From positions 186,001-250,000 of the forward strand of contig NZ_RHOC01000002.1 in the NCBI RefSeq assembly GCF_003946145.1: a stretch of 64,000 nt of DNA. Reading direction: 5' to 3'. The first letter of the stretch is position 1. Each line of letters begins with the position of its first letter. A program made the translations under genes and the position numbers. The notes under the pieces were generated by a model. That model did no database searches. It worked only from the letters and a program-made list of their open reading frames with translations, and was not told the DNA's origin. Of this stretch, positions 1 to 64,000 are shown piece after piece. The DNA is from Levilactobacillus huananensis (GTDB lineage Bacteria; Bacillota; Bacilli; Lactobacillales; Lactobacillaceae).

Positions 1-201
1 CACGTGCAACGGGAAGAAATTGTGATTCCTAAGTCAACGCATAAGGATCGCATCCAACAGAACCGCGACATCTTTGCCTTTGGTTTGGATGAGGATGAAA
101 TGCGGGCCATCAGTGCCCTCGATGCTGGCAAACGAGTTGGTCCCGATCCAGCGGATGAGGCATGGTTAAAGCAGTCTCAGACTTACGACGGCCGGAAGTA
201 A
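1..201 (+). CDS. Aldo/keto reductase, C-terminal fragment (5' end outside the window)
   Basis: The reading frame is open from the first base and ends in TAA at 199-201, so this is the 3' end of a gene that begins upstream. The motif EIVIPKST followed by a helix ending in FALD-like spacing (DEDEMRAISALDAG) is the NADPH-binding C-terminal part of the aldo/keto reductase family (2,5-diketo-D-gluconate reductase-like), which reduces aldehydes and ketones with NADPH in the cytoplasm. The IPKS segment normally contacts the 2'-phosphate of NADPH. The catalytic Asp/Tyr/Lys/His are not in the window, so substrate cannot be judged. It converges end to end with the next gene. Confidence 0.85.
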   Translation, partial: HVQREEIVIPKSTHKDRIQQNRDIFAFGLDEDEMRAISALDAGKRVGPDPADEAWLKQSQTYDGRK

Positions 202-591
202 TTATCGGTAAGGCGGAATCTGTTGTTTCTTGGCGAGGGGTTCCAATTGTTCAGTGAGTCGATTAGTCACTGCTAGAGGAATCCCGGCGAAGGGACTAAA
301 AAAATGAGGATGATCTGGGTCGGGAACGTCCTGGGTCTCCTTTAATTTAGGAACTAAAGCGACTAGGTCATCCTTGTGATAACCTAGTTTTTTTGCGTAG
401 TAAATGACTTCGCGATAGCTGACGTTTTTAAAATAAAAATAGTAGCAAAGGCCGGCCACAACGACGACCCAAAAGATGGTCCATTCAAGGCCAATTTGGC
501 TGGGATTTAAAAAGCCAGTGAGAACAGCAGCTAAGATAAAGGCGACGTAAATCACAGTTGAGACGATAGCCCAGGTTTGTTTATGTGTCAT
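202..591 (-). CDS. Small membrane protein of unknown function
   Basis: A 129-residue protein starting MTHKQTWA. Two hydrophobic helices (about residues 7-27 and 35-53) are followed by a soluble C-terminal region rich in Lys, Pro and His. The start is supported by a GAGGAAC ribosome binding site just upstream. It has no motif I can assign. It abuts the aldo/keto reductase stop codon with zero spacing and is transcribed towards it, so the two genes are convergent without a visible terminator between them. It is probably a lineage-specific lactobacillus membrane protein. Confidence 0.6.
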   Translation of the reverse strand: MTHKQTWAIVSTVIYVAFILAAVLTGFLNPSQIGLEWTIFWVVVVAGLCYYFYFKNVSYREVIYYAKKLGYHKDDLVALVPKLKETQDVPDPDHPHFFSPFAGIPLAVTNRLTEQLEPLAKKQQIPPYR

Positions 592-941
592 AATAGGTTC
601 CTCAATTCTCGTTTGGTTTGGTCTAATCTTACGTGGTTTATCAGGTGAATTTCAAGCGATTTTATTAAATGGTCTAGTAAACTTTCCCCATTGAAGGCCT
701 AGACGTGTATAATAACACAGTATTGTTAGATGTGACCGGGTATTTGTGGTCACGGATTGGCGGATACGAGGCGATTGGGCCTTGTCCGTTACCGGATTAA
801 TTGATTAATGGATCGTGTAATTGATTTTATTCAAATTTAGTGAATATATACATGAATGCTGATTTTAGCTGCAGATACATTAATCACAGTAAAGATAGTA
901 AGCGCAGATGAAAATTGCTTAGAGATTGAGAGGGTGACGAA
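592..941. other. Intergenic region with a possible promoter and hairpin, no gene
   Basis: This 350-bp gap holds a TATAAT hexamer at 707-712 pointing right, without a good -35. A hairpin GTGACC...GGTCAC lies at 732-753. If the promoter is real, the acetyltransferase mRNA has a leader of about 220 nt. Short minus-strand reading frames here have no ribosome binding site and no family resemblance. I see no known riboswitch signature. Confidence 0.3.
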
Positions 942-1472
942 TTGAATTTGAGTTTTGAAACCATTCAGCCGATGGATTACGATCAGGTAGACCAAGTGGT
1001 TGCCGCCGCTTTCGCTCCCGTTGCTGAAAGTACGGGGAACGAGGTCGATCTGATTCATCGAATCCGCGATACCTATGATTATCAACCAAGCCTAGAGGTT
1101 GTAGCCAAGCCTTCAATTGACCATGTGGTGGCTCATGGCTTATTGAGTCCCGTCACGATTCGGGGAAACTGGCACACGACAACGATTGTTGCCTTGGCCC
1201 CCTTAGCCGTTGCTCCGGACTGGCAAGGACAAGCGATCGGCAGTGAACTTTTGAGTGAGCTGGAGGCACGGGCTCGTCAAGCTGGTTTTGGAGCCGTCAG
1301 TGTTGTCGGTGACACGACCTATTATGGTCGTCGTGGCTATGTCATGGCAGAAGATTTTGCCATTCATAACACGTTACCTGTTCCTATGGGGAACAGTTTG
1401 ATTAAGCCCTTGACCCCCGGGGCTCTGGCCCATGTTGGTGGTATGTTGGAATACCCAGCTGCCTTTAACTAA
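942..1472 (+). CDS. GNAT family N-acetyltransferase
   Basis: A 176-residue GNAT-fold acyltransferase (acetyl-CoA to an amine, cytoplasmic). The start is TTG at 942 with GAGAGGGTGA just upstream; there is no better ATG. Motif A is visible as LAPLAVAPDWQGQAIGSELL (Q-x-x-G-x-G/A type acetyl-CoA pyrophosphate loop, near residues 84-104), followed by the alpha-helix and a YYGRRGY segment typical of the YhbS/COG3153 subgroup, which have F/Y-Y-x-R-x-G-F. The substrate is unknown. It is monocistronic, with a T-box leader immediately downstream belonging to the next gene. Confidence 0.85.
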   Translation: MNLSFETIQPMDYDQVDQVVAAAFAPVAESTGNEVDLIHRIRDTYDYQPSLEVVAKPSIDHVVAHGLLSPVTIRGNWHTTTIVALAPLAVAPDWQGQAIGSELLSELEARARQAGFGAVSVVGDTTYYGRRGYVMAEDFAIHNTLPVPMGNSLIKPLTPGALAHVGGMLEYPAAFN

Positions 1473-1487
1473 ATTTTGGATTAGAGG

Positions 1488-1516
1488 TTGACGGTCTTTT
1501 CTCATCGTGCTATTAT
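1488..1516 (+). promoter_or_regulatory. SigmaA promoter of the T-box leader
   Basis: TTGACG (1488-1493), 17-bp spacer, TATTAT (1511-1516). It lies just after the acetyltransferase stop and places transcription start near 1523, at the beginning of the T-box leader. Confidence 0.75.
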
Positions 1517-1522
1517 CAAATC

Positions 1523-1788
1523 AATCAAATAACGAACGCTAATTTCCATTACCAAGTAGCGTGTCATCTGTGGGTCAGAAAGTCGGTGGTTGCTGCGAAC
1601 CGATCAGGGTGATTACGACGAAATACAGTGGAATGTCCTGTTACGGCAGGCGGAGAATAACTAGAACCGTTACCTTCTAGTGAGTGGAGTTGACTGGGTC
1701 TAGAACCAGTCTCTCAAGCTGGGTGGTACCACGGTTGAAGTCTAATCGTCCCTGTTGCAATGATGATTGCAGCGGGGGCGATTTTTTT
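1523..1788 (+). ncRNA. T-box leader, probably tyrosine-specific
   Basis: The conserved T-box sequence (TGGTACCACG core) is at 1724-1733. It is followed by an intrinsic terminator: arms 1746-1760 and 1767-1781, 15 bp counting G-U pairs, loop TGATGA, then seven T. In the stem I region GAAATACAGTGGAA gives a specifier-loop-like context with TAC at 1624-1626, a tyrosine codon. T-box RNAs bind uncharged tRNA and switch from terminator to antiterminator. Tyr T-boxes upstream of NhaC-like transporters are known in Firmicutes, which fits the gene downstream. The specifier assignment is by eye. Confidence 0.9.
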
Positions 1789-1829
1789 ATACTTTAAATT
1801 CAGCATAATTCATAAGAGGAGCGATTTTG

Positions 1830-3269
1830 ATGAGAGAAAACAAAAAAGAATGGCGGGCTGTTAGCTTTGGCGAAGCCCTAACGATTTTATTAGTAATGTT
1901 ATTGGTGATGGGACTGGGTGTCATTAAATTTGGTCTTTCTCCCATGACGCCCGTGCTCCTGGTGATTGCCTTAGTTATGCTTTGGGCAAAGCTACGAGGG
2001 GCAGAATGGGATGATATCCATAATGGGATTATCGATGGTATTAAGACGGGGATTATTCCCATCTTCATCTTTCTGTTAATCGGGGCACTAATCAGTGTCT
2101 GGATTGCTGCTGGCATTATTCCTTCTATGATGGTCTTTGGGTTCCACTTGATTTCCGCTCAGTGGTTCGTTCCTTCCGTCTTTCTAGTTTGTGCTATCAT
2201 CGGAACTTCTATCGGAAGTGCCTTTACCATCATCTCTACAATTGGAATTGCGCTCTTCGGGATGGGGACCACAATGGGATTCAATCCAGCCTTAGTTGCT
2301 GGGGCCATCATCTCTGGTGCCATTTTTGGGGATAAGACGTCACCCTTGTCTGATTCAACCAACCTGGCTTCAGCGATTGCCGAGTCTGAACTCTTCGCGC
2401 ACATCAAGAACCTGATGTGGTCAACGATTCCCGCTTTCATTGTTTCGCTTATCCTGTACTTCTTCATGGGAAGTGGTGCCTCAGATACGAACGCCTTAGG
2501 CAAGATTAATTCAACGATTACCACGTTAAATACGCACTTTACGATTACCTGGTGGGCTGCTTTACCTATCATTGTGATGTTTGTCTGCGCTTGGCGGAAG
2601 ATTCCGGCCATTGCGACTTTGTTCTTGAACGTCGTCTTAGGTGTCGTCATGATCTTTATTGAAAAACCAAGTACGTCACTGAAGAGTGTGGCAACCATGA
2701 TCGAATCTGGTTTCGTCGCTAAAACCGGAAACGCTAGTGTTGATGCCTTACTGACTCGTGGTGGGATCAGTGCCATGATGTCGACCGTATCCCTGATTAT
2801 TCTGACTTTGACCTTAGGAGGCCTGCTGATGAAGTTTAACATCATTCAGACTGCCATGGTGCCATTGGCCAAGCGTTTGAAGGGAACGGGGGCTGTGGTA
2901 ACGGCAGCTATTCTCTCCGGAATTGGGGTTAACATCTTTGTTGGGGAACAATACCTCTCCGTTATCTTACCTGGGAAGGCCTTCAAGCAGACCTTCAACG
3001 ACCATGGCTTGGACAACCTTGCCTTGAGCCGAGTCTTAGAAGATGGCGGAACTGTGATTAATTACTTGGTTCCTTGGGGTGTTGCGGCCGTCTTCGCTGC
3101 CAACACGTTGGGGGTTTCCACGTTAGCCTACTTGCCATTCTGTTTCTTCAGTCTACTTTCCCCAGTCTTCTCTATCCTGAGTGGGTTTACCGGTGTTGGT
3201 CTAAAGCGGCTACCTGCCTCAGACGATCAGAGTACGACATCCGCAACGATGGCGGCGAGTGGTCGTTAA
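1830..3269 (+). CDS. NhaC-family transporter, likely tyrosine-related
   Basis: A 479-residue polytopic membrane protein with about 11 hydrophobic segments. The features GAIISGAIFGDKTSPLSDSTN, around residues 155-175, are the hallmark of the NhaC Na+/H+ antiporter family. ATG at 1830 is chosen over the TTG at 1827 because AGAGGAG sits 8 nt upstream. The gene is preceded by a T-box leader with a putative Tyr specifier. Family members under Tyr T-box control (YheL-like) have been proposed to import tyrosine, so the safest reading is cation-coupled amino-acid transport rather than pH homeostasis. The unit is monocistronic and ends at a strong terminator. Confidence 0.85.
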   Translation: MRENKKEWRAVSFGEALTILLVMLLVMGLGVIKFGLSPMTPVLLVIALVMLWAKLRGAEWDDIHNGIIDGIKTGIIPIFIFLLIGALISVWIAAGIIPSMMVFGFHLISAQWFVPSVFLVCAIIGTSIGSAFTIISTIGIALFGMGTTMGFNPALVAGAIISGAIFGDKTSPLSDSTNLASAIAESELFAHIKNLMWSTIPAFIVSLILYFFMGSGASDTNALGKINSTITTLNTHFTITWWAALPIIVMFVCAWRKIPAIATLFLNVVLGVVMIFIEKPSTSLKSVATMIESGFVAKTGNASVDALLTRGGISAMMSTVSLIILTLTLGGLLMKFNIIQTAMVPLAKRLKGTGAVVTAAILSGIGVNIFVGEQYLSVILPGKAFKQTFNDHGLDNLALSRVLEDGGTVINYLVPWGVAAVFAANTLGVSTLAYLPFCFFSLLSPVFSILSGFTGVGLKRLPASDDQSTTSATMAASGR

Positions 3270-3284
3270 AATTTAATGATTAGC

Positions 3285-3317
3285 AAAAAAGCTCGAGATA
3301 TTATCTCGGGCTTTTTT
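3285..3317. terminator. Bidirectional terminator between nhaC-like gene and DtxR-like gene
   Basis: Hairpin AAAAAAGCTCGAGATA / TTATCTCGGGCTTTTTT with A and T runs on both sides, so it can end transcripts from both directions. The T-run overlaps the stop codon of the minus-strand gene. Confidence 0.85.
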
Positions 3318-3969
3318 AGTCGGCTGGTACTTGGGTGTAGATATAGTCTGCAGCGGCGAGATCCAGTGAAATGGCAGGGTGATCGGGCCAGTCAATGTAG
3401 AGCAGATTGAGTGCTGGATCTTGCTTGATGAGATGGATGGGTTGGCCTAATGGTAGCGCTAAATGTTCTAGGTAGGTGATCATATCCGGTGTCTCTAAAT
3501 AGTGGTGAAAGACAACCGTTGTATCAGGATTGACTTCACTGAGTCGAGTCATCTGCGAGTCATTTAGAACTTCGGTGGGGTTGAGACTGCCACCGAAGGG
3601 ACTGGTCTGTGGGTGATCCAAGAAAGTTGCCAGAGCCGTGGTGGTTTCTGGTGTCAGAGTTGCCGACATCGCCCAGGCTTGCTTAGGAATTAGCGGTAAT
3701 GGTAGGTTGAGTTGTTGTGCTAAGAAAACTTCACAGAGACGGTAGCGGATGAGAAGTTTTCCTGCCAGATGACGGCCTTTGGTGGTCAGAGTCACCCCAG
3801 TGTAACGCCGGCGATGGACCCAGCCGGCTCGTTGTAAGTGGCGAGTCATCTCCGTGACGGATGCGGGTGATACCTGAGCGAAACGAATGACTTGTTTATT
3901 GCTGACACGCGGTCGAGCAAAGTTACACTCGGCAATGATTCGCAGGTATTTATTTTGTTGACGTAACAT
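3316..3969 (-). CDS. DtxR/MntR-type transcriptional regulator with degenerate metal site
   Basis: Residues 1-60 form a winged helix-turn-helix of the DtxR/MntR family (SNKQVIRFAQVSPASVTEMTRHL), residues 65-140 the dimerisation helices, and residues about 150-218 an SH3-like C-terminal domain. ATG at 3969 is chosen because GGGGAG lies 9 nt upstream; ATG at 3975 would be too close. It is divergent from the Nramp transporter gene, as expected for its regulator. By-eye alignment to DtxR places Lys where M10 binds metal, Tyr at H79, Pro at H98, Trp at C102, Ser at E105 and Ala at H106. The usual metal-sensing ligands appear lost, although the DNA-binding domain looks intact. Confidence 0.8.
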   Translation of the reverse strand: MLRQQNKYLRIIAECNFARPRVSNKQVIRFAQVSPASVTEMTRHLQRAGWVHRRRYTGVTLTTKGRHLAGKLLIRYRLCEVFLAQQLNLPLPLIPKQAWAMSATLTPETTTALATFLDHPQTSPFGGSLNPTEVLNDSQMTRLSEVNPDTTVVFHHYLETPDMITYLEHLALPLGQPIHLIKQDPALNLLYIDWPDHPAISLDLAAADYIYTQVPAD

Positions 3970-3999
3970 GGTCATCAACTCCCCAAAGTTGTTGAAAGT

Positions 4000-4013
4000 T
4001 TAAGTGTGCCTAA
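4000..4013 (-). promoter_or_regulatory. DtxR/MntR box-like inverted repeat before the regulator gene
   Basis: TTAAGTGTGCCTAA reads as TTA(A/G)G-N4-CCTAA, resembling the TTAGG-N4-CCTAA class of operators used by DtxR-type regulators. It is about 30 nt upstream of the regulator start, which would allow autoregulation. A second inverted repeat AGTTCT-N5-AGAACT follows at 4020-4036. Confidence 0.45.
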
Positions 4014-4263
4014 AAAATTAGTTCTCATTTAGAACTTTAACGATTGCTGTGTGAAAAAGCAACCCTTTTTTTAAGAGGCTAAATCTATTTGGGGAAATTC
4101 GATTGTTCAAAACGAAAATGTTGATAGAGTAGCGTTTGTTATTAAAATTTTCGAATATTTGATCGAAATTGTATCGAGATAGCATGGCGGCTAGATTGGC
4201 GGGAAATCAATATGAAAGCGCTATATATAAGCATAAATTTATTAATATCCGGACAAATAAATG

Positions 4264-4277
4264 TTATGTCACCCTAA
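4264..4277 (+). promoter_or_regulatory. DtxR/MntR box-like inverted repeat before mntH
   Basis: TTATGTCACCCTAA is a second copy of the same 14-bp arrangement found before the regulator gene. It lies just upstream of the -35 of the mntH promoter. Confidence 0.4.
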
Positions 4278-4285
4278 AATTCTAT

Positions 4286-4313
4286 TTGATTTGTCTGAAC
4301 ATTAAGGTACAAT
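4286..4313 (+). promoter_or_regulatory. Promoter of mntH
   Basis: TTGATT (4286-4291), 16-bp spacer, TACAAT (4308-4313). The leader to the mntH start is about 25 nt. The rest of the 4014-4263 gap is AT-rich, with an inverted repeat TTTCGA-N8-TCGAAA at 4149-4168 and no gene. Confidence 0.6.
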
Positions 4314-4346
4314 GATCTGTGTAGGAGATAGAAGGGGGTTTTAGTT

Positions 4347-5936
4347 ATGAGCGATACACCAAAGAAACATAAGCTCATTGAGTACGCCAACGGGCGATCA
4401 CTCGAAGAAATCAACGGTACCGTCAAAGTACCGAAGGGTAAGGGGTTCTGGAAAACATTATTTATGTATTCGGGGCCTGGCGCATTAGTCGCAGTGGGAT
4501 ACATGGATCCAGGTAACTGGTCTACGTCAATTACCGGTGGTCAAAACTTTCAATATCTATTGATGTCAATTATCTTGATCTCAAGTTTGATTGCGATGTT
4601 ACTGCAATACATGGCAGCTAAACTTGGTATCGTGAGTCAGATGGATTTGGCCCAAGCCATTCGGGCCAGAACCAGCAAATCCCTCGGGATCGTTTTATGG
4701 ATCATGACGGAGTTTGCCATCATGGCAACTGATATTGCCGAAGTTATTGGGGCCGCAATTGCTCTGTATCTGCTGTTCCACATTCCGTTAATTATTGCGG
4801 TATTTATTACGGTTTTAGATGTTTTGCTCTTATTGTTATTAACCAAGATTGGGTTTCGGAAGATCGAAGCCATTGTGGTTTGTTTAATTTTGGTGATCCT
4901 GGTCGTCTTTGCCTACGAAGTGGCCTTGTCATCACCTAACTGGGGTGGCGTCTTTGCCGGATTGATTCCAAGCATGAAGACAATTTCTTCTACGCCACAC
5001 ATTGGGGGACAAACGCCACTTAGTGGATCCTTAGGGATCATTGGGGCGACGGTAATGCCACATAACCTGTACCTGCACTCCGCCATCTCACAAACACGTG
5101 AGATTGACCATAATGACGAGGAAGATGTGGCAAGAACGGTTCGCTTTACCAGCTGGGATTCCAACATCCAACTGACACTGGCTTTCTTTGTTAATGCTCT
5201 CCTCTTGGTCATGGGGGTTGCTGTGTTCAAGAGTGGGTCTGTCAAGGATCCTTCATTCTTCGGCTTGTTCCAAGCCTTGTCTGACACTAGCACCATGAGT
5301 AACGGTGTCCTGGCCAGTGTTGCACGGACTGGTGTCCTCTCAACGCTATTTGCTGTCGCCTTGCTGGCTTCAGGTCAGAATTCAACAATTACGGGAACTT
5401 TGACTGGGCAAGTCATCATGGAAGGCTTTGTTCACATGCGAATGCCACTGTGGTTACGCCGTTTGGTCACCCGGTTGATATCTGTAATTCCAGTAATTAT
5501 CTGTGTTCTGTTGACTAGTGGGAAGAGTGCAATTGATGAACATGAAGCGTTAAACGATTTAATGAATAATTCGCAAGTCTTCTTAGCCTTTGCTTTACCG
5601 TTCTCGATGCTGCCGTTGCTGATGATGACGGACAGCAAGGTTGAGATGGGGCAACGGTTTAAGAACTCATTGTGGATCAAGATTTTGGGATGGATTTCCG
5701 TCCTCTTGCTAACGGGTCTTAATCTGATTAATATGCCGGCTTCAGTTCAAGCCTTTTATGGGGATGGTATTACGACAAGTCAGATGGCAGTTGCCAATAG
5801 CATTGCCTACGGCCTGGATGCTGCAATTCTGGCCTTGTTAGTTTGGACGATCTGGGAACTTCACCTTGGTAGTCAGCGGTTAGAGGCCCAATTAGCTGCT
5901 GATGCTAAAGGCACAACCGACAAGGAGGCCAAATAA
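4347..5936 (+). CDS. mntH: Nramp-family divalent metal (Mn2+) transporter
   Basis: A 529-residue Nramp protein that imports Mn2+ (and related divalent cations) with protons across the cell membrane. The metal-binding helix 1 motif DPGNW is at about residues 55-59, and the helix 6 motif MPHNLYLHS is at about residues 237-245. Eleven or more hydrophobic helices and a long polar N-terminus fit lactobacillus MntH proteins. ATG at 4347 has GAAGGGGG upstream. The gene overlaps the following usp gene by one base, so they are co-translated. Lactobacilli accumulate Mn2+ and often carry several mntH paralogues. Control by the divergent DtxR-like protein is inferred from position and the box-like sites. 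Confidence 0.92.
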   Translation: MSDTPKKHKLIEYANGRSLEEINGTVKVPKGKGFWKTLFMYSGPGALVAVGYMDPGNWSTSITGGQNFQYLLMSIILISSLIAMLLQYMAAKLGIVSQMDLAQAIRARTSKSLGIVLWIMTEFAIMATDIAEVIGAAIALYLLFHIPLIIAVFITVLDVLLLLLLTKIGFRKIEAIVVCLILVILVVFAYEVALSSPNWGGVFAGLIPSMKTISSTPHIGGQTPLSGSLGIIGATVMPHNLYLHSAISQTREIDHNDEEDVARTVRFTSWDSNIQLTLAFFVNALLLVMGVAVFKSGSVKDPSFFGLFQALSDTSTMSNGVLASVARTGVLSTLFAVALLASGQNSTITGTLTGQVIMEGFVHMRMPLWLRRLVTRLISVIPVIICVLLTSGKSAIDEHEALNDLMNNSQVFLAFALPFSMLPLLMMTDSKVEMGQRFKNSLWIKILGWISVLLLTGLNLINMPASVQAFYGDGITTSQMAVANSIAYGLDAAILALLVWTIWELHLGSQRLEAQLAADAKGTTDKEAK

Positions 5937-6367
5937 TGGCAACCACTTTTAAACGAATTTTAGTTGGTGTGGATGACTCCGAAGACGCTCTTCTAGCGTT
6001 CGACTATGCGATTCATCAAGCCAAGCGTGACCAAGCGGAATTGGTGATTGTGTCCGTGTTGGAAAACGATGACATGAACATTTATCAGGCCCTGGATAGT
6101 GACTACATCCATGGCGAACGTGATGCGCTGAAGGCGCACATCAAGACCTATCAGAAGCAAGCCGAAGATGCTGGTTTGACTGCTCTTAAGGTTGTCGTTG
6201 CAGAAGGTGAACCTGGGGAAACGATCGTGAAGAACGTCATTCCTCACGTGGAACCAGATTTATTGGTTATCGGTTCAATTGCCAAGAAGGGTGTCAGCCG
6301 GCACTTTGGGAGCCAGGCGGCCTATATGGCAAAGTACGCCAAGATTTCTGTAATGGTTGTGCGTTAA
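5936..6367 (+). CDS. Universal stress protein (UspA family), first tandem copy
   Basis: A 143-residue cytoplasmic Usp domain. The N-terminal FKRILVGVDDSEDALLAF is the typical strand/Asp start. The C-terminal nucleotide-binding loop is GSIAKKGVSRHFGS, which keeps the final GS but lacks the second Gly of the usual G-x2-G-x9-GS/T motif. The start ATG overlaps the mntH stop (TAATG) and an AAGGAGG site lies in the end of mntH, so the two form an operon. Usp proteins bind ATP and support stress survival; a partner function in metal transport is inference. The next gene is a close paralogue. Confidence 0.9.
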   Translation: MATTFKRILVGVDDSEDALLAFDYAIHQAKRDQAELVIVSVLENDDMNIYQALDSDYIHGERDALKAHIKTYQKQAEDAGLTALKVVVAEGEPGETIVKNVIPHVEPDLLVIGSIAKKGVSRHFGSQAAYMAKYAKISVMVVR

Positions 6368-6390
6368 GCCAAAGTAAATTTTGTTAAGGC

Positions 6391-6421
6391 AAGGTCCTCG
6401 CGATTGCGAGGGCCTTTTTTT
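6391..6421 (+). terminator. Terminator of mntH-usp operon
   Basis: Hairpin AAGGTCCTCGC / GCGAGGGCCTT followed by a T-run. Confidence 0.85.
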
Positions 6422-6550
6422 GTATTGGAGGATAATTAAACGCCTGACGTAACAGAACCAGAATTAATGGTTCGTAGGTAATAATACGGTACACTGTGGC
6501 TAACTAAGGATGTGGGTATCGTTAGTGATTTTAGAGTAGGGGGGATTGTC

Positions 6551-6985
6551 ATGACAACCATATTTAAACGGATTTTGGTGGGGGTCGATGATTCGGAAGA
6601 TGCCTTGTTAGCGTTTCGTTACGCGATTCAACAGGCGAAACGTGATGATGCGGAACTTGTGATTGTATCGGTACTCGAGGCCGATAAGATGAATATTTAT
6701 GAGGCCCTGGATAAGGACTATATTCATGGCGAATTCGATGAGCTTGAGGAACACGTGCGTGACTACCAGAAGGCTGCCGAATCGGCTGGCGTCGCCGATG
6801 TTCGTATGATGGTGGCAGAAGGGGAACCCGGCGAGACCATCGTGAAAGATGTCATTCCAGACGTTAAACCTGATCTCTTAATTATTGGGTCGCTGGCTAA
6901 GAAGGGTGTTAGTCGTCACTTCGGAAGTCAGGCGGCGTACATGGCAAAATATGCCCCAGTTTCCGTGATGGTGGTGCGGCATTAA
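6551..6985 (+). CDS. Universal stress protein (UspA family), second tandem copy
   Basis: A 144-residue Usp nearly colinear with the preceding Usp (same FKRILVGVDDSEDALLAF start, same GVSRHFGSQAAYMAKYA end), so this is a tandem duplication. ATG at 6551 follows a GGGGGG-type site; upstream in-frame codons have no ribosome binding site. It has its own leader after the first copy's terminator, with an inverted repeat GAACC...GGTTC around 6458-6473, so the copies may be separately regulated. Function as for the first copy. Confidence 0.9.
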   Translation: MTTIFKRILVGVDDSEDALLAFRYAIQQAKRDDAELVIVSVLEADKMNIYEALDKDYIHGEFDELEEHVRDYQKAAESAGVADVRMMVAEGEPGETIVKDVIPDVKPDLLIIGSLAKKGVSRHFGSQAAYMAKYAPVSVMVVRH

Positions 6986-7017
6986 AGCGGATTGTGGTTA
7001 TTTGGGCGACATAATAA

Positions 7018-7060
7018 AAAAAGTCCCACGAAGATCACCAGGATCCTCGTGGGACTTTCG
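7018..7060. terminator. Bidirectional terminator between usp and guaC
   Basis: AAAGTCCCACGA / TCGTGGGACTTT arms (12 bp) flanked by A- and T-rich runs, between convergent genes. Confidence 0.85.
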
Positions 7061-7072
7061 TTAAATTAAGCG

Positions 7073-8059
7073 TTAGTAGCTGTCACCATTCATGATGGAA
7101 CTCTTCACGATGACATAATCCACCGTCCGAATGTCGAGCAGATTGCGTCCACCAGCATAAGAAATAGAAGATTGCAGGTCTTCGTGCATGGCATTCAGGG
7201 TATTGGCAATGTCACCACGGAATGGCACTAACATCTGCTTACCTTCTACATTACGATAAGCACCCTTTTGTTTTTCAGAAGCAGAACCCCAGTACTGCTT
7301 GAAGGTCCGGCCGTCAATGGTTAGAAGGTTACCAGGCGACTGTTCGTGACCGGCGAGCATGGATCCAATCATCACCATGCTGGCGCCGAAGCGCACAGAC
7401 TTGGCGATATCACCGTTGTAACGGATCCCACCATCGGCGATGATGGGCTTGCGAGCGGCCTTGGCACAGAGTCGCAGGGCGGCTAATTGCCAGCCACCAG
7501 TACCGAAACCAGTTTTGAGCTTGGTGATGCAGGCCTTACCAGGTCCAATACCAACCTTAGTGGCGTCTGCGCCAGCGTTTTCCAGTTCGCGCACGGCTTC
7601 AGGTGTACCGACATTACCGGCAATCAAGAAGGTCGAGGGCATGGTTGTCTTAATCTTCTTAATCATTCGGATGACGGCATCACTGTGGCCGTGGGCAATA
7701 TCAATCGTGATATATTCGGGAATTAGGTCGGCTTCTGCCAGTTCATCGATGAAAGTCTGTTCATCGGGTTTAACCCCCACACTGATGGAAGCAAAGAGTG
7801 ACTTGGCATGCATCCGGGCAATGAAACCCCGCCGTTCTTTGGGCTGGAAACGGTGCATCACATAGAAGTAGTCATTTTGTGCAAGCCAAATGGCTAACGG
7901 TTCGTTAATGACCGTTTCCATATTGGCCGGAACAACTGGAATTTTGAACCGATGGGGCCCAAATTCGATGCTGGTATCGGCTTCAGAACGACTATCGATG
8001 ACGCATTTGTTGGGAACAAGTTGAATATCTTCGTAGTCAAACACTTCGGTTGGATGCAT
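7073..8059 (-). CDS. guaC: GMP reductase
   Basis: A 328-residue IMPDH/GMPR-family TIM barrel without CBS domains, the length of GuaC type 2. It converts GMP to IMP and NH3 with NADPH. The phosphate-binding and catalytic loop [17 protein letters not shown] contains the nucleophilic Cys; the residues ACITK plus the absence of CBS favour GMP reductase over IMP dehydrogenase. ATG at 8059 is preferred over GTG at 8068 because AAGGAG lies 8 nt before it. It is 21 nt downstream of purA on the same strand, so purA-guaC form an operon converting guanine to adenine nucleotides. Confidence 0.93.
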
Positions 8060-8080
8060 GGCAATCACTCCTTGATAAGG

Positions 8081-9367
8081 TTAGGCGTTCCAAACGGATT
8101 GGAGCACATTAGTTTGTTCACGGTCGGGACCGACAGACAGAGTTGCAATGTCGACACCGACGAGTTCGGTCAGGCGCTTCACATAGTTTTGTGCGTTGAT
8201 TGGCAGGTCTTCGATAGACTTGCACTGGGTAATGTCTTCAGTCCAGCCTGGGAGTTCTTCGTAAATGGGTTCGCAGGCGGCTAAGGCAGTTAGACTAGCT
8301 GGGTAGTGATAGATGGTTTCGCCATTCAAGCTGTAAGCTTTGCAGATCTTGACAGTCTTGAGACCGGTCAGGACATCGAGACAGTTGAGGGACAGGGTTG
8401 TCAGTCCAGAAACACGCTTGGCGTGGCGAAGGACAACGCTGTCGAACCAACCAATTCGACGAGGACGTTTCGTAACTGTTCCGTATTCGTGGCCGGTTTC
8501 TCGAATAGTGTCGCCGATTTCATCGAATAATTCGGTTGGGAATGGGCCGTCACCGACGCGAGACGTGTAAGCTTTGCAGACACCGACGACGTGATCAATC
8601 TTAGTTGGGCCAACACCGGCACCAATAGTTACGCCACCTGCAACCGGGTTTGAGGACGTCACGAATGGGTAAGTCCCGTGATCGATATCTAACATGACCC
8701 CTTGAGCACCTTCAAACAGGACATTCTTACCGGCATCGATGGCATCGTTGATGACCACGGATGTGTCGGTAACGTGACTCTTGATTTGTTGACCCAAGGC
8801 GTAGTATTCATTGAAGACGTCGTCAAAATCGAGTGGTGCGACGTTGTAGAGTTTGGTTAACACGTTATTTTTTTCAATTAAGTTTTGACGTAATTTATCG
8901 GCGAAAATGTCGTGATCCAATAGATCCGCAATTCGAATTCCGATTCGTTCGGCCTTATCCATATAAGCTGGACCGATTCCCTTGTTGGTGGTACCAATCT
9001 TGTTTTCCTTGGCCTTTTCTTGAGCCTGATCTAACAAGATGTGATAGGGCAGAATCACGTGAGCGCGATCAGAAATCCGAAGATTGTCGGTCGAGACGCC
9101 ATTTTCGTGGAGGTAAGTCAGTTCTTCAATCAGTGACTTTGGATTGACGACAACACCGTTACCGATGACACTCAATTTATCCGCGTAGAAAATTCCAGAA
9201 GGAATCAAGCGTAATTTGAAAGTCTGACCGTTAAAGACGATAGTATGACCGGCGTTATCACCACCCTGGTAGCGGGCAATGACATCAGCCTTCTCACTTA
9301 GAAAATCCGTGATCTTTCCTTTACCTTCATCGCCCCATTGACTACCAACTACTACTGTTGATGACAT
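8081..9367 (-). CDS. purA: Adenylosuccinate synthetase
   Basis: A 428-residue protein of normal length. It joins IMP and aspartate using GTP, the first step from IMP to AMP. The P-loop GDEGKGK is at residues 11-17, the catalytic Asp and His are in the DEGKGK and GDNAGHT segments, and the nucleotide loop ends [11 protein letters not shown]. The start ATG at 9367 has GAGGTG upstream. It shares a 275-bp control region with divergent purB, which carries PurBox-like elements. Confidence 0.97.
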
Positions 9368-9394
9368 AACAACACCTCATCGCTTTATTTTACT

Positions 9395-9437
9395 GAGCCG
9401 AACGCCCAGCAAGATTCAGTGTACCAAGTTCGGATTT
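9395..9437. promoter_or_regulatory. PurR PurBox-like pair between purA and purB
   Basis: CCGAAC at 9399-9404 and GTTCGG at 9428-9433 are inverted, with 23 bp between cores. That equals the 16-17 bp between two 13-bp PurBoxes plus their 3-bp flanks described for B. subtilis PurR. The second box fits AWWWCCGAACWWT well on the minus strand; the first only in its core. A further pair lies at 9450-9462 (AAATGCGAACTAT) and 9482-9494, with a 19-bp gap. Confidence 0.5.
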
Positions 9438-9642
9438 AAAAATCAAGCGAAATGCGAACTATTTTTAAATAAATAGTGATAAAAGTTCTGAATATTCAGC
9501 GAAGAAACGAATTATCCCCTTAAATAGTCGTTGGATGCTGGCTAAAATGGGATGAACTATGATATGATAGCCAATGGCGTAATACACTAACTATAAAATT
9601 AATGTTCGTCTTTTAATTCTTTTCTGATATAGGAGGAAACGC

Positions 9643-10938
9643 ATGTTAGAACGTTATACCCGTCCGGAAATGGGCCAAATTTGGTCATTAGAAAATCAGT
9701 ATCAATCCTGGCTGGCTGTCGAAGTTGCCATTGATGAAGCCTGGGCTCAGGTCGGTGAGGTACCAGTCGCCGATGCCCAGAAGATTCGCGAACACGCGAC
9801 ATTTGACGTTGACCGCATCGCTGAAATTGAAGCGGTCACCCATCATGATATGGTTGCCTTCACGCGAAATGTTTCAGAATCTCTCGGGGCTGAACGCAAG
9901 TGGATTCACTTTGGGGTTACGAGTACCGACGTCGTAGACACGGCGCAGGGGGTTCGGTTAAAGCAAGCGAATACGCAAATTCGACAGAGCTTGACGACAT
10001 TGATTGAAACACTTGGCAATATGGCGCGACAATATAAGGATACGGTCATGATCGGCCGGACCCATGGGGTTCAAGCTGAACCGACAACGTTTGGCTTGAA
10101 GATTGCTCGCTTCTACGCGGAGATGCAACGTAACTTGGATCGGTTTGATCGAGTGACAGCTGGCGTCGAGACCGGTAAAATCAGTGGGGCCGTCGGGACG
10201 TTTGCTAACGTACCACCTGAGGTTGAAACCTACGTTTGTGAGAACTTAGGTCTAACGCCACAGCCCATTGCTAGTCAGGTCTTACCACGCGATCTCCATG
10301 CTGATTATGTCGCGACCTTAGCTCTGATTGGGACGAGTGTAGAGAACATTGCCACTGAGATTCGTGGCCTGCAACGTTCGGAGATTCATGAGGTTGAAGA
10401 ACATTTTAACCCCGGCCAGAAGGGATCCTCAGCGATGCCACACAAACGTAACCCGATTGGTTCTGAAAATGTGACGGGTTTGGCACGGGTTTTGCGGGGA
10501 ACCATGGTGACAGCTTATGAAGACGTCAGTCTCTGGCATGAACGTGACATCTCTCATTCTTCCGCAGAACGTATGATTTTACCGGAGAGTACAACGTTAC
10601 TGGATTACATGTTGCATCGAATCAATCGTATTTTGACCAACTTAGATGTTTTTCCAGAGACGATGCTGGCAAATATGAATCGCACTTATGGTCTGATTTA
10701 CAGTCAACGGCTACTGTTGAAGTTAATTGAATCTGGGTTGAGTCGTGAGGACGCGTACGACCTGGTTCAACCGTTGACGGCCCAAGCTTGGGATCAACAG
10801 GTTCAGTTTCGGCCATTAGTTGAGGCTAACGCAGACATTACTGCACGGCTGACGCCGGATCAGATCGCCGATGCTTTTGACTATCATTACCATTTGCGGC
10901 GAATTGATTTGATTTTTAAACGGCTTGGCTTAAATTAA
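9643..10938 (+). CDS. purB: Adenylosuccinate lyase
   Basis: A 431-residue fumarase/aspartase superfamily enzyme. It splits adenylosuccinate to AMP and fumarate and SAICAR to AICAR. The family signature GSSAMPHKRNP is at about residues 262-272, with catalytic Ser in the flexible loop, and the TSTDVVDT and THGVQAEP segments are the other active-site regions. ATG at 9643 follows TAGGAGGAAA. Divergent from purA, it completes IMP-to-AMP conversion and ends at a strong hairpin terminator. Confidence 0.96.
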   Translation: MLERYTRPEMGQIWSLENQYQSWLAVEVAIDEAWAQVGEVPVADAQKIREHATFDVDRIAEIEAVTHHDMVAFTRNVSESLGAERKWIHFGVTSTDVVDTAQGVRLKQANTQIRQSLTTLIETLGNMARQYKDTVMIGRTHGVQAEPTTFGLKIARFYAEMQRNLDRFDRVTAGVETGKISGAVGTFANVPPEVETYVCENLGLTPQPIASQVLPRDLHADYVATLALIGTSVENIATEIRGLQRSEIHEVEEHFNPGQKGSSAMPHKRNPIGSENVTGLARVLRGTMVTAYEDVSLWHERDISHSSAERMILPESTTLLDYMLHRINRILTNLDVFPETMLANMNRTYGLIYSQRLLLKLIESGLSREDAYDLVQPLTAQAWDQQVQFRPLVEANADITARLTPDQIADAFDYHYHLRRIDLIFKRLGLN

Positions 10939-10961
10939 TTCCAAAATTATGAGGACAAAAC

Positions 10962-10990
10962 AAAAAGAACTCATTAGGAGTTCTTTTTGT
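10962..10990 (+). terminator. Terminator of purB
   Basis: AAAAAGAACTC-ATTAG-GAGTTCTTTTT, 11-bp stem with T-run, 24 nt after the stop codon. Confidence 0.88.
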
Positions 10991-11197
10991 TTGAAATCCG
11001 GAAGTATTCCGAAACCGCTTTACGTCTGCAAGTTGATATAGCTGAAACGTGTGCCAAAAGAAATTGGTTCTGCCCGCTAGGCTTTATACGGCTGAATCGA
11101 GGCCTTTCTCAGCTCATCTACGATAGATGGCCATTAATTAACTTTGCCTCATAACGATTTACTTAAATGATAAGTTAGGTATACTACTGGACGAGCC

Positions 11198-11345
11198 AAA
11201 AACCACCGCACACTCCGGGGAGGAGGATGCGGTGGTTTTTGATTGAGGAGTGAGGTCACTTAGGGGGAGTGACGCTCAGTTAGAGGAGTGGTTAGGCTTG
11301 AGGGAACCTAACCCATGATCAGATTCTCTTTGGGGGAGAGAATCT
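11198..11345 (-). ncRNA. Candidate structured sRNA: four hairpins with C-rich loops
   Basis: The 540-bp gap 10939-11477 lies between convergent genes and holds four consecutive hairpins: 11321-11345 (9 perfect bp), 11290-11313 (7+2 bp), 11251-11278 (10 bp with one bulge) and 11198-11240 (13 perfect bp, T-run after it). Read on the minus strand, the loops are CCCCC, CCCTC, CCCCC and TCCTCCTCCCC, and the linkers carry CTCCTC twice. These are complementary to Shine-Dalgarno sites, as in Firmicute sRNAs with UCCC loops. Hairpin 11198-11240 would be the minus-strand terminator. I see no convincing minus-strand promoter; a plus-strand TATACT at 11180-11185 has a weak -35, so strand is not settled. 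Confidence 0.55.
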
Positions 11346-11477
11346 AAAAGGGATTGGATATAGAATTTGACTAGTAACAGCTATTGGCTAATTACTATGA
11401 TGATAACTATACCCGGACTTTGTGACGAGAAAAGGGGTCAGACTGTGACGACTTTTAGATCATTTGTTAAAGGAAGT

Positions 11478-12437
11478 CTAAACCTGTGATTTTTCTTCGA
11501 CGGAACTGTCAAAGTAGGTTTTTAAAAACTCGGTCACGTGAGCGCGATAACGGTCTGGGTTGATCCAGAAACTCTCAGCATGTGAGGCGTTGCGAACGAT
11601 CCAGAGTTGTTTTGGCGCGTGGGTAGCGGCGTAGTTCTCGTAGGCCATCCCCACAGGAACGTAGACGTCCCGTTCCCCGTGAATAAAGAGAATCGGTCGT
11701 TTATTTTTCTTTAATTGATCGGTGGCGGTGACATCCCCTAGATAATAGCCGAGGCGTCGTTTAGAAATGGTGCTGACCAATGGCTCGATCGGATACTTGG
11801 GTAAATGAAATTGGCGTTTGAGCAGATAGGTGAGCTCCGCTTCGATGCTAGAGTAGCCACAGTCAGCGATGATTGCTTTGACCTGATCAGGCAATGTTTC
11901 GCCAGAGAGCATTTCCATCGTGGCGCCCCCCATGCTGACACCAAATAGAAGAATCTTAACGTTCGCATCAGCACGGTCGATGACTTGTTGGATCCATTGT
12001 AGATAATCCAAGCGGTCAAGCCAACCGAAGCTGATGTACTTGCCGGCACTCTCACCGTGCCCACGGTCGTCTGGCAGAAGAACGTTAAAGCCTAACTGGT
12101 GATACATCTGAGCGAAGTTCGCCATGGTTTCGCCATTTCCCTTATAACCATGGGAGATAATAACTGTTTTATGGCTAGGCGTTTCGGCCGGAATATATTC
12201 GGCAACCATTCTGTTTTTAGGATCATGTTCGTGGAGATACCATTTTTCCTTCTTAACCTGCTGAAACCAATCAACGTAGGCATAGTAGGCATCTGCGTAT
12301 TTTTGCTTATCAGCGGAGGTCTCAGGAACGTAGTTGACCCGCTTGAAGGCAAAGTTAAACAGGCGTTCACTGGCAATTAAAGAGGTTGCAGCCAATCCGA
12401 CAAGGGGCAGTGCCCAAGTCAATGTTTTCTTTTTCAT
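11478..12437 (-). CDS. Alpha/beta hydrolase with N-terminal membrane anchor
   Basis: A 319-residue protein. Residues about 7-23 are a hydrophobic signal anchor, so the catalytic domain is probably extracytoplasmic. The oxyanion region is SHGYKGNGE, the nucleophile elbow GVSMGGATM, the acid HGERDVYVP and the histidine NASHAESF, giving a complete Ser-Asp-His triad (peptidase S9/YqkD-like family, about 300 residues). ATG 12437 follows AAAGGACC. The substrate is unknown. It is downstream of, and on the same strand as, a phosphatase gene but separated by a terminator. Confidence 0.85.
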   Translation of the reverse strand: MKKKTLTWALPLVGLAATSLIASERLFNFAFKRVNYVPETSADKQKYADAYYAYVDWFQQVKKEKWYLHEHDPKNRMVAEYIPAETPSHKTVIISHGYKGNGETMANFAQMYHQLGFNVLLPDDRGHGESAGKYISFGWLDRLDYLQWIQQVIDRADANVKILLFGVSMGGATMEMLSGETLPDQVKAIIADCGYSSIEAELTYLLKRQFHLPKYPIEPLVSTISKRRLGYYLGDVTATDQLKKNKRPILFIHGERDVYVPVGMAYENYAATHAPKQLWIVRNASHAESFWINPDRYRAHVTEFLKTYFDSSVEEKSQV

Positions 12438-12465
12438 CTAATCAGGTCCTTTCTGGTAAGGGGTT

Positions 12466-12503
12466 AAAAAGCCAGACTAACCGTGTTTGACGGGTAGTCT
12501 GGC
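12466..12503 (-). terminator. Terminator of the tyrosine phosphatase gene
   Basis: On the minus strand GCCAGACTA...TAGTCTGGC followed by TTTTT, just after the phosphatase stop. Confidence 0.8.
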
Positions 12504-12509
12504 GCTCAC

Positions 12510-13304
12510 TTAGTCTAGGTAGAGTTTCTTCAAATCCTTGATGTCGCCATTGGAGACATTGAGGACGTCATGTAAATAATCCTGAGTCCCACCGTACTGC
12601 GTGTTGATGATTTTCATAGCAGAATCAAAGTAGTCTGCATTTACAGTGTACAGGGCGCGCATATTGGTGACAAAGGTCTCGTTTAAGCCTTGAGCTTTGG
12701 CCTCGGCAGCCTGACGGTTCACGCGAGGAGCGACAGCCTGATTGGTCAATAGGTAGTCTTGACGAATAATCTGAGGGTCGACGCCTAAAGCACTCATTGC
12801 AAAGAAGGCGCCAATCCCGGTCCGGTCCTTACCAGCTGTACAGTGGAAGAGGACGGACTGGTCAAGTTGCTCGTTAGCTAGCAAAGTCGCAAAGAAATCA
12901 TGATAGGCTTCTTGGGCGGTCTGCAGGGTAATCATCTGGCGGTAAACATCCAGCATGTGCAGGTGACCGGCCTGATCGTTCTTCGAGAAACGGGCGGCCA
13001 GCTCTTCTTGACTAGCCGATGCGTCGGTTTCATCATCAGCTGGGAAGACCGGCAGAAAGCGGTAGGTGACACCAGCCGGGACCTTATCGGGTGCCTGACG
13101 TTGCTCATCCTTGGAACGGAAATCAACGTCGGTAATAACCCCATAATCACTGAGGTGTTGTTGGTCAGCGGGGGTGAGGTCCGCTAAGCCGGCGGTTCGA
13201 ACTAATTTATGCCATTTAACGGTGTGCCCATCAATTGTGGGGTACCCTCCCAATTCGCGGAAGTTAATCCCTCCGGTCACATCTAGCATTCGATTATTTG
13301 TCAT
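12510..13304 (-). CDS. Tyrosine-protein phosphatase (Y_phosphatase3 family)
   Basis: A 264-residue cytoplasmic phosphatase of the MptpB/LipA-like group. The P-loop HCTAGKDRTG holds the catalytic Cys and Arg plus the Lys and Asp typical of this group, which can act on phosphotyrosine, phosphoserine and phosphoinositides. The N-terminal GGINFRELGGYPT motif is the conserved family start. ATG at 13304 with AAAGGGTGGG upstream is chosen over an upstream TTG. No kinase is adjacent, so the physiological substrate is unknown. Confidence 0.9.
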   Translation of the reverse strand: MTNNRMLDVTGGINFRELGGYPTIDGHTVKWHKLVRTAGLADLTPADQQHLSDYGVITDVDFRSKDEQRQAPDKVPAGVTYRFLPVFPADDETDASASQEELAARFSKNDQAGHLHMLDVYRQMITLQTAQEAYHDFFATLLANEQLDQSVLFHCTAGKDRTGIGAFFAMSALGVDPQIIRQDYLLTNQAVAPRVNRQAAEAKAQGLNETFVTNMRALYTVNADYFDSAMKIINTQYGGTQDYLHDVLNVSNGDIKDLKKLYLD

Positions 13305-13570
13305 GTGTTCCCACCCTTTCAAATATTGTTTGTTACCCGTCCTATTCTACCGGTTTTTCAAGAAATTACCTAGTAATTGATTCTGAGGGAGGCGTTTTGT
13401 CCCCAAACGCTGTATACTGACACTATGTGTTCGGCTAAATTTTGGTCGTGATGAGACTGAGAAAATAGATCGCTCACGGCTAGTTGGCAGGGATTAAGCC
13501 TTGCCAGTAGACAGGATTAGACGAGAGAGTTTCGAGAATTGATGAAGGTTTAAAGATAAGGGTGATAGGC
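13305..13570. other. Divergent intergenic region with leader hairpin
   Basis: A TATACT at 13421-13426 could serve the rightward esterase gene. Its leader would contain the hairpin CTAGTTGGCAGGG-ATTAAG-CCTTGCCAGTAG at about 13481-13512, without a T-run. No gene or known riboswitch is seen. Confidence 0.3.
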
Positions 13571-14458
13571 GTGAGTTTGCGTGGAAAATGGCTACTTTTC
13601 AAAACCAAACACAGTCAACTCAAGCAACAGATGCAGCAGGCATTTTTACAGCCTAGTCGGCGCAATCAGGCCGTTGTTCCCCAAAAGTTTCCGGCTAATA
13701 TTGTAACTAAGGAGCGAACCATCTTCGGTGGCCGTCTCTTGACCGCGGGGTCCGGTGCACCACAACCGCAGCACATCATGCTGTTTCATGGTGGTGCGTA
13801 TACTATGGAGGGGACCACGAGCCATCGACAAATGATGGTGTCCCTGATCGAACAGGCTAATGTTCGGATCACCTATGTGGATTACCCTCTAGTACCGGAA
13901 GCCACAGTTGAGGAAACCGTGGTGTTTGTCATGACCGTTTATAGCTACCTGCGTGCACAATACCCAGACGATGAATTCTTTCTAATGGGGGATTCTGCTG
14001 GCGGTGGACTAGCGTTAACGTTACTACAACAACTAGCGTTACGTGACGAACCGCTGCCAGCCGGAACTATCTTGATCTCGCCGTGGACAGACCTGAGTAT
14101 GATGAATCCTGACTTAACGGCCGCAGCCAAGCATGATCCGTTCCTGACGTTGGAAACCTTGAAACGCATTGGTTACGAGTACGCTGGCAAATATCCGGTC
14201 ACGGATCCCTTGGTTAGCCCCATCTATGGCAACTTCGATCACTTAGGAAAGATTAAGCTGTATTTTGGCACGAATGAGCTACTCCAAGCCGATGACGAAC
14301 GACTGTTACAGAAGCTTTCGGCTGCAGAGGGCACACCCTTTACCGCACACGTCATGGCGTCCATGCTTCACGATTATATTCTCTGGCCCCATTTGCCGGA
14401 GACCAAGCGAACGTTGAAAGAGATTAAGCAGTTCGTGTTGACGGGAAAATTGAATTAA
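13571..14458 (+). CDS. Alpha/beta hydrolase, HSL-type esterase/lipase
   Basis: A 295-residue hydrolase of the hormone-sensitive-lipase group. It has the oxyanion motif HGGAY (about residue 74) and the nucleophile elbow GDSAGGGLAL (about residue 141). The acid residue region is FGTNELLQADDERL and the histidine is in MLHDYILWP. Such enzymes hydrolyse short-chain esters in the cytoplasm. GTG at 13571 has AAGGG 8 nt upstream and is preferred to the earlier GTG at 13562. It is monocistronic. Confidence 0.88.
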   Translation: MSLRGKWLLFKTKHSQLKQQMQQAFLQPSRRNQAVVPQKFPANIVTKERTIFGGRLLTAGSGAPQPQHIMLFHGGAYTMEGTTSHRQMMVSLIEQANVRITYVDYPLVPEATVEETVVFVMTVYSYLRAQYPDDEFFLMGDSAGGGLALTLLQQLALRDEPLPAGTILISPWTDLSMMNPDLTAAAKHDPFLTLETLKRIGYEYAGKYPVTDPLVSPIYGNFDHLGKIKLYFGTNELLQADDERLLQKLSAAEGTPFTAHVMASMLHDYILWPHLPETKRTLKEIKQFVLTGKLN

Positions 14459-14464
14459 CCTAAA

Positions 14465-14500
14465 TAAAGCCATCCGGAAAAGATTCCGGATGGCTTTTTC
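14465..14500. terminator. Bidirectional terminator after the esterase gene
   Basis: AAAGCCATCCGGAA / TTCCGGATGGCTTTTT between convergent genes. Confidence 0.88.
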
Positions 14501-14512
14501 AATCGCATTTGG

Positions 14513-15169
14513 TTAAACATCCACGTGGTGTTTTAGGCGAGGGAAGACGTGGAAGTCTGCCCAGGCCATGACAATCCCTTGGGTAATGAGCGCCCAGACC
14601 GTCCCAAAGCCGATGGCGTGTAGGTCACCGGTAAATAGGTAGGCTAGCACGATAATTGTCAGCGGTGGCAAGTAGCTCACCCATTGGGCTAGAACCGCCG
14701 ATCCCCGCAGGTATTTAAATCGCAGGATGTAGGCCAGATCGTCGTTGGGATGCATGATGATATTGCATCGTTGATAGATCGATACGGCGAAGGCGACCCC
14801 AAAAAGGCCAATGATATCGACAATGATACGACCGGTCAGGTTGAGCTGATTGACACCCAGCCAGTTCCAGAAGTAACCAAACCATTCAACCAAATAACTA
14901 AAAGGCAGAATGTACAGCAGGTTGGAGATGAAACGACGCCGGTCGAATTTACCTAATAAGGCTTGATTCAGTAATGTCACAGCGATGCCATATAGGAAGA
15001 GGGTGGTTCCCAGTGGCACGTGAATCCAGTTCGACAGATTGACCGACGACCCGGTCCAAACGGCACTTCCCAGGTTAGTAGAGATGGTCAGTGCGTTCGC
15101 GGCAGAGTTCAATAGGATGGAAAATCCTAAAAAACGCATTCGTTGGCCATAATCCTTCATCTTTGCCAC
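14513..15169 (-). CDS. YczE/YyaS-type integral membrane protein
   Basis: A 218-residue protein with about five hydrophobic segments. The opening helix contains GFSILLNSAANALTISTNLG, typical of the YczE/YyaS/YitT-like membrane family, whose function is unknown. The first codon is taken as GTG at 15169 with GAGGGTGAG upstream; ATG at 15158-15160 is the alternative but is too far from a ribosome binding site. It is convergent with the esterase gene. Confidence 0.75.
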   Translation of the reverse strand: MAKMKDYGQRMRFLGFSILLNSAANALTISTNLGSAVWTGSSVNLSNWIHVPLGTTLFLYGIAVTLLNQALLGKFDRRRFISNLLYILPFSYLVEWFGYFWNWLGVNQLNLTGRIIVDIIGLFGVAFAVSIYQRCNIIMHPNDDLAYILRFKYLRGSAVLAQWVSYLPPLTIIVLAYLFTGDLHAIGFGTVWALITQGIVMAWADFHVFPRLKHHVDV

Positions 15170-15247
15170 AAGCTCACCCTCGCTTCCTTCAGTCTATGTT
15201 CTAGTGTAGAGGAAGTTGACGGGAAGTGAAAGCCCTTTACTGCAATT

Positions 15248-15982
15248 TTATAAGTTAGGGGTACGCTTGGCGGCACGCTGGATGAAATTCACGAAAATCT
15301 GACGGGACTCTTCGTGGTGCTTATACATGTTTTCTGGATGCCATTGCACAGCCACGATTTGGTCGCTATTAGTGGACTCCAGGGCCTCAATGACCTGGTC
15401 ATCGGCCTTGGCAATTGCGGTCAGGCTTGGGGCCACGTCTTTGACAGCTTGATGATGTCGGGAGTTAACGTATGGTCGAACGCCCATCAGGTCACTCAGA
15501 ACGCTGGTTGGATCGACGGTGATGTGATGGCTGGGTTGATTGCCCATAGCAGCCTGGCTATGCTTTAATTCTGCAGTCGGATCTTCGCTGAGATCCTGGT
15601 AAAGGGTGCCACCCAATCCGACATTGATCAATTGGAGCCCGCGGCAGATGCCGAGAATGGCCTTGTTCTGGGCGACGGATTGGCGCAAGAGTTCGATCTC
15701 AAAAAGATCACGCTTCCGGTAGGTTTTTCCCAGTCGTAGGTGAGGCTCCTCATGATAGAAGGTAGGGTCGACATCGAATCCGCCGAGAAAAGCCACACCA
15801 TCGAATAGGGGCAAGTAATCAGCGACGTCACTGGGATCGACACTAGGAAGAATGATGGGTAAGCCACCGGCTTTGACGATGGCCTCGACGGCTGGTCGAG
15901 GGGCAAAGGCAGCATTTCGTTCGTTAATGATGTTGGTAGCCTCGTCGAGGGTGTCGGCGGGTAAAGCAATTCGTGGGCGCAT
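15248..15982 (-). CDS. Gamma-glutamyl-gamma-aminobutyrate hydrolase family (peptidase C26)
   Basis: A 244-residue class I glutamine amidotransferase-like hydrolase. The nucleophile elbow GICRGLQLINVGLGG holds the catalytic Cys, and QWHPE near the end carries His and Glu of the triad. PuuD-type members cleave gamma-glutamyl-GABA or related gamma-glutamyl amides in the cytoplasm. ATG at 15982 has AAAGGAAG upstream; upstream in-frame codons lack one. No polyamine genes are adjacent, so the substrate is inferred from family only. Confidence 0.88.
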   Translation of the reverse strand: MRPRIALPADTLDEATNIINERNAAFAPRPAVEAIVKAGGLPIILPSVDPSDVADYLPLFDGVAFLGGFDVDPTFYHEEPHLRLGKTYRKRDLFEIELLRQSVAQNKAILGICRGLQLINVGLGGTLYQDLSEDPTAELKHSQAAMGNQPSHHITVDPTSVLSDLMGVRPYVNSRHHQAVKDVAPSLTAIAKADDQVIEALESTNSDQIVAVQWHPENMYKHHEESRQIFVNFIQRAAKRTPNL

Positions 15983-16140
15983 GGCGTCGCTTCCTTTCAG
16001 ACAGTTGTTTACCGCCCAGTATACCCATTTCACTAGGTACTTGTCATCACTGAGTCACCTAACCTTGACGAAATAGTTCACAAAATCTGAGTTTAATCTT
16101 ATAGTAGAGAGGTGGAATAAAATAAAGCGAGGTAAACAAG

Positions 16141-16386
16141 ATGACAGAACGGCAATTGATTCAAGAAATTTTGAATTCCGAAGCGGTTGAATACAGCTTT
16201 GAAAACGTCGATGAAGACTCTAAGGAATACACGCTTTTATTAAAGAAACAAGACAAAGACGTGCGGCCAATCGAAACACTCAACGAAGAGATCAAGAAAT
16301 ACTTCCAGAGTGCGAACTTCGATTATCATGAAGACATGAACCCTGATGGCGACGGTGATATCCGTTTGGTCATCAAGCGGAGCTAG
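16141..16386 (+). CDS. Small acidic protein of unknown function
   Basis: An 81-residue, Glu/Asp-rich soluble protein without Cys, signal or membrane segment. ATG at 16141 follows GCGAGGT. The pattern of alternating short strands and one amphipathic helix (LNEEIKKYFQ) suggests a small alpha/beta fold. I do not recognise the family. Its upstream gap is short and it precedes a DNA glycosylase gene by 73 nt on the same strand, so co-transcription is possible. Confidence 0.65.
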   Translation: MTERQLIQEILNSEAVEYSFENVDEDSKEYTLLLKKQDKDVRPIETLNEEIKKYFQSANFDYHEDMNPDGDGDIRLVIKRS

Positions 16387-16459
16387 GCGTCACAGAATGA
16401 GAAGTTAATGGCCGGTCACGAAGGTGGCTGACCTTTTTATTTGGGAAGGAGATCCGTAC

Positions 16460-17107
16460 ATGACGCTTATGGAACTCTATCACTTGATGGCTAACGAAAT
16501 GGGGCCGCAACCTTGGCTGCGACCGGGGACACCATGGGCGGAAACACCGGTGGAAATTATGTTGGGTGCGATTCTGGTTCAGAATACGAACTGGCGTAAC
16601 GTAGAACCGTCGCTGATTAAGATCAAGGCGGCTACACAATTTGAGCCAGCAAAGTTGCGACTGTATACACCGGAAACCTTGGTCCCATTGATTCAAAGTA
16701 GCGGGTTTTACCACCGCAAGAGCGAAGCTATTTTGGCCCTGGCTGATTGGTTGGGAAGCGCTAATGATGATCTGATGGCATTGCGCCGGCGTGATGGGGA
16801 CAGCTTACGCGAAGAGCTGTTAGCCATTACTGGGATCGGCAACGAAACGGCGGATTATATTTTGATGTACACGCTGGATCACGGGACCTTTATGGTGGAT
16901 ACTTATGCCCGTAGACTCTTCACTTGGTTGGGGACAACCATGCCTAAAACCTATTCGGCCTTTCAGCGCAAGGTTCTGCCACAGTTGGATTTTACCCTCA
17001 CAGATTTTCAGGAATTTCATGCGCTGATCGATGAATTCGGTAAACAAATTAAATCCTCATCAGATTTCGAACAATCCTTCTTAGCTGGTCAACATCTTAG
17101 CGTTTAA
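16460..17107 (+). CDS. Endonuclease III-like DNA glycosylase (MagIII/COG2231 type)
   Basis: A 215-residue HhH-GPD protein that would excise damaged bases. The helix-hairpin-helix is ITGIGNETADYIL at about residues 125-137, and the catalytic Asp is in MVDTYARR. The Lys that makes Nth a beta-lyase (GVGRKTA) is Glu here, and the protein has no cysteine at all, so no 4Fe-4S cluster. It therefore looks monofunctional, like the 3-methyladenine glycosylase MagIII group. ATG at 16460 has GAAGGAGA 7-8 nt upstream. The residue comparison is by memory. Confidence 0.8.
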   Translation: MTLMELYHLMANEMGPQPWLRPGTPWAETPVEIMLGAILVQNTNWRNVEPSLIKIKAATQFEPAKLRLYTPETLVPLIQSSGFYHRKSEAILALADWLGSANDDLMALRRRDGDSLREELLAITGIGNETADYILMYTLDHGTFMVDTYARRLFTWLGTTMPKTYSAFQRKVLPQLDFTLTDFQEFHALIDEFGKQIKSSSDFEQSFLAGQHLSV

Positions 17108-17192
17108 AGCTTAAGAATCTGCCAAATCTAGCTGTGGGTGGGCAAAATTGGCGGGTTTTGGCGGGGAACATGCTATGATTAGTGCATTGAAA

Positions 17193-17207
17193 TTGAAACC
17201 GCTTTCG
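17193..17207 (+). promoter_or_regulatory. CcpA cre-like site before glpK
   Basis: TTGAAACCGCTTTCG matches 14 of 15 positions of WTGNAANCGNWNNCW. It lies just downstream of a possible -10 (TATGAT, 17174-17179) and 37 nt before glpK, a position suited to repression. Confidence 0.6.
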
Positions 17208-17244
17208 ATTTTAGCGGTGTTTTAGTTGGAGGGAGACATTACAT

Positions 17245-18759
17245 ATGGCATTAAAACAGCCAGAAAATTATCTCTTGGCGATTGACCAAGGGACGAGTAG
17301 CACCCGAGCACTTATCTTCGATCATACCGGCCGTAAGGTTATCGAGGCCTACAAGGAAGTTCCGCAATACTATCCGCATACAGGATGGGTTGAATCCGAT
17401 GCAAATGAGATTTGGAACAGTGTCCTGTCGGTGATTGCCAGCGCCTTGATCGACGCCTCCATTCACCCCGAAAACATTGAGGCTATTGGGATTAGTAGCC
17501 AGCGGGAAACCACAATCGTTTGGGATAAGATTACGGGTGAACCTATTTATCATGCCATCGGTTGGCAAAGTCAACAGACGGCAACAATGGCCAAGGACCT
17601 GGTTGCGGCAGGTAAGGCCGAAGCTATTAAGGATAAGACAGGGCTCGTGGTTGATGCCTACTTCAGTGCGACCAAGGTACGTTGGATTCTCGACCACGTT
17701 CCGGGGGCGCAGGAGCGCGCTGAGAACGGTGACCTGTTGTTTGGGACCGTTGATAGTTGGCTGGCTTGGAAGCTCTCTGGTGGTAAGATTCACGTTACTG
17801 ACTACAGCAATGCCAGCCGGACCATGCTCTTTAATATTCATGACTTAAAGTGGGATACGGATATCTTGAATTGGCTCAACATTCCAGCAGCCATGTTACC
17901 AACGGTGAAATCCAGCTCTGAAGTCTATGGTGTCACCCAAAACTTTCAGTTCTACGGGGTAGAAGTGCCAATCGCCGGAATTATCGGTGACCAATCAGCT
18001 GCACTCTTGGGACAACTGGCTATCGAACCCGGCAAGGTGAAGAATACTTACGGGGATGGGGCCTTCGTCATGATGAATACCGGGAAGGCGCCGCAAACCT
18101 CTGAGCATAACTTATTGACGACGATTGCTTATAAGATGAATGGCGAGGTTACCTACGCGCTTGAAGGGTCAATTTTAGTTGCCGGCACCGCGTTGGCTTG
18201 GTTGCATGAAAGTATGCAGATTATCAATAATGTGCCAGAATCTCGGCAAGCGGCGATGGCTTCCACGGATAACGATGAAGTATATGTGGTACCAGCCTTT
18301 AACGGTCTTGGGGCACCTTACTGGGATCCTGATGCCAAGGGAGCCGTCTTTGGTCTCTCGCGGGGAACTAATCGAAATGATTTCGTGAAGGCGACACTTC
18401 AGTCGATTGCCTATCAAACGCGAGACGTGCTTCATACCATGAAGCAGGATACCGGGATTGATATTTCAGAATTGATGGCTGATGGTGGGGCTTCACGGAA
18501 CCGCTACTTGATGCAGTTTCAAGCCGATATCTTGGCGACACCTGTACAACGGGCTGCCGACGAAGAAACCACAGCCATGGGTGCGGCCATTGCTGCCGGA
18601 CTAGCCGTGGGCTTTTGGCAGAGTCTCGATGAGATTAAAGAAATCAGAAGTGCCGGCCGTTTGTTCACGCCGAATATGACTGAAGACCGTCGCGCACGAC
18701 TGTACGCTGGCTGGCAACAGGCCGTGGCGGCGACACGAGCCTTTAAACCCAATTTATAA
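17245..18759 (+). CDS. glpK: Glycerol kinase
   Basis: A 504-residue FGGY kinase that phosphorylates glycerol to glycerol-3-phosphate with ATP. N-terminal [13 protein letters not shown] and the C-terminal DGGASRN loop bind ATP, and the SSQRETT and GDQSAALLG segments fit GlpK. ATG 17245 follows GGAGGGA. In low-GC Gram-positive GlpK, a His in a YHFYG motif is phosphorylated by HPr to activate the enzyme; here the equivalent is FQFYG with Gln at 235. The usual NTYGTG phosphate-binding motif reads NTYGDG (Asp271). Both changes are judged by memory alignment. Glycerol facilitator glpF lies about 42 kb away in this window. Confidence 0.93.
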
Positions 18760-18777
18760 AATGAACTTAGACAATAA

Positions 18778-18895
18778 AAGAGTGGGACATCAGGCGGTTG
18801 GTTTGCGAGCATTAACGTGGAAACAGGGGGCTATGCCTGGTCTCGGGTTAAACGCAGCAAACTGCCTTGTGGCGCACGTTTCGACACTATAGTAG
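18778..18895 (+). other. Structured intergenic element opening with GAGTGGGAC
   Basis: The segment begins AGAGTGGGACATC. It folds as a long imperfect hairpin: GGCGGTTGGTTTGC against GCAAACTGCC, TTAAC against GTTAA, CAGG against CCTG. GAGTGGGACA-type starts are common in dispersed intergenic repeats of lactobacilli and streptococci. Only one copy occurs in this window, so repeat status is not shown here. Confidence 0.35.
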
Positions 18896-18902
18896 AAAAA
18901 AT

Positions 18903-18949
18903 AAAATCAGTTTTTTCAGAAGAAAGTCCTTCTGAAAAAGCTGATTTTT
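18903..18949. terminator. Bidirectional terminator between glpK and the DUF368 gene
   Basis: AAAATCAGTTTTTTCAGAAG / CTTCTGAAAAAGCTGATTTT, a long stem with T-runs, between convergent genes. Confidence 0.85.
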
Positions 18950-18952
18950 GAT

Positions 18953-19810
18953 CTATTTATATTTAGCTTCTAATTGACTCATCCAATACCCTAAGGCGAC
19001 ACCAACTCCAAGGGCTGCTGCACTAGCGAGCAAGGTTCCAGTGGTCGCCCCCGCATAAGAGATGCTTTCCGCGGCGCGGTTGTTGGGAATCAGGATCAGG
19101 AGGGTACTGGCCACGACAATACCTAAAATGAAGTGGTACACGCGGGAGTGAAAATGGTGGATCAGGTAGTCCATTCCTTTAGAGAAGAGGGCCATCGAGA
19201 GAATTCCCCCGAGGGCTATCGGGAGATAGACGCCGAGTAGATCCAAATTTTTAAAACCGGTGAGCATGGGGGTAAAGAGTCCGAGGATCAACAATAAGTT
19301 AGAGGGACTCAATCCTGGGACTAAGACACCCAAAGCAATCAGAGCCCCAGCCACCATGAAGCCCCCAAAGTTGGCGGATAAGGGGCCAAAAATATCACTC
19401 ATGAAGTATAAGAGACCGCCACTAATGATCAGTGTCGCGAAAAACCAGATTAAGTCGATGCTATCACGAGGCGTCTTGGCGCTGGCCGTCTGGGTCAACG
19501 CCGGTAATGTCCCAATAATGGCGCCAGCGAATCCCCAGAGAACCACGACTTGTGCGTGTGCTAAGAGAAACTCCAGCGGAGCGGACAGCAAGGCAATGCC
19601 GACGATACCGCCGATGCCGACTGGGACAAAATACCAGAAATCACGTTTGAAATTTTGGCGGAAATGGGCCATAAAACCTAATAGACGTTCATAAATTCCC
19701 AGGATGGCAGCGAGAACGCCACCAGAAACACCGGGGAGGATAAAACCTAACGCAATAATCACGCCCTTGAAGAATCGTTTCATCGGGGTGTCGGATCGAG
19801 TTGTTGGCAT
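18953..19810 (-). CDS. DUF368 (PopT-like) undecaprenyl-phosphate translocase
   Basis: A 285-residue membrane protein with about eight helices. The GFILPGVSGGVLAAILGIYE segment near residue 18 is the DUF368 signature, and a second VLVPGLSPSNLLLILGLF repeat follows in the second half. DUF368/PopT proteins were shown to recycle undecaprenyl phosphate to the cytoplasmic face for wall synthesis. ATG at 19810 follows AAAGGAGAG; residues encoded upstream lack a ribosome binding site. Monocistronic on the minus strand. Confidence 0.88.
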   Translation of the reverse strand: MPTTRSDTPMKRFFKGVIIALGFILPGVSGGVLAAILGIYERLLGFMAHFRQNFKRDFWYFVPVGIGGIVGIALLSAPLEFLLAHAQVVVLWGFAGAIIGTLPALTQTASAKTPRDSIDLIWFFATLIISGGLLYFMSDIFGPLSANFGGFMVAGALIALGVLVPGLSPSNLLLILGLFTPMLTGFKNLDLLGVYLPIALGGILSMALFSKGMDYLIHHFHSRVYHFILGIVVASTLLILIPNNRAAESISYAGATTGTLLASAAALGVGVALGYWMSQLEAKYK

Positions 19811-19999
19811 ATGGCTCTCCTTTTGTGTGGGGTAGTCGTTAGCTTTCAAATTAGCAAATCCCACTGGAAAAGGCAACTAAATCAGAATGTTGGGTCAAAA
19901 CCTTAAGGATAACTTGAAAAAAGTGAGCAAGTTATCTTGACTTAGCGTAACTCTAAGCAGGTAAACTGGGTCTATTCAATTGGATAGGAGCGATTTTAA

Positions 20000-20743
20000 A
20001 TGGCAGTTAAAGATAAAGTTGTCGTGATTACAGGGGCCTCTTCCGGAATTGGCGAAGCGACCGCAAAGTTATTAGCCAGCAATGGCGCTAGGGTGGTTCT
20101 TGGAGCTCGTCGTGAAGAACGCTTGCAAACATTAGTTGATGAGATTAAGGCCGCTGGCGGCCAAGCCACTTACCAGGTGACAGATGTGCGGGATGCTGCC
20201 GAGGTTCAAGGCTTAGTTGATCTCGCTCAGTCCACATTTGGTGGGGTGGACGTCATTTTCAACAACGCCGGTATCATGCCAAGTTCTCCCATCAGCGCGC
20301 TACACGTTCGTGAGTGGAATGACATGATCGATATCAATCTTCGCGGGGTGCTCAACGGTGTCGCAGCGGTTATGCCTACCTTTACGAAGCAGAAACACGG
20401 GCAAATTGTGACGACGTCGTCCGTTGCTGGGATTAAGAGTTTCCCGGGTTCCGGGGTCTACGGGGCGACAAAATTTGCTGTACGTAATTTGATGGAAGTT
20501 ATCCGCATGGAGAGTGCTCAAGAAGGGACTAATATCCGGACAGCCACGCTCTACCCGGCGGCCATCAACACGGAACTGCTTCACACGATTACGGATCAAG
20601 ATGCCAAGCAGGGCATGGATCAGCTGTACGATGCCGTCGGAATTACCCCAGATGCCATCGCGCGTGTGGTCAACTTTGCGATTGATCAGCCAGCCGAAGT
20701 CAACGTTAATGAATTTACGATTTATCCTACGAAACAAGCCTAA
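20000..20743 (+). CDS. Short-chain dehydrogenase/reductase
   Basis: A 247-residue classical SDR with the cofactor motif TGASSGIGE (residues 11-19), NNAG, catalytic Ser in TTSSVAG, and YGATK with the Tyr/Lys pair. The ARREER segment after strand 2 suggests NADPH preference. It is close to the clavaldehyde/serine dehydrogenase-like group of lactobacilli; substrate unknown. ATG at 20000 has ATAGGAGCG upstream. Monocistronic, followed by a strong terminator. Confidence 0.9.
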   Translation: MAVKDKVVVITGASSGIGEATAKLLASNGARVVLGARREERLQTLVDEIKAAGGQATYQVTDVRDAAEVQGLVDLAQSTFGGVDVIFNNAGIMPSSPISALHVREWNDMIDINLRGVLNGVAAVMPTFTKQKHGQIVTTSSVAGIKSFPGSGVYGATKFAVRNLMEVIRMESAQEGTNIRTATLYPAAINTELLHTITDQDAKQGMDQLYDAVGITPDAIARVVNFAIDQPAEVNVNEFTIYPTKQA

Positions 20744-20753
20744 GTAACCGTTC

Positions 20754-20791
20754 AAAAAGACCCACGATCTTTTCAGATCGCGGGTCTTTTT
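20754..20791 (+). terminator. Terminator of the SDR gene
   Basis: AAAAAGACCCACGATCT / AGATCGCGGGTCTTTTT. Confidence 0.88.
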
Positions 20792-20879
20792 GGACTGAAT
20801 ACGTTTTGAGGTGAGAACTAGGCTTTGAAAAAGATTGAGGGGTAAATAGCGTCGATTTAACGAGCCCAGTTAGGTTGGA

Positions 20880-20917
20880 TGAGCTGGCCCTACCGTATAG
20901 CGAGGGTAAAACCAGCT
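20880..20917. other. Isolated hairpin in a convergent gap
   Basis: GAGCTGG...CCAGCTC with inner CCCT/AGGG pairing, between the SDR terminator and the next terminator. No T-run follows. No gene is seen in 20792-20940. Confidence 0.3.
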
Positions 20918-20940
20918 CTTAGACCCTCTTGTTCTTTCTA

Positions 20941-20972
20941 AAATAAAACCCTCACCATGATCTGGTGAGGGT
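20941..20972 (-). terminator. Terminator of the HrgC-like membrane protein gene
   Basis: On the minus strand ACCCTCACCA-GATCA-TGGTGAGGGT followed by TTTATTTT. Confidence 0.85.
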
Positions 20973-20984
20973 CAAAGGTCATCT

Positions 20985-21428
20985 TTATTTTTTAGGTTGA
21001 GACCAGTAGTGGGCCCGACTTAGGAGATCACGAGATCGCTCGTCAGCTGGAACAAAGCCACGATTGAACAGGTGCTTGAAGTACATGAGGTTGTACAGGG
21101 ACCCCCAAAGAACACTACGAACAATAGGCCAGCCGATCGCCACGAACTCGGTGAGTTGCGCGGGGGTTAGCAGCATGGTCAGGATCATCGCGCTTCCGAG
21201 TTCAATTCCCATGATACATAGCAGGTTATACCAGTCGGCCCGAAAGATCGTCGGAAACGGGGGGAAGAAGAACATAGTCCAAGAAAAGCCAACCTTGGCA
21301 ATTCGCATGTTCCCCGTCTCTGGGTTAACGACGGTTGCATAGTTCGGTGGTAACGGCAGTCCTTGAGGGCCGTTATCGTTTTGGTTATTTTGATCATCAT
21401 CGTTAAAGCCCTTGAAAGGATCTTGCAT
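20985..21428 (-). CDS. DUF2628/HrgC-like membrane protein
   Basis: A 147-residue protein. The Asn/Asp/Gln-rich N-terminus (about 25 residues) precedes a core in which KVGFSWTMFFFPPFPTIFRADW resembles the DUF2628/HrgC pattern of a Phe-rich helix ending in R-x-D-W. A second hydrophobic helix and a polar YNLMYFKHLFNRG tail follow. ATG at 21428 is chosen; a TTG at 21440 is the alternative, and neither has a strong ribosome binding site. Function is unknown. Confidence 0.65.
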   Translation of the reverse strand: MQDPFKGFNDDDQNNQNDNGPQGLPLPPNYATVVNPETGNMRIAKVGFSWTMFFFPPFPTIFRADWYNLLCIMGIELGSAMILTMLLTPAQLTEFVAIGWPIVRSVLWGSLYNLMYFKHLFNRGFVPADERSRDLLSRAHYWSQPKK

Positions 21429-21513
21429 GTCATTTGCCAACTTTCTACAGAATTAAAAACCAATTTATCGTTAGTTAAAAGTCTAACACGAAAATCGGGA
21501 CCTGCCTATTAAT

Positions 21514-22959
21514 CTATTGACGCCGGGTGAGTTTCACGACGGCTTCACAACGGGCAGTCTGTGGCATCATGTCGACCGACTGAATATAGTCGACGTGGTA
21601 ATCGTGAACTAATGCCACTAAGTCTTTAGCTAGCGTGGATGGGTTGCAGGAGATGTAAACCAGTTTTGGCGGACGAACCGCTAAAATGGTCTCAATCAGT
21701 GTGTCATCAAGGCCAGTACGGGGGGGATCAACCACGATGGCATCCGGATGGAAACCGGTCATAATCCACTTGGGTAGAAGGTCTTCAGCCGTGCCTACCT
21801 CATAGTGGGCATTGGTGATGCCGTTGGCTTCGGCGTTAGCATTGGCATCATCGACGGCTTCAGGGATGACATCCATCCCCCGAACCTCTTCGGCGACGTC
21901 AGCCAATGATAGTCCAATCGTTCCAATTCCAGAATAGGCATCAACAACCGTTTCACCAGGTTGTAAGTTCAAGGCTTTTTTGGCTTCGGCGTACAGCACT
22001 TCCATTTGAGCAGGGTTAAGTTGTAGAAAGGCGCGTGCGGAAAGCTTGAAGGACAAGCCATCTAGCTTTTCAGTGATGGCTTCGGCCCCTGCCAAATGTT
22101 TGGTTTCTTCGCCCCAGATGAGTGAGGTTTTACCAGGATTAATGTTTTGCATGACGGAAGTGACTTGCGGTAATTCCTTAGCGATCCGTTCTAACAATTC
22201 CCGTTTACGAGGGAGCTTTTGTGAGTTGGTAATGAAGACCAACTGCACATCGTTGGTATTGGCAGCGGCTCGAACAACTAGCGTCTTTACGATACCAGAC
22301 GATTGTTCTTCGTCATAGATGGGCATGTCCAGATCTTGAAGCATCGCGACTACGGCTCGCATAACGGTCATCACGACCGGCATTTGAACGGAACAGGTTG
22401 GGAGATCGACCAAATCATGGCTCCGTTCGGCGTACAGTCCAGCTTCGATCTGACCGTCGGCGTTACGGCGAACTTGGAATTGGGCCTTGTTACGGTAACC
22501 GTAAGGATCGGCCATACCTAAAGTTGGGCGGAGGTCGAAATGCTTAAAGCCAACAGGTTGGTACCGTTCCAGGGATTGGGCGACGATATCGCGTTTGAAT
22601 TTCAATTGTTCAGGGTAGGCCAAGTGTTCTAACTCGAAGCCACCGACCTCATCGGCATAACTGTCGCGGGGGTCAACTCGATGGGGGCTGGCTAAACGAA
22701 TCCGGTGAATCTTAGCACGTAAGAAACGTTGAGCGACACTGGTAACTTCAGCGACGACCTCTTCGCCGGTTAGGGCACCGGGGATGAAGACAGCCATTCG
22801 CTTGTAATAGCCAATCCCTTCTCCGTTGATACCCATGCGTTTGATGGTTAGAGGGAAGCGTTGACCAACCTCAACCTGTACACGGGGTTCTTCCTGACGC
22901 TGACGATGGTTATTTTGATGGTACCGGTTAGAATGATTTTGTGACTCGTAATTTGCCAT
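21514..22959 (-). CDS. 23S rRNA (uracil-C5) methyltransferase, RlmD/RlmCD type
   Basis: A 481-residue protein. Residues 1-25 are a polar Asn/His/Arg-rich tail, about 28-85 a TRAM RNA-binding domain (FPLTIKRMGINGEGIGYYKR), and the rest an SAM-dependent methyltransferase. Motifs seen are YSGIGTIGL (SAM), DPPRTGLD and the nucleophile loop YISCNPSTLAKDL with catalytic Cys. It would methylate uracils of 23S rRNA in the cytoplasm. In Gram-positives one enzyme, RlmCD, often covers both U747 and U1939. The usual four Cys of an iron-sulfur cluster are not apparent. ATG 22959 follows TAGGAG. Confidence 0.9.
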   Translation of the reverse strand: MANYESQNHSNRYHQNNHRQRQEEPRVQVEVGQRFPLTIKRMGINGEGIGYYKRMAVFIPGALTGEEVVAEVTSVAQRFLRAKIHRIRLASPHRVDPRDSYADEVGGFELEHLAYPEQLKFKRDIVAQSLERYQPVGFKHFDLRPTLGMADPYGYRNKAQFQVRRNADGQIEAGLYAERSHDLVDLPTCSVQMPVVMTVMRAVVAMLQDLDMPIYDEEQSSGIVKTLVVRAAANTNDVQLVFITNSQKLPRKRELLERIAKELPQVTSVMQNINPGKTSLIWGEETKHLAGAEAITEKLDGLSFKLSARAFLQLNPAQMEVLYAEAKKALNLQPGETVVDAYSGIGTIGLSLADVAEEVRGMDVIPEAVDDANANAEANGITNAHYEVGTAEDLLPKWIMTGFHPDAIVVDPPRTGLDDTLIETILAVRPPKLVYISCNPSTLAKDLVALVHDYHVDYIQSVDMMPQTARCEAVVKLTRRQ

Positions 22960-23197
22960 ATTTTCTCCTATAAAGGTTGTCTTGGGTGATGGCTAACTAG
23001 CCATTGACTTGATCTGCTTAAGGTGGCTAAAAGCCACCTTACCGAATGAATACGGTCCTGAACATTATACCAAACTTTAGAGGGTCTCGGGGGTCCCTGA
23101 AATTTCGGCGAAAATGAAGTCGCTTCCATAGGCAAGGCTATAGGATTTGAGTACAATAATGGTATGCAGTGACTATTAGATGAAAGGAGCGTTAACT

Positions 23198-23851
23198 TTG
23201 AGTCTATTGACCTTGAAAAATGTGGGCTATCAGGTAGGAAAACAGCAGATCTTGCGGGATATCAGCTTGAACATTGATGCTGGCGAGTGGGTAACTTTTG
23301 CCGGACCATCTGGTAGTGGTAAGTCTACTTTGGCGCGGATCATCGCGTCACTTTTAAGCCGCACCAGTGGGGACTTGATCTTTGATGGTCAGTCGATCGA
23401 TAGCTATGATCCGATTGCCTATCGGCGACGGGTCTCTTATGGATTTCAACAACCCACACTATTCGGGGAGACGGTTAGAGATAACCTGGCTTTTCCTTAT
23501 CAGATTCGTCAGCTTCCTTTCGATGAGCAGCGGGCGGACACGGCCCTCGAGTACGTGGGTCTCGTAGCGGCCGATTTGGATAAGGCTGTGATTGACCTTT
23601 CGGGGGGGCAACGACAGCGGGTGGCACTCTTGCGTAATGTCATGATTTATCCTGAAGTGCTGATTTTGGATGAGGTGACGGCTGGGTTGGACGCTGAGAA
23701 CAAGGCGTTTGTCTGGTCCTTAATCGATCACTTTAACCAAGACGATGGCATCACGATTCTCACGATCACACATGATCAGTCCGAAATTGTAGCAGCTAAG
23801 CGATTGGTCACCATTGTCGACGGTCAAATTGTTCCAGGAGGTGCCTCATGA
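23198..23851 (+). CDS. ABC transporter ATP-binding protein, FetA-like
   Basis: A 218-residue ABC ATPase. Walker A is GPSGSGKS, signature LSGGQRQR, Walker B VLILDEVTAGLD, followed by the switch His (ITHDQSE). The TTG start at 23198 is chosen because AAAGGAG lies 8 nt before it; the upstream ATG at 23180 precedes that site. It overlaps the permease gene by four bases (ATGA), so the pair is translationally coupled. FetAB/YbbLM systems export iron and support peroxide resistance in E. coli; the substrate here is inferred. Confidence 0.85.
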   Translation: MSLLTLKNVGYQVGKQQILRDISLNIDAGEWVTFAGPSGSGKSTLARIIASLLSRTSGDLIFDGQSIDSYDPIAYRRRVSYGFQQPTLFGETVRDNLAFPYQIRQLPFDEQRADTALEYVGLVAADLDKAVIDLSGGQRQRVALLRNVMIYPEVLILDEVTAGLDAENKAFVWSLIDHFNQDDGITILTITHDQSEIVAAKRLVTIVDGQIVPGGAS

Positions 23852-24615
23852 ACCTTGCGGTGAATAATCAATCTTTAGTATTGGCGCTGGGATTAGTCAT
23901 GATTGCCCTAGTGATCGGTTGGAAAGAGAAGCTGGGGATTGATCGTGATATGATTATTGGCGTTGTACGGGCAGTCATCCAACTCTTCGTGGTGGGATAT
24001 TTGCTCAAGTATGTCTTTCGGATTGCCAACATCTGGCTCACGGCGATTTTGATTCTCATTATTATTTTTAATGCCGGTTATAATGCCAAGCAACGGAGTG
24101 GTGGTATTCCTAAGGCGTTACCCATTTCAGTCGGGGCAATCCTCATTAGTACTAGCGTCACGCTGGGCGTATTGATGCTGGCCGGGGCGATTAAATTTAT
24201 TCCGTCGCAAATGATTCCGATCTCCGGCATGATTGCGTCGAATTCCATGGTGGCGATCGGACTGTGTTACCGTAACCTTAATGCGCAATTCAAGCAGGAA
24301 CGGCAGGCAGTGCTGGAAAAACTGGCTTTAGGAGCTGATCTGAAGGATGCTTCGAGAGATATCGTTCGGGCGAGCATCAAGACAGGCATGCAGCCCACGA
24401 TCGATTCCGCTAAAACGGTGGGGATCGTGAGTCTACCGGGGATGATGTCTGGTTTAATCTTTGCCGGTGTCGATCCGGTCAGGGCGATCAAGTATCAAAT
24501 TATGGTGACCTTTATGCTCATGTCAGCGACGAGTATTGGATCGGTTCTGGCCTGTTACTGGGCCTATCGTGGCTTCTATAATGAACGCAAACAGTTACAA
24601 GTTCCATCAAATTAG
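23848..24615 (+). CDS. FetB/YbbM (UPF0014) family permease
   Basis: A 255-residue protein with about seven membrane helices. The VIQLFVVGYLLKYVF and PISGMIASNSMVAIGLCYRNL segments are typical of UPF0014. It is the membrane partner of the ATPase encoded just upstream, with which its start codon overlaps. The PGMMSGLIFAGVDPVRAIKYQIMV helix is conserved in the family. Proposed role: metal (iron) efflux, by homology with E. coli FetB. Confidence 0.87.
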   Translation: MNLAVNNQSLVLALGLVMIALVIGWKEKLGIDRDMIIGVVRAVIQLFVVGYLLKYVFRIANIWLTAILILIIIFNAGYNAKQRSGGIPKALPISVGAILISTSVTLGVLMLAGAIKFIPSQMIPISGMIASNSMVAIGLCYRNLNAQFKQERQAVLEKLALGADLKDASRDIVRASIKTGMQPTIDSAKTVGIVSLPGMMSGLIFAGVDPVRAIKYQIMVTFMLMSATSIGSVLACYWAYRGFYNERKQLQVPSN

Positions 24616-24630
24616 GAGGGTGTAAAAGTT

Positions 24631-25467
24631 ATGACACATCGAAAAGTAGCACTGGTTACCGGAGCGTCATCGGGAATTGGCAAGGCCATTGCCCGGAGTT
24701 TCCATCGAAATGGTGTCACTGTTTATGCCGGAGCACGGCGAGTTAGCCGCATGAATGATCTGGACGATTTGGGCATCACGACACTGTCACTAGACGTGAC
24801 GAACGCGAAGAGTGTAGCATCCGTGGTCAATCGAATCGTTAGTGAAACCGGTCGAATCGACATTCTGGTTAACAATGCTGGATACGGGCTGATGGGGGCG
24901 GTGGAAGATGTTCCCTTAAAACAAGCAGAAGACCAATTTGCGGTAAATCTCTTTGGAGTCGCTCGGTTGATTCAGTCAGTGTTACCGATGATGCGTCAAC
25001 AACATTCTGGTCGGATTATCAATGTGACGTCGGTAGACGGCAGAGTGGCGCAGCCCTTAGCTGGGTGGTATGTTGCGTCTAAGTTCGCCTTAGAGGGGCT
25101 CTCAGATACCTTGCGCTTAGAGCTAGCGCCTAAGGGGATTCATGTATCAGTCATCGAACCCGGGGCGATCAAGTCGGCTTGGGCGGATATCGCTACCGAC
25201 CACCTCAAAGAAACTTCTGCGAACGGGCCTTATCAAGAGGCTGCTGCGGATGCGGGACGGATTCTACAAGTCGTCAAACGTTTTTCCAGTGAACCACGCG
25301 TGATTGCGAGACTAGTTGATCGTGCGGCCTTGTCACGGCGACCTAAGACGCGTTACTCAGCGGGGGCCGGGAGTCAGATCCTATTTGTTCGTCGTTTTCT
25401 CTCGGATCGCGCCATCGATCGGATGTGGGGATTAATTAGTATTGCCGCCAAACAAGTCATCCGGTGA
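24631..25467 (+). CDS. Short-chain dehydrogenase/reductase
   Basis: A 278-residue classical SDR with TGASSGIGKA (residues 10-19), NNAGYG, catalytic Ser in VTSVDGR and YVASK. The extended C-terminus and VIEPGAIKS fit the retinol-dehydrogenase-like or YusZ-like group. It starts 15 nt after the ABC permease gene behind AGGAGGGTG, so it is probably co-transcribed with it. Substrate unknown. The TPP riboswitch of the next operon begins about 50 nt after its stop. Confidence 0.88.
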   Translation: MTHRKVALVTGASSGIGKAIARSFHRNGVTVYAGARRVSRMNDLDDLGITTLSLDVTNAKSVASVVNRIVSETGRIDILVNNAGYGLMGAVEDVPLKQAEDQFAVNLFGVARLIQSVLPMMRQQHSGRIINVTSVDGRVAQPLAGWYVASKFALEGLSDTLRLELAPKGIHVSVIEPGAIKSAWADIATDHLKETSANGPYQEAAADAGRILQVVKRFSSEPRVIARLVDRAALSRRPKTRYSAGAGSQILFVRRFLSDRAIDRMWGLISIAAKQVIR

Positions 25468-25519
25468 TCTAAGAAGCGTTGACGATTGTGCATTTCCTGT
25501 TATGCTGGAAGTAACCAGA

Positions 25520-25668
25520 ACACTAGGGGTGTCCACGAGTTGGGCTGAGATGCGTGTTGCACGCGATCCCTTGGAACCTGTCAAGTTCACACTTGCGAAG
25601 GGAATGTGTCGTGATACCGTAACGGGTCACCGGTTCACCCACATTGTGAGCTGGTAACCCGTCTTTTA
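25520..25668 (+). ncRNA. TPP riboswitch with terminator platform
   Basis: The THI-element pattern is clear: GGGGTGTCC, GGGCTGAGAT, an optional hairpin GCGTG-TTG-CACGC, then ATCCCTT-GGAACCTGT and GAAGGGAA (about 25525-25605). It is followed by a hairpin ACGGGT...ACCCGT with CTTTT (to about 25668), a likely terminator. TPP binding would close expression of thiMDE when thiamine is abundant. Confidence 0.93.
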
Positions 25669-25727
25669 GATCTCTAAGGACGAGTTGTAAGGAGTGGCCC
25701 GATCAGACCTAAGGGGGAACAAGACTT

Positions 25728-26528
25728 ATGAAATTAGCCTTGCTAGAAACGCTGCGTCAACAGAATCCAATTGTGTTTAATATTTCAAATTTTGTTACGG
25801 TTCAGGACGTCGCGAATGGGTTGAATGCCTTGGGGGCATCACCCATTATGTCTGAGGAGGTTGCTGAGGCCGAAGAAATGGTCGGCTTGGCTGGAGCCGT
25901 TTGCTTGAACCTAGGGGCGTTCACGCAGGGACAGATCGAACAGATTCGTACCGTGGGTCGGATTGCTAATCAGCAACGCAAACCCCTCGTGATTGATCCG
26001 GTGGCTGTAGGCGCAATCAGCTATCGTCGAGAGGTCGCTGAGGATCTGTTAGCTGACTTCCACCCGGATGTCATTCGGGGAAATGCTGGGGAAATTGCGG
26101 CCTTAGCCGGTGTTGCGTGGCAGGCTAAGGGAATCGATGCTGGTGAGGGTGATGGCGATCTTGTTGCCATCGCTACGGCTTGCGCAAAGAAGTTAGCCTG
26201 TGTCGTGATTCTTTCAGGACCTACCGACGTCATTACCGATGGTGATCGGGTAGTTAAAGTGATGAATGGCACGTCTTTATTCCAGGTCCACGTGGGCTCT
26301 GGCGATATGCTATCAAGTATCGTTGCGGCTTTCTGTGCCGTGACCTCAGATTATTTTGAAGCGGCCCAAACAGCCTGCATGGTCTTCGCGGCCATCGGCC
26401 AGTTAGTGGTCCACCGGCAGCCCCAAGTGGCGGCCGGTAGCTTTACCGTTCAGTTGATGGACGGGTTACAAATGACAACAGTGGCCGAGATTGAAGAGAT
26501 CGCGGCCTACCAGTTGGAGAAGGGATGA
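25728..26528 (+). CDS. thiM: Hydroxyethylthiazole kinase
   Basis: A 266-residue ribokinase-like enzyme that phosphorylates the thiazole alcohol (HET) in thiamine salvage. N-terminal NPIVFNISNFVTVQDVANGLNALGASPIM is the family start, IRGNAGEIAAL and VGSGDMLSSIVAAF supply the ATP and substrate sites. In the final motif G-S-G-D keeps the catalytic-site Asp, while the usual Cys of GTGC is Met. First gene of the riboswitch-controlled operon; a purine-rich AAGGGGG site precedes ATG 25728. Confidence 0.94.
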   Translation: MKLALLETLRQQNPIVFNISNFVTVQDVANGLNALGASPIMSEEVAEAEEMVGLAGAVCLNLGAFTQGQIEQIRTVGRIANQQRKPLVIDPVAVGAISYRREVAEDLLADFHPDVIRGNAGEIAALAGVAWQAKGIDAGEGDGDLVAIATACAKKLACVVILSGPTDVITDGDRVVKVMNGTSLFQVHVGSGDMLSSIVAAFCAVTSDYFEAAQTACMVFAAIGQLVVHRQPQVAAGSFTVQLMDGLQMTTVAEIEEIAAYQLEKG

Positions 26529-26534
26529 GTTAGT

Positions 26535-27347
26535 ATGGCAAATGAATTTCCACAGACCCTGACGATTGCAGGAACGGACAGTGGTGGCGGGGCCGGTGTC
26601 ATGGCCGATCTTAAGACGATGCAAGAGCGCAACGTCTTTGGGACCGCTGTCGTTGTTGCGGTGACCGCGCAGAATACATTAGGGGTTCAGGACTTCATGG
26701 CACTCCCCCAGAAACTAATTGATGAACAATTTACGTCATTGGCTGCGGATTTGAAAATCCGTGCCTGCAAGACGGGGATGCTGGCGGATGCCAGCCACGT
26801 TCATGGTGTGGTGGAAAATTTAAAAAAATTTGACTTTGGGCCACTAACGGTCGATCCAGTAATGATTGCTAAGGGTGGTGCAGCGTTATTGGCTGACGAT
26901 GCCGTGGCAACGGTTCGTGATGAATTGCTTCCATTGGCTGATGTGTTAACACCTAATTTACCGGAAGCTGAACGATTGACAGGGCTGACGATTGACAATG
27001 AGACGGACATGGAAGCTGCTGCAGTCGCTCTGCGGAATCTAGGGGCCAAGAATATCGTGATTAAGGGTGGTCATGGGGATGCTAGCGTTGCCCGTGATTT
27101 CGTTTTACTTTTAGATGGTCGGTCGTTTTGGTTGGAAGCGCCACGCGTCGAAACCGTTCGGACACACGGAACGGGGGACACATTATCGTCTTGTATTACG
27201 GCGGAGTTGGCAAAGGGCCAAGATTTTGAAACGGCTATTCGAATTGCGAAACAATTTGTGACGGCCGCCATTGTTCATCCGATTGCGGTTGGCAATGGTC
27301 ACGGACCATTGAACCATTGGGCTTATCGGCAGGGAGGCGCTGAATAG
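26535..27347 (+). CDS. thiD: Hydroxymethylpyrimidine/phosphomethylpyrimidine kinase
   Basis: A 270-residue ribokinase-fold kinase that makes HMP-pyrophosphate. TIAGTDSGGGAGVMADLKTM is the substrate-binding start, and THGTGDTLSSCI holds the catalytic Asp; where many ThiD have Cys in GAGDT/C, HGTGDT is normal. Second gene of thiMDE, six bases after thiM. Together with ThiM and ThiE it gives salvage, not de novo, thiamine synthesis (no thiC or thiG here). Confidence 0.94.
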   Translation: MANEFPQTLTIAGTDSGGGAGVMADLKTMQERNVFGTAVVVAVTAQNTLGVQDFMALPQKLIDEQFTSLAADLKIRACKTGMLADASHVHGVVENLKKFDFGPLTVDPVMIAKGGAALLADDAVATVRDELLPLADVLTPNLPEAERLTGLTIDNETDMEAAAVALRNLGAKNIVIKGGHGDASVARDFVLLLDGRSFWLEAPRVETVRTHGTGDTLSSCITAELAKGQDFETAIRIAKQFVTAAIVHPIAVGNGHGPLNHWAYRQGGAE

Positions 27348-27349
27348 CG

Positions 27350-28006
27350 ATGTCAGTAACGTTCGAATCAGGATTATTAAGAGCTTATTTTGTAGCGGGC
27401 AGTCAAGATGTTCCTGGTCGGGATCTGCGAGATGTGCTCGCAACCATGCTTAAGGCTGGAATCACGGCCTTTCAATTCAGAGATAAGGGTGCCAGTACCT
27501 TAACGGCAATGGAACGGGTTGCCTTGGGTCGCGATCTGCGGGAGCAATGCCGCACAGCGAGTGTGCCTTTTATTGTGGATGATGATGTGGATTTAGCCTT
27601 GGCACTACATGCCGATGGGATTCACGTGGGTCAGAGCGATGCCGGGGTTCAACAGGTCCTGGATGCGGTTAAACCGCGCGACATGTTTGTGGGATTGTCG
27701 TGTTCAACATCCGAAGAAGTTGTGGCAGCCAATCGGGTGGCGGGAATTGCTTATCTAGGAAGTGGACCTATCTTTCCGACGACCTCGAAGGCCGATGTCG
27801 ATCCGGTGATTGGAACGGCAGGGTTAGCCAAGTTAGTCGAACAATCCCGAGTTCCCGTCGTGGCCATTGGTGGTCTGACGGTGGACACGATGCCGGCTGT
27901 AGCAAACACTGGTGCCGCAGGAGCAGCCGTGATTACCATGCTCACGCGGAGTACGGATCCAGTTGCAGCGGTGACTCAGATGCGTCAGGCATTTACGCCG
28001 GTTTAA
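27350..28006 (+). CDS. thiE: Thiamine-phosphate synthase
   Basis: A 218-residue TIM-barrel enzyme coupling HMP-PP with HET-P to thiamine phosphate. QFRDKG, HVGQSD, GLSCST and GSGPIFPTTSKAD (pyrophosphate and HET-P binding) match ThiE, as does AIGGLTVDTM near the end. Starts two bases after thiD behind GGGAGG and closes the operon at a terminator. Confidence 0.94.
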   Translation: MSVTFESGLLRAYFVAGSQDVPGRDLRDVLATMLKAGITAFQFRDKGASTLTAMERVALGRDLREQCRTASVPFIVDDDVDLALALHADGIHVGQSDAGVQQVLDAVKPRDMFVGLSCSTSEEVVAANRVAGIAYLGSGPIFPTTSKADVDPVIGTAGLAKLVEQSRVPVVAIGGLTVDTMPAVANTGAAGAAVITMLTRSTDPVAAVTQMRQAFTPV

Positions 28007-28015
28007 ATCAGTAGC

Positions 28016-28055
28016 TAAAAAGGACGGTCGAAATTTTTTCCGACCGTTCTTTTTA
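28016..28055 (+). terminator. Terminator of thiMDE
   Basis: AAAAAGGACGGTCG / CGACCGTTCTTTTT with T-run. Confidence 0.88.
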
Positions 28056-28128
28056 TGTGCGATAACGCGACAATTAATGTCCAAATTAATCGGTACGACA
28101 ACTGATAACAATAAGATTTTAGTTACAC

Positions 28129-28228
28129 TTGCAATAAAATGTAACATATATGTAATAAATTAATTTTTAACCAAAAAACAGAAACAGTCTAACCGTTTTT
28201 AAGTGCGGCAAGACTGTTTCTGCTTTTA
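28129..28228 (+). other. Free-standing hairpin in AT-rich gap, possible short RNA
   Basis: A 12-bp perfect stem CAGAAACAGTCT (28179-28190) / AGACTGTTTCTG (28211-28222) is followed by GCTTTT. A weak promoter TTGCAA-18-TAATAA (28129-28158) precedes it. No gene precedes the hairpin after the thiE terminator, so it could end a short RNA of about 65 nt or serve the minus strand. Remaining sequence to 28480 shows no supported gene. Confidence 0.3.
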
Positions 28229-28483
28229 AAAAGTTGAGGAAGCTAGTTGACTAGGGCTAACTTCACAAGTACATTCTATCACGTTGATGGGGTAAAAGCT
28301 ACCTGTTAAACCAAACTATTTTAATTAAGTTATCAGAGGATTCAGTGGCTGAACTGTGAGGAGCCTGTCCGCGGTTGGTTAAGTGAACTAGTTTACAGAG
28401 TGAGACTGATTTTGGCTGACCATCTCTAAGTGTGCGCGGTGCCTTAATTTTCCGATTATCACTGAATTTATTCGAAAAAGAGC

Positions 28484-28512
28484 TTGCTTTATCGAACAAA
28501 CGTTCGTATAAT
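28484..28512 (+). promoter_or_regulatory. LexA-repressed promoter of the Y-family polymerase operon
   Basis: TTGCTT (28484-28489), 17 bp, TATAAT (28507-28512). The spacer contains CGAACAAACGTTCG (28493-28506), a perfect CGAAC-N4-GTTCG LexA/DinR box. Binding would block RNA polymerase until DNA damage triggers LexA cleavage. Confidence 0.88.
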
Positions 28513-28542
28513 AAAAGCAATTATTGACGGGAGGTGATGGCG

Positions 28543-29841
28543 ATGGATTACCGACAAGAACCGCATGGCATGTTTCTGATGATTGATAACAAATCCTTTT
28601 ATGCTAGCGTCGAGAGCGTTGAACGCGGGCTAAATCCCTTGAAATCAGTCCTTATTGTGATGTCTGAGGCGGACAACACAGGGAGTGGGTTGGTGCTGGC
28701 AGCATCACCAATGGCAAAAAAGGAATTTGGAATTAGTAACGTTTCACGCCAATATGAAGTTCCGCATGATTCACGAATTTTAGTCGTGCCCCCCAGGATG
28801 AATTTGTACATCCAAAAGAATCTGATGATTAATAAAATTTTTCGCCAGTTCGTCGCAGATGACGATCTTTTTCCCTATTCAATTGATGAATCCATTCTGG
28901 ATATGACGCATTCCTGGCGGTTGTTTGGCAAAACACCGGAAGAGGTTGCCCGTCGGATTCAAGTGAAGGTTCGCCACGAGCTGGGACTCTATACCACGGT
29001 TGGGATCGGAGAAAATCCAATTCAGGCCAAATTGGCGTTAGACTTACAGGCTAAGCATGACGATGAGTTAATTGGTCGGCTGACCTACGATTCATTTCCG
29101 GAACATATCTGGCCAATTACAAATTTAGAAAAGGTTTGGAGCATTGGCCATCGCACGGCTGCCCATCTGAAGCGACTGGGCATTCACAGCATGGATGACC
29201 TGGCGCATGTGAATCCTTATGAGTTACGATCTGAAATGGGGACAATTGGGGCCCAACTGTTTGCTTTGGCGTGGGGCATCGATCGTAGCCAACTTCATCA
29301 CATACGGCCACCCAAGGAGAAGAGTTGGAGTAACTCGCAGGTTTTACCGCGTGACTATCGAGTGCAAGCGGAGATTGAGTTGGTGATTAGAGAAATTGGT
29401 CAGCAGGTGACCTCACGGATGCGGCATCATCACCAGCAAGCAGGTTGTGTTAGTCTGTATATTGGTTTTGCGCGAGCGGACACGGAGAATGATGGACGAA
29501 CTGGATTTGATCATTCTTGTCGGATTGCGCCCACTGATAATGCTCAGGAAATTGTGGTGACACTGCGCCATCTTTTTCGGAAGAACTGGGCGGATCAACC
29601 GGTGCGAAATATTGGGGTGGGGCTCTCGCGACTTAGTGATTGTCGGAATCTTCAGCTAGACCTATTTCAGGAACCTGAGCGTCAGATTAAAAATGATCAA
29701 TTCGACCGGGTCATCGATGGTTTACGCGATAAGTTTGGGAAGACCGCGGTGATTCCAGCTAGTAGTTTGATGCCCGGGGGAACCATGTTACGGCGGGCTT
29801 CCCTAGTTGGCGGTCATAATGGAGGGAACAGTTTTGATTAA
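28543..29841 (+). CDS. Y-family DNA polymerase (UmuC/UvrX-like)
   Basis: A 432-residue translesion polymerase. The catalytic carboxylates are in MIDNKSFYAS (palm start) and YSIDES, a helix-hairpin-helix region is in WSIGHRTAAHLKRLGI, and the little finger follows. Near the C-terminus QLDLF is a beta-clamp binding motif. ATG 28543 is chosen: GGGAGGTG lies 7 nt upstream, and two earlier in-frame codons overlap it. Under a LexA box and followed by a YolD-like gene, as in uvrX-yolD units of Bacillus phages and chromosomes. It would copy damaged templates with low fidelity during the SOS response. Confidence 0.92.
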   Translation: MDYRQEPHGMFLMIDNKSFYASVESVERGLNPLKSVLIVMSEADNTGSGLVLAASPMAKKEFGISNVSRQYEVPHDSRILVVPPRMNLYIQKNLMINKIFRQFVADDDLFPYSIDESILDMTHSWRLFGKTPEEVARRIQVKVRHELGLYTTVGIGENPIQAKLALDLQAKHDDELIGRLTYDSFPEHIWPITNLEKVWSIGHRTAAHLKRLGIHSMDDLAHVNPYELRSEMGTIGAQLFALAWGIDRSQLHHIRPPKEKSWSNSQVLPRDYRVQAEIELVIREIGQQVTSRMRHHHQQAGCVSLYIGFARADTENDGRTGFDHSCRIAPTDNAQEIVVTLRHLFRKNWADQPVRNIGVGLSRLSDCRNLQLDLFQEPERQIKNDQFDRVIDGLRDKFGKTAVIPASSLMPGGTMLRRASLVGGHNGGNSFD

Positions 29842-30142
29842 TTGTGATCAAGAGGCCAGTATCATTGCAGATCGGCTGGATCCGTTATTCACGGCACAGT
29901 GGCATTGCCAGTATCGCATCGATATCGTCAACAACCAATATGGGTCAGCCTTTAACTTTTTTTTGGATATTCGGCACAAAGATCATCGGGAACGGTCGAT
30001 TCCTCTGCATACGGTCCACGCCACGGATCTAGCTGTCTTGGAAAGAATTGTCGTAGCACTTAAAAAGCATACGCAACTGTCATTGAATTTTGTCAACTTT
30101 GGTCGTGTTCGTTGGCCTGAGAGTCAACGGTGGGTCCGTTGA
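29834..30142 (+). CDS. Small protein of unknown function in the polymerase operon
   Basis: A 102-residue soluble protein. TTG at 29834 lies 7 nt after GGAGGG and overlaps the polymerase gene end by eight bases, so the two are translationally coupled. An ATG at 29819 would start before that ribosome binding site. Its sequence mixes strands and one helix (TDLAVLERIVVALKKH); I do not recognise a family. Position between polymerase and YolD suggests an accessory role in the SOS polymerase system, which is inference. Confidence 0.65.
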   Translation: MINCDQEASIIADRLDPLFTAQWHCQYRIDIVNNQYGSAFNFFLDIRHKDHRERSIPLHTVHATDLAVLERIVVALKKHTQLSLNFVNFGRVRWPESQRWVR

Positions 30143-30156
30143 GGAAGTGAAAGGCG

Positions 30157-30546
30157 ATGTACTTACATCATGTGGATAATGATCGGCTGGCGAATACCTT
30201 TTTCCAACGGGATTATCACGACCGAGGCATGTTGAAATGGGGTGGCTTTTACCTGTCAGACCATACAAGCGCCCTTACGAAGATGCACGCGGCTGAACAG
30301 GTCGAACCCCTTCAGACGCGTCAAACACAGGATGAGGTCAGTCGGCGCTTAGCAACTGCCTGGCGGCGCAAGAAGTCCGTTCACCTCCAGCTAAATGTCT
30401 GGGATGCTAATCAAGTGGCAGTGACGGTCGATGGTCAAGTCGCGGGCGTGGATGAGGACCAAATTGTAATTCAGTTAGCGTCCGGGCGTTATCAGACATT
30501 GCAATTAGCCGCTATCCGCTGCGTATCGAGTGGAAATGCAGTATGA
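30157..30546 (+). CDS. YolD-like protein
   Basis: A 129-residue protein. The RDYHDRGMLKWGGFYLSDHTSAL segment (residues 19-41) matches the YolD N-terminal pattern of R-D-R-G-x-x-K-W-x-x-F/A-x-L-x-E/D-H. The C-terminal half is a small beta-rich domain (VAVTVDGQVAGVDEDQIVIQL). YolD-like genes travel with UmuC-like polymerases and are proposed to replace the UmuD subunit role. RBS AAGTGAAAGGCG; third gene of the LexA-controlled operon. Confidence 0.82.
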   Translation: MYLHHVDNDRLANTFFQRDYHDRGMLKWGGFYLSDHTSALTKMHAAEQVEPLQTRQTQDEVSRRLATAWRRKKSVHLQLNVWDANQVAVTVDGQVAGVDEDQIVIQLASGRYQTLQLAAIRCVSSGNAV

Positions 30547-30573
30547 TGGGGTAGTTATGAGGAGGTTAGTCAG

Positions 30574-30948
30574 ATGGATTTTGTTGATCTGAAACCGATT
30601 GCGTTGCGTCATACACCGCTAGGTACGCGGGGACAGGCGCCTAAGGAACACGACTGGCAACTAGACTGGGATCAGCTGGCGGCTTTGATTCGGGATAATC
30701 AAGACGTCATGGCGGTTGTTCAGGCTGGGTTGGCCGAGGACTGGCTCAACACGCAAGGAACCATTTGGGATGAAGAAGTCGGTTATCATCGCTACCCGAA
30801 TGATAATCGTGAGCCCGATGATACCGTTTTTTGGGCAGCTTCTACTTGGGCAACACCTGCAATCTTGGTGACTTTTCACAATGAATTGACGGCATCTTTT
30901 GCGTGCTACCGTGTTGGTCGTGATCCAGACTTCCATTATCTGGGATGA
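30574..30948 (+). CDS. Hypothetical protein, probable fourth gene of SOS operon
   Basis: A 124-residue acidic, Trp-rich soluble protein starting MDFVDLKPIAL, 27 nt after the YolD-like gene behind GAGGAGG. No terminator intervenes, and the operon terminator follows at 31041. I do not recognise the family. Its place makes it LexA-controlled if transcription continues from the upstream promoter. Confidence 0.6.
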   Translation: MDFVDLKPIALRHTPLGTRGQAPKEHDWQLDWDQLAALIRDNQDVMAVVQAGLAEDWLNTQGTIWDEEVGYHRYPNDNREPDDTVFWAASTWATPAILVTFHNELTASFACYRVGRDPDFHYLG

Positions 30949-31040
30949 GAGTGCAGGACTAGCTGTGCTTATCCGTGCTCCCGGTCTGACCGGTCGTGCT
31001 GTCCCAACCACTTGGTGGCCAGAAAAAATCAAAATAAACG

Positions 31041-31077
31041 AGAAGAAGCCACCGAGAGATCCCGGTGGCTTCTTTTG
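31041..31077 (+). terminator. Terminator of the polymerase-YolD operon
   Basis: GAAGAAGCCACCG / CGGTGGCTTCTTTT. Confidence 0.88.
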
Positions 31078-31105
31078 TGGAGATTAAGTTATGGTAGGTT
31101 ATGCC

Positions 31106-31134
31106 AGACAAACTGGTAGACAACCAGTTTGTCT
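31106..31134. repeat. Perfect 12-bp inverted repeat
   Basis: AGACAAACTGGT-AGACA-ACCAGTTTGTCT, in the 307-bp gap before the EIIC gene. No T-run on the plus strand. It could be a protein-binding site or an RNA hairpin. A TATAAT at 31257-31262 could be the -10 for the EIIC gene; its -35 is not clear. Confidence 0.45.
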
Positions 31135-31391
31135 CGGGGCCAGTATAACATTGCCACTGCCATTTGAGCAGTGTTTCGTTTGACTTATTGAGGTGGAATG
31201 GGCTTAATATAATAAAATTTATAGGTGTTGAAGTCCCCATCGTCGCATGAAGCTCGTATAATAAAAAGAAAGTGGACGGTGCGTGGTCATCAAGGACTAC
31301 GTGATAACGTTTTGATTGGAAGTTAACGATAGTTGTTATGGAAAATCGTGGCTATCGATGACGTGATCAAGGCGCTTTAGGGGGAATAATA

Positions 31392-32687
31392 ATGCGGGTA
31401 TTATGGCGTTTGAATCAACGAATCAACCAATGGCGGGCCATGCGCGCCATCACGGAAGCCTTGCGGGTGGCTTACCCGTTTATATTAGTCATGGCTTTAC
31501 TCGACTTTTTGGGCCAGGGGTGGTTGACGAAGACCGGTTTTTTCTATCAGATTTATCATGTTAAACAGTGGCTACCTGCCGTTGATTTGTGGCAACAGCT
31601 AGTCCAAGCGATTGGCATCGTCATTAATGGGTTAGTCGCGGTCATGGTGGCCTTTACCACGGGGCACTATTTGGCACGGACCTACCAATCTGATGCCTTG
31701 GCGGTTGGTATGACCAGTGCGCTGGCGTTTCTAACACTTAACGTGAATTACATGGCTTTGGGTGATCCCAATCGAAACAGTGCCACGGGCCCCTCACAAT
31801 TTATCGAGGGTAACTTGGGGCCACAAGGGATCTTTTTGGCGATTGTCGTTGGTCTCGTGGTTGGCTGGCTAGCGAGCCATATGATGAAGAACCTTGGTCG
31901 TTGGTGGCTAGCCCATCGTCAAACCCCCTTGTCGTGGACGGGACGGATTGCGATGCCTCTCAGCCTCATTCTCCTGGTCACAGTCAGTATTGGGTACGCC
32001 CTGAGCTGGCTGAATACTGGTGGCTTGAATACCTTGGTCTATCTAACTTTTCAGGCCTTAAATACCAACCTGGGACACCATGGTCTGCGAATCTTAGCTG
32101 TGACGGCTATCAGTAATGGTCTGTGGTGGTTAGGACTGATTGGGCCCATTGACGTGGCCGGAAACAGTTCGGTGACCTCACTACAGAATTTGGCGTATGC
32201 CATCCAGCATGGCTCTGGATGGGGAGCCCCACATCCCATTACCTTACATACGTTAGGAGATGCTTATGCCAACTTCGGGGGTGCCGGGATGACCTTGGCG
32301 CTCATTATTGCCATCGGTATTGGATCACATCAGGCACGTTATCGCCGTGTGGCTGGGCAGACGCTATTGCCTAATTTAGTGAACCTTAACGAAGCAACCC
32401 TGCTGGGATTGCCGGTACTTTTCAATCCTATTTTGTTGATTCCGTTTGTCCTGGCACCAGCCGTCAATATTGCGGTGGCCTGGACCGCGATTTCGTGGAA
32501 ATTAGTGCCACCGATCGTCTATCCGGTTCCACGGACGACACCGGGGCCACTCGTAGCTTTTCTGGGCACGGGGGGTGACTGGCGAGCACTGGTCTTGAGT
32601 CTGGTCTGCTTGACCTTATCCGTCCTCATTTACCTGCCATTCGTCCGGTTATTGAATCTGCAAGGGGGTGTGGACCATGCGGCATAG
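31392..32687 (+). CDS. Orphan PTS EIIC (lactose/cellobiose type)
   Basis: A 431-residue membrane protein with about ten helices. FILVMALLDFLGQGWL near the start and NLNEATLLGLPVLFNPILLIPFVLAPAVN match the EIIC of the cellobiose/lactose PTS class, where the NEP-like Glu (here NEAT) binds sugar. No EIIA or EIIB gene is adjacent, so it would need partners encoded elsewhere or transport without phosphorylation. Its 3' end overlaps the next gene by 11 bases. ATG 31392 follows AGGGGG. Confidence 0.87.
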   Translation: MRVLWRLNQRINQWRAMRAITEALRVAYPFILVMALLDFLGQGWLTKTGFFYQIYHVKQWLPAVDLWQQLVQAIGIVINGLVAVMVAFTTGHYLARTYQSDALAVGMTSALAFLTLNVNYMALGDPNRNSATGPSQFIEGNLGPQGIFLAIVVGLVVGWLASHMMKNLGRWWLAHRQTPLSWTGRIAMPLSLILLVTVSIGYALSWLNTGGLNTLVYLTFQALNTNLGHHGLRILAVTAISNGLWWLGLIGPIDVAGNSSVTSLQNLAYAIQHGSGWGAPHPITLHTLGDAYANFGGAGMTLALIIAIGIGSHQARYRRVAGQTLLPNLVNLNEATLLGLPVLFNPILLIPFVLAPAVNIAVAWTAISWKLVPPIVYPVPRTTPGPLVAFLGTGGDWRALVLSLVCLTLSVLIYLPFVRLLNLQGGVDHAA

Positions 32688-33576
32688 TTGGTGGCGCTGG
32701 CTAGTCTTAGCAATTGTCATTGTGGCGGTCTTTGTACCTAGTCAGGCCTGGCTATCCAAACGGATCAGCCAATATAAATCAGATTATCGAACGCCATTAA
32801 ATCCCATCATTATGGTGCCGGGATCAAGTGCCAGTCAAGATCGGTTTGATACGTTGATTACGCAGTTGCGGCAAGAAACTAAGGTGCCACACAGTGTTCT
32901 TAAGGTTAAGGTCATGGAAGACGGTCAGTTATCCTATACTGGGAGTATCAAACGAGGCGATAACCAGCCGTTCATTGTGATCGCCTTTGAGAACAATCGC
33001 GATGGTTACACGAACATCGTGAAGCAGGCCGCCTGGTTGAACCTAGCCTTTAAGGACTTGGTCAAGACCTATCGGTTTAATCACTTCTCCGCATTGGGTC
33101 ACTCCAATGGGGGACTGGCCTTGAGTCTTTTCATGGAAAATTATTTACCTCAGATTAAGTCAGTCACAGCCGATAAACTCATGACAATTGCGACGCCTTA
33201 CAATATGGAGTCGACTAGTACGACGACACAAACAGCAATTTTAAAAGATTTGATTAATGGCCGCAAGAACCTGCCTAAAAATCTAATTGTCTACTCCGTT
33301 GCGGGTTCTGAGACGTATTCGAGTGACGGCACGGTACCGGCTAATAGTGTCAACCAAGGCAAGTACGTCTTTCAAAATCAAGTTGCACATTATACCCAGA
33401 TCACAGTGACCGGGGATAATACGACGCATTCGGATCTGCCGCAAAATCGACAAATTGTTCTCCTGATTCGACAGTACATCTTGCAAGAAGTCTTGCCGGC
33501 TAAGGATCGCTACACACCGCCGACCAAACAGTCACGGAATGCTAATTCAGATCCCGGTGAAACGGGTCTGCCATAG
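32677..33576 (+). CDS. DUF915 alpha/beta hydrolase, membrane-anchored
   Basis: A 299-residue DUF915 protein. Residues about 6-24 are a hydrophobic anchor. IIMVPGSSASQDRF is the oxyanion region and ALGHSNGGLAL the nucleophile elbow; a C-terminal GDNTTHSDLPQN His completes the triad, and SDGTVPANS is typical of DUF915. The active domain is probably outside the cell. ATG 32677 lies 6 nt after AAGGGGGTG, inside the end of the EIIC gene. A second DUF915 protein occurs at 54739. Confidence 0.87.
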   Translation: MRHSWWRWLVLAIVIVAVFVPSQAWLSKRISQYKSDYRTPLNPIIMVPGSSASQDRFDTLITQLRQETKVPHSVLKVKVMEDGQLSYTGSIKRGDNQPFIVIAFENNRDGYTNIVKQAAWLNLAFKDLVKTYRFNHFSALGHSNGGLALSLFMENYLPQIKSVTADKLMTIATPYNMESTSTTTQTAILKDLINGRKNLPKNLIVYSVAGSETYSSDGTVPANSVNQGKYVFQNQVAHYTQITVTGDNTTHSDLPQNRQIVLLIRQYILQEVLPAKDRYTPPTKQSRNANSDPGETGLP

Positions 33577-33612
33577 ACTTTGGTATAATAATTGTAAAAC
33601 GAAACGGATGTG

Positions 33613-34476
33613 ATGGTGGTGAATTTTCGACAACTCACATATTTTTTGGCAGTGGCACAGGCCGGTCAAATCACGTCTGCGGCTCAGCAGTTGCATATCG
33701 CCCAGCCGCCACTTAGTTATCAGATTAAGCAATTAGAGGTCGAACTGGGAGTGACATTGTTCAATCGCTCCGTCAATGGGGTGACCTTAACACCAGCGGG
33801 GCAACTGCTTCAGGATTATGCACAACAGTTATTGGATTTGCGTTCTCAGGCTGATAGCCAAGTTAAGGCCTTGGGCCAAGGCCTGGCAGGGACATTGGCA
33901 GTTGGAATGGTGTCTTCATCCATTGGGGCTACACCCAATGCTAAGCTGCAAACATTGACACGGCATTATCCCAAACTTCAGATTCGCCTAGTGGAGGATA
34001 ACACCTATGGTCTTTTGGACCAGCTACGAAAGCGGTTGATCGACGTGGCTATCGTTCGAACACCCTTCAGTGCGCCAGATTTATCCAGCAAGCCGCTGGC
34101 TAGTGAGGCCATGGTAGCGGTCGTCCCGCGCAAATATGACCATTTCCAGACCGCAACGCTGCGGGTCGAAGACGTGGCGCAAGTGCCTTTGATTATCTAT
34201 CGGCGCTTTACCCATATTTTTGACAAAACCTTCGCGGAGAAGGCTCTGACACCCTTCATCGCCTGTACCTGTGATGATGCACGGACGGCCGTTCAGTGGG
34301 CAGACGCCCGGATGGGGGTGGCGTTGGTGCCTCGTTCTGTGGCGGACCAGCTTAGTGGGGTGCAGACGACCATTTATCCGATAAAGTATCGGCCATGGCG
34401 GACGACACTTCAGGTCGTCTGGCCGGCTAACCGTGAGCCTAGCCCACTAGTTCAACGCTTCATTGACAGTTATTAG
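33613..34476 (+). CDS. LysR-family transcriptional regulator
   Basis: A 287-residue LTTR. The N-terminal helix-turn-helix FRQLTYFLAVAQAGQITSAAQQLHIAQPPLSYQIKQLE is classical, with the effector-binding domain from about residue 90. The exact start among ATG 33613 and neighbouring GTG codons is uncertain; an extended -10 (TGGTATAAT, to 33590) lies just upstream, giving a short leader. It is transcribed in the same direction as its neighbours, so no divergent target is obvious; the TauE/DUF1634 pair downstream is a candidate. Confidence 0.9.
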   Translation: MVVNFRQLTYFLAVAQAGQITSAAQQLHIAQPPLSYQIKQLEVELGVTLFNRSVNGVTLTPAGQLLQDYAQQLLDLRSQADSQVKALGQGLAGTLAVGMVSSSIGATPNAKLQTLTRHYPKLQIRLVEDNTYGLLDQLRKRLIDVAIVRTPFSAPDLSSKPLASEAMVAVVPRKYDHFQTATLRVEDVAQVPLIIYRRFTHIFDKTFAEKALTPFIACTCDDARTAVQWADARMGVALVPRSVADQLSGVQTTIYPIKYRPWRTTLQVVWPANREPSPLVQRFIDSY

Positions 34477-34497
34477 TCATATCTGAAATACAAATTA

Positions 34498-34541
34498 CAC
34501 GGCACTCCCATATTTATTTTGTATGGAAGTGCCGTGTTTAT
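34498..34541 (+). terminator. Probable terminator of the LysR gene
   Basis: CACGGCACTCCCATA...TATGGAAGTGCCGTG stem with a weak T-rich end (TTTAT). Confidence 0.6.
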
Positions 34542-34804
34542 CTGTAACCGTTTTATTTCAAGTGGTGCCACGGTTTTAGGGGAATGGCTGTTTAGGGGAT
34601 CGTGATCAGGGGTGGTAACACTCGATTGAGTGATTAATCACAATGAAAAAGAGTAACGTAGTATAAATGCTTCAATGTCAGGAACAAATATTGTGAAAAT
34701 AATTCTTAAAGTTGCCACTAGGCCAGCTACACCGGCTTGCCTCGGCGTCAATAAAAGTTGATAATCAAGGGCGTAGATTGATTGACGAGGAGGAAATAGA
34801 GATC
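34542..34804. other. Intergenic region with a palindrome
   Basis: GTGATTAATCAC (34631-34642) is a perfect palindrome set in ATTGAGTGATTAATCACAAT, a plausible regulator site. No gene is supported; the in-frame extension upstream of ATG 34805 lacks a ribosome binding site. Confidence 0.35.
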
Positions 34805-35650
34805 ATGATCCAAACAGCCTTAATTATGATGGGGGTCGGTATCTTTGCCGGTATCGCCGGGTCGATTTTAGGCATCGGTGGTGGGATGATTATCACGCCC
34901 ATCCTGACCCTGGGAATGGGTCTAAATATCAAATATGCCATTGGGGCCAGCATTATCGCTGTCATTGCGACCAGTTCGGGGTCGACAATTGCCTATTTGC
35001 GAGACAATGTGTTGAATTTACGGGTGGCGATGTTTCTGGAAATTGCGACGACCACTGGGGCCATTACCGGGGCTTTACTGACGGGGGTCTTGGATCCCAA
35101 GTACCTGTACCTGTTGTTTGGGTGCTTGTTGGTTTTCTCCGGGTGGAATATGTATCGCAAATTGCGGCGCGGACAGGAAGTTCTCCAACGTGTGGAACCC
35201 GATCGAATTGCGACAAAACTGAAGCTCAACGGAACATACTACGACAAAGCCGAAATGAAAAACGTGGATTATCAAGTTGAAAATGTGCCGGCTGGGTTTA
35301 CCGTGATGTTTGGCGCCGGGGTTGCCAGCGGCTTGTTGGGAATCGGCTCCGGAGCCTTCAAGGTGATGGCAATGGATACCTTCATGAAGATGCCTTTGAA
35401 ACCGTCGAGTTCGACGTCTAACCTGATGATGGGGGTTACCGCGGCGGCCAGTGCAACGGTGTACTTCTTTAACGGGTCGATTTTGCCCGGTATCGCAGTT
35501 CCGATGGCACTGGGAATTCTTGGTGGAGCCGTCATTGGCTCACGTGTCATGCAGATTTTGCCATCCCGTTGGATTCGAATCGTGTTCATTCCGATTATTC
35601 TCTACATTGGGCTGCAGATGCTCTTTAAGGGATTGGGGGTTCATTTCTAA
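34805..35650 (+). CDS. TauE/SafE (DUF81) family sulfite/organoanion exporter
   Basis: A 281-residue membrane protein with the two TauE repeats: GIAGSILGIGGGMIITPIL near residues 14-33, and GVASGLLGIGSGAFKVMAM in the second half. Family members move sulfite, sulfonates or other small organoanions across the membrane. The strong GAGGAGGAAA site fixes ATG 34805. The stop overlaps the next start (TAATG), coupling it to the DUF1634 protein. Confidence 0.9.
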   Translation: MIQTALIMMGVGIFAGIAGSILGIGGGMIITPILTLGMGLNIKYAIGASIIAVIATSSGSTIAYLRDNVLNLRVAMFLEIATTTGAITGALLTGVLDPKYLYLLFGCLLVFSGWNMYRKLRRGQEVLQRVEPDRIATKLKLNGTYYDKAEMKNVDYQVENVPAGFTVMFGAGVASGLLGIGSGAFKVMAMDTFMKMPLKPSSSTSNLMMGVTAAASATVYFFNGSILPGIAVPMALGILGGAVIGSRVMQILPSRWIRIVFIPIILYIGLQMLFKGLGVHF

Positions 35651-36030
35651 TGCAAGAAAAACAAACAGCAACGGCTAAAGAGATGGCACAGGTTGAAACG
35701 ATTATTGGTCGGATTCTTCAGGTAGGGGTCATTGTTTCTGCTATTGTGATGTTGATTGGGCTAGTCATCTTCTTGATAACTGGCCAATCCGGTTATCCCG
35801 GAAGCACTATGCCGCTGAGTATGGGAGCGATCCTAGTCGGTACTTGGCATCTCAAGGCCTATGCCATTATGATGTTGGGAACGTATTGTTTGATCCTGAC
35901 ACCCGTTTTGCGGGTGATAGTTTCCATCTATGCGTTCTATAAGGAACGTGACCATCTGTACGTGGCGATTACGACTTTGGTGCTGCTCATCTTACTTTTT
36001 GCCTTGTTTATCGGGGTTCATGGCGATTAA
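35650..36030 (+). CDS. DUF1634 membrane protein
   Basis: A 126-residue protein with three hydrophobic helices, typical DUF1634 length and layout (LLILTPVLRVIVSIYAFYKERD-like core). DUF1634 genes usually follow TauE/SafE genes, as here with a one-base overlap, suggesting an accessory subunit. Function is not established. Confidence 0.85.
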   Translation: MQEKQTATAKEMAQVETIIGRILQVGVIVSAIVMLIGLVIFLITGQSGYPGSTMPLSMGAILVGTWHLKAYAIMMLGTYCLILTPVLRVIVSIYAFYKERDHLYVAITTLVLLILLFALFIGVHGD

Positions 36031-36042
36031 ATTTGAATCGGT

Positions 36043-36080
36043 GGCGTTGGTGGAAAACTCTGCCAACGCCTTTTTATTTT
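36043..36080 (+). terminator. Terminator of the TauE-DUF1634 operon
   Basis: GGCGTTGG...CCAACGCC followed by TTTTTATTTT. Confidence 0.85.
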
Positions 36081-36226
36081 GATTGTTTTAAAATACGGGG
36101 ACTTAGAGGTAAATGACCTGATAATACCTCTAGTTCGAGGGTCGGTGTTCAAGTTTACCGGGTAGTTCAATCAGCGCAACTAGCCGGTGACAGTCCTAGA
36201 AACCGCGGCAACCAGTAGACTTATCT

Positions 36227-36262
36227 CAAAAAGAAAAAGGGCGACCGTATTGAACGGTCGTC
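36227..36262 (-). terminator. Terminator of the R-alcohol dehydrogenase gene
   Basis: On the minus strand GGACGACCGT-TCAAT-ACGGTCGCCC then CTTTTTCTTTTT. Confidence 0.88.
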
Positions 36263-36283
36263 CTTAAATTTAAAATGATTGGT

Positions 36284-37042
36284 TTATTGAGCGGTGTAAC
36301 CACCATCAACAACGAATTCTGAACCAGTAGCGAACTTGGATTCGTTAGAGGCAAGGTAAACACAGATGTAGGCGATATCGTTAGGTTCACCGATGTGGCC
36401 CATTGGCGTCTTGGTACGAGCTGACATAGCAGCCTCGGCACCTGGAAGATCGTCAACTAATGGCGTCTTGATGTAACCTGGGTGAACAGTATTAACACGA
36501 ACGTCATAGTCCTTCAAGGCACAGTCGATAGCGGCTGACTTGGACATGATCCGAACGGCACCCTTAGAAGCGTTGTAAGCTCCTAAGTTAGGGTCACCAA
36601 CGAAGCCTTCGATTGAAGACATGTTGATGATTGAAGCGCCGAGGTTCTTATTCTTCATCCGTTGGATACCAAGACGGGTACCGAAGAATACACCGTCTAA
36701 GTTAACGGCAAGTTGTTGTTTCCATTCGGCAGTCGTCGTGTTTTCAACACTCTTGTTAACGGCCATACCGGCATTGTTAACGATAGTTGATACGGGGCCA
36801 AAGGCTTTTTCCGTAGCATCGAATAACTTAACCCAACCGTCTTCATCAGTTGCATCGTGTTGGAAGAACTGGATAACGTCAGAACCGCCGACACTCTTAG
36901 CAGCCTTTTCGCCGACGTCAGCGTGACGACCGGTAATCATAACCTTGGCGCCTTCTTCAACGAACTTGTTGGCAACAGCCAACCCAATTCCTAAAGTACC
37001 ACCTGTAACAATTGCAACTTTACCATCTAAACGATGAGCCAT
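36284..37042 (-). CDS. R-specific alcohol dehydrogenase (SDR, L. brevis RADH-like)
   Basis: A 252-residue SDR. TGGTLGIG (cofactor), N114, S143, Y156 and K160 (N113/S142/Y155/K159 in the Met-less numbering of L. brevis RADH) form the catalytic tetrad. GRHADVG after strand 2 fits NADPH preference. The C-terminus VVDGGYTAQ ends in the Gln that binds Mg2+ in RADH. From memory, most of the protein is identical to the L. brevis enzyme, a homotetramer that reduces bulky ketones to R-alcohols. ATG 37042 is preceded by CAGGAGGTAA. This is the best species marker in the window. Confidence 0.93.
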   Translation of the reverse strand: MAHRLDGKVAIVTGGTLGIGLAVANKFVEEGAKVMITGRHADVGEKAAKSVGGSDVIQFFQHDATDEDGWVKLFDATEKAFGPVSTIVNNAGMAVNKSVENTTTAEWKQQLAVNLDGVFFGTRLGIQRMKNKNLGASIINMSSIEGFVGDPNLGAYNASKGAVRIMSKSAAIDCALKDYDVRVNTVHPGYIKTPLVDDLPGAEAAMSARTKTPMGHIGEPNDIAYICVYLASNESKFATGSEFVVDGGYTAQ

Positions 37043-37245
37043 CTGTAATTACCTCCTGAATTGTAAGTGAATGTTGTCACATGTCTATGGCTCTATTATG
37101 TAACAAAACGATCAAAAATGCTAGTCATTTTGTAAATTTTTTTCATTTATTTTTTAAATGGCTAAAAAGTTCGGGAACAAAAAAGGTGTGCTAAACTGGG
37201 TATCAAGGCGTTTTGAGAGATAAAAGTAGAGAGGCGATTGACATC

Positions 37246-38466
37246 GTGGGCACACAAAAGAATGACCAATGGCGGCGAAATTTAGCTGTTTTATGGCTAG
37301 GAACCTTCATAGCTGGCATGGGGTTTAGTGAAATCATGCCATTTCTATCGTTATATGTAGATGGCTTGGGGACATTTACTCAGGGACAATTGACGATGTA
37401 CAGTGGGGTCACGTATGCCGTGACCTTCTTCGTCATTGCCTTGGTGTCCCCATTGTGGGGCAAGCTGGCAGACCAAAAGGGGCGTAAAGTGATGCTGCTA
37501 CGGTCCTCTCTGGGGATGGCCGTTGTGATTGGACTAATGGGATTTGTAACGACTGTTTGGCAACTTATTGGTTTGCGATTCTTGCAAGGCTTCTTTGCGG
37601 GCTATATTCCCAACGCTAGTGCCTTGATTGCGTCGGAGACGCCGCGAGAAAAGAGCGGTAACGCGTTGGGAATTCTCACGACTGGTTATGTCAGTGGTAA
37701 TTTGATTGGCCCTGTTCTTGGCGGTATTCTCGCACAGGTTTTCTCCATTCGTTGGACGTTTATTCTGACCGGGATTTTTTTAACGATTGTCTTCTTTCTT
37801 AGCGCGACGTTAGTGCACGAGCATTTTACGCCAGTGAGTCGGGCACAACAGGCTCGTCAGGGGAGCTGGCTGAAACAAGTTCAGAACCCAAAGTTAATTT
37901 TGGTGTTACTGGTTTCAACGATGATTATTCAAATGGGAAACAATTCCATTACCCCAATTATTAGTCTGTATGTGAAGCAGTTGATGCACAACGTCGGTCC
38001 AATTACCTTGGTTGCTGGGATTGTTGCGGCGCTACCGGGTCTATCGACCTTGTTAGCGGCGCCAAAATTAGGCGAATACGGTGACCGTCATGGAACCAGT
38101 CGTGTCTTGGTTTTCGGCTATGTTTTTGCGGTCCTTATGTATTTTCCGCAAGGTTTTGTCAGCAGTGTCTGGCTACTAGGGATCTTACGGTTCATGATTG
38201 GGGTTTCAGACGGAGCGCTGTTTCCGGCCGTCCAAACCTTATTGACTAAGAATTCACCGCAGTCCTTGACGGGAACGGTTTTTAGCTGGAATCAATCATT
38301 TCAAGCCCTGGGGAGCATGTTTGGCTCCCTATTTGGTGGCGTTGTTGCCAATATGTTTAACTACAATGGGGTCTTTATTTTTACGGCTATCACGTTACTT
38401 GTGAACTTTGGCTTGTTGTGGTGGTTGGTCCCAGAGATTCGTCAATTTCGGCAGCAACACGCATAG
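37246..38466 (+). CDS. MFS drug efflux transporter
   Basis: A 406-residue 12-helix major facilitator. LADQKGRKVMLLRSSLGM between helices 2 and 3 is the MFS signature loop, and GYVSGNLIGPVLGG in helix 5 is the antiporter (motif C) pattern of drug exporters. GTG 37246 follows AGAGAGG; an upstream TTG at 37213 lacks a site. The gene lies 12 nt before an alarmone synthetase gene on the same strand. Substrate unknown. Confidence 0.88.
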   Translation: MGTQKNDQWRRNLAVLWLGTFIAGMGFSEIMPFLSLYVDGLGTFTQGQLTMYSGVTYAVTFFVIALVSPLWGKLADQKGRKVMLLRSSLGMAVVIGLMGFVTTVWQLIGLRFLQGFFAGYIPNASALIASETPREKSGNALGILTTGYVSGNLIGPVLGGILAQVFSIRWTFILTGIFLTIVFFLSATLVHEHFTPVSRAQQARQGSWLKQVQNPKLILVLLVSTMIIQMGNNSITPIISLYVKQLMHNVGPITLVAGIVAALPGLSTLLAAPKLGEYGDRHGTSRVLVFGYVFAVLMYFPQGFVSSVWLLGILRFMIGVSDGALFPAVQTLLTKNSPQSLTGTVFSWNQSFQALGSMFGSLFGGVVANMFNYNGVFIFTAITLLVNFGLLWWLVPEIRQFRQQHA

Positions 38467-38478
38467 GAGGAAATATAA

Positions 38479-39150
38479 GTGGCAAACGAAAATTTACCGA
38501 CCTCGTTTCCAAACGACCCGACCTCGTTAGCGGCAGTTGATCGGTTTCGACAATTAATGTTGAACTATCGGAGTGCCGTGCGGGTGGTACGAACGAAGAT
38601 TACATACTTGGATCAGGAATACCAGATCCAGCATGGGCATTCACTGGTTGACAGTCTTCAATCACGGATCAAATCGCCAGAAAGTATTTTGGAAAAAGTG
38701 CAACGCAAGCATTTAGACTTTAATTTGGCGACTCTGCCGGACCAGATGCATGATATTGCTGGTATTCGAATCATTGTCCGTTTTGAAGATGATATCGTGG
38801 CGATGGAACGGCGATTGGAAAAACAACCAGATATTCGGATTCTGAAACGTAAAGATTATGTCACCAAGCCTAAGGCTAATGGATATCGGAGTCTGCACCT
38901 GATTTTAGCTGTGCCGGTATTTCTAAATGCCGGGGTCGAAGCGGTTACGGTGGAGGTTCAGATCCGAACCATTGCCATGAACTTCTGGGCATCATTGGAA
39001 CACGAACTCAACTACAAAAAGAATGTCGCGCATCAGGATGAACTGCGTCAGGAGTTAGTGGCGAAAGCCGAACTCGTTCACCAGCTTGATCAGGACATGA
39101 ACGCGATTAAGAACCAGATTCGAGCGGATAATGACAGGTCGACCGAATAG
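38479..39150 (+). CDS. Small alarmone synthetase (RelQ/RelP type)
   Basis: A 223-residue RelA/SpoT synthetase domain without hydrolase or regulatory domains. MHDIAGIRIIVRF, KPKANGYRSLHL and EVQIRTIAMNFWASLEHELNYK are the GTP/ATP-binding and catalytic motifs. It makes (p)ppGpp from GTP or GDP and ATP. The GTG start at 38479 follows TAGGAGGAAA. Close coupling with the efflux gene suggests co-expression. I cannot decide between RelP and RelQ. Confidence 0.9.
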   Translation: MANENLPTSFPNDPTSLAAVDRFRQLMLNYRSAVRVVRTKITYLDQEYQIQHGHSLVDSLQSRIKSPESILEKVQRKHLDFNLATLPDQMHDIAGIRIIVRFEDDIVAMERRLEKQPDIRILKRKDYVTKPKANGYRSLHLILAVPVFLNAGVEAVTVEVQIRTIAMNFWASLEHELNYKKNVAHQDELRQELVAKAELVHQLDQDMNAIKNQIRADNDRSTE

Positions 39151-39195
39151 TGGGGGGAGTTAGCAATCCCAGCTGTGCCTCAAGTTTTGAGCGCA

Positions 39196-39223
39196 AAATA
39201 AAAAACCCTGGCAAGTGCCAAGG
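39196..39223 (-). terminator. Terminator of the DUF2929-like gene
   Basis: On the minus strand CCTTGGC-ACTT-GCCAGGG followed by TTTTTTATTTT. Confidence 0.75.
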
Positions 39224-39252
39224 CTGGTTTGTTGATCATGTTTATATTGACG

Positions 39253-39459
39253 TTACTTGGCACTTGAAGCTTGCTTACGGCCTTCGCGGTTCATGAACCA
39301 GATACCGTTCACTGCAACGAATGCTGCAACGGCTGTAATGGCACCAACAGTTATCCAATCATACGTCATTTTTTCTAGCGTACTTCCAATATAGCCGATG
39401 ATTTCACCGAAAATAACGGCCCAAATAACCACGATCAAGTTAGAGAAAAACCACTTCAC
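39253..39459 (-). CDS. DUF2929 (YjzD-like) small membrane protein
   Basis: A 68-residue protein with two helices: VIWAVIFGEIIGYIGS and the next, ending NREGRKQ. The conserved FGEIIGYIGS turn fits DUF2929/YjzD. GTG at 39459 is chosen because TGAGGTGA lies 5 nt upstream; a longer frame exists but lacks a ribosome binding site. Function unknown. Confidence 0.75.
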   Translation of the reverse strand: MKWFFSNLIVVIWAVIFGEIIGYIGSTLEKMTYDWITVGAITAVAAFVAVNGIWFMNREGRKQASSAK

Positions 39460-39562
39460 ACGCGTCACCTCACAATCATTACCCATTTTAACACGTGCAC
39501 CCGTGTTGCGGTAGTTAAGATTGTGTAAGCGGTTAAATAATTGTTGTGACAAGGCGGAGAGG

Positions 39563-39591
39563 TTGCGTATACGAGGGGATTTCTGTATAAT
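39563..39591 (+). promoter_or_regulatory. Promoter of the CPA2 antiporter
   Basis: TTGCGT (39563-39568), 17 bp, TATAAT (39586-39591). Transcription start is near 39598, so the mRNA enters the attenuator after about a dozen nucleotides. Confidence 0.8.
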
Positions 39592-39610
39592 ACGCTGTAA
39601 TTAAATTAAA

Positions 39611-39688
39611 AGACGGTTGAAGCGACTGCTTTCAAGAATAGTGTTTCCCTTGGGTTGGGGGGACCATCTTTGAAGCGGTCGTTTTTTT
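39611..39688 (+). promoter_or_regulatory. Transcription attenuator with mutually exclusive hairpins
   Basis: The terminator pairs 39623-39637 with 39667-39681 (14 of 15 bp) and is followed by seven T, only 20 nt before the antiporter start. The same 5' strand can instead pair with 39617-39623 (TTGAAGC with GCTTTCAA, 39628-39635). TTGAAGCG occurs at both 39617-39624 and 39670-39677, so upstream and downstream copies compete for one partner. This is the design of a riboswitch or protein-controlled attenuator, but no known aptamer is recognised. Confidence 0.7.
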
Positions 39689-39707
39689 GTTGAAAAGGAG
39701 GCTACTC

Positions 39708-40901
39708 GTGAACTTATTAATGAGCTTGACACTGATTCTACTGGCAACGACTGTGGTGGGACACTATAGTACCCGCATTGGAATTCCAGCGGTAATTGGA
39801 CAGTTGTTGGTGGGGGTTATCATTGGACCTGCGGTATTAGGCTGGGTCAGCCTGACCCATGTGTTGGAAAGCTACGCGGAGATCGGGGTTATTATCCTGA
39901 TGTTTATTGCGGGGTTGGAAAGTGACCTGCAACTTCTGAAACGTTATTTGAAGCCCAGCGTCTTTGTGGCGCTGTTAGGGGTCATCGTCCCAATGATTGG
40001 AACGTACCTCGTGGGGATGGTTTATAACTTAGGCATGGTCGAGAGTCTCTTTATCAGTGTCATCTTCGCTGCCACATCGGTTTCCATCTCCGTAGAGGTC
40101 TTGAAGGAAATGAATGCCATGAGTAGCCGTGAAGGGACCACTATCCTTGGGGCCGCCGTAGTTGACGATGTTTTGGCTGTGGTCATCTTGAGTGTGCTAG
40201 TCTCGACGACCGGGACCGCTGTGGGTGGGAGTGGTGGCTCGAGTGACCTGCTTATCACGACCTTGGAACAGATTGCCTACTTTGCCGCTATTTACTTCGT
40301 CGTTCGCTGGGTGGCACCATACATGGCCAAGATTGGGGAACGGTTATTGATTCCAATGGGTCAAACGCTCATGGCCATTATCCTTTGTTTTGGGATGGCT
40401 TTCTTGGCTGAAGTTGTCGGTTTAAGTGACGTCGTGGGCGCCTTCTTCGCGGGGATCGCCATTGCGCAGACGTCAGCCTTGTCCACAGTCGATCGGCATA
40501 TTGAACCCATTGGGTACGCGCTGTTTATCCCTGTGTTCTTCGTCAGCATTGGGTTGAACATGGACTTCCATGGCTTGGGTCATCAGACTGGGTTCATCGT
40601 GGTTCTGACCATCGTGGCGATTCTCACCAAGTTGTTGGGGGCCGGTGGTGGGGCCAAATTGGCCGGCTATTCCTGGGACAGTTCGGCTGCTGTTGGGGCC
40701 GGGATGGTCTCACGCGGGGAGATGGCCTTGATCATTGCCCAGATCGGATTCCAAGCCAAACTTATGTCACCGGTTCGTTATTCGGCCATTGTGGCGGCGA
40801 TTATTATTGCCACGTTAGTTGCGCCATTCTTGTTACGGGTTACCGTTAACCGGGTTCGTAAGGGCGAAGCGGATGTCTCTAAGGTGCGTCCAAGTGCTTA
40901 G
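39708..40901 (+). CDS. CPA2 family Na+(K+)/H+ antiporter
   Basis: A 397-residue membrane protein with 12-13 helices. GIPAVIGQLLVGVIIGPAVLGW, AVVDDVLAVVIL (the DD-type ion-binding pair) and the VSRGEMALIIAQIG segment match the NapA/KefB-like CPA2 group of electrogenic antiporters. GTG 39708 lies after AAAAGGAGG; the TTG at 39687 would precede that site. It is controlled by the leader attenuator just upstream. It likely functions in Na+ or pH homeostasis. Confidence 0.9.
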   Translation: MNLLMSLTLILLATTVVGHYSTRIGIPAVIGQLLVGVIIGPAVLGWVSLTHVLESYAEIGVIILMFIAGLESDLQLLKRYLKPSVFVALLGVIVPMIGTYLVGMVYNLGMVESLFISVIFAATSVSISVEVLKEMNAMSSREGTTILGAAVVDDVLAVVILSVLVSTTGTAVGGSGGSSDLLITTLEQIAYFAAIYFVVRWVAPYMAKIGERLLIPMGQTLMAIILCFGMAFLAEVVGLSDVVGAFFAGIAIAQTSALSTVDRHIEPIGYALFIPVFFVSIGLNMDFHGLGHQTGFIVVLTIVAILTKLLGAGGGAKLAGYSWDSSAAVGAGMVSRGEMALIIAQIGFQAKLMSPVRYSAIVAAIIIATLVAPFLLRVTVNRVRKGEADVSKVRPSA

Positions 40902-40932
40902 AATAAGTTAGTTTTCAAAGTAAGATACCATG

Positions 40933-40975
40933 AGGTCCAGTAACCAGCCATTTTGGGTAGTTGCTGGACCTTTTT
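40933..40975 (+). terminator. Terminator of the antiporter gene
   Basis: AGGTCCAGTAAC / GTTGCTGGACCT followed by TTTT. Confidence 0.85.
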
Positions 40976-41207
40976 GGTTGGACCATTAATCAGTCCAATA
41001 TTGAAACTGGCTAGAACTAATCTAGAGTAAGTGGTTCCCCTTCTGGTTTGTCTGGTATTTGGGGCGAGTATTGAATGATTTGCTATGTGATATAATTTGA
41101 GAGCAGTGTGAGAATTGATGCAGAAACTAAAAAATATTTCCAAATGGGTAAATGGCATGTGATATGTCGGAAAATTAGGTGATCTTTTTTTGGAGGGAGG
41201 GATTGAA

Positions 41208-41672
41208 ATGGCGAAAAGAGTGTTGCGATATTTGTTATTCTTGCTCTATGGGGTAGTTTCAATGGTGATTCTACTTACTTGGAACACGAAAAACGGTTGG
41301 ACGGTTTCGATAACGCCATATACAGCATGGTTATTTTTTAGTTGGTTATTATGTTATCCATGGTTAAGGGAAAAATTAGGCTACTTATTCATTAAGAATG
41401 ATAAGAGAAAGGGATCGTATGACCCCCATGATATGGATCGGCATCGGCAAGGTAAGTCAGTAAAACATAAAAATAGAGAATTGACAGCAAATGGTATGAC
41501 GTCGTACCCGTGGCAATACGCAGTAGGGAGTACGCGAAGTATTGGTGAAATCTTTAGTCTTATCTACGTATTCTGTGAACATCTATTGATGAGTGCCTTA
41601 CTAATCCTATTTGGCCCGCTTATCACGTGTACGTTGCTTCTAATCATCTTGTTCAAAAAAAGAAGGTCATGA
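41208..41672 (+). CDS. AT-rich membrane protein of unknown function
   Basis: A 154-residue protein with a basic N-terminus, two helices before residue 60, a polar central loop rich in Lys, His and Arg, and a hydrophobic C-terminal stretch ending KKRRS. ATG 41208 follows GGAGGGAGGG. Base composition is visibly richer in A and T than neighbouring genes, hinting at recent gain. No family is recognised, and neighbours give no clue. Confidence 0.6.
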   Translation: MAKRVLRYLLFLLYGVVSMVILLTWNTKNGWTVSITPYTAWLFFSWLLCYPWLREKLGYLFIKNDKRKGSYDPHDMDRHRQGKSVKHKNRELTANGMTSYPWQYAVGSTRSIGEIFSLIYVFCEHLLMSALLILFGPLITCTLLLIILFKKRRS

Positions 41673-42133
41673 CTAGTCGATTGGAAGAACATTGCAAGGT
41701 GATTGACACAGACGTACTTAAAAGCCGTTAATTGTTGGCTTAAACTGAATGAAATTCCTGTAATATTTAATCGAAAAATCCATTCTCTTGCTGTTACCGC
41801 ATGAATAGCAAGAGAATGGATTTTTTGATGTGGTGAAATTCCGATTGAAGTGGACACTGGAAGAATAGCCCATTATGACGCATTTAACGATCGCTCTGAT
41901 CAGGGATGACGCTAGTGTTAACTGATACTTTTTATCAGTTCCTGGAACAGTGACTTTGAAGACTTGCGTTCTGGGTGTGGCTTCAAATCAAGCGAGAGAG
42001 AGGCATTCCACATAAGAGGTGAGATCCCAGATAGACCCCCTAATCATCTTATCGGATGGTATGATTTCTCGCCAAAATAGGCGAAAATTATCGAAGAGAT
42101 TTCGTTAGTACTAAGTAGGAGGAAAGCAAGCGC
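41673..42133. other. Intergenic region without a supported gene
   Basis: Apart from the long terminator at 41774-41826, this gap shows only a partial palindrome near 41918-41945 and no supported reading frame. Confidence 0.4.
41774..41826. terminator. Long bidirectional terminator-like hairpin
   Basis: AAAAATCCATTCTCTTGCT / AGCAAGAGAATGGATTTTT, about 19 bp perfect, with A and T runs on both sides. Confidence 0.8.
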
Positions 42134-42170
42134 CAAATAAAAAGCGTTCGGCAAGATGCACCGAACGCTC
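42134..42170 (-). terminator. Terminator of the YfhO-like gene
   Basis: On the minus strand AGCGTTCGG...CCGAACGCT followed by TTTTTATTT. Confidence 0.85.
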
Positions 42171-42181
42171 ACTAAACAAAT

Positions 42182-44884
42182 TTATTGATGACGTTGCCGA
42201 ACGACGCGGCGCCATTCGCCCCCGAACCACAGGAGACCAAACAAGACGACACCGATAATTGACGTGATGATTCCCGCCTTTAAGCCCGGCGTCGTGTAAT
42301 GGAAAACAACGTGGTTTCTGCCTGGCTTGAGTGGTACGGCCATCATTCCCGGATAATTCTTAATGACTGGCGTGATCGACTGGGCGTGCATGGCCGGTTG
42401 GACCTTGACCGCTCGACCATTGACGGTGGCATGCCATCCTGGCGCATTCGGTACGGAGAGGTAAAGGTAAGATCGTTGGGTGCTCCCAACAACGGTGCCA
42501 GATAAAGCGGTCACGCTGCTCTGCTTGGAGAGGTGGAACTGTTGCCGTCTTAGATGGGTGACGGCTTTTTGATATTGCGCTTGGTTCAACGAGACGAATT
42601 CGTTGCTGTAACCAGCGGCTGGTGCCGGCGTGAGGTAGCTTACCGTCAGCACATCTCCCTTGTGATGGTAGCCTAAATTCATAACGTAGCGGTAACCATC
42701 GGCACGAACTGTGGGACCAGCTGCTTGACCATTAATGCGTAAGGTCGAGTAGATTAAGGTATTGGATGGTGAGAAGCCATGAAGCGTTCCCGTTGCGTTA
42801 ACCTTGAGCTTGAACGTCTGCTGGTAACGTTGTTGGGGCAACAGGGTCTTCTTCGGCACGAGGTGCAAGTCATCGACGGTAGCGCGACGATTAAAGACAT
42901 TGAGGACAGAGGCATGAGCCAGAGTGTCACTTGGTGCGCCTAAGGCGGTCAGAATGCGTTGCTGGTTACCCAAGGCATTCTGATCATCAAGCTGTAAACT
43001 GATAAGTTGTTTTGGAACGGCAAAGCCGATACCTACGAATGAGTTGAGCTCTGTGACCTTGGGATCTCGGTTGACGTTGACTCGGTATTTAACGCCGAGT
43101 AGTGTGTCGGTTAGGCTCGTACTACCCTGAGCACTGATTCGACGAACGTTGCTACTGAAGTAACCGAGGTCATTTTGGAAGACCCGGGCCGATTCCTCCA
43201 AGGTTGAAGAATAAGAACTCAGTCCCGCGTAGTCGAATAACAAGGGGTCATTGTAGTGGTTGTAAGCCTCATCGTAGGCTTTGCCGATCCGAGAATGTAG
43301 GAAGTCAGTTCGGTAGAAATTGGCCTTGGTCGAGGAAGCGTTGAACTGTTTCAACGTTGCCGTGTCGGCTTTAAAGTATTTTTCAAATTTTGTTTGGGAT
43401 CCAAAGTCCATGCCGCGACTGGCCACCAGAAGGTTACCCCCGAGCTCACATGAGATTAGAAGGCCCATTAAACCGATACGAATAGGGCGCCACTCACTGA
43501 TGAATAATAGCATGGTGTTGAGTAACAACAGTCCCAGGGCCCACCAAACCAGATGGAAGGGTGGCTGACTCTGTTGATAGAGGCTGGCGTCGTAGCTAGG
43601 AAGCATGAAGGCCCAGAGCCGTGGAAAGACGCGAGCAGATAGAAATCCGATGACGAGCAGGCCTGCTCCCCAGACTAGCGCGAGGACCTTTTGCGGATCA
43701 TTCATGGTCTGATCGGGGTGCGTTTGCCAAGCACGGTAGGCAATGATCAGTGCGAGAAAAGTGAAGAAGTAGACGTTACGGAATGGAAATCCGGCTGGTT
43801 GTTGGAGCATGTGCCAGATGGTATTGAATAGCGTTAAGAAGAGTCCAAGACCCATCGTGATCAGTAGCCACATCGCTCGGTGCTTTTCGATTGACTGGAC
43901 CTTGGGAGAGACAAAGTACACGATGAGTAACAGGAACATCAGGGTTCCCATAAATAAGCTCGGTGCGTGGTATAGGTGTGAGACGAAAGTTGTTGTGCCA
44001 GGACCAAATTGGGCCAGAACTTCTGGGCCAAAGAGGGGGGTTGGCAGGAAGTTGGTCACAAAGAAGTTGCCTTTACCTGTCCGGAGCATCCCCATGGCGG
44101 TCGGAATCAAGACGACCATAGCCATCATTCCCGCTAGTAATGAGCCGATAATGAATTGACGGATTGCAGGGCGGTGGACACGCCAGATTTCCTTGAAGGA
44201 AGTGGCGGTTCGTTGATGTTCGATGATGAGGTAGGCAAAGTACAAGACGGAAAAAAGGCACGTCATATACCCGAGATAATAATTGGCTAAGATGGTAATC
44301 GTTAGGCTCAATGTGTAGAGGCCAAAGTGATGGACACTGACGATGCGGTGCAAGCCTAGCGCAACCAATGGCAACATGATGAGAGCGTCGAGCCACATGA
44401 TGTCGTAGTCATACATCGCGACGAAGCCACACAAGCTGAAGGCCGTCGAGAACAAGAGGAGGGCCCAGCCACTCTTAAGAAAGGCTCGCCGCAGAAAAAT
44501 AGCCATTGTGAGGCCGATCGTACTAATTTTTAAAATCATGATTAAGGCCACGGCGGTTGGCAACTGCGCAGCTGGTAATAGGAAGATGAGCACATTGTAA
44601 GGACTGATAACGTAGTAGGTCAATAGTGGCACTAAGCTGCTCCCCGTCCCCAGTGCGAATGAGAATAGATGGAACTGACCATGTGAAATCGTAGATCGCA
44701 AGTACTCTAAAATGGGCACGTATTGTGCCCCGGTGTCGCTAAATAATAGGCTTCGATGACCAAATGGCGTAATCTTCAAATGCCAAAAGATCACACTGAT
44801 GATAATCATGGGGATTAAAAATGCCCCCAAGTACACCCAGCGGCTGACGCGAGCCTGCGCTAGCGTGTCACGATGCTCTTTCAT
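42182..44884 (-). CDS. YfhO-family multi-span membrane protein
   Basis: A 900-residue protein. The first ~480 residues hold about 12 helices; the N-terminal SDTGAQYVPILEYLRS contains the conserved acidic D-x-x-x-Q-Y element of YfhO. A large extracytoplasmic region (about 500-860) has beta-sandwich character, and a final helix (GIITSIIGVVLFGLLWF) ends the protein. YfhO proteins have a GT-C-like fold and are linked to glycosylation of teichoic acids or other surface polymers using lipid-linked sugars. ATG 44884 follows GGAGGGG. Monocistronic; a divergent two-component system lies beyond a 337-bp gap. Confidence 0.88.
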   Translation of the reverse strand: MKEHRDTLAQARVSRWVYLGAFLIPMIIISVIFWHLKITPFGHRSLLFSDTGAQYVPILEYLRSTISHGQFHLFSFALGTGSSLVPLLTYYVISPYNVLIFLLPAAQLPTAVALIMILKISTIGLTMAIFLRRAFLKSGWALLLFSTAFSLCGFVAMYDYDIMWLDALIMLPLVALGLHRIVSVHHFGLYTLSLTITILANYYLGYMTCLFSVLYFAYLIIEHQRTATSFKEIWRVHRPAIRQFIIGSLLAGMMAMVVLIPTAMGMLRTGKGNFFVTNFLPTPLFGPEVLAQFGPGTTTFVSHLYHAPSLFMGTLMFLLLIVYFVSPKVQSIEKHRAMWLLITMGLGLFLTLFNTIWHMLQQPAGFPFRNVYFFTFLALIIAYRAWQTHPDQTMNDPQKVLALVWGAGLLVIGFLSARVFPRLWAFMLPSYDASLYQQSQPPFHLVWWALGLLLLNTMLLFISEWRPIRIGLMGLLISCELGGNLLVASRGMDFGSQTKFEKYFKADTATLKQFNASSTKANFYRTDFLHSRIGKAYDEAYNHYNDPLLFDYAGLSSYSSTLEESARVFQNDLGYFSSNVRRISAQGSTSLTDTLLGVKYRVNVNRDPKVTELNSFVGIGFAVPKQLISLQLDDQNALGNQQRILTALGAPSDTLAHASVLNVFNRRATVDDLHLVPKKTLLPQQRYQQTFKLKVNATGTLHGFSPSNTLIYSTLRINGQAAGPTVRADGYRYVMNLGYHHKGDVLTVSYLTPAPAAGYSNEFVSLNQAQYQKAVTHLRRQQFHLSKQSSVTALSGTVVGSTQRSYLYLSVPNAPGWHATVNGRAVKVQPAMHAQSITPVIKNYPGMMAVPLKPGRNHVVFHYTTPGLKAGIITSIIGVVLFGLLWFGGEWRRVVRQRHQ

Positions 44885-45221
44885 GAAAACCCCTCCGTTG
44901 TTAAATGGACAAAATGTCTGACTTTAATAGAATAACACGCACCTTGTCCTGATAAAAGTTTACTCCAATTTTCGGGCATTATATGGGAGAACGTGCTAAA
45001 ATTCGAATTAACCGTGTGTTTGGTAAGGCGAATGACTTAAGGTTACGTTATCGTTCGTCACGTAGACTATGTCATTAATAGTAAAAGTGTATTCTTAATG
45101 CCACCTACGGTCACCAGACGCCTCCCTGTGGGGAGTGTCTTTTAAGAAATGATTTGAAATGAAGGACTGCTGCAGGCGAACAACCTAACATAAAAAGATA
45201 ACTTAAAAGGAGGCATGCCCG
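44885..45221. other. Divergent control region with terminator-like leader hairpin
   Basis: At 45116-45143, AGACGCCTCCC-TGT-GGGGAGTGTCT with short T-run sits about 80 nt before the response regulator start and could attenuate it. A TATTCT (45090-45095) may be a -10. No reading frame is supported. Confidence 0.35.
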
Positions 45222-45911
45222 TTGAGTACAACTGCCAAGGTCTTGGTCGTGGAGGACGAACGCGAGTTGTCCGCGGATATTGTGGCGTTAATTAGACCGA
45301 TTTGTGAGACGACCACCGCGTTTGATGGTGAACAAGGCGAGTTTCTAGCCAGTCAAGGTGTTTTTGACGCGATTATTTTAGATTTGATGTTACCCGGTCA
45401 GAGTGGGCTGGATCTCTTGCTACACATTCGCAACAAGGCTATTAAGACCCCTGTGCTGATTTTAACGGCCAAAGATACGATTGCTGACAAATTGCGGGGA
45501 TTCAATGATGGTGCCGACGATTACGTCACCAAGCCGTTCCATCGTGAGGAATTATTGGCGCGTATGAAGGCTCTGTTGAAGCGTACGGGACATTTGAACA
45601 GTAGTGATGTGATTACACTGGGTCAATTGGAAATCAACACTGGCAAGCATTTAGCGACGTTTGATGGTGAGCCCTTGACCCTGAAGGGCCGTGAGTTTGA
45701 TCTGCTGGCCTATCTAGTGGCCAATCCTGGAACGATCATTACCAAGGAACAGATCTTCAACCGCTTGTGGGGCTTTGATTCAGAGACCTCATTGTCTGTG
45801 GTAGAAGTCTATATGAGCAATCTGAGAAAGGAACTTAAGCGTGCTGGCAGTGATCTGTCGTTGCGGACAATTCGCAATGCCGGTTATATTGTGGAGGCAC
45901 CTAATGAGTAA
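45222..45911 (+). CDS. OmpR-family response regulator
   Basis: A 229-residue protein. The receiver domain has acidic pocket ED (VVEDE), phospho-acceptor Asp in IILDLMLPG (about residue 54), Thr and Lys in LTAKDT and VTKPF. The C-terminal winged-helix domain ends LRTIRNAGYIVE, as in the CiaR/PhoB type. TTG 45222 follows AAAAGGAGG. It overlaps the histidine kinase gene by eight bases. Confidence 0.93.
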   Translation: MSTTAKVLVVEDERELSADIVALIRPICETTTAFDGEQGEFLASQGVFDAIILDLMLPGQSGLDLLLHIRNKAIKTPVLILTAKDTIADKLRGFNDGADDYVTKPFHREELLARMKALLKRTGHLNSSDVITLGQLEINTGKHLATFDGEPLTLKGREFDLLAYLVANPGTIITKEQIFNRLWGFDSETSLSVVEVYMSNLRKELKRAGSDLSLRTIRNAGYIVEAPNE

Positions 45912-47244
45912 TAAGGTTAACCGCGCGCAACAATGGCGGTTATTTATCAGCAATTTTATCGGATTCACTGTGATCTTCGTCTTACTAGGTGTAATTGTTT
46001 TTGTTTTGTTCAAACGCGCCATGCTGACCAGTACCGACCAGGCACTCAGGGTCGAACGGACGTCACGGTTATCCGGTTCTCCAGTAAAAAAACGGCCCCA
46101 ACATCAACCGGAGATGGTCCCTGGGCAGACGCAGAAAGCCGCAATTCACCCTTTTATGACCACCACCTTAATTTATAATGATCGCGGCAAGATCAGTAAT
46201 CAAGCACAACTGGGATCGCGTTACGACATGCTAAAGCGTATCGCGCTCAAGCGTGGCCAGGTCGGGCAATTGCACACGGTTCGCGTGAACGGCAAGTACA
46301 GCTTCCGAACATTACTGGTGAAGGTCCCGAAGTCTAATTCGGACCCGGTCGTGGCGGGGAAGTACCTCCTCATCATGGAAAATATTGATCCGCAAAAGGC
46401 GGCCATGGCTAACTTCACCCGGGTTTTACTGATCACGATGGGGGTCTTCTGGCTCCTCTCAATTCTGATGAGTATCTGGATGTCGCGCCTGACGATGCGG
46501 CCTATTCTACGGTCCTGGGGCCGGCAGACGGAGTTCGTGGGTAACGCGGCGCATGAGTTGCGGACCCCCCTGACTATTATTCAAAATAAGCTGGAGTTTC
46601 TGTTAACGCGACCCAATGATAAAATTATTGACCAGGCAGAGAGTATTGCCGTGGCCAATAGTGAAAGTCAGCGCTTGCAGAAATTAACGCAGGATCTGTT
46701 GGCACTAGCGCGATCTGATTCCAATACTGTGCAGACTAACTTCGAACTTACTGATATGGCAACCTTTATGCAACGGACGGTGGAGCCTTACACCGAGATT
46801 GCGGCCAGTCAAGGGAAGACCTTGGTCCTAGATCCGATCGTGCCTTTTCAAGCGACACTGGATCAAGCTTTAGTGCATCAGTTGTTGAATATTTTGATCG
46901 ATAATGCCCTAAAGTATTCGCCACAGGGGCAGACAATCACGCTGTCTGCTAAGCTGATAGGACGTAAATGGCAATTAACAGTAGCCGATCAAGGCATCGG
47001 GGTAAAACGAGCGGACCGACAACGAATTTTCGATCGTTTTTATCGCGTGGACAGTTCTCGTAGTCGGCAAACGGGTGGCAATGGATTGGGCCTGTCGATT
47101 GCGCACTGGATTGTTAATCTGCACCACGGGACGATCGTGGTTAAGGATAACCAGCCACAGGGGAGTCGGTTTGTGACGACGATCCCAGTTAATCCTGCGG
47201 GTTTAGCCGGGCACCATGAAAAAATGGCTACGAAAGAAAAATAA
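45904..47244 (+). CDS. Sensor histidine kinase
   Basis: A 446-residue membrane kinase. Helix 1 (about residues 14-38) and helix 2 (about 170-192) flank an extracytoplasmic domain of about 130 residues. The H-box is NAAHELRTPL, N-box LNILIDNALKYSPQG, G-boxes VADQGIGV and GGNGLGLSIAH. ATG 45904 lies 7 nt after GTGGAGG within the regulator gene. The sensory domain is not recognised. The layout resembles CiaH-like sensors. Confidence 0.92.
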   Translation: MSNKVNRAQQWRLFISNFIGFTVIFVLLGVIVFVLFKRAMLTSTDQALRVERTSRLSGSPVKKRPQHQPEMVPGQTQKAAIHPFMTTTLIYNDRGKISNQAQLGSRYDMLKRIALKRGQVGQLHTVRVNGKYSFRTLLVKVPKSNSDPVVAGKYLLIMENIDPQKAAMANFTRVLLITMGVFWLLSILMSIWMSRLTMRPILRSWGRQTEFVGNAAHELRTPLTIIQNKLEFLLTRPNDKIIDQAESIAVANSESQRLQKLTQDLLALARSDSNTVQTNFELTDMATFMQRTVEPYTEIAASQGKTLVLDPIVPFQATLDQALVHQLLNILIDNALKYSPQGQTITLSAKLIGRKWQLTVADQGIGVKRADRQRIFDRFYRVDSSRSRQTGGNGLGLSIAHWIVNLHHGTIVVKDNQPQGSRFVTTIPVNPAGLAGHHEKMATKEK

Positions 47245-47256
47245 TAAAATTTTGGT

Positions 47257-47293
47257 AACCGCAGCCGTCGTGTTTGAGGGCATGCGGTTTTTG
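47257..47293 (+). terminator. Terminator of the two-component operon
   Basis: AACCGCA(GCC)...(GGC)ATGCGGTTTTTG. Confidence 0.7.
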
Positions 47294-47463
47294 TGGTTAA
47301 AGATTTAACCAAGCTCAGGTAACCGATCGTGCCAGAAAATGTGGTGCCTTTTTTGCTTCGTCTTGACGCGATAGCATAGCAAGGAAAGTTTTATTCCCAC
47401 CGGTTGTATGGTAAGATCTGAAGCATTAGAACGAATTGGTAAGTGCAGCATAAGGAGCTTTCG

Positions 47464-48432
47464 ATGATGTTAACTATCCGTGATATTGCCGCTAAGGCGG
47501 GCGTGTCGGTCTCCACGGCCTCCCGGGCACTAAATAATAATCCACGTATCAGCGTGGCGACCCGTAAACGGATCCAGGCGTTGGCGACGGCTGAAGGCTA
47601 TCGCCCCAACTACAATGCTAAGAACCTCACAGCAGGTGAGGCCAATACGGTTGGGGTTGTTTTCCCGACAGCCGATCATAACTTTCCCGAGAATCCGTTT
47701 TACATCGACTTGTTGCGCGGAATCAATACCGAATTAATGGAACGGCAGTACGTGTTGTCCGTAGCCATTAGTAAGACGCAAGACGAGCTCCTGGCCAATG
47801 TCAAATCCATGGTGACACAGGGAAAAATCAAACGATTTATCCTACTTTACGCTCATCGTACCGATCCCATCGCAGATTTTTTGCGCCAGAATAAGTTGCG
47901 GTTCGTAACCATTGGTCAACCAGTCGATGATCCCACCGACCTTTTTGTCGATAATGATAATTTGAAGGCTGGCATTGGTGGCGCATCCTACCTGTTAGAT
48001 CAATTGGCTGTGACGCATCCGGTTTTCGTCGAATCTGCGCACGACTGGGCTTATGAGCAGCAGCGACGCGAGGGCTATGAACGAATGGCGGCGCAATTTA
48101 ATGTGGATCCACTGACTTGTAAGTTGGGCGACCTGGAACAGGCCCGATCATTCATTGACCGGCATCCGGAAATCAATGGGATTATGGCGACCGATGACTT
48201 TAATGCCATCGAGTTTTACCGCTTGATTCGGGAGATCAATGGTGCCAGTCATTTTCCAATTGTAAGTTTTAACCGATCTTTGCCGGTGGGGTTAACCGAT
48301 GCTAATCTGCATTCGGTTGATCTTTATCCGGAAAAGATGGGGGCTGCCACAGTGACGCTATTGTTCAGTGATCGGCAACCGTTAGAGTCGACGACACCCC
48401 GACAGATTACAATTCCTTATGAAATTAAATAA
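47464..48432 (+). CDS. LacI-family regulator, likely of maltose genes
   Basis: A 322-residue LacI/GalR protein. The helix-turn-helix TIRDIAAKAGVSVSTASRALNNNPRIS starts at residue 3, and the periplasmic-binding-like effector domain follows (VGVVFPTADHNF, GIMATDDFNAIEFY). ATG 47464 has AAGGAG 6 nt before it. It lies just upstream of the maltose transporter and phosphorylase genes, whose promoter bears a CGCAAACGGTTGCAT operator of MalR type, so it most likely represses them. Confidence 0.9.
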   Translation: MMLTIRDIAAKAGVSVSTASRALNNNPRISVATRKRIQALATAEGYRPNYNAKNLTAGEANTVGVVFPTADHNFPENPFYIDLLRGINTELMERQYVLSVAISKTQDELLANVKSMVTQGKIKRFILLYAHRTDPIADFLRQNKLRFVTIGQPVDDPTDLFVDNDNLKAGIGGASYLLDQLAVTHPVFVESAHDWAYEQQRREGYERMAAQFNVDPLTCKLGDLEQARSFIDRHPEINGIMATDDFNAIEFYRLIREINGASHFPIVSFNRSLPVGLTDANLHSVDLYPEKMGAATVTLLFSDRQPLESTTPRQITIPYEIK

Positions 48433-48445
48433 GCACTAGATAGCA

Positions 48446-48472
48446 GGTTGAGGCGGATACCTCAGCCTTTTT
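48446..48472 (+). terminator. Terminator of the LacI gene
   Basis: GGTTGAGG-CGGATA-CCTCAGCC then TTTTT. Confidence 0.8.
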
Positions 48473-48554
48473 CATTGCTAAAATGTTGTTAGGTGAAAGA
48501 GCTTAAAAGCGCTGGATAAACTGGCAATCAGACGGATAATGGCGATAAAATAAA

Positions 48555-48597
48555 GTTTGCGCAAACGGTTGCATTAATTTGAAAGCGGTGCCATAAT
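48555..48597 (+). promoter_or_regulatory. Composite promoter: MalR-type operator, cre and core promoter
   Basis: TTGCAT (48569-48574), 17 bp, CATAAT (48592-48597). The palindrome GTTTGCGCAAAC (48555-48566) and CGCAAACGGTTGCAT (48560-48574) overlap the -35, and a perfect cre TTGAAAGCGGTGCCA (48579-48593, 15 of 15 of WTGNAANCGNWNNCW) fills the spacer. Both maltose induction and carbon catabolite repression are thus visible. Confidence 0.85.
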
Positions 48598-48668
48598 GAT
48601 GACAGCACTTATTTTTCAATTGTGACTATTTTTCAATTGTAACTAAAGCTTATAGGAGGGGTCAGATT

Positions 48669-50033
48669 ATGGCAGATGAATCGTTGACGGCGGCTACGGC
48701 CAAGGCAAACAATGGCTTGCCAACATTATCAGCAAGTACCATTTGGATGATTAATTTTGGGTATCTCGGGGTTCAAACCGCGTTTACGCTGCAAAGCTCA
48801 CAGATGAGTCGGATTTTTCAAACGATTGGGGCAGATCCGAATAGCTTAGGGTGGTTCTTCATTTTGCCACCACTGGCCGGGCTGATCGTCCAACCGATCG
48901 TCGGGTATTATTCCGACAGAACCTGGTTGCCTAAATTAGGTGGCCGCCGATTGCCCTATCTGTTACTCGGAACGATCGTGGCGCTTATCGTGATGTGTCT
49001 GTTACCCAACTCTGGGAGCCTGGGATTCGGGTACGCCTCGATGGCTGCATTGCTCTTTGGGGCGATTACGGTGGCCTTCCTGGACCTCTCATCTAACGTT
49101 GCGATGCAGCCCTTTAAGATGATGGTGGGGGATATGGTTAATGACGACCAAAAAAGCTATGCTTATGGCATTCAGAGCTTTTTATCGAATACTGGTGCCG
49201 TTGTGGCGGCAATTCTCCCATTTCTCTTTGCAATGATTGGGATCGCCAATACCGCAGCTAAAGGGGTTGTACCCGCTACAGTTAAGGTGGCCTTCTACGT
49301 GGGGGCGGTACTCCTCGTGATTACCAGTCTCTTCACGATTCTTCGGGTTAAGGAGTATGATCCGGATACCTATGCCAAATACCACGGGATTGCCAAGGAA
49401 GACAATACGACTGGTGGGAACTGGTGGTCGTTGCTTAAGTCGGCCCCACGGGTCTTTTGGACCGTCACTTTGGTTCAATTCTTTTGCTGGATCGCCTTTC
49501 AATACCTGTGGACCTACTCGGTTGGGGCAATTTCAGGCAACGTTTGGCATACGACCGATGCCGCATCGGCGGGCTATCAAGCCGCTGGTAACTGGTACGG
49601 CGTTCTGGCGGCCGTTCAATCTATCGCAGCTGTCATCTGGTCCTATGTGTTAGCTAAATTACCAAACGATCATCATAAATTGGGTTATGCTGGCAGCTTA
49701 GGCCTAGGGGCCTTGGGATTCATTTCTGTCTTCTTCATTCACAATCAATATGCTTTAATTGCGTCTTTCATTCTGGTTGGGATTGCTTGGGCCGCAATGA
49801 ACACCTACCCGCTGACAATGGTCACGAATGCATTATCTGGTGCGCACATGGGAACTTATTTGGGACTATTCAATGGGTCCATCTGTTTACCGCAAATTGT
49901 GGCTTCGCTGGCTAGTTTTTCCTTATTCCCACTCTTAGGAAAGGTACAGGCCAACATGTTTATCCTGGCCGGCATTATCTTAGCTATTGGGGCCCTCGCG
50001 GTCGGTGCGATTAAGGAAACATACAAGGCCTAA
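48669..50033 (+). CDS. MFS maltose transporter (SLC45/GPH-like)
   Basis: A 454-residue 12-helix permease. LTASTIWMINFGYLGVQTAF-like start, GYYSDRTW and the repeat of MFS loops fit the SLC45-like sugar/H+ symporters found next to maltose phosphorylase in lactobacilli. ATG 48669 follows TAGGAGGGG. It shares the operator-cre promoter and precedes mapA by 51 nt. It would import maltose without phosphorylation. Confidence 0.88.
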   Translation: MADESLTAATAKANNGLPTLSASTIWMINFGYLGVQTAFTLQSSQMSRIFQTIGADPNSLGWFFILPPLAGLIVQPIVGYYSDRTWLPKLGGRRLPYLLLGTIVALIVMCLLPNSGSLGFGYASMAALLFGAITVAFLDLSSNVAMQPFKMMVGDMVNDDQKSYAYGIQSFLSNTGAVVAAILPFLFAMIGIANTAAKGVVPATVKVAFYVGAVLLVITSLFTILRVKEYDPDTYAKYHGIAKEDNTTGGNWWSLLKSAPRVFWTVTLVQFFCWIAFQYLWTYSVGAISGNVWHTTDAASAGYQAAGNWYGVLAAVQSIAAVIWSYVLAKLPNDHHKLGYAGSLGLGALGFISVFFIHNQYALIASFILVGIAWAAMNTYPLTMVTNALSGAHMGTYLGLFNGSICLPQIVASLASFSLFPLLGKVQANMFILAGIILAIGALAVGAIKETYKA

Positions 50034-50084
50034 TGATGCGATCAATTTAAAATTGAAACGATTTAATAAAAGGAGCGTTCGGCA

Positions 50085-52340
50085 ATGAAACGAATTTTTG
50101 AAGTCCAACCATGGCATGTCATTACCCATACCTTTGACCCACAAGATAAGCGGCTACAAGAATCGATGACGAGTCTTGGAAATGGCTATATGGGGATGCG
50201 AGGAAACTTTGAGGAAGGGTACAGTGGTGACACGCTGCAAGGTATTTACCTTGGCGGGATCTGGTATCCAGATAAGACTCGGGTTGGTTGGTGGAAGAAT
50301 GGGTATCCCAAGTACTTTGGAAAGGTTGTCAATGCCGTTAACTTCATGAAGTTACCTGTCGAAATTAATGGACAAGTGGTAGATTTAGCGCAGGATAATA
50401 TCAGTGATTTCACCTTGGACCTGGATATGCAACACGGAACATTAACCCGATCATTTGTCGTGGAACGTGGGGAAACCCGTGTGAATTTGACTTTCGAGCG
50501 TTTTTTGAGTGTGAGTCAACGCGAACTTGCCGTACAACGTGTGACGGTGAAAAATCTGGGAGCCAATTCGGTGACCTTGACCCTCAAACCTGGGATTGAC
50601 GGTAACGTTAAGAACGAAGAGGCTAACTATGACGACCGCTTTTGGGATATTCTTGCAACCGATCAACAGACTGATCGGGGGAGCGTTGTTGCCAAGACCA
50701 CGTCTAATCCATTTGGGACGCCTCAGTTCACTTCGGGAATGGAGATGCGCGTGGTGTCGGCCTTGAAGCCAATCACTATTGACCAACCAAGCGATCAAGC
50801 TGTTACCACGGCGTACACCGGTGAGCTGGCGCCTAACGAGACTGTCCAACTGGAAAAACGGGTTATCGTGGTGACCTCGCGAGATTATGCTGATGTCTCC
50901 GCGCTGACCACAGCGATGCACCAGCTGAGTGATCACGTCGCACTAGAAAGTTATGATGAGTTATTGGCAATGCATGAAACGGTTTGGGCCGATCGTTGGA
51001 CCAAGTCTGACGTTCAAATCCAAGGGGATGACGAGTCACAACAGGGGATTCGTTTCAATCTCTTCCAGTTATTCTCAACTTACTATGGGGAAGACGCACG
51101 TCTGAATATTGGACCCAAAGGATTCACTGGAGAGAAGTACGGTGGGGCCACTTATTGGGACACTGAGGCTTTCGCCATTCCTGTTTATCTGGGAATTACG
51201 AATCCAGAAGTTACTCGAAATCTTCTGATGTATCGTTACAAGCAATTGGATGGTGCTTATATCAATGCGCAACAACAGGGGCTCAAGGGTGCCTTATTTC
51301 CAATGGTGACGTTTGATGGGATTGAATGCCACAATGAATGGGAAATTACCTTTGAGGAAATTCACCGTAACGGCGATATCGCCTTCGCGATTTATAATTA
51401 CACACGTTATACCGGCGATACCTCTTATGTTCTGCATGAGGGTGCCAAGGTGCTGACTGAGATTTCACGTTTTTGGGCCGATCGGGTCCACTTCAGTCAA
51501 CGTAAGGGCCAGTACATGATTCATGGGGTTACTGGTGCTGATGAATACGAAAATAATGTCGATAATAACTGGGACACCAACATGTTGGCTCAGTGGACCT
51601 TACGTTACACCCTGAAAATCTTAAGTCAGGTCGATGCTCAGACCGCAACAAAACTTGGCGTGACATCGGCTGAGAAGGCCAAGTGGCAAGATATTATCGA
51701 TCGGATGTATCTGCCATATGATAAAGATCTTAATATTTTTGTCCAACACGATGGGTTCCTAGATAAGGATATCCAGCCGGTCAGTGCCATTCCAGCCGAT
51801 CAGCGGCCAATCAATCAACACTGGTCTTGGGATAAGATTCTGCGGTCACCGTACATCAAGCAGGGGGATGTCCTACAAGGTATTTGGGACTTTATCGATG
51901 ACTATACCCCCGAACAGAAGAAGGCTAATTTCGACTTCTATGAGCCGCTCACAGTGCACGAATCCAGCCTGTCACCTGCCATTCATGCGGTGCTCGCAGC
52001 GGATTTGCATTATGAGGAGAAGGCTGTGGAACTCTATGAACGGACAGCACGGTTGGATTTGGACAACTATAACAATGACACCAAGGATGGCCTTCACATC
52101 ACGGCCATGACCGGTGGCTGGATCGCGGTAGTTCAAGGATTCGCTGGCATGCGGGTCCGGAATGGACACTTACACTTTGCACCATTCCTGCCTAAGAAAT
52201 GGTCAAGCTACTCATTCCGTCAGATTTTTAGAGACCGACTGATTGCGGTCAGCGTCGATGGTAGTGGCGCACACTTCAAGTTGATCAGTGGGGATCCACT
52301 GACTATTGATGTTGCTGGGACATCCGTGACGGTTAAATAG
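50085..52340 (+). CDS. mapA: Maltose phosphorylase (GH65)
   Basis: A 751-residue enzyme of normal length. It splits maltose with phosphate into glucose and beta-glucose-1-phosphate in the cytoplasm. SLGNGYMGMRGNFEE is the N-terminal family motif, TYWDTEAF and the catalytic acid in GVTGADEYENNVDNN (equivalent to E487 of the L. brevis enzyme) are present, and KDGLHITAMTGGW binds phosphate. Second gene of the maltose operon. The usual downstream beta-phosphoglucomutase gene is absent here. Confidence 0.95.
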   Translation: MKRIFEVQPWHVITHTFDPQDKRLQESMTSLGNGYMGMRGNFEEGYSGDTLQGIYLGGIWYPDKTRVGWWKNGYPKYFGKVVNAVNFMKLPVEINGQVVDLAQDNISDFTLDLDMQHGTLTRSFVVERGETRVNLTFERFLSVSQRELAVQRVTVKNLGANSVTLTLKPGIDGNVKNEEANYDDRFWDILATDQQTDRGSVVAKTTSNPFGTPQFTSGMEMRVVSALKPITIDQPSDQAVTTAYTGELAPNETVQLEKRVIVVTSRDYADVSALTTAMHQLSDHVALESYDELLAMHETVWADRWTKSDVQIQGDDESQQGIRFNLFQLFSTYYGEDARLNIGPKGFTGEKYGGATYWDTEAFAIPVYLGITNPEVTRNLLMYRYKQLDGAYINAQQQGLKGALFPMVTFDGIECHNEWEITFEEIHRNGDIAFAIYNYTRYTGDTSYVLHEGAKVLTEISRFWADRVHFSQRKGQYMIHGVTGADEYENNVDNNWDTNMLAQWTLRYTLKILSQVDAQTATKLGVTSAEKAKWQDIIDRMYLPYDKDLNIFVQHDGFLDKDIQPVSAIPADQRPINQHWSWDKILRSPYIKQGDVLQGIWDFIDDYTPEQKKANFDFYEPLTVHESSLSPAIHAVLAADLHYEEKAVELYERTARLDLDNYNNDTKDGLHITAMTGGWIAVVQGFAGMRVRNGHLHFAPFLPKKWSSYSFRQIFRDRLIAVSVDGSGAHFKLISGDPLTIDVAGTSVTVK

Positions 52341-52403
52341 TTATTGTGCTGATGGAGTCCGGCAGTTAGGGCTATTGACAACTGTCTGGACAACTAAAAA
52401 TGA

Positions 52404-52458
52404 AAATGGCGTCATAACAGCATCCATGTGGATATCTGCTATGACGCTATTTTTTATT
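52404..52458 (+). terminator. Terminator of the maltose operon
   Basis: TGGCGTCATAACAGCATCCA / TGGATATCTGCTATGACGCTA with a long T-run. Confidence 0.85.
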
Positions 52459-52507
52459 TTGGATAATTATTTTAAATTAGGATGGCTAGTCTATCACGAC
52501 CGATAAG

Positions 52508-52945
52508 TTACAGGTCACTACGCATCTGTTGTTGCTGCGCGGTCTTCTGCCGAGCCAATGGCGTCTTGTCTTGCCAATAGGTCAGCCACTCGCCACTGAT
52601 GGTAAGGCTTTCCAGTTCAAGCTGGTCCTTGACCAATAGTGTGTTTTCTAAGCGTTGCTTGAAGGTCGTGATAAGACGACCAAAGATGTTCAAATTAACT
52701 GATAAGTCGCCACCTTGTTGGTGACTTAAATGGTCTCTGAATTCCTTGCGAATATCGTCTTCCAACGTCCGTAGCTCACGTTCCTTCTGCCGAGCCAAAC
52801 GAGGTTGGTTACTCGTATCGAAGGTAATAGCTGGGCTGATACCCACGAATTGGGCATGAATCTTAGGGGTGTCAATCCCATAAGGGACATCGTCACCGCT
52901 GCCAAAAATATCAAATTCTCTAATTACCGATAAAACTTGTGTCAT
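52508..52945 (-). CDS. Conserved-looking protein of unknown function
   Basis: A 145-residue soluble protein starting MTQVLSVIREFD. A central charged helix (ARQKERELRTLEDDIRKEF) could form a coiled coil, and the C-terminus is Gln-rich. ATG 52945 lies 8 nt after GAAGGAGCG; the longer frame has no ribosome binding site. No cysteine, signal or membrane segment. I do not recognise a family. It sits between the maltose operon and rpsN without sharing their strand logic. Confidence 0.6.
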   Translation of the reverse strand: MTQVLSVIREFDIFGSGDDVPYGIDTPKIHAQFVGISPAITFDTSNQPRLARQKERELRTLEDDIRKEFRDHLSHQQGGDLSVNLNIFGRLITTFKQRLENTLLVKDQLELESLTISGEWLTYWQDKTPLARQKTAQQQQMRSDL

Positions 52946-53023
52946 GCGAAACGCTCCTTCGTTATTTGAGGATGGCCGCTGGGCCGATCTCAATAAATCA
53001 GACTAGCTCAAGTTTAGGCCACG

Positions 53024-53068
53024 AAAAAACCCACGTCAAACGAAGCCGCGGGCAGGGTTGACGTGGGT
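53024..53068 (-). terminator. Terminator of rpsN
   Basis: On the minus strand CCCACGTCAA...TTGACGTGGG followed by TTTTTT. Confidence 0.85.
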
Positions 53069-53091
53069 ACAAATTTTAAATTTTAGGGGAA

Positions 53092-53361
53092 CTACCAGCT
53101 AGCTTTCTTCACACCGGGAATCTGACCAGCGTGGGCCAACTGACGGAAGTTCAGCCGGGATAGTCCGAACTGACGCATGTAAGCGTGTGGACGACCATCC
53201 AGGTGGTCACGGTGATGCATCCGAGTAGGGGAAGCATCACGAGGCAACAGGGCAAGCGCAGCATAGTCGCCGGCGGCCTTCAGCTCTGCGCGACGGTCTG
53301 CATACTTGGCGACAGTGGCCGCGATGCGGTTAGCCTTAGCAATTTTAGACTTTTTAGCCAT
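53092..53361 (-). CDS. rpsN: 30S ribosomal protein S14, zinc-independent (C-) form
   Basis: An 89-residue S14. It has [12 protein letters not shown], the [29 protein letters not shown] core and ends GVKKASW. No CxxC pair is present, so it does not bind zinc, unlike the 61-residue zinc form of the main ribosomal operons. It replaces the zinc form when zinc is scarce. ATG 53361 follows AAAGGAG. A near-consensus Zur box lies 22 nt upstream. Confidence 0.95.
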
Positions 53362-53382
53362 GAATGAGCGGATCTCCTTTCT

Positions 53383-53405
53383 TAAATGATAATAATTACG
53401 TTTTA
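53383..53405 (-). promoter_or_regulatory. Zur box upstream of rpsN
   Basis: TAAATGATAATAATTACGTTTTA differs from TAAATCGTAATNATTACGATTTA at three positions. It fits zinc-dependent repression of the alternative S14 gene. Confidence 0.8.
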
Positions 53406-53451
53406 TCAATTTAGCATAGTCAGATAGACCCTGTCAACGATGGCGACTCAG

Positions 53452-54483
53452 CTAATAGCCGAGATCGTAGGAGATCTGATAAGTTCGGGTTTCACCGGCT
53501 GGTAGACTGACGTCGCAGAATTCCGGATGGTTGGGTGAATCTGGCAAACTCTGGGGTTCCAAGGCCAAGCCCATGTAAGGTTGACCGGGACCTGTAGCGA
53601 GCTTCATTTGTGAGTTAAACGAGTTGGCAGTGAAGACCACGAGTCCATTTCTAGCGGATTTGATGGTGACACTACGTTGGGACAGGGGATCACTGAGTTC
53701 AGCAATGGTTTGGTCAGCGGCGGGGACGACGTGATAAACATCGTCGATACCTTGTTCTGGAATGGTTTGAAGTCCACGAATGGCACTACCTAGATATTGA
53801 CCGTTCGCAAAGTCATAGGGTGTGCCAGCAGTCGAGAGGTACTGGCCGGTAGGAAGCTTCTCGTTATCCAATTCCAGACGTTCCTGACTATTGATTTGTA
53901 ACGTTTGCCCGGCAATCAATTGATCTTCCCCCAGATTAAAGTAGACATGTTGCGTAGGATTAAATAGAGTGTCTGCCGTACTGGTAGCGGTGTAGGTTAA
54001 AGTCACACGATCGTCATTGTTTAGCGTGTAGGTGATGTGTACCGTGAGATCACCTGGAAAAGAATCCTCAGATCTTTTGAAGATATGAGTGAGAACGATC
54101 TTGGGAGCTTGAGAATCACTGGTGTCCAGTTGTCCGTCCCAATTTACCGTATTGAAGCCGTTAGGGCCACCATGAAGGGTGTTGTTGCCTTCATTAGTGT
54201 CGACCTGATAGGTGTGTCCATTGAGGGGAAATTGTCCACCGGAGATGCGACCACCGGTTCGGCCAATACTCATCCCCACGTAAAACGGATTATCAAGGTA
54301 GTCGGCCATCCTGTGGTAAGATAACACCAAGTTCTTCTCGCCGTTAGCAGTGGGTACGGCCAGTGTCTGGAGCGTGGCCCCCCAGCTGAGAACGGCTAAT
54401 TTTACGCCATGATCGTTTTCGATGACGTAGCGGGTCACGACCTGATTCTGATAAGTATCCCAATTTTTAGTTGCGGTCTGCAT
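53452..54483 (-). CDS. galM: Aldose 1-epimerase
   Basis: A 343-residue mutarotase interconverting alpha and beta anomers of glucose/galactose. NRVGRTGGRI-like motif (SIGRTGGRI), TLHGGPNGF (catalytic His) and PTQHVYFNL with the second His are present; catalytic Glu lies in the QSLPDSPNH region. ATG 54483 follows GGGGA. Beta-glucose released by mapA reactions needs mutarotation, which links it with the maltose operon nearby. Confidence 0.92.
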   Translation of the reverse strand: MQTATKNWDTYQNQVVTRYVIENDHGVKLAVLSWGATLQTLAVPTANGEKNLVLSYHRMADYLDNPFYVGMSIGRTGGRISGGQFPLNGHTYQVDTNEGNNTLHGGPNGFNTVNWDGQLDTSDSQAPKIVLTHIFKRSEDSFPGDLTVHITYTLNNDDRVTLTYTATSTADTLFNPTQHVYFNLGEDQLIAGQTLQINSQERLELDNEKLPTGQYLSTAGTPYDFANGQYLGSAIRGLQTIPEQGIDDVYHVVPAADQTIAELSDPLSQRSVTIKSARNGLVVFTANSFNSQMKLATGPGQPYMGLALEPQSLPDSPNHPEFCDVSLPAGETRTYQISYDLGY

Positions 54484-54510
54484 GAACAAGTCCCCGTTTC
54501 TTATTTTTTA

Positions 54511-54525
54511 ATTAAGCGGTTTCAT
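54511..54525 (-). promoter_or_regulatory. cre-like site before galM
   Basis: ATGAAACCGCTTAAT on the minus strand matches 14 of 15 positions of WTGNAANCGNWNNCW, 28 nt upstream of galM. The rest of the gap to 54738 holds no supported feature. Confidence 0.5.
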
Positions 54526-54738
54526 TTCTCTCCATTTTATGGGTTTGACTAGTTGATTGTCAAACAATGTTCACGCAGGTCTTGTGATTTGACGGGGATG
54601 GCGCCAAGCAAGATGATCAATTTGGTTGGTGGACAAAAGCCCAGTCAATGATCGACAAAAAGAAGCGTGACTCGTAGCCTTAACTTGTGTACAATCAAAA
54701 AAACTGGCATAATAGATTAGTTTAAGGGGGAAGTAATC

Positions 54739-55551
54739 ATGAACCTTAAATGGCAATGGCTTCCGATTATCTTAGGGGGTAGTTGGTTAGGGTATCACTG
54801 GCTAGGGCAACGAGCAGTGCCCGCTGAACCTTTGCGAGCTCATCGACAAGATGTTACCTATAGCCAGACACCGACACTCGTGATTCCAGGCTGGGCGGGA
54901 AATGCCTGGACCTTCAATAGGTTTTTACAATGGTTATCGCGAACGGGATATGCGCACAAGGTCCTGACTGTGCACGTCAGTTGGACCGGTAAATTACGGT
55001 TCAGTGGACAATGGGATGGAACTGGAGAGAATCCGGTGATTCAAGTTTTATTTGATCACAGTGCGACCCGTGGTTATCAGCAACAGGTTCTGTGGTTGAC
55101 GGCGATTCTGCGCGCTTTGAAGCAACGCTATGGCGTGACGAGTTACAACGTTGTGGCTCATTCTTGGGGCGGTAGCGCCGCCATTCATGCTTTAGTGCGT
55201 CATGGGCATCACGCCGAGTTACCAGTTCTCCACCGGTTAGTTCTCTTGGGGGCACCGGTAGATGAGGGGAGCCTGGAAGTCCCTGATGTGTCCTATCAGC
55301 GATTGAGAGCGGCGAAACATCACTTGATGGTTCATCCTAAGGCTCGAATCATTAACGTCTATGGGACGCTCTCAGGTCATCTGACAGATGGCTCAGTTCC
55401 GGTTAGTCAGATCACGCCACTGCGCGCGGTCGTGAGTGGCAGTCCAGTCGGTTATATGGAAATTCATGTTCCGGCTACTAGCCATCGGCAATTGCACGCC
55501 ACCGAGCGAATGTGGCGTTTGATTGCGACCCAGGTCTGGGTTAAGGCTTAG
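54739..55551 (+). CDS. DUF915-like alpha/beta hydrolase, membrane-anchored
   Basis: A 270-residue protein with an N-terminal anchor (about residues 5-24). LVIPGWAGNAWTF is the oxyanion region, VVAHSWGGSAA the Ser elbow, and HLTDGSVPVSQ fits the DUF915 SDG-V motif; His near HRQLH may complete the triad. It is a paralogue of the protein encoded at 32677, though divergent. ATG 54739 follows AAGGGGG. Substrate unknown. Confidence 0.82.
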   Translation: MNLKWQWLPIILGGSWLGYHWLGQRAVPAEPLRAHRQDVTYSQTPTLVIPGWAGNAWTFNRFLQWLSRTGYAHKVLTVHVSWTGKLRFSGQWDGTGENPVIQVLFDHSATRGYQQQVLWLTAILRALKQRYGVTSYNVVAHSWGGSAAIHALVRHGHHAELPVLHRLVLLGAPVDEGSLEVPDVSYQRLRAAKHHLMVHPKARIINVYGTLSGHLTDGSVPVSQITPLRAVVSGSPVGYMEIHVPATSHRQLHATERMWRLIATQVWVKA

Positions 55552-55568
55552 TTGAGACTAGTGGGCAA

Positions 55569-55602
55569 ATTAAAAAGGGCCAGGATAACTATCCTAGACC
55601 CT
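55569..55602 (-). terminator. Terminator of the HAD phosphatase gene
   Basis: On the minus strand AGGGTCTAGGATA / TATCCTGGCCCT followed by TTTTTAATTT. Confidence 0.75.
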
Positions 55603-55619
55603 GAATAATTTAGCTGGTT

Positions 55620-56438
55620 TTAAACTTTGTCTGTTAAGATAGCATCGATGACATCAAGAACGCCATCGTGATCGTTATCGGTCTTGGTGATGAGGTCAGC
55701 GACCTGTTTTACGGTGTCGGTCCCATTGCACATTGCAACACCAAGCCCGACGTGGGCGAGCATTTCTTGATCGTTGTCGTTATCACCAAAGGCGGCAATC
55801 TCAGTCGGTTTGATTCCCCATGAGTCTGCCAGCTGATGGAGACCAATGGCCTTGTTCATGTGGGGGGGAATGATATCGATACTCCCAAAGCCACTCGCTG
55901 TCGCGTGAATTTCTGTAGGGAAGCGGTCATTGATTTTAGCTGCTAAGGCTTGAATCGATTCATTGGGCCACTCACCGTTAACCTTGTAGAAGGTGTCGTT
56001 GACCTGTGTTAGGTCGTCAACGAGGACGATGTTGTTAAAGAAATATGCCTGTGAAGCCGGATCGTTGGTGCGATCAGCGCGGTTGATGTAGGTTCCATGA
56101 GCTCCGGATAATCGAAGTACTTGTGGCCGTAATGTGTCGTCAGCAAGAATGGTACGAACGATCTCGTGAACCACGGGTGTGGGAATTGCATCTTCGAAGA
56201 GGACCTGATCCCCACTCGTGATAAGACCGCCATTCTCGGCGACAAACGTCTTAATCGCTGGTGTCGGCGCGAAGACGTCATGAAGGTGGCCGAGACTGTT
56301 GCCACTTGCGATGACAAAGTGAATACCTGCGGCGTGAAGCCGATCGAGTTGTTCATGGAAGCGGGGCTGATTATATTGGCGCTGTGAGTTAAGAAAGGTT
56401 CCGTCAACATCTGTTGCAATGAGTTTAATTCGAGTCAT
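55620..56438 (-). CDS. Cof-type HAD-IIB phosphatase
   Basis: A 272-residue HAD hydrolase. Motif I DVDGTFL (residues 10-16, nucleophile Asp and acid Asp), motif II ASGNS, motif III Lys (MNKAIGL) and motif IV GDNDND are all present, with a type IIB cap between. Cof enzymes dephosphorylate sugar phosphates, FMN or pyridoxal phosphate. ATG 56438 follows AAGGAGA. Substrate unknown. The motifs are complete, so it should be active. Confidence 0.9.
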   Translation of the reverse strand: MTRIKLIATDVDGTFLNSQRQYNQPRFHEQLDRLHAAGIHFVIASGNSLGHLHDVFAPTPAIKTFVAENGGLITSGDQVLFEDAIPTPVVHEIVRTILADDTLRPQVLRLSGAHGTYINRADRTNDPASQAYFFNNIVLVDDLTQVNDTFYKVNGEWPNESIQALAAKINDRFPTEIHATASGFGSIDIIPPHMNKAIGLHQLADSWGIKPTEIAAFGDNDNDQEMLAHVGLGVAMCNGTDTVKQVADLITKTDNDHDGVLDVIDAILTDKV

Positions 56439-56625
56439 ACCGGTCTCCTTATTCGTTTAGATTTTGTTAACATTAATGATACGGGCTTCTGTTTGGGATT
56501 TCAATGTTCTAAGCTGGAAGAAATATGACAAAAAGGTTGCGGATCACTAGTTTTTTCATTCGTAATGCTATAAAATATTAATGAATCGGTAACATAAAGA
56601 CTGAAAATAGGGGCTATAATAAATG

Positions 56626-56672
56626 GTTAGCGGGTAAGAATAGTAACCGCTAGCGTAAGCTTACCGCTAGCT
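56626..56672 (+). promoter_or_regulatory. Clustered inverted repeats, likely MarR operator
   Basis: TTAGCGGGTAAG, TAACCGCTAGCG and TTACCGCTAGC are three related half-sites (TAGCGG(T)TA), the last two forming a near-palindrome around TAAGCTTA. They follow a TATAAT at 56615-56620, overlapping the expected transcription start of the MarR gene. Confidence 0.55.
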
Positions 56673-56698
56673 CAACTGGAAAGGAAGAAAGCAAAAAA

Positions 56699-57082
56699 AT
56701 GACGCAAACGAACGATTTAAACCAATCCTTGGAATGGTTCTCCCAGCTCCAAAAAATTATGCGGCCAGTAACGACGATTAAAACGGAGGATATCACAATT
56801 TCTCTGGAACAATTTAATCTGTTACATGCTATCACCACGCAACGAGAGGAATTCACGCCAACCAAGTTTGCCGGCCAAATTGGCGTCTCTAAATCCATGA
56901 TTTCCGGGCAAATTTCCCGGTTGTTGCGGGCGGGGTTAATTGAAAGTATCGCCTCAACGGTTGACCGGCGGCAACACAATCTCAAGTTAACGCCAGACGG
57001 TGTTAAGGTTTACACGTCTGTTCGTGGTCAGGTTGTTGACCGCTTGAGCAAGTTGCATGATGACATTTCAAAATTAATGTAA
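56699..57082 (+). CDS. MarR-family transcriptional regulator
   Basis: A 127-residue winged-helix protein. The helix-turn-helix TPTKFAGQIGVSKSMISGQISRLLRAGLI and the wing STVDRRQHNLKLTPDG are typical of MarR. ATG 56699 follows GGAAAGGAAG. The upstream repeats suggest autoregulation. It precedes the secreted beta-helix gene by 148 nt on the same strand, making that gene a possible target. Confidence 0.88.
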   Translation: MTQTNDLNQSLEWFSQLQKIMRPVTTIKTEDITISLEQFNLLHAITTQREEFTPTKFAGQIGVSKSMISGQISRLLRAGLIESIASTVDRRQHNLKLTPDGVKVYTSVRGQVVDRLSKLHDDISKLM

Positions 57083-57229
57083 CAAATTTAAATTAATTTA
57101 CAATTGAAGCGTAATAGACCTCTATACCAAGTTACTTATATTTGTGTAAAATTGAATTAAGATGATCGGTTTCTTATTTTCTTAGTTATAATTGAGCATG
57201 AGTAGGACACTTGGAATGGAGGTTTTTTT

Positions 57230-59053
57230 GTGAATTTGCGGGTAAGACTCAGTTTATTTATGACAGCTGTTGTGGGGACAATGCTGTTTGGCGTGTGTGT
57301 TTTCCCTGAATCATTACCGTCAGGTCAAGCTACTGTGGCTCAAGCGGCAGTGACGGTTAATGCTAAGAACCAGGGGATGGTTGGTGATGGCGAGACGGCG
57401 AATAATCGACCGATGCAAGCGATGCTGGATAAGTGGAATCAAGACGATTTAACGGTTCGCGTGCCTAAGGGAACCTATGTCTTTTATTCTGGAAAAATTT
57501 TGTTGCATTCGAATATTACGTTTAAGTTTGATAAAGGCGCCGTTTTCCGGGTGACCGATGGTAATGAGGTTTACTTTGTCTATCCTAGTCCCCAATCGGG
57601 TTACGATGGTGGATTGAAGAATATCACTTGGCAGGGAGCCACTTTCCAAGGTGATAAAACCAACATGGGGCAAAGTGTTTTTGTCCAGAGTGTGCATCAT
57701 GCGCAAAATATTAATTTTCAAAATTGCCTTTTTGATAATGCGGAGTCGCCTACTGGCCACTACCTTGACCTCGATGGGAGTCACAATATCAAGGTGACAG
57801 GGTCTATCTTCACGGGATTCGATGGATCACGAGACTATAAGGAAGCCATCCAGGTGGACTATTCCAATCAACGAGCGATGTCCTATCAAAACCCGGGGGA
57901 TCAATATGACGATTTACCAACGTACGGGGTGACTGTGACCGATAATCAATTTTTACCGGTTCAGAAAGTCAGTGGGTCCGTCAAAGTTTATGCGCCCAAT
58001 CCGATTGGAGAACACGCCGTCTATGACGACGGTGCGGGTGGGATTATTCATGATGTGCGGTTTAGTAACAACACCGTGGTTGATCCTAAGCCGTTAACCA
58101 GTTCTGCTGGGAGTGGCATGGCAACGATTCACTTTAAGGGTATTTCTAATTTGTGGATCACCGGTAATCGGTTTATCAATCGACATGTTTTGGGTTCGGG
58201 AGACTACATTTATTTGCGAAACACGCTGCCAGCCTATCAGATGAAAAATATAAATATTGAGAATAATACGTTTACAGATGTTAATCCGATCAAGAGTTAT
58301 GTGCATTTGGATAGTCGCTATGCGACGAACCCCATGACGCAAGTGACAATTACTGGGAATAAGGCGACGACGCAAAGAAATCAGGCTCAGTTCCTCATGA
58401 GTAACTTCCCCATGGGGGATAATACGGTCGCTAAGAATTCAATTAAGAAGACTAAAAAGACGAGTACAGTTGTTAAACCACAGCGACCGATCAAGCCGAC
58501 TAATGTTGTCCACAACACTAGCCAAAAGCTTAAGAAGCGTAAACAGACGAATAAACATGAAGACTACTTCAAGGGGCTAGCGTCGCAACATGCCCAATTG
58601 AGTAAAAAACATCAAGGCTATACACTCTACAACCATATCAAGGGCCATAAAAATTGGAATGTGCTAAAGTTCAAGTGGAAATCAATTAAGACCAAACGGG
58701 TTTATCTTGATATGCGTGCACAAGCTGATACTGGTAAATGGTATCGAATTAGATTTAGTAAAAAGACTAATGCCAAAAAGTATTGGATTCGTAAGGGGGC
58801 ATTAACCTTCGACAAATTCACTAGTGAGGCCTTCGATCACGAGGCCACGTTGGTTAAGGTCTATCCGGTTTATACGCGACCGTTCAATGACCCGTTGCTA
58901 GCACAGCAGAGGGGAACCACAGGAGATATCACTGAGCGTGTCGTGCAGATTACTAGACGGGTTCGACGGAAGACCTCGAGTGGGTCCGTTACCACTTTCT
59001 ATCAGATGAGTAACGGTCTGTGGACTCGAGCCTCAGCCTTTGAACTACAGTAG
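57230..59053 (+). CDS. Secreted right-handed beta-helix protein (pectate-lyase-3-like)
   Basis: A 607-residue exported protein. A signal peptide runs to about residue 40 (AQAA). Residues about 42-410 are a pectin-lyase-like beta-helix: opening VNAKNQGMVGDGETANNRPMQAML, then repeated NITF/NINF/NIKVTG/VTITGN turns. A Lys-rich linker (about 415-450) joins a C-terminal region with two W/Y-rich repeats that look like wall-binding SH3-type modules. GTG 57230 follows GGAGG. It may cut or bind a surface or plant polysaccharide; no catalytic site is certain. There is no LPxTG motif. Confidence 0.75.
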   Translation: MNLRVRLSLFMTAVVGTMLFGVCVFPESLPSGQATVAQAAVTVNAKNQGMVGDGETANNRPMQAMLDKWNQDDLTVRVPKGTYVFYSGKILLHSNITFKFDKGAVFRVTDGNEVYFVYPSPQSGYDGGLKNITWQGATFQGDKTNMGQSVFVQSVHHAQNINFQNCLFDNAESPTGHYLDLDGSHNIKVTGSIFTGFDGSRDYKEAIQVDYSNQRAMSYQNPGDQYDDLPTYGVTVTDNQFLPVQKVSGSVKVYAPNPIGEHAVYDDGAGGIIHDVRFSNNTVVDPKPLTSSAGSGMATIHFKGISNLWITGNRFINRHVLGSGDYIYLRNTLPAYQMKNINIENNTFTDVNPIKSYVHLDSRYATNPMTQVTITGNKATTQRNQAQFLMSNFPMGDNTVAKNSIKKTKKTSTVVKPQRPIKPTNVVHNTSQKLKKRKQTNKHEDYFKGLASQHAQLSKKHQGYTLYNHIKGHKNWNVLKFKWKSIKTKRVYLDMRAQADTGKWYRIRFSKKTNAKKYWIRKGALTFDKFTSEAFDHEATLVKVYPVYTRPFNDPLLAQQRGTTGDITERVVQITRRVRRKTSSGSVTTFYQMSNGLWTRASAFELQ

Positions 59054-59063
59054 CACTTAGATG

Positions 59064-59106
59064 AAAAGCGTGAATGAAACCGAATTTGATTTCATTCACG
59101 CTTTTT
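59064..59106 (+). terminator. Terminator of the beta-helix gene
   Basis: AAAAGCGTGAATGAAA / TTTCATTCACGCTTTTT. Confidence 0.88.
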
Positions 59107-59182
59107 GATTACGATCAAGGTTGGTGTAGGCGACAACATGGTAGTCTAGCAGAGAAAGGAAAGGCCACTAATTGGCATTGCA

Positions 59183-59330
59183 AGTGACCACCAGCATTCA
59201 AGGGTCACTCTGCCGTAGCATCTACGTTAATAAAAGTGAATGCTAGTGGTCAGACAATGAGAAGAGTGGAATCTTCGCAGAAAATTCACTAGTCGGGCTT
59301 AAAAAGAGTGGATTCTCTTGCTAAGCTTGG
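59183..59330. other. Hairpin-rich intergenic segment with alternative pairings
   Basis: TGACCACCAGCATTCA (59185-59200) pairs with TGAATGCTAGTGGTCA (59237-59252), 15 of 16 bp. AGTGACC (59183-59189) can instead pair with GGTCACT (59203-59209). The loop contains CGTAG-CAT-CTACG. Downstream, GAGTGGAATCT and GAGTGGATTCT near 59264 and 59306 are imperfect direct repeats. No T-run and no gene; function unknown. Confidence 0.4.
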
Positions 59331-59442
59331 TGTCGTAGGGATGTAACGGGTAAAGGATCTTGAGAAATTATTAAAAGGATGCTCGCTGTGGGGGTAATGG
59401 GTTTCATCATTTCGAATTGTGGTGTACAATGAGAATCATAAA

Positions 59443-59468
59443 TTAGCACTCAACAAAAAGAGTGCTAA
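59443..59468 (+). promoter_or_regulatory. CIRCE (HrcA operator) with 8-nt spacer
   Basis: TTAGCACTC-AACAAAAA-GAGTGCTAA, both arms perfect; the canonical spacer is nine. A TACAAT (59425-59430) precedes it, so it lies at the start of the transcript of the Spx-like gene, ideal for HrcA repression and heat induction. Confidence 0.88.
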
Positions 59469-59511
59469 CCCAAGTACCTCATCGAAGAGAAGATAATTGG
59501 AGGGCGATTCT

Positions 59512-59943
59512 ATGATTAAAATGTACTTTCATGCAAAAACTACCGCGGTAACGAAGGCTATGAAATGGCTTGCGAACCACGACGCCATCTTTACTGCTCG
59601 TGATATTAAAAAACAACCTTTGACTCGTGAAGAGATTCTTTACATGTTTTCCCTAACAGAAGAAGGCACCGATGACTTGATTTCCACTCGCTCCAAGGCT
59701 TACAAGGCCTTACCACAGTCTGTTCAGGACATGGGGATGAACGAATTGGTTGATCTCTTACAGCAGAATCCTGGGATTCTGAAGAATCCAATTGTGGTTG
59801 ATCGCAACAAGTTGGCGACTGGATTTGATTTGGAAACCATCCGGGAATTCGTGCCAGCCTCTTACCGGAAGAAGGAACTTGCTAGTTTCTTCAAGATTTT
59901 AAACGGTGGCAACAAGGGCACATTGGGTGTCTCACCAGCATAA
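59512..59943 (+). CDS. Spx/ArsC-family protein lacking the CxxC switch
   Basis: A 143-residue Spx-like protein. The family lines DIKKQPLTREEILYMFSLTEEGTDDLISTRSKAYKAL and NPGILKNPIVVDRNKLATGFD are clear, including the Arg of STRSK that contacts RNA polymerase alpha in Spx. The N-terminal redox motif CxxC is replaced: aligned to SPSCTSCRKA it reads HAKTTAVTKA. It may therefore bind RNA polymerase in a redox-independent way. ATG 59512 lies 7 nt after GGAGGG. A CIRCE element puts it under HrcA heat-shock control. Confidence 0.88.
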   Translation: MIKMYFHAKTTAVTKAMKWLANHDAIFTARDIKKQPLTREEILYMFSLTEEGTDDLISTRSKAYKALPQSVQDMGMNELVDLLQQNPGILKNPIVVDRNKLATGFDLETIREFVPASYRKKELASFFKILNGGNKGTLGVSPA

Positions 59944-59956
59944 AACTCATCAAATG

Positions 59957-59990
59957 AAAAGTTTCGGCCAGTTGGTCGAAACTTTTTTTG
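59957..59990 (+). terminator. Terminator of the Spx-like gene
   Basis: AAAAGTTTCG...CGAAACTTTTTTT. Confidence 0.85.
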
Positions 59991-60086
59991 TGGGCAATTA
60001 TGTGCGAAATGTGAGCTGTACCGGCAGGTAAAACGCTTTATGCAAATAATCAGAATGATCGCTATTTATTATGAAAAGTTTACATT

Positions 60087-60101
60087 TTGGAAGCGGTGTC
60101 A
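60087..60101 (+). promoter_or_regulatory. cre site before glpF
   Basis: TTGGAAGCGGTGTCA matches WTGNAANCGNWNNCW at all 15 positions, about 90 nt before the glpF start. Confidence 0.7.
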
Positions 60102-60190
60102 AATTTACCGTCGTTACTTAGAAGGGCTATGGTAGACTATTAATAGTTCAAAATTTGAGGACAAAAACTAACAAGGTGGGTGTTTGTGTT

Positions 60191-60898
60191 ATGAGTGGCT
60201 TTATGGGTGAGTTCTTAGGGACCATGATTTTAATCGTCTTGGGTGCCGGAACTGGAGCAAGTATTAATTTAAACAAAACCTATGCCAAAGGATCTAACTG
60301 GACATATGTGAGTTTAGCGTGGGGAATGGCTGTGACTATGGGGGTTTACGTGGCTGGCATGTTTGGCTCAGATGGACACTTGAATCCAGCCGTCACGATT
60401 GGGTTTGCACTCTTTGGGTACTTCCCTTGGGCGCACGTAGGGGCCTATCTCTTGGGCCAATTTCTGGGTGCTTTTGTCGGCGCTGCCATTGTAATTCTGC
60501 AATTCTACCCACACTTTAAAGCGTCACCAGATGAGGCATCTGGTAATTCGGTGGGAATCTTTGCCACTCGGCCGGCAATCAAGAATCCTACGTTTAACTT
60601 CATCTCAGAAGTTGTGGCCACTTGGGCCTTCATTTTCATTCTCCTGAACTTGGGGAACTTCACGACTGGATTGAAACCCTTCATGGTAGGGCTGCTGATC
60701 ATGACCATTGGAATGGCTTTAGGAACAACGACCGGATTCGCCTTGAATCCCGCCCGTGACTGGGGGCCACGACTGGCTTACACCATTCTGCCTGTTCCTA
60801 ATAAGGGCGCAGCCGAATGGAACTACGCCTGGGTCCCAATGTGTGGTCCGATTGTCGGCGGAATTCTTGCGGCGGGTATGCAATATTTATTAAACTAA
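60191..60898 (+). CDS. glpF: Glycerol facilitator / aquaglyceroporin (MIP family)
   Basis: A 235-residue six-helix channel. The two pore loops carry NPAVT (about residue 63) and NPARD (about residue 187); Asp after the second NPAR is typical of glycerol facilitators (GlpF) rather than strict aquaporins. It admits glycerol and small neutral solutes by diffusion. ATG 60191 follows AAGGTGGG. It has a cre site like glpK, and the two functions are complementary. Confidence 0.92.
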   Translation: MSGFMGEFLGTMILIVLGAGTGASINLNKTYAKGSNWTYVSLAWGMAVTMGVYVAGMFGSDGHLNPAVTIGFALFGYFPWAHVGAYLLGQFLGAFVGAAIVILQFYPHFKASPDEASGNSVGIFATRPAIKNPTFNFISEVVATWAFIFILLNLGNFTTGLKPFMVGLLIMTIGMALGTTTGFALNPARDWGPRLAYTILPVPNKGAAEWNYAWVPMCGPIVGGILAAGMQYLLN

Positions 60899-60932
60899 CT
60901 GAAAAATAGGCCACTCTCGTGGTGGAAGATTT

Positions 60933-60962
60933 AAGGCGTGGAATTTGTGCCACGCCTTTTTT
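60933..60962 (+). terminator. Terminator of glpF
   Basis: AAGGCGTGG...CCACGCCTTTTTTG. Confidence 0.88.
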
Positions 60963-60964
60963 GT

Positions 60965-61350
60965 GATCTATTTTTGATGAATTTTTAAATAAATGAAATT
61001 GATTGAGATCCTTTCGGCAAGAGGTTTTTAAGACTACTAATATCCAAAACTGGATAAATGTAACACGTCTATTTTTCCGAGTTGCTAGTACTGAATTCAA
61101 GCTAAATTACTAAATTGAGCTTACAAATCGCTTCTATATCAGCGATTCGGGGAAACTGATACATAATTAAAAAATAATTATAAGCAAATAGCTATGCTAA
61201 TGAACGGTTTTAAGTATACAGTGGATCTTTTTCATAATACTCGTTATAATGAGGCTGTGATCAGGCAACACAATTAACCGAAACTATTAGCTGTGATGCC
61301 GATTATTCATGCGGTTGTGTATCAAGTTGAGGATCATTTGAGGAGGGCTT
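60965..61350. other. AT-rich intergenic region before the LRR surface protein
   Basis: A TATAAT at 61245-61250 is the best promoter element, leaving a leader of about 95 nt. No supported reading frame, repeat or riboswitch. Confidence 0.4.
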
Positions 61351-63522
61351 ATGATGTTTCATTCTGAGGATAAGAATATTCACTACAAAATGTATAAAAA
61401 AGGGAAGACCTGGATTTTTGCCGGAATCGTAACAGCAACCTTGGCTGTTGGGGTGGCAGCACCACAAGCCGCTCATGCCGATACAACCGCCGAAGGGACA
61501 ACGGCGACAGCCAAACTGGATGAACAGTCTTCGACCGGCGAGGTCACGCTGACGACGCCAAAAGTGGAAACTGACGACCTGGAGACTGAACAGGATCCTG
61601 TAATTACTCAGGAGCCGGCTGCACAAGAGGATTTACAGCAACCAGAAAAACAGCCAGAACAGTCGGACAAACTCGCTCAGCCGGATCAAGAAGACGCTGA
61701 AAAAAACAGCCAGAGTGAGTCGACTGATAAAAATGTAACCGCTACCGTTGGTGGTCAGAAGATGACTTCTACTGATGGCCAGTCCACAGATGCTTCGAAT
61801 ACGTCACAGGATTCATCGACACCGATTGAGGCACGGGTCAAAAAATTAGCCAAGTCTGTTCAGGCTCCGGTGGCGACACCCAAAACGTTGGTTCGAGATA
61901 TTGAATCTATCGATCAGTGGATGCCTAATAAAAAACTGCAGCAAGTGGTCTTGCTACAGTTACGTCAACAGAATCCGGGGAAAACTTGGAATAGCGTAGC
62001 TGATATTACGCAAGATGATATGGCGTTATTGACGAGTCTTGTAGCCTATGGGTCTAGCCAATCTGGCGGAATCGATACCTACAACGATCGGAAGCCGTTT
62101 TCGATTGAGGGCTTGCAATATGCGGTTAATCTGACACGAATTGAAATGGGAACGGACTTTAACTATGCTTCCCAGAAATACTATGGTGATATTGTCGACA
62201 TCTCGCCGTTGGCTAAGTTGACTAAGCTTGAAACAGTTTATCTGCAGCAAAACCGAATCGCAGATATTACGCCATTAGCCAACTTAAACAATGTGACGAA
62301 GTTGCAGCTACAGTTTAATGCCATCTCCGACTTTTCGCCGTTGGCGGGGCACACTTATAGTACGTTCAGTGCCTCTAATCAGGTGGTCTTCTTACCAACG
62401 ATTAAGATTAATGCGAAGACGAGAAAATCTCACCTCGTCTTTCAATTTAAGAATGAAAAGGGAGAAGTCATTCCACTTGAAGGTCGTGGGGGAATTGCTT
62501 ATCCGGACAGAGTTATTGGATCGGGAAGTTCCACTGACATGGTCTACAAGCTCTATTGGACCGGTGGTACGCCAACGCCAGATGGCGAAGGTGGGCTGTA
62601 CTTTACGAATGTTCAAGATCAAATTCCGGGAATGACCAGTTATCCAGGCTTTAATATTGACCCCCTTGAAGAGAATTACTATCTTACTGGCGCGGTTACA
62701 ACCAAATTTCCGGGCGGCTATAGTGTTGATATCGGTGTGATTCAGCCCTACGTCCTTGGTGACATGGGGGGGACGGTAACCGCACACTATCAGGATAAGA
62801 ATGGAAAAGAATTGTCACCTGATGTCGTCCTCGATGATGGTTTTATCGGTGATGATTACACGACCACAGCGGCGGAAATCGACGGATACACGCTTACTAA
62901 AACACCGGATAACGCTAGCGGTAAGTATGTTGAAGGGGCAACGGACGTCTACTATATCTATGAACCGAAGACGGATCCTGTTGATCCACCAGTGGTTAAT
63001 CCGGCAACGGAGGTTACAGTGACCGTTCATTATCAGACAGCAGACGGTAAGACCGTTGCGCCCGATCAAATTTTTACGGGTAAGTCAGGGACCACTTACA
63101 CGACTAGTCCGGTTGCGGTTGAGGGGTATGCTTTGGTTGAAACACCTGGCAATGCCTCTGGGACTCTGGGAGATGAGGACGTCACCGTAACCTATGTGTA
63201 TGCGCCAGTCGAAACCGATGGTGATGGTGATCAGGTTGATCCAGAAGAACCAGATACTGATACCGATACGGACGAGGATGGTAATGATGGGGATGTTGCA
63301 ACGCCGGATACTGATAACGGCGGTAGTGGCGACCAGATTGTCACAGGTAAGGACCCCATCCAGAGTGGTACAACGAATTTAGGCAGTCGTCCAGCAACCA
63401 ACGCTGCCCAAACAATCTTGCCGCAAACGGGTGAACAACACCAGGTCACGGGTCTGTGGGGAATTGTCGTTCTACTAGGATCATTATTAGGGTTAGTAGG
63501 CACAAGACGAAAGAAACAATAA
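61351..63522 (+). CDS. LPxTG-anchored surface protein with LRR and MucBP domains
   Basis: A 723-residue protein. The KMYKKGKTW signal peptide (residues 13-21) is of KxYKxGKxW type with cleavage near AHAD. A Gln/Glu/Thr-rich stalk (about 45-170) is followed by internalin-like leucine-rich repeats (about 240-335, LTKLETVYLQQNRIADITPL), two MucBP-type domains (about 474-550 and 560-630), an Asp-rich linker, and LPQTGE plus helix and KKQ tail for sortase anchoring. RBS GAGGAGGG. It likely binds mucus or host glycans. The start could be the next Met (61354). Confidence 0.92.
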   Translation: MMFHSEDKNIHYKMYKKGKTWIFAGIVTATLAVGVAAPQAAHADTTAEGTTATAKLDEQSSTGEVTLTTPKVETDDLETEQDPVITQEPAAQEDLQQPEKQPEQSDKLAQPDQEDAEKNSQSESTDKNVTATVGGQKMTSTDGQSTDASNTSQDSSTPIEARVKKLAKSVQAPVATPKTLVRDIESIDQWMPNKKLQQVVLLQLRQQNPGKTWNSVADITQDDMALLTSLVAYGSSQSGGIDTYNDRKPFSIEGLQYAVNLTRIEMGTDFNYASQKYYGDIVDISPLAKLTKLETVYLQQNRIADITPLANLNNVTKLQLQFNAISDFSPLAGHTYSTFSASNQVVFLPTIKINAKTRKSHLVFQFKNEKGEVIPLEGRGGIAYPDRVIGSGSSTDMVYKLYWTGGTPTPDGEGGLYFTNVQDQIPGMTSYPGFNIDPLEENYYLTGAVTTKFPGGYSVDIGVIQPYVLGDMGGTVTAHYQDKNGKELSPDVVLDDGFIGDDYTTTAAEIDGYTLTKTPDNASGKYVEGATDVYYIYEPKTDPVDPPVVNPATEVTVTVHYQTADGKTVAPDQIFTGKSGTTYTTSPVAVEGYALVETPGNASGTLGDEDVTVTYVYAPVETDGDGDQVDPEEPDTDTDTDEDGNDGDVATPDTDNGGSGDQIVTGKDPIQSGTTNLGSRPATNAAQTILPQTGEQHQVTGLWGIVVLLGSLLGLVGTRRKKQ

Positions 63523-63537
63523 AAATGTTTTAAAATA

Positions 63538-63572
63538 TAAACGGTTGAGAGAAACGTCTCGACCGTTTTTTT
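63538..63572 (+). terminator. Terminator of the LRR surface protein gene
   Basis: AAACGGT(TGAGAGAAACGTCTCG)ACCGTTTTTTT, with an inner GAGA/TCTC stem. Confidence 0.85.
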
Positions 63573-63904
63573 GTTTTTGGCAAAGAAAACGTGACATGGA
63601 CAATTGTGACATTAAATACAAAATGGTTAAAAAAGGTTAGTTAAAGGGTTTACAACACGTAGCCACAGGTCCTAAATTGGGTTATTAGTTGTCCCCCAAC
63701 ACGATCTCCTTGAACTTTTTTAGATAGCGGTTACAATGTAGGTGAAGGCAGTTATCCACATTGACTAATGTGTGGTGATGATGTCTTAACACGAAACCTA
63801 TGATCCAGTTAGATAAATGTTACAAGCAGTGTTTTGGGCCACATTTAAGTGGTTGAATCTGACAGACTAGGGCGAATTTAAACTTTACGAGGAGGAAGTT
63901 TATC
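63573..63904. other. Intergenic region between two surface protein genes
   Basis: AT-rich leader-like sequence. No promoter stands out and no gene is supported. Ends with the GAGGAGGAAG ribosome binding site of the next gene. Confidence 0.35.
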
Positions 63905-64000
63905 ATGCGGAATAACAAACTTACGACAACTAAGGTACATTACAAGAGCTATAAGGCAGGCAAACGGTGGGTTTTCGCCGGTATTGCAACGGTTGCAATG
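63905..64000 (+). CDS. KxYKxGKxW signal peptide protein (5' end only)
   Basis: ATG 63905 after GAGGAGG opens a frame that runs off the window end, giving 32 residues. HYKSYKAGKRWVFAG is the KxYKxGKxW export signal, as in the preceding gene. Such proteins are large, often glycosylated adhesins, some exported by the accessory SecA2 system. The mature domain is outside the window. Confidence 0.85.
   Translation, partial: MRNNKLTTTKVHYKSYKAGKRWVFAGIATVAM

Follow-up and report, generated by a model that had tools for sequence, protein, structure and literature searches.

The LhrC RNAs of Listeria are induced by cell-envelope stress via LisR and bind mRNAs through three CU-rich motifs, according to the available excerpts of PMC4132741, and excerpts of PMC5880928 describe how the CU-rich loop A of LhrC pairs with a Shine-Dalgarno region. 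The csRNAs of Streptococcus, which belong to the CiaRH regulon, occur in several copies and carry anti-Shine-Dalgarno stretches, and their promoter repeat TTTAAG-N5-TTTAAG was searched for ten bases before the -10 element; the same excerpts of PMC3091779 report that CiaH occurs in streptococci and is absent from Lactobacillus. For RsaE and other UCCC-loop small RNAs (sRNAs) of Staphylococcus, the accessible part of PMC8383071 presents the unpaired C-rich loop as a signature of Hfq-independent repression. Knowledge of regulatory sRNAs is scant for the lactic acid bacteria of foods and probiotics. Here, a stretch of 64,000 nucleotides from Levilactobacillus huananensis (contig NZ_RHOC01000002.1, positions 186,001 to 250,000; the window) was analysed, and on sequence evidence it carries a genus-wide sRNA gene of the C-rich-loop type on the minus strand.

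The sRNA gene spans ~205 nt (11197..11401, minus), with its 5' end placed from the -10 element and its 3' end from the terminator. An earlier note, made from the letters of the window alone, had described four hairpins with C-rich loops at 11198..11345. All four were confirmed by sequence, repeat search and fold, and the coordinates are correct as far as they reach; however, they are too short, as the conserved RNA starts at ~11401 and includes an additional 5' hairpin (11397-11372) that had been missed, giving five in total. This hairpin, H1 (11372..11397, minus), has the arms TAGTAAT/GTTACTA and seven pairs, formed in 100% of cells across 34 sequences. It is followed on the same strand by H2 (11321..11345; loop CCCCC, 11336-11332), which is supported by repeat search, fold and covariation, by H3 (11290..11313; loop CCCTC, 11304-11300) and by H4 (11251..11278; loop CCCCC, 11267-11263). 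The CTCCTC reported for two linkers was found as ACTCCTC at 11289-11283 and 11251-11245, where the first linker (11283..11289, minus) is exact in 28 of 34 copies with a CU-rich variant in the other six, and the second (11245..11251, minus) reads ACTCCTCA in 32 of 34. At the 3' end lies an intrinsic terminator (11197..11241, minus) with the C-rich loop TCCTCCTCCCC (11227-11217); its T-run is present in 34/34 copies and the C-rich loop in 31/34. The terminator had been given as 13 bp, yet the repeat search showed longer arms of 20 nt with 90% complementarity, and the output of a simple terminator scan did not include it. Altogether, six or seven C-rich single-stranded segments can be counted, namely the three inner loops, both linkers, the loop of the terminator and the segment AATCCC. 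Folding of 11190-11360 on the minus strand gave -68.2 kcal/mol, where 200 shuffles averaged -31.38 (z -10.23) and none was as good.

At gathering score, Rfam gave no match at the sRNA and only sub-threshold matches on the stretch itself, leaving the suggested RsaE-like membership unsupported. One weak match, of 23.3 bits, was to alphaproteobacterial ar14 (RF02344) at 11320-11196 on the minus strand. The ar14 RNA has C-rich loops, but the score is far below the gathering score of 58.8, and the resemblance was put down to chance or convergence. Elsewhere in the window, a TPP riboswitch is located at 25515-25621 on the plus strand (RF00059, 68.4 bits).

Comparison among relatives establishes a conserved gene with its strand, its fold and a common promoter geometry. 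When a 331-nt query was searched against 58 genomes, comprising 35 of Levilactobacillus (own genome included) and 23 from other genera, the sRNA was matched in 34 of the 35, the sole miss being a genome that is 72% complete, and in 0 of the 23. A second own-genome match (G000:C12:197197-197241, plus) is the terminator palindrome, a match in G003 (L035) covered the terminator part only and was taken as chance, and a search of a plasmid collection returned no match. In the alignment, loops and linkers are near-invariant and a T-run follows the last hairpin, while the stems vary in sequence yet stay paired, as the earlier note had expected of relatives. Specifically, 95.9% of the cells in stems are paired across 34 sequences, and 85 cells changed on both sides compared to 26.7 in shuffles (0/500 as high), while the number of further pair types was less striking (31 versus 27.3, reached by 25 of 500 shuffles). 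Sliding the partner by 1-3 columns made pairing fall to 26-40%. Double changes affect five of the seven pairs of H3 (99.2% of cells paired) and six of the nine pairs of H4 (93.8%), whereas six of the seven pairs of H1 never vary, so H1 itself is without covariation support. The loops of H2, H3 and H4 are C-rich in 34/34 copies.

The promoter, left open in the earlier note, is marked by a conserved -10 element and a (T/G)TCACA hexamer in 34/34 copies. The -10 element (11406..11411, minus) reads TATAGT in 32 of them and either TATATT or TAATAT in the remaining two, and the hexamer nine bases before TAnnnT is TTCACA in 25 and GTCACA in nine. In the window, this hexamer is the GTCACA at 11426-11421, 9 nt before the -10 element, and from the alignment of relatives it belongs to a series of putative response-regulator half-sites (11421..11482, minus) that also includes GTCACA at 11449-11444, TTAACA at 11470-11465 and TTTAGA at 11482-11477. 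Conserved promoter blocks extend to ~80 nt upstream, to ~11480. A simple scan of 10900-11700 returned three sigma-70-like sites, one on the minus and two on the plus strand, with a shuffle mean of 1.1; the minus site, TCGTCA-17-TATCAT at 11428-11400, overlaps the proposed promoter and has a different -10 element.

Promoters of related geometry are found elsewhere in these genomes. The tandem pattern TTCACA-N5-TTCACA-N9-TAnnnT with at most one mismatch gave 24 matches in eight genomes, compared to four for the reversed pattern. By inspection, 13 of the 24 precede C-rich-loop sRNA-like loci, and the remainder comprise one before HtrA, three before a membrane protein and seven before other or no clear genes. 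The own genome has three tandem-pattern matches: one belongs to the 13 sRNA-like loci (L101, G000:C12:119572, minus), and the genes behind the other two are unrelated (L109, L115). The window promoter is not among the three and carries two GTCACA half-sites 23 bp apart instead of the tandem repeat. At L103, L105 and L116, a TTCACA-type site precedes a membrane protein, which is FtsX-like by Pfam at L116 and unmatched at L103, and this protein is possibly a further member of the regulon. The same geometry is seen in the htrA promoters of 10/10 Levilactobacillus genomes examined (TTCACA exact in eight, TTCATA in two); among seven other genomes, the hexamer is exact in G076 and agrees in four or five of six letters in six. 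As for the regulator, the own genome has eight OmpR-type regulator genes, and the motif was found upstream of 0/8, giving no sign of autoregulation. Of the eight, one is encoded in the window itself, with the OmpR-type DNA-binding domain of a response regulator at ~45666-45890 on the plus strand (G000:C12:231666-231890). In naming the regulator, L171, L168, L170, L172 and L166 all fell short of the NCBIfam cut-offs shown. L171 might be a LisR or CroR; its closest relatives of solved structure are a number of OmpR-family regulators, including the receiver domain of ArlR.

The sRNA is probably an independently transcribed, envelope-stress-induced repressor that acts at multiple sites by anti-Shine-Dalgarno pairing under an OmpR-type regulator; here we infer transcription, regulator, inducing signal, mRNA pairing and targets alike. 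A response regulator of the OmpR family, most likely an envelope-stress regulator like LisR or CroR, would bind the TTCACA-like half-sites, which would replace a -35 element, and turn on the sRNA gene along with htrA and sister sRNAs. The ~205-nt RNA, transcribed independently and of a kind that may work without Hfq, would fold into five hairpins and expose its six or seven C-rich segments. Each segment could pair with a G-rich Shine-Dalgarno region and keep translation from initiating, which would allow a single RNA to repress a number of envelope or transport mRNAs under stress. The wider spacing of the half-sites in the window promoter counts slightly against this reading. In pairing energy, the C-rich segments do better against the start regions of the 55 predicted genes of the window than against 275 coding stretches, and the 5' loop does not; this speaks for a capacity to pair only, because the choice of starts favoured strong Shine-Dalgarno sites.

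The strand, on which the earlier note had not decided, is taken to be minus because there are 50 G-U cells and 15 A-C cells, although a single pair of H1 contributes 17 of the former and the sequences are related. A functional RNA with G-rich loops, read from the plus strand, is extremely unlikely. While the plus strand folds well (-71.2 kcal/mol) and is preceded by the promoter-like scan site TTTACT-16-TATACT at 11158-11185, beyond the terminator, its fold exceeds shuffles less clearly (z -6.77 versus -10.23), and the site is not conserved, since relatives fail to align beyond the terminator. The G-U bias and this unconserved site led to its rejection, and with the strand assigned to minus, a CsrA-sponge RNA with GGA loops on the plus strand was discarded as well. 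The neighbouring genes bear on another reading, also raised in the note, in which the RNA would be released from the 3'-UTR of an alpha/beta hydrolase mRNA or be its mere tail. The hydrolase gene (11478..12437, minus) is a neighbour only, situated upstream on the same strand and convergent with purB (9643-10938, plus), which is followed by a terminator-like inverted repeat at 10958-10992. The hydrolase is located upstream of the sRNA in 34/34 loci and ends ~80 nt before it in the window, as a 3'-UTR origin would have it; yet the gap measures 79 to 461 nt in 32 of the loci, and in the other two, where the hydrolase alignment is partial (142-150 residues), it reaches 1129 and 1153 nt. As the sRNA has its own -10 element and hexamer conserved in 34/34 copies and the gap varies, such an origin is decidedly unlikely, and by inspection the Lactiplantibacillus-type RNAs precede rather than follow a related hydrolase. 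On the far side, purB is found in 26/34 loci and may be cut off in the remaining ones, because the loci are short.

The C-rich hairpins might also act not as an antisense RNA but as a decoy that captures an RNA-binding protein, since their set of similar loops on regular stems resembles that of protein sponges such as CsrB. However, the CU segments recur unstructured in the linkers too, like those of LhrC, and the sole GGA of the minus strand, GGA being the CsrA motif, sits in the terminator hairpin, making a decoy highly improbable. Finally, the same RNA could be under the control of PhoP and respond to phosphate starvation instead of envelope stress. In the same genomes, a number of pst promoters (L075, L083, L087, L094) have TTTACA repeats, presumably PhoP boxes, one of which is placed 9 nt before the -10 element in an identical geometry. 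The sRNA and htrA promoters, on the other hand, mostly read TTCACA and not TTTACA, and htrA is a typical envelope-stress gene; control by PhoP is therefore regarded as unlikely.

The proposed anti-Shine-Dalgarno repressor appears to belong to a wider family, because a model, R1, gives bridging matches and because the promoter is shared. Searched against 397 Lactobacillaceae genomes, R1 matched 34, of which 25 are Levilactobacillus and nine are others; seven of the nine look credible, and the matches in G306 and G429 look like chance on inspection. By inspection, the member in G076 (L062) is convergent to purB, Lactiplantibacillus-type genomes carry two copies adjoining a related hydrolase (L064, L066, L067), and several promoters of R1 members outside the genus show TTCACA-like half-sites at 11-bp steps. 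Combining the promoter with CTCCTCCAA, a pattern that does not describe the window RNA itself, gave matches in 116/397 Lactobacillaceae genomes and 9/40 genera, with 0 in the control among the rows listed. This count is cleaner than that of an earlier 19-letter search around ACTCCTCC with three mismatches, which matched 27/35 genomes and was noisy, with reversed-pattern matches in many too. The own genome encodes a second sRNA (L101/L144, G000:C12:119572-119603, minus) with a C-rich loop, a TTCACA-type promoter and the hairpin TTTTACTCCTCCAAAAGTAAAA; it precedes a calcineurin-like phosphoesterase gene, and by promoter and CTCCTCCAA it is present in 25/25 Levilactobacillus genomes of one draw. 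A longer-form scan of bacterial and archaeal genomes returned at least 120 stretches, and among the 80 matches listed are Lactobacillaceae, Vagococcus, Desemzia, Pisciglobus, Carnobacterium, Trichococcus and one Faecalicatena contig. The latter, labelled Faecalicatena absiana (L229), has an sRNA copy closely resembling the one in Lactobacillus delbrueckii (L270), and contamination or a wrong label is the probable cause.

The ACTCCTCC-hairpin family of Lactobacillales was further described by a second model, R2, built from 56 loci without their promoters. At E 0.001, R2 matches 66/246 genomes of the order, including some used to build it, in 19/65 genera and with up to 12 copies per genome. In its stem, 81.2% of cells are paired and 55 are double-change cells compared to 24.9 in shuffles, while the count of varying pairs or pair types is not clearly above shuffles. 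The promoter was present at 8 or more of 9 letters in 19/20 fetched matches, where 1.25 would be expected from shuffles, and in 15/16 independent matches after removing four on contigs that, judged by their length, had been used to build R2. This promoter, (T/G)TCACA-N9-TAnnnT, is also that of the window RNA in 34/34 copies. R2 gave no match to the sRNA in the window up to E 10, none in the own genome at E 0.001 and none to the purB-linked member L062; it matched the second sRNA at E 0.0023 in a small search. Both R1 and R2 match the Lacticaseibacillus-type (L061, L063, L065) and Lactiplantibacillus-type (L064) members. In one genus, tandem sRNA copies are spaced by 195 or 213 bp (G434, G489, G049; up to 12 in G502). 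In 12 member loci, the only Rfam matches, a THF riboswitch and a tRNA, lie outside the sRNAs. The same promoter type precedes many similar, apparently undescribed sRNAs in lactic acid bacteria. Among the open-access journal papers listed by the literature searches, no description of the window RNA or the TTCACA/ACTCCTCC family was found, and the available parts of PMC7873292, PMC13109727 and PMC5643018 contain nothing bearing on either. The conserved enterococcal pair sRNA_112/sRNA_005, as presented in excerpts of PMC7724050, might be a family member. The promoter-plus-loop signature and the hairpin model provide a list of candidate sRNAs and a testable regulator.

Among described systems, the likeness to LhrC drawn in the earlier note proved apt. 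As far as excerpts of the LhrC papers describe them, LhrC1-5 of Listeria (RF00616) share with the window RNA the CU-rich motifs in a hairpin loop, a single-stranded stretch and the terminator loop, and share with the new family the occurrence in several copies, under an LhrC promoter controlled by a two-component system. By inspection, members of the wider family share the LhrC layout of TTTTCATT-loop-AATGAAA, ACTCC and terminator. In contrast, LhrC covers 111 model positions, while the window RNA, at 205 nt, is nearly double that and has three internal C-loop hairpins. The LhrC model gave no match up to E 10 in 11150-11500 and none at E 0.01 in the own genome, and TTCACA-N9-TAnnnT was found before no lhrC gene among 20 LhrC loci scanned; the LhrC promoter L340 reads TTTAAC, TCTAAT, TCACAG and TCACGC at 11-bp steps. 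On 12 of the 20 LhrC loci, R2 gave four weak matches (E 0.15-0.68), the three aligned ones lying in register on LhrC copies. Common descent of LhrC and the ACTCCTCC family is therefore only suggested, because these matches are weak and the own genome has no match to the LhrC model. Weak single matches of the LhrC model in other families (G435, G439, G549; E 0.0035-0.0082) may form bridges from LhrC to the new family.

The csRNAs, in the excerpts of their description, resemble the new family in N5-spaced direct repeats near the -10 element, multiple copies and anti-Shine-Dalgarno segments. They differ in their CiaR box, TTTAAG-N5-TTTAAG versus TTCACA or GTCACA here, and in having two stem-loops with the anti-Shine-Dalgarno sequence in the stretch between, unlike the window RNA. 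Accordingly, the csRNA repeat was not found in the sRNA promoters, where 34/34 copies have TTCACA or GTCACA-N9. RsaE-type RNAs, from the accessible text, share the C-rich unpaired loop motif, while the window RNA has no Rfam match to RsaE. The promoter and hairpin family opens the way to asking whether LhrC and the csRNAs share an origin. The htrA gene belongs to the CiaR regulon. It could be speculated, quite tentatively, that one ancestral envelope-stress regulon of the Lactobacillales joined an OmpR-type regulator and TTCACA half-sites with htrA and multicopy C-rich-loop sRNAs, of which LhrC would be a diverged branch and the csRNAs a counterpart or another branch, while Levilactobacillus would have an enlarged RNA with seven anti-Shine-Dalgarno segments damping the translation of many envelope mRNAs simultaneously.
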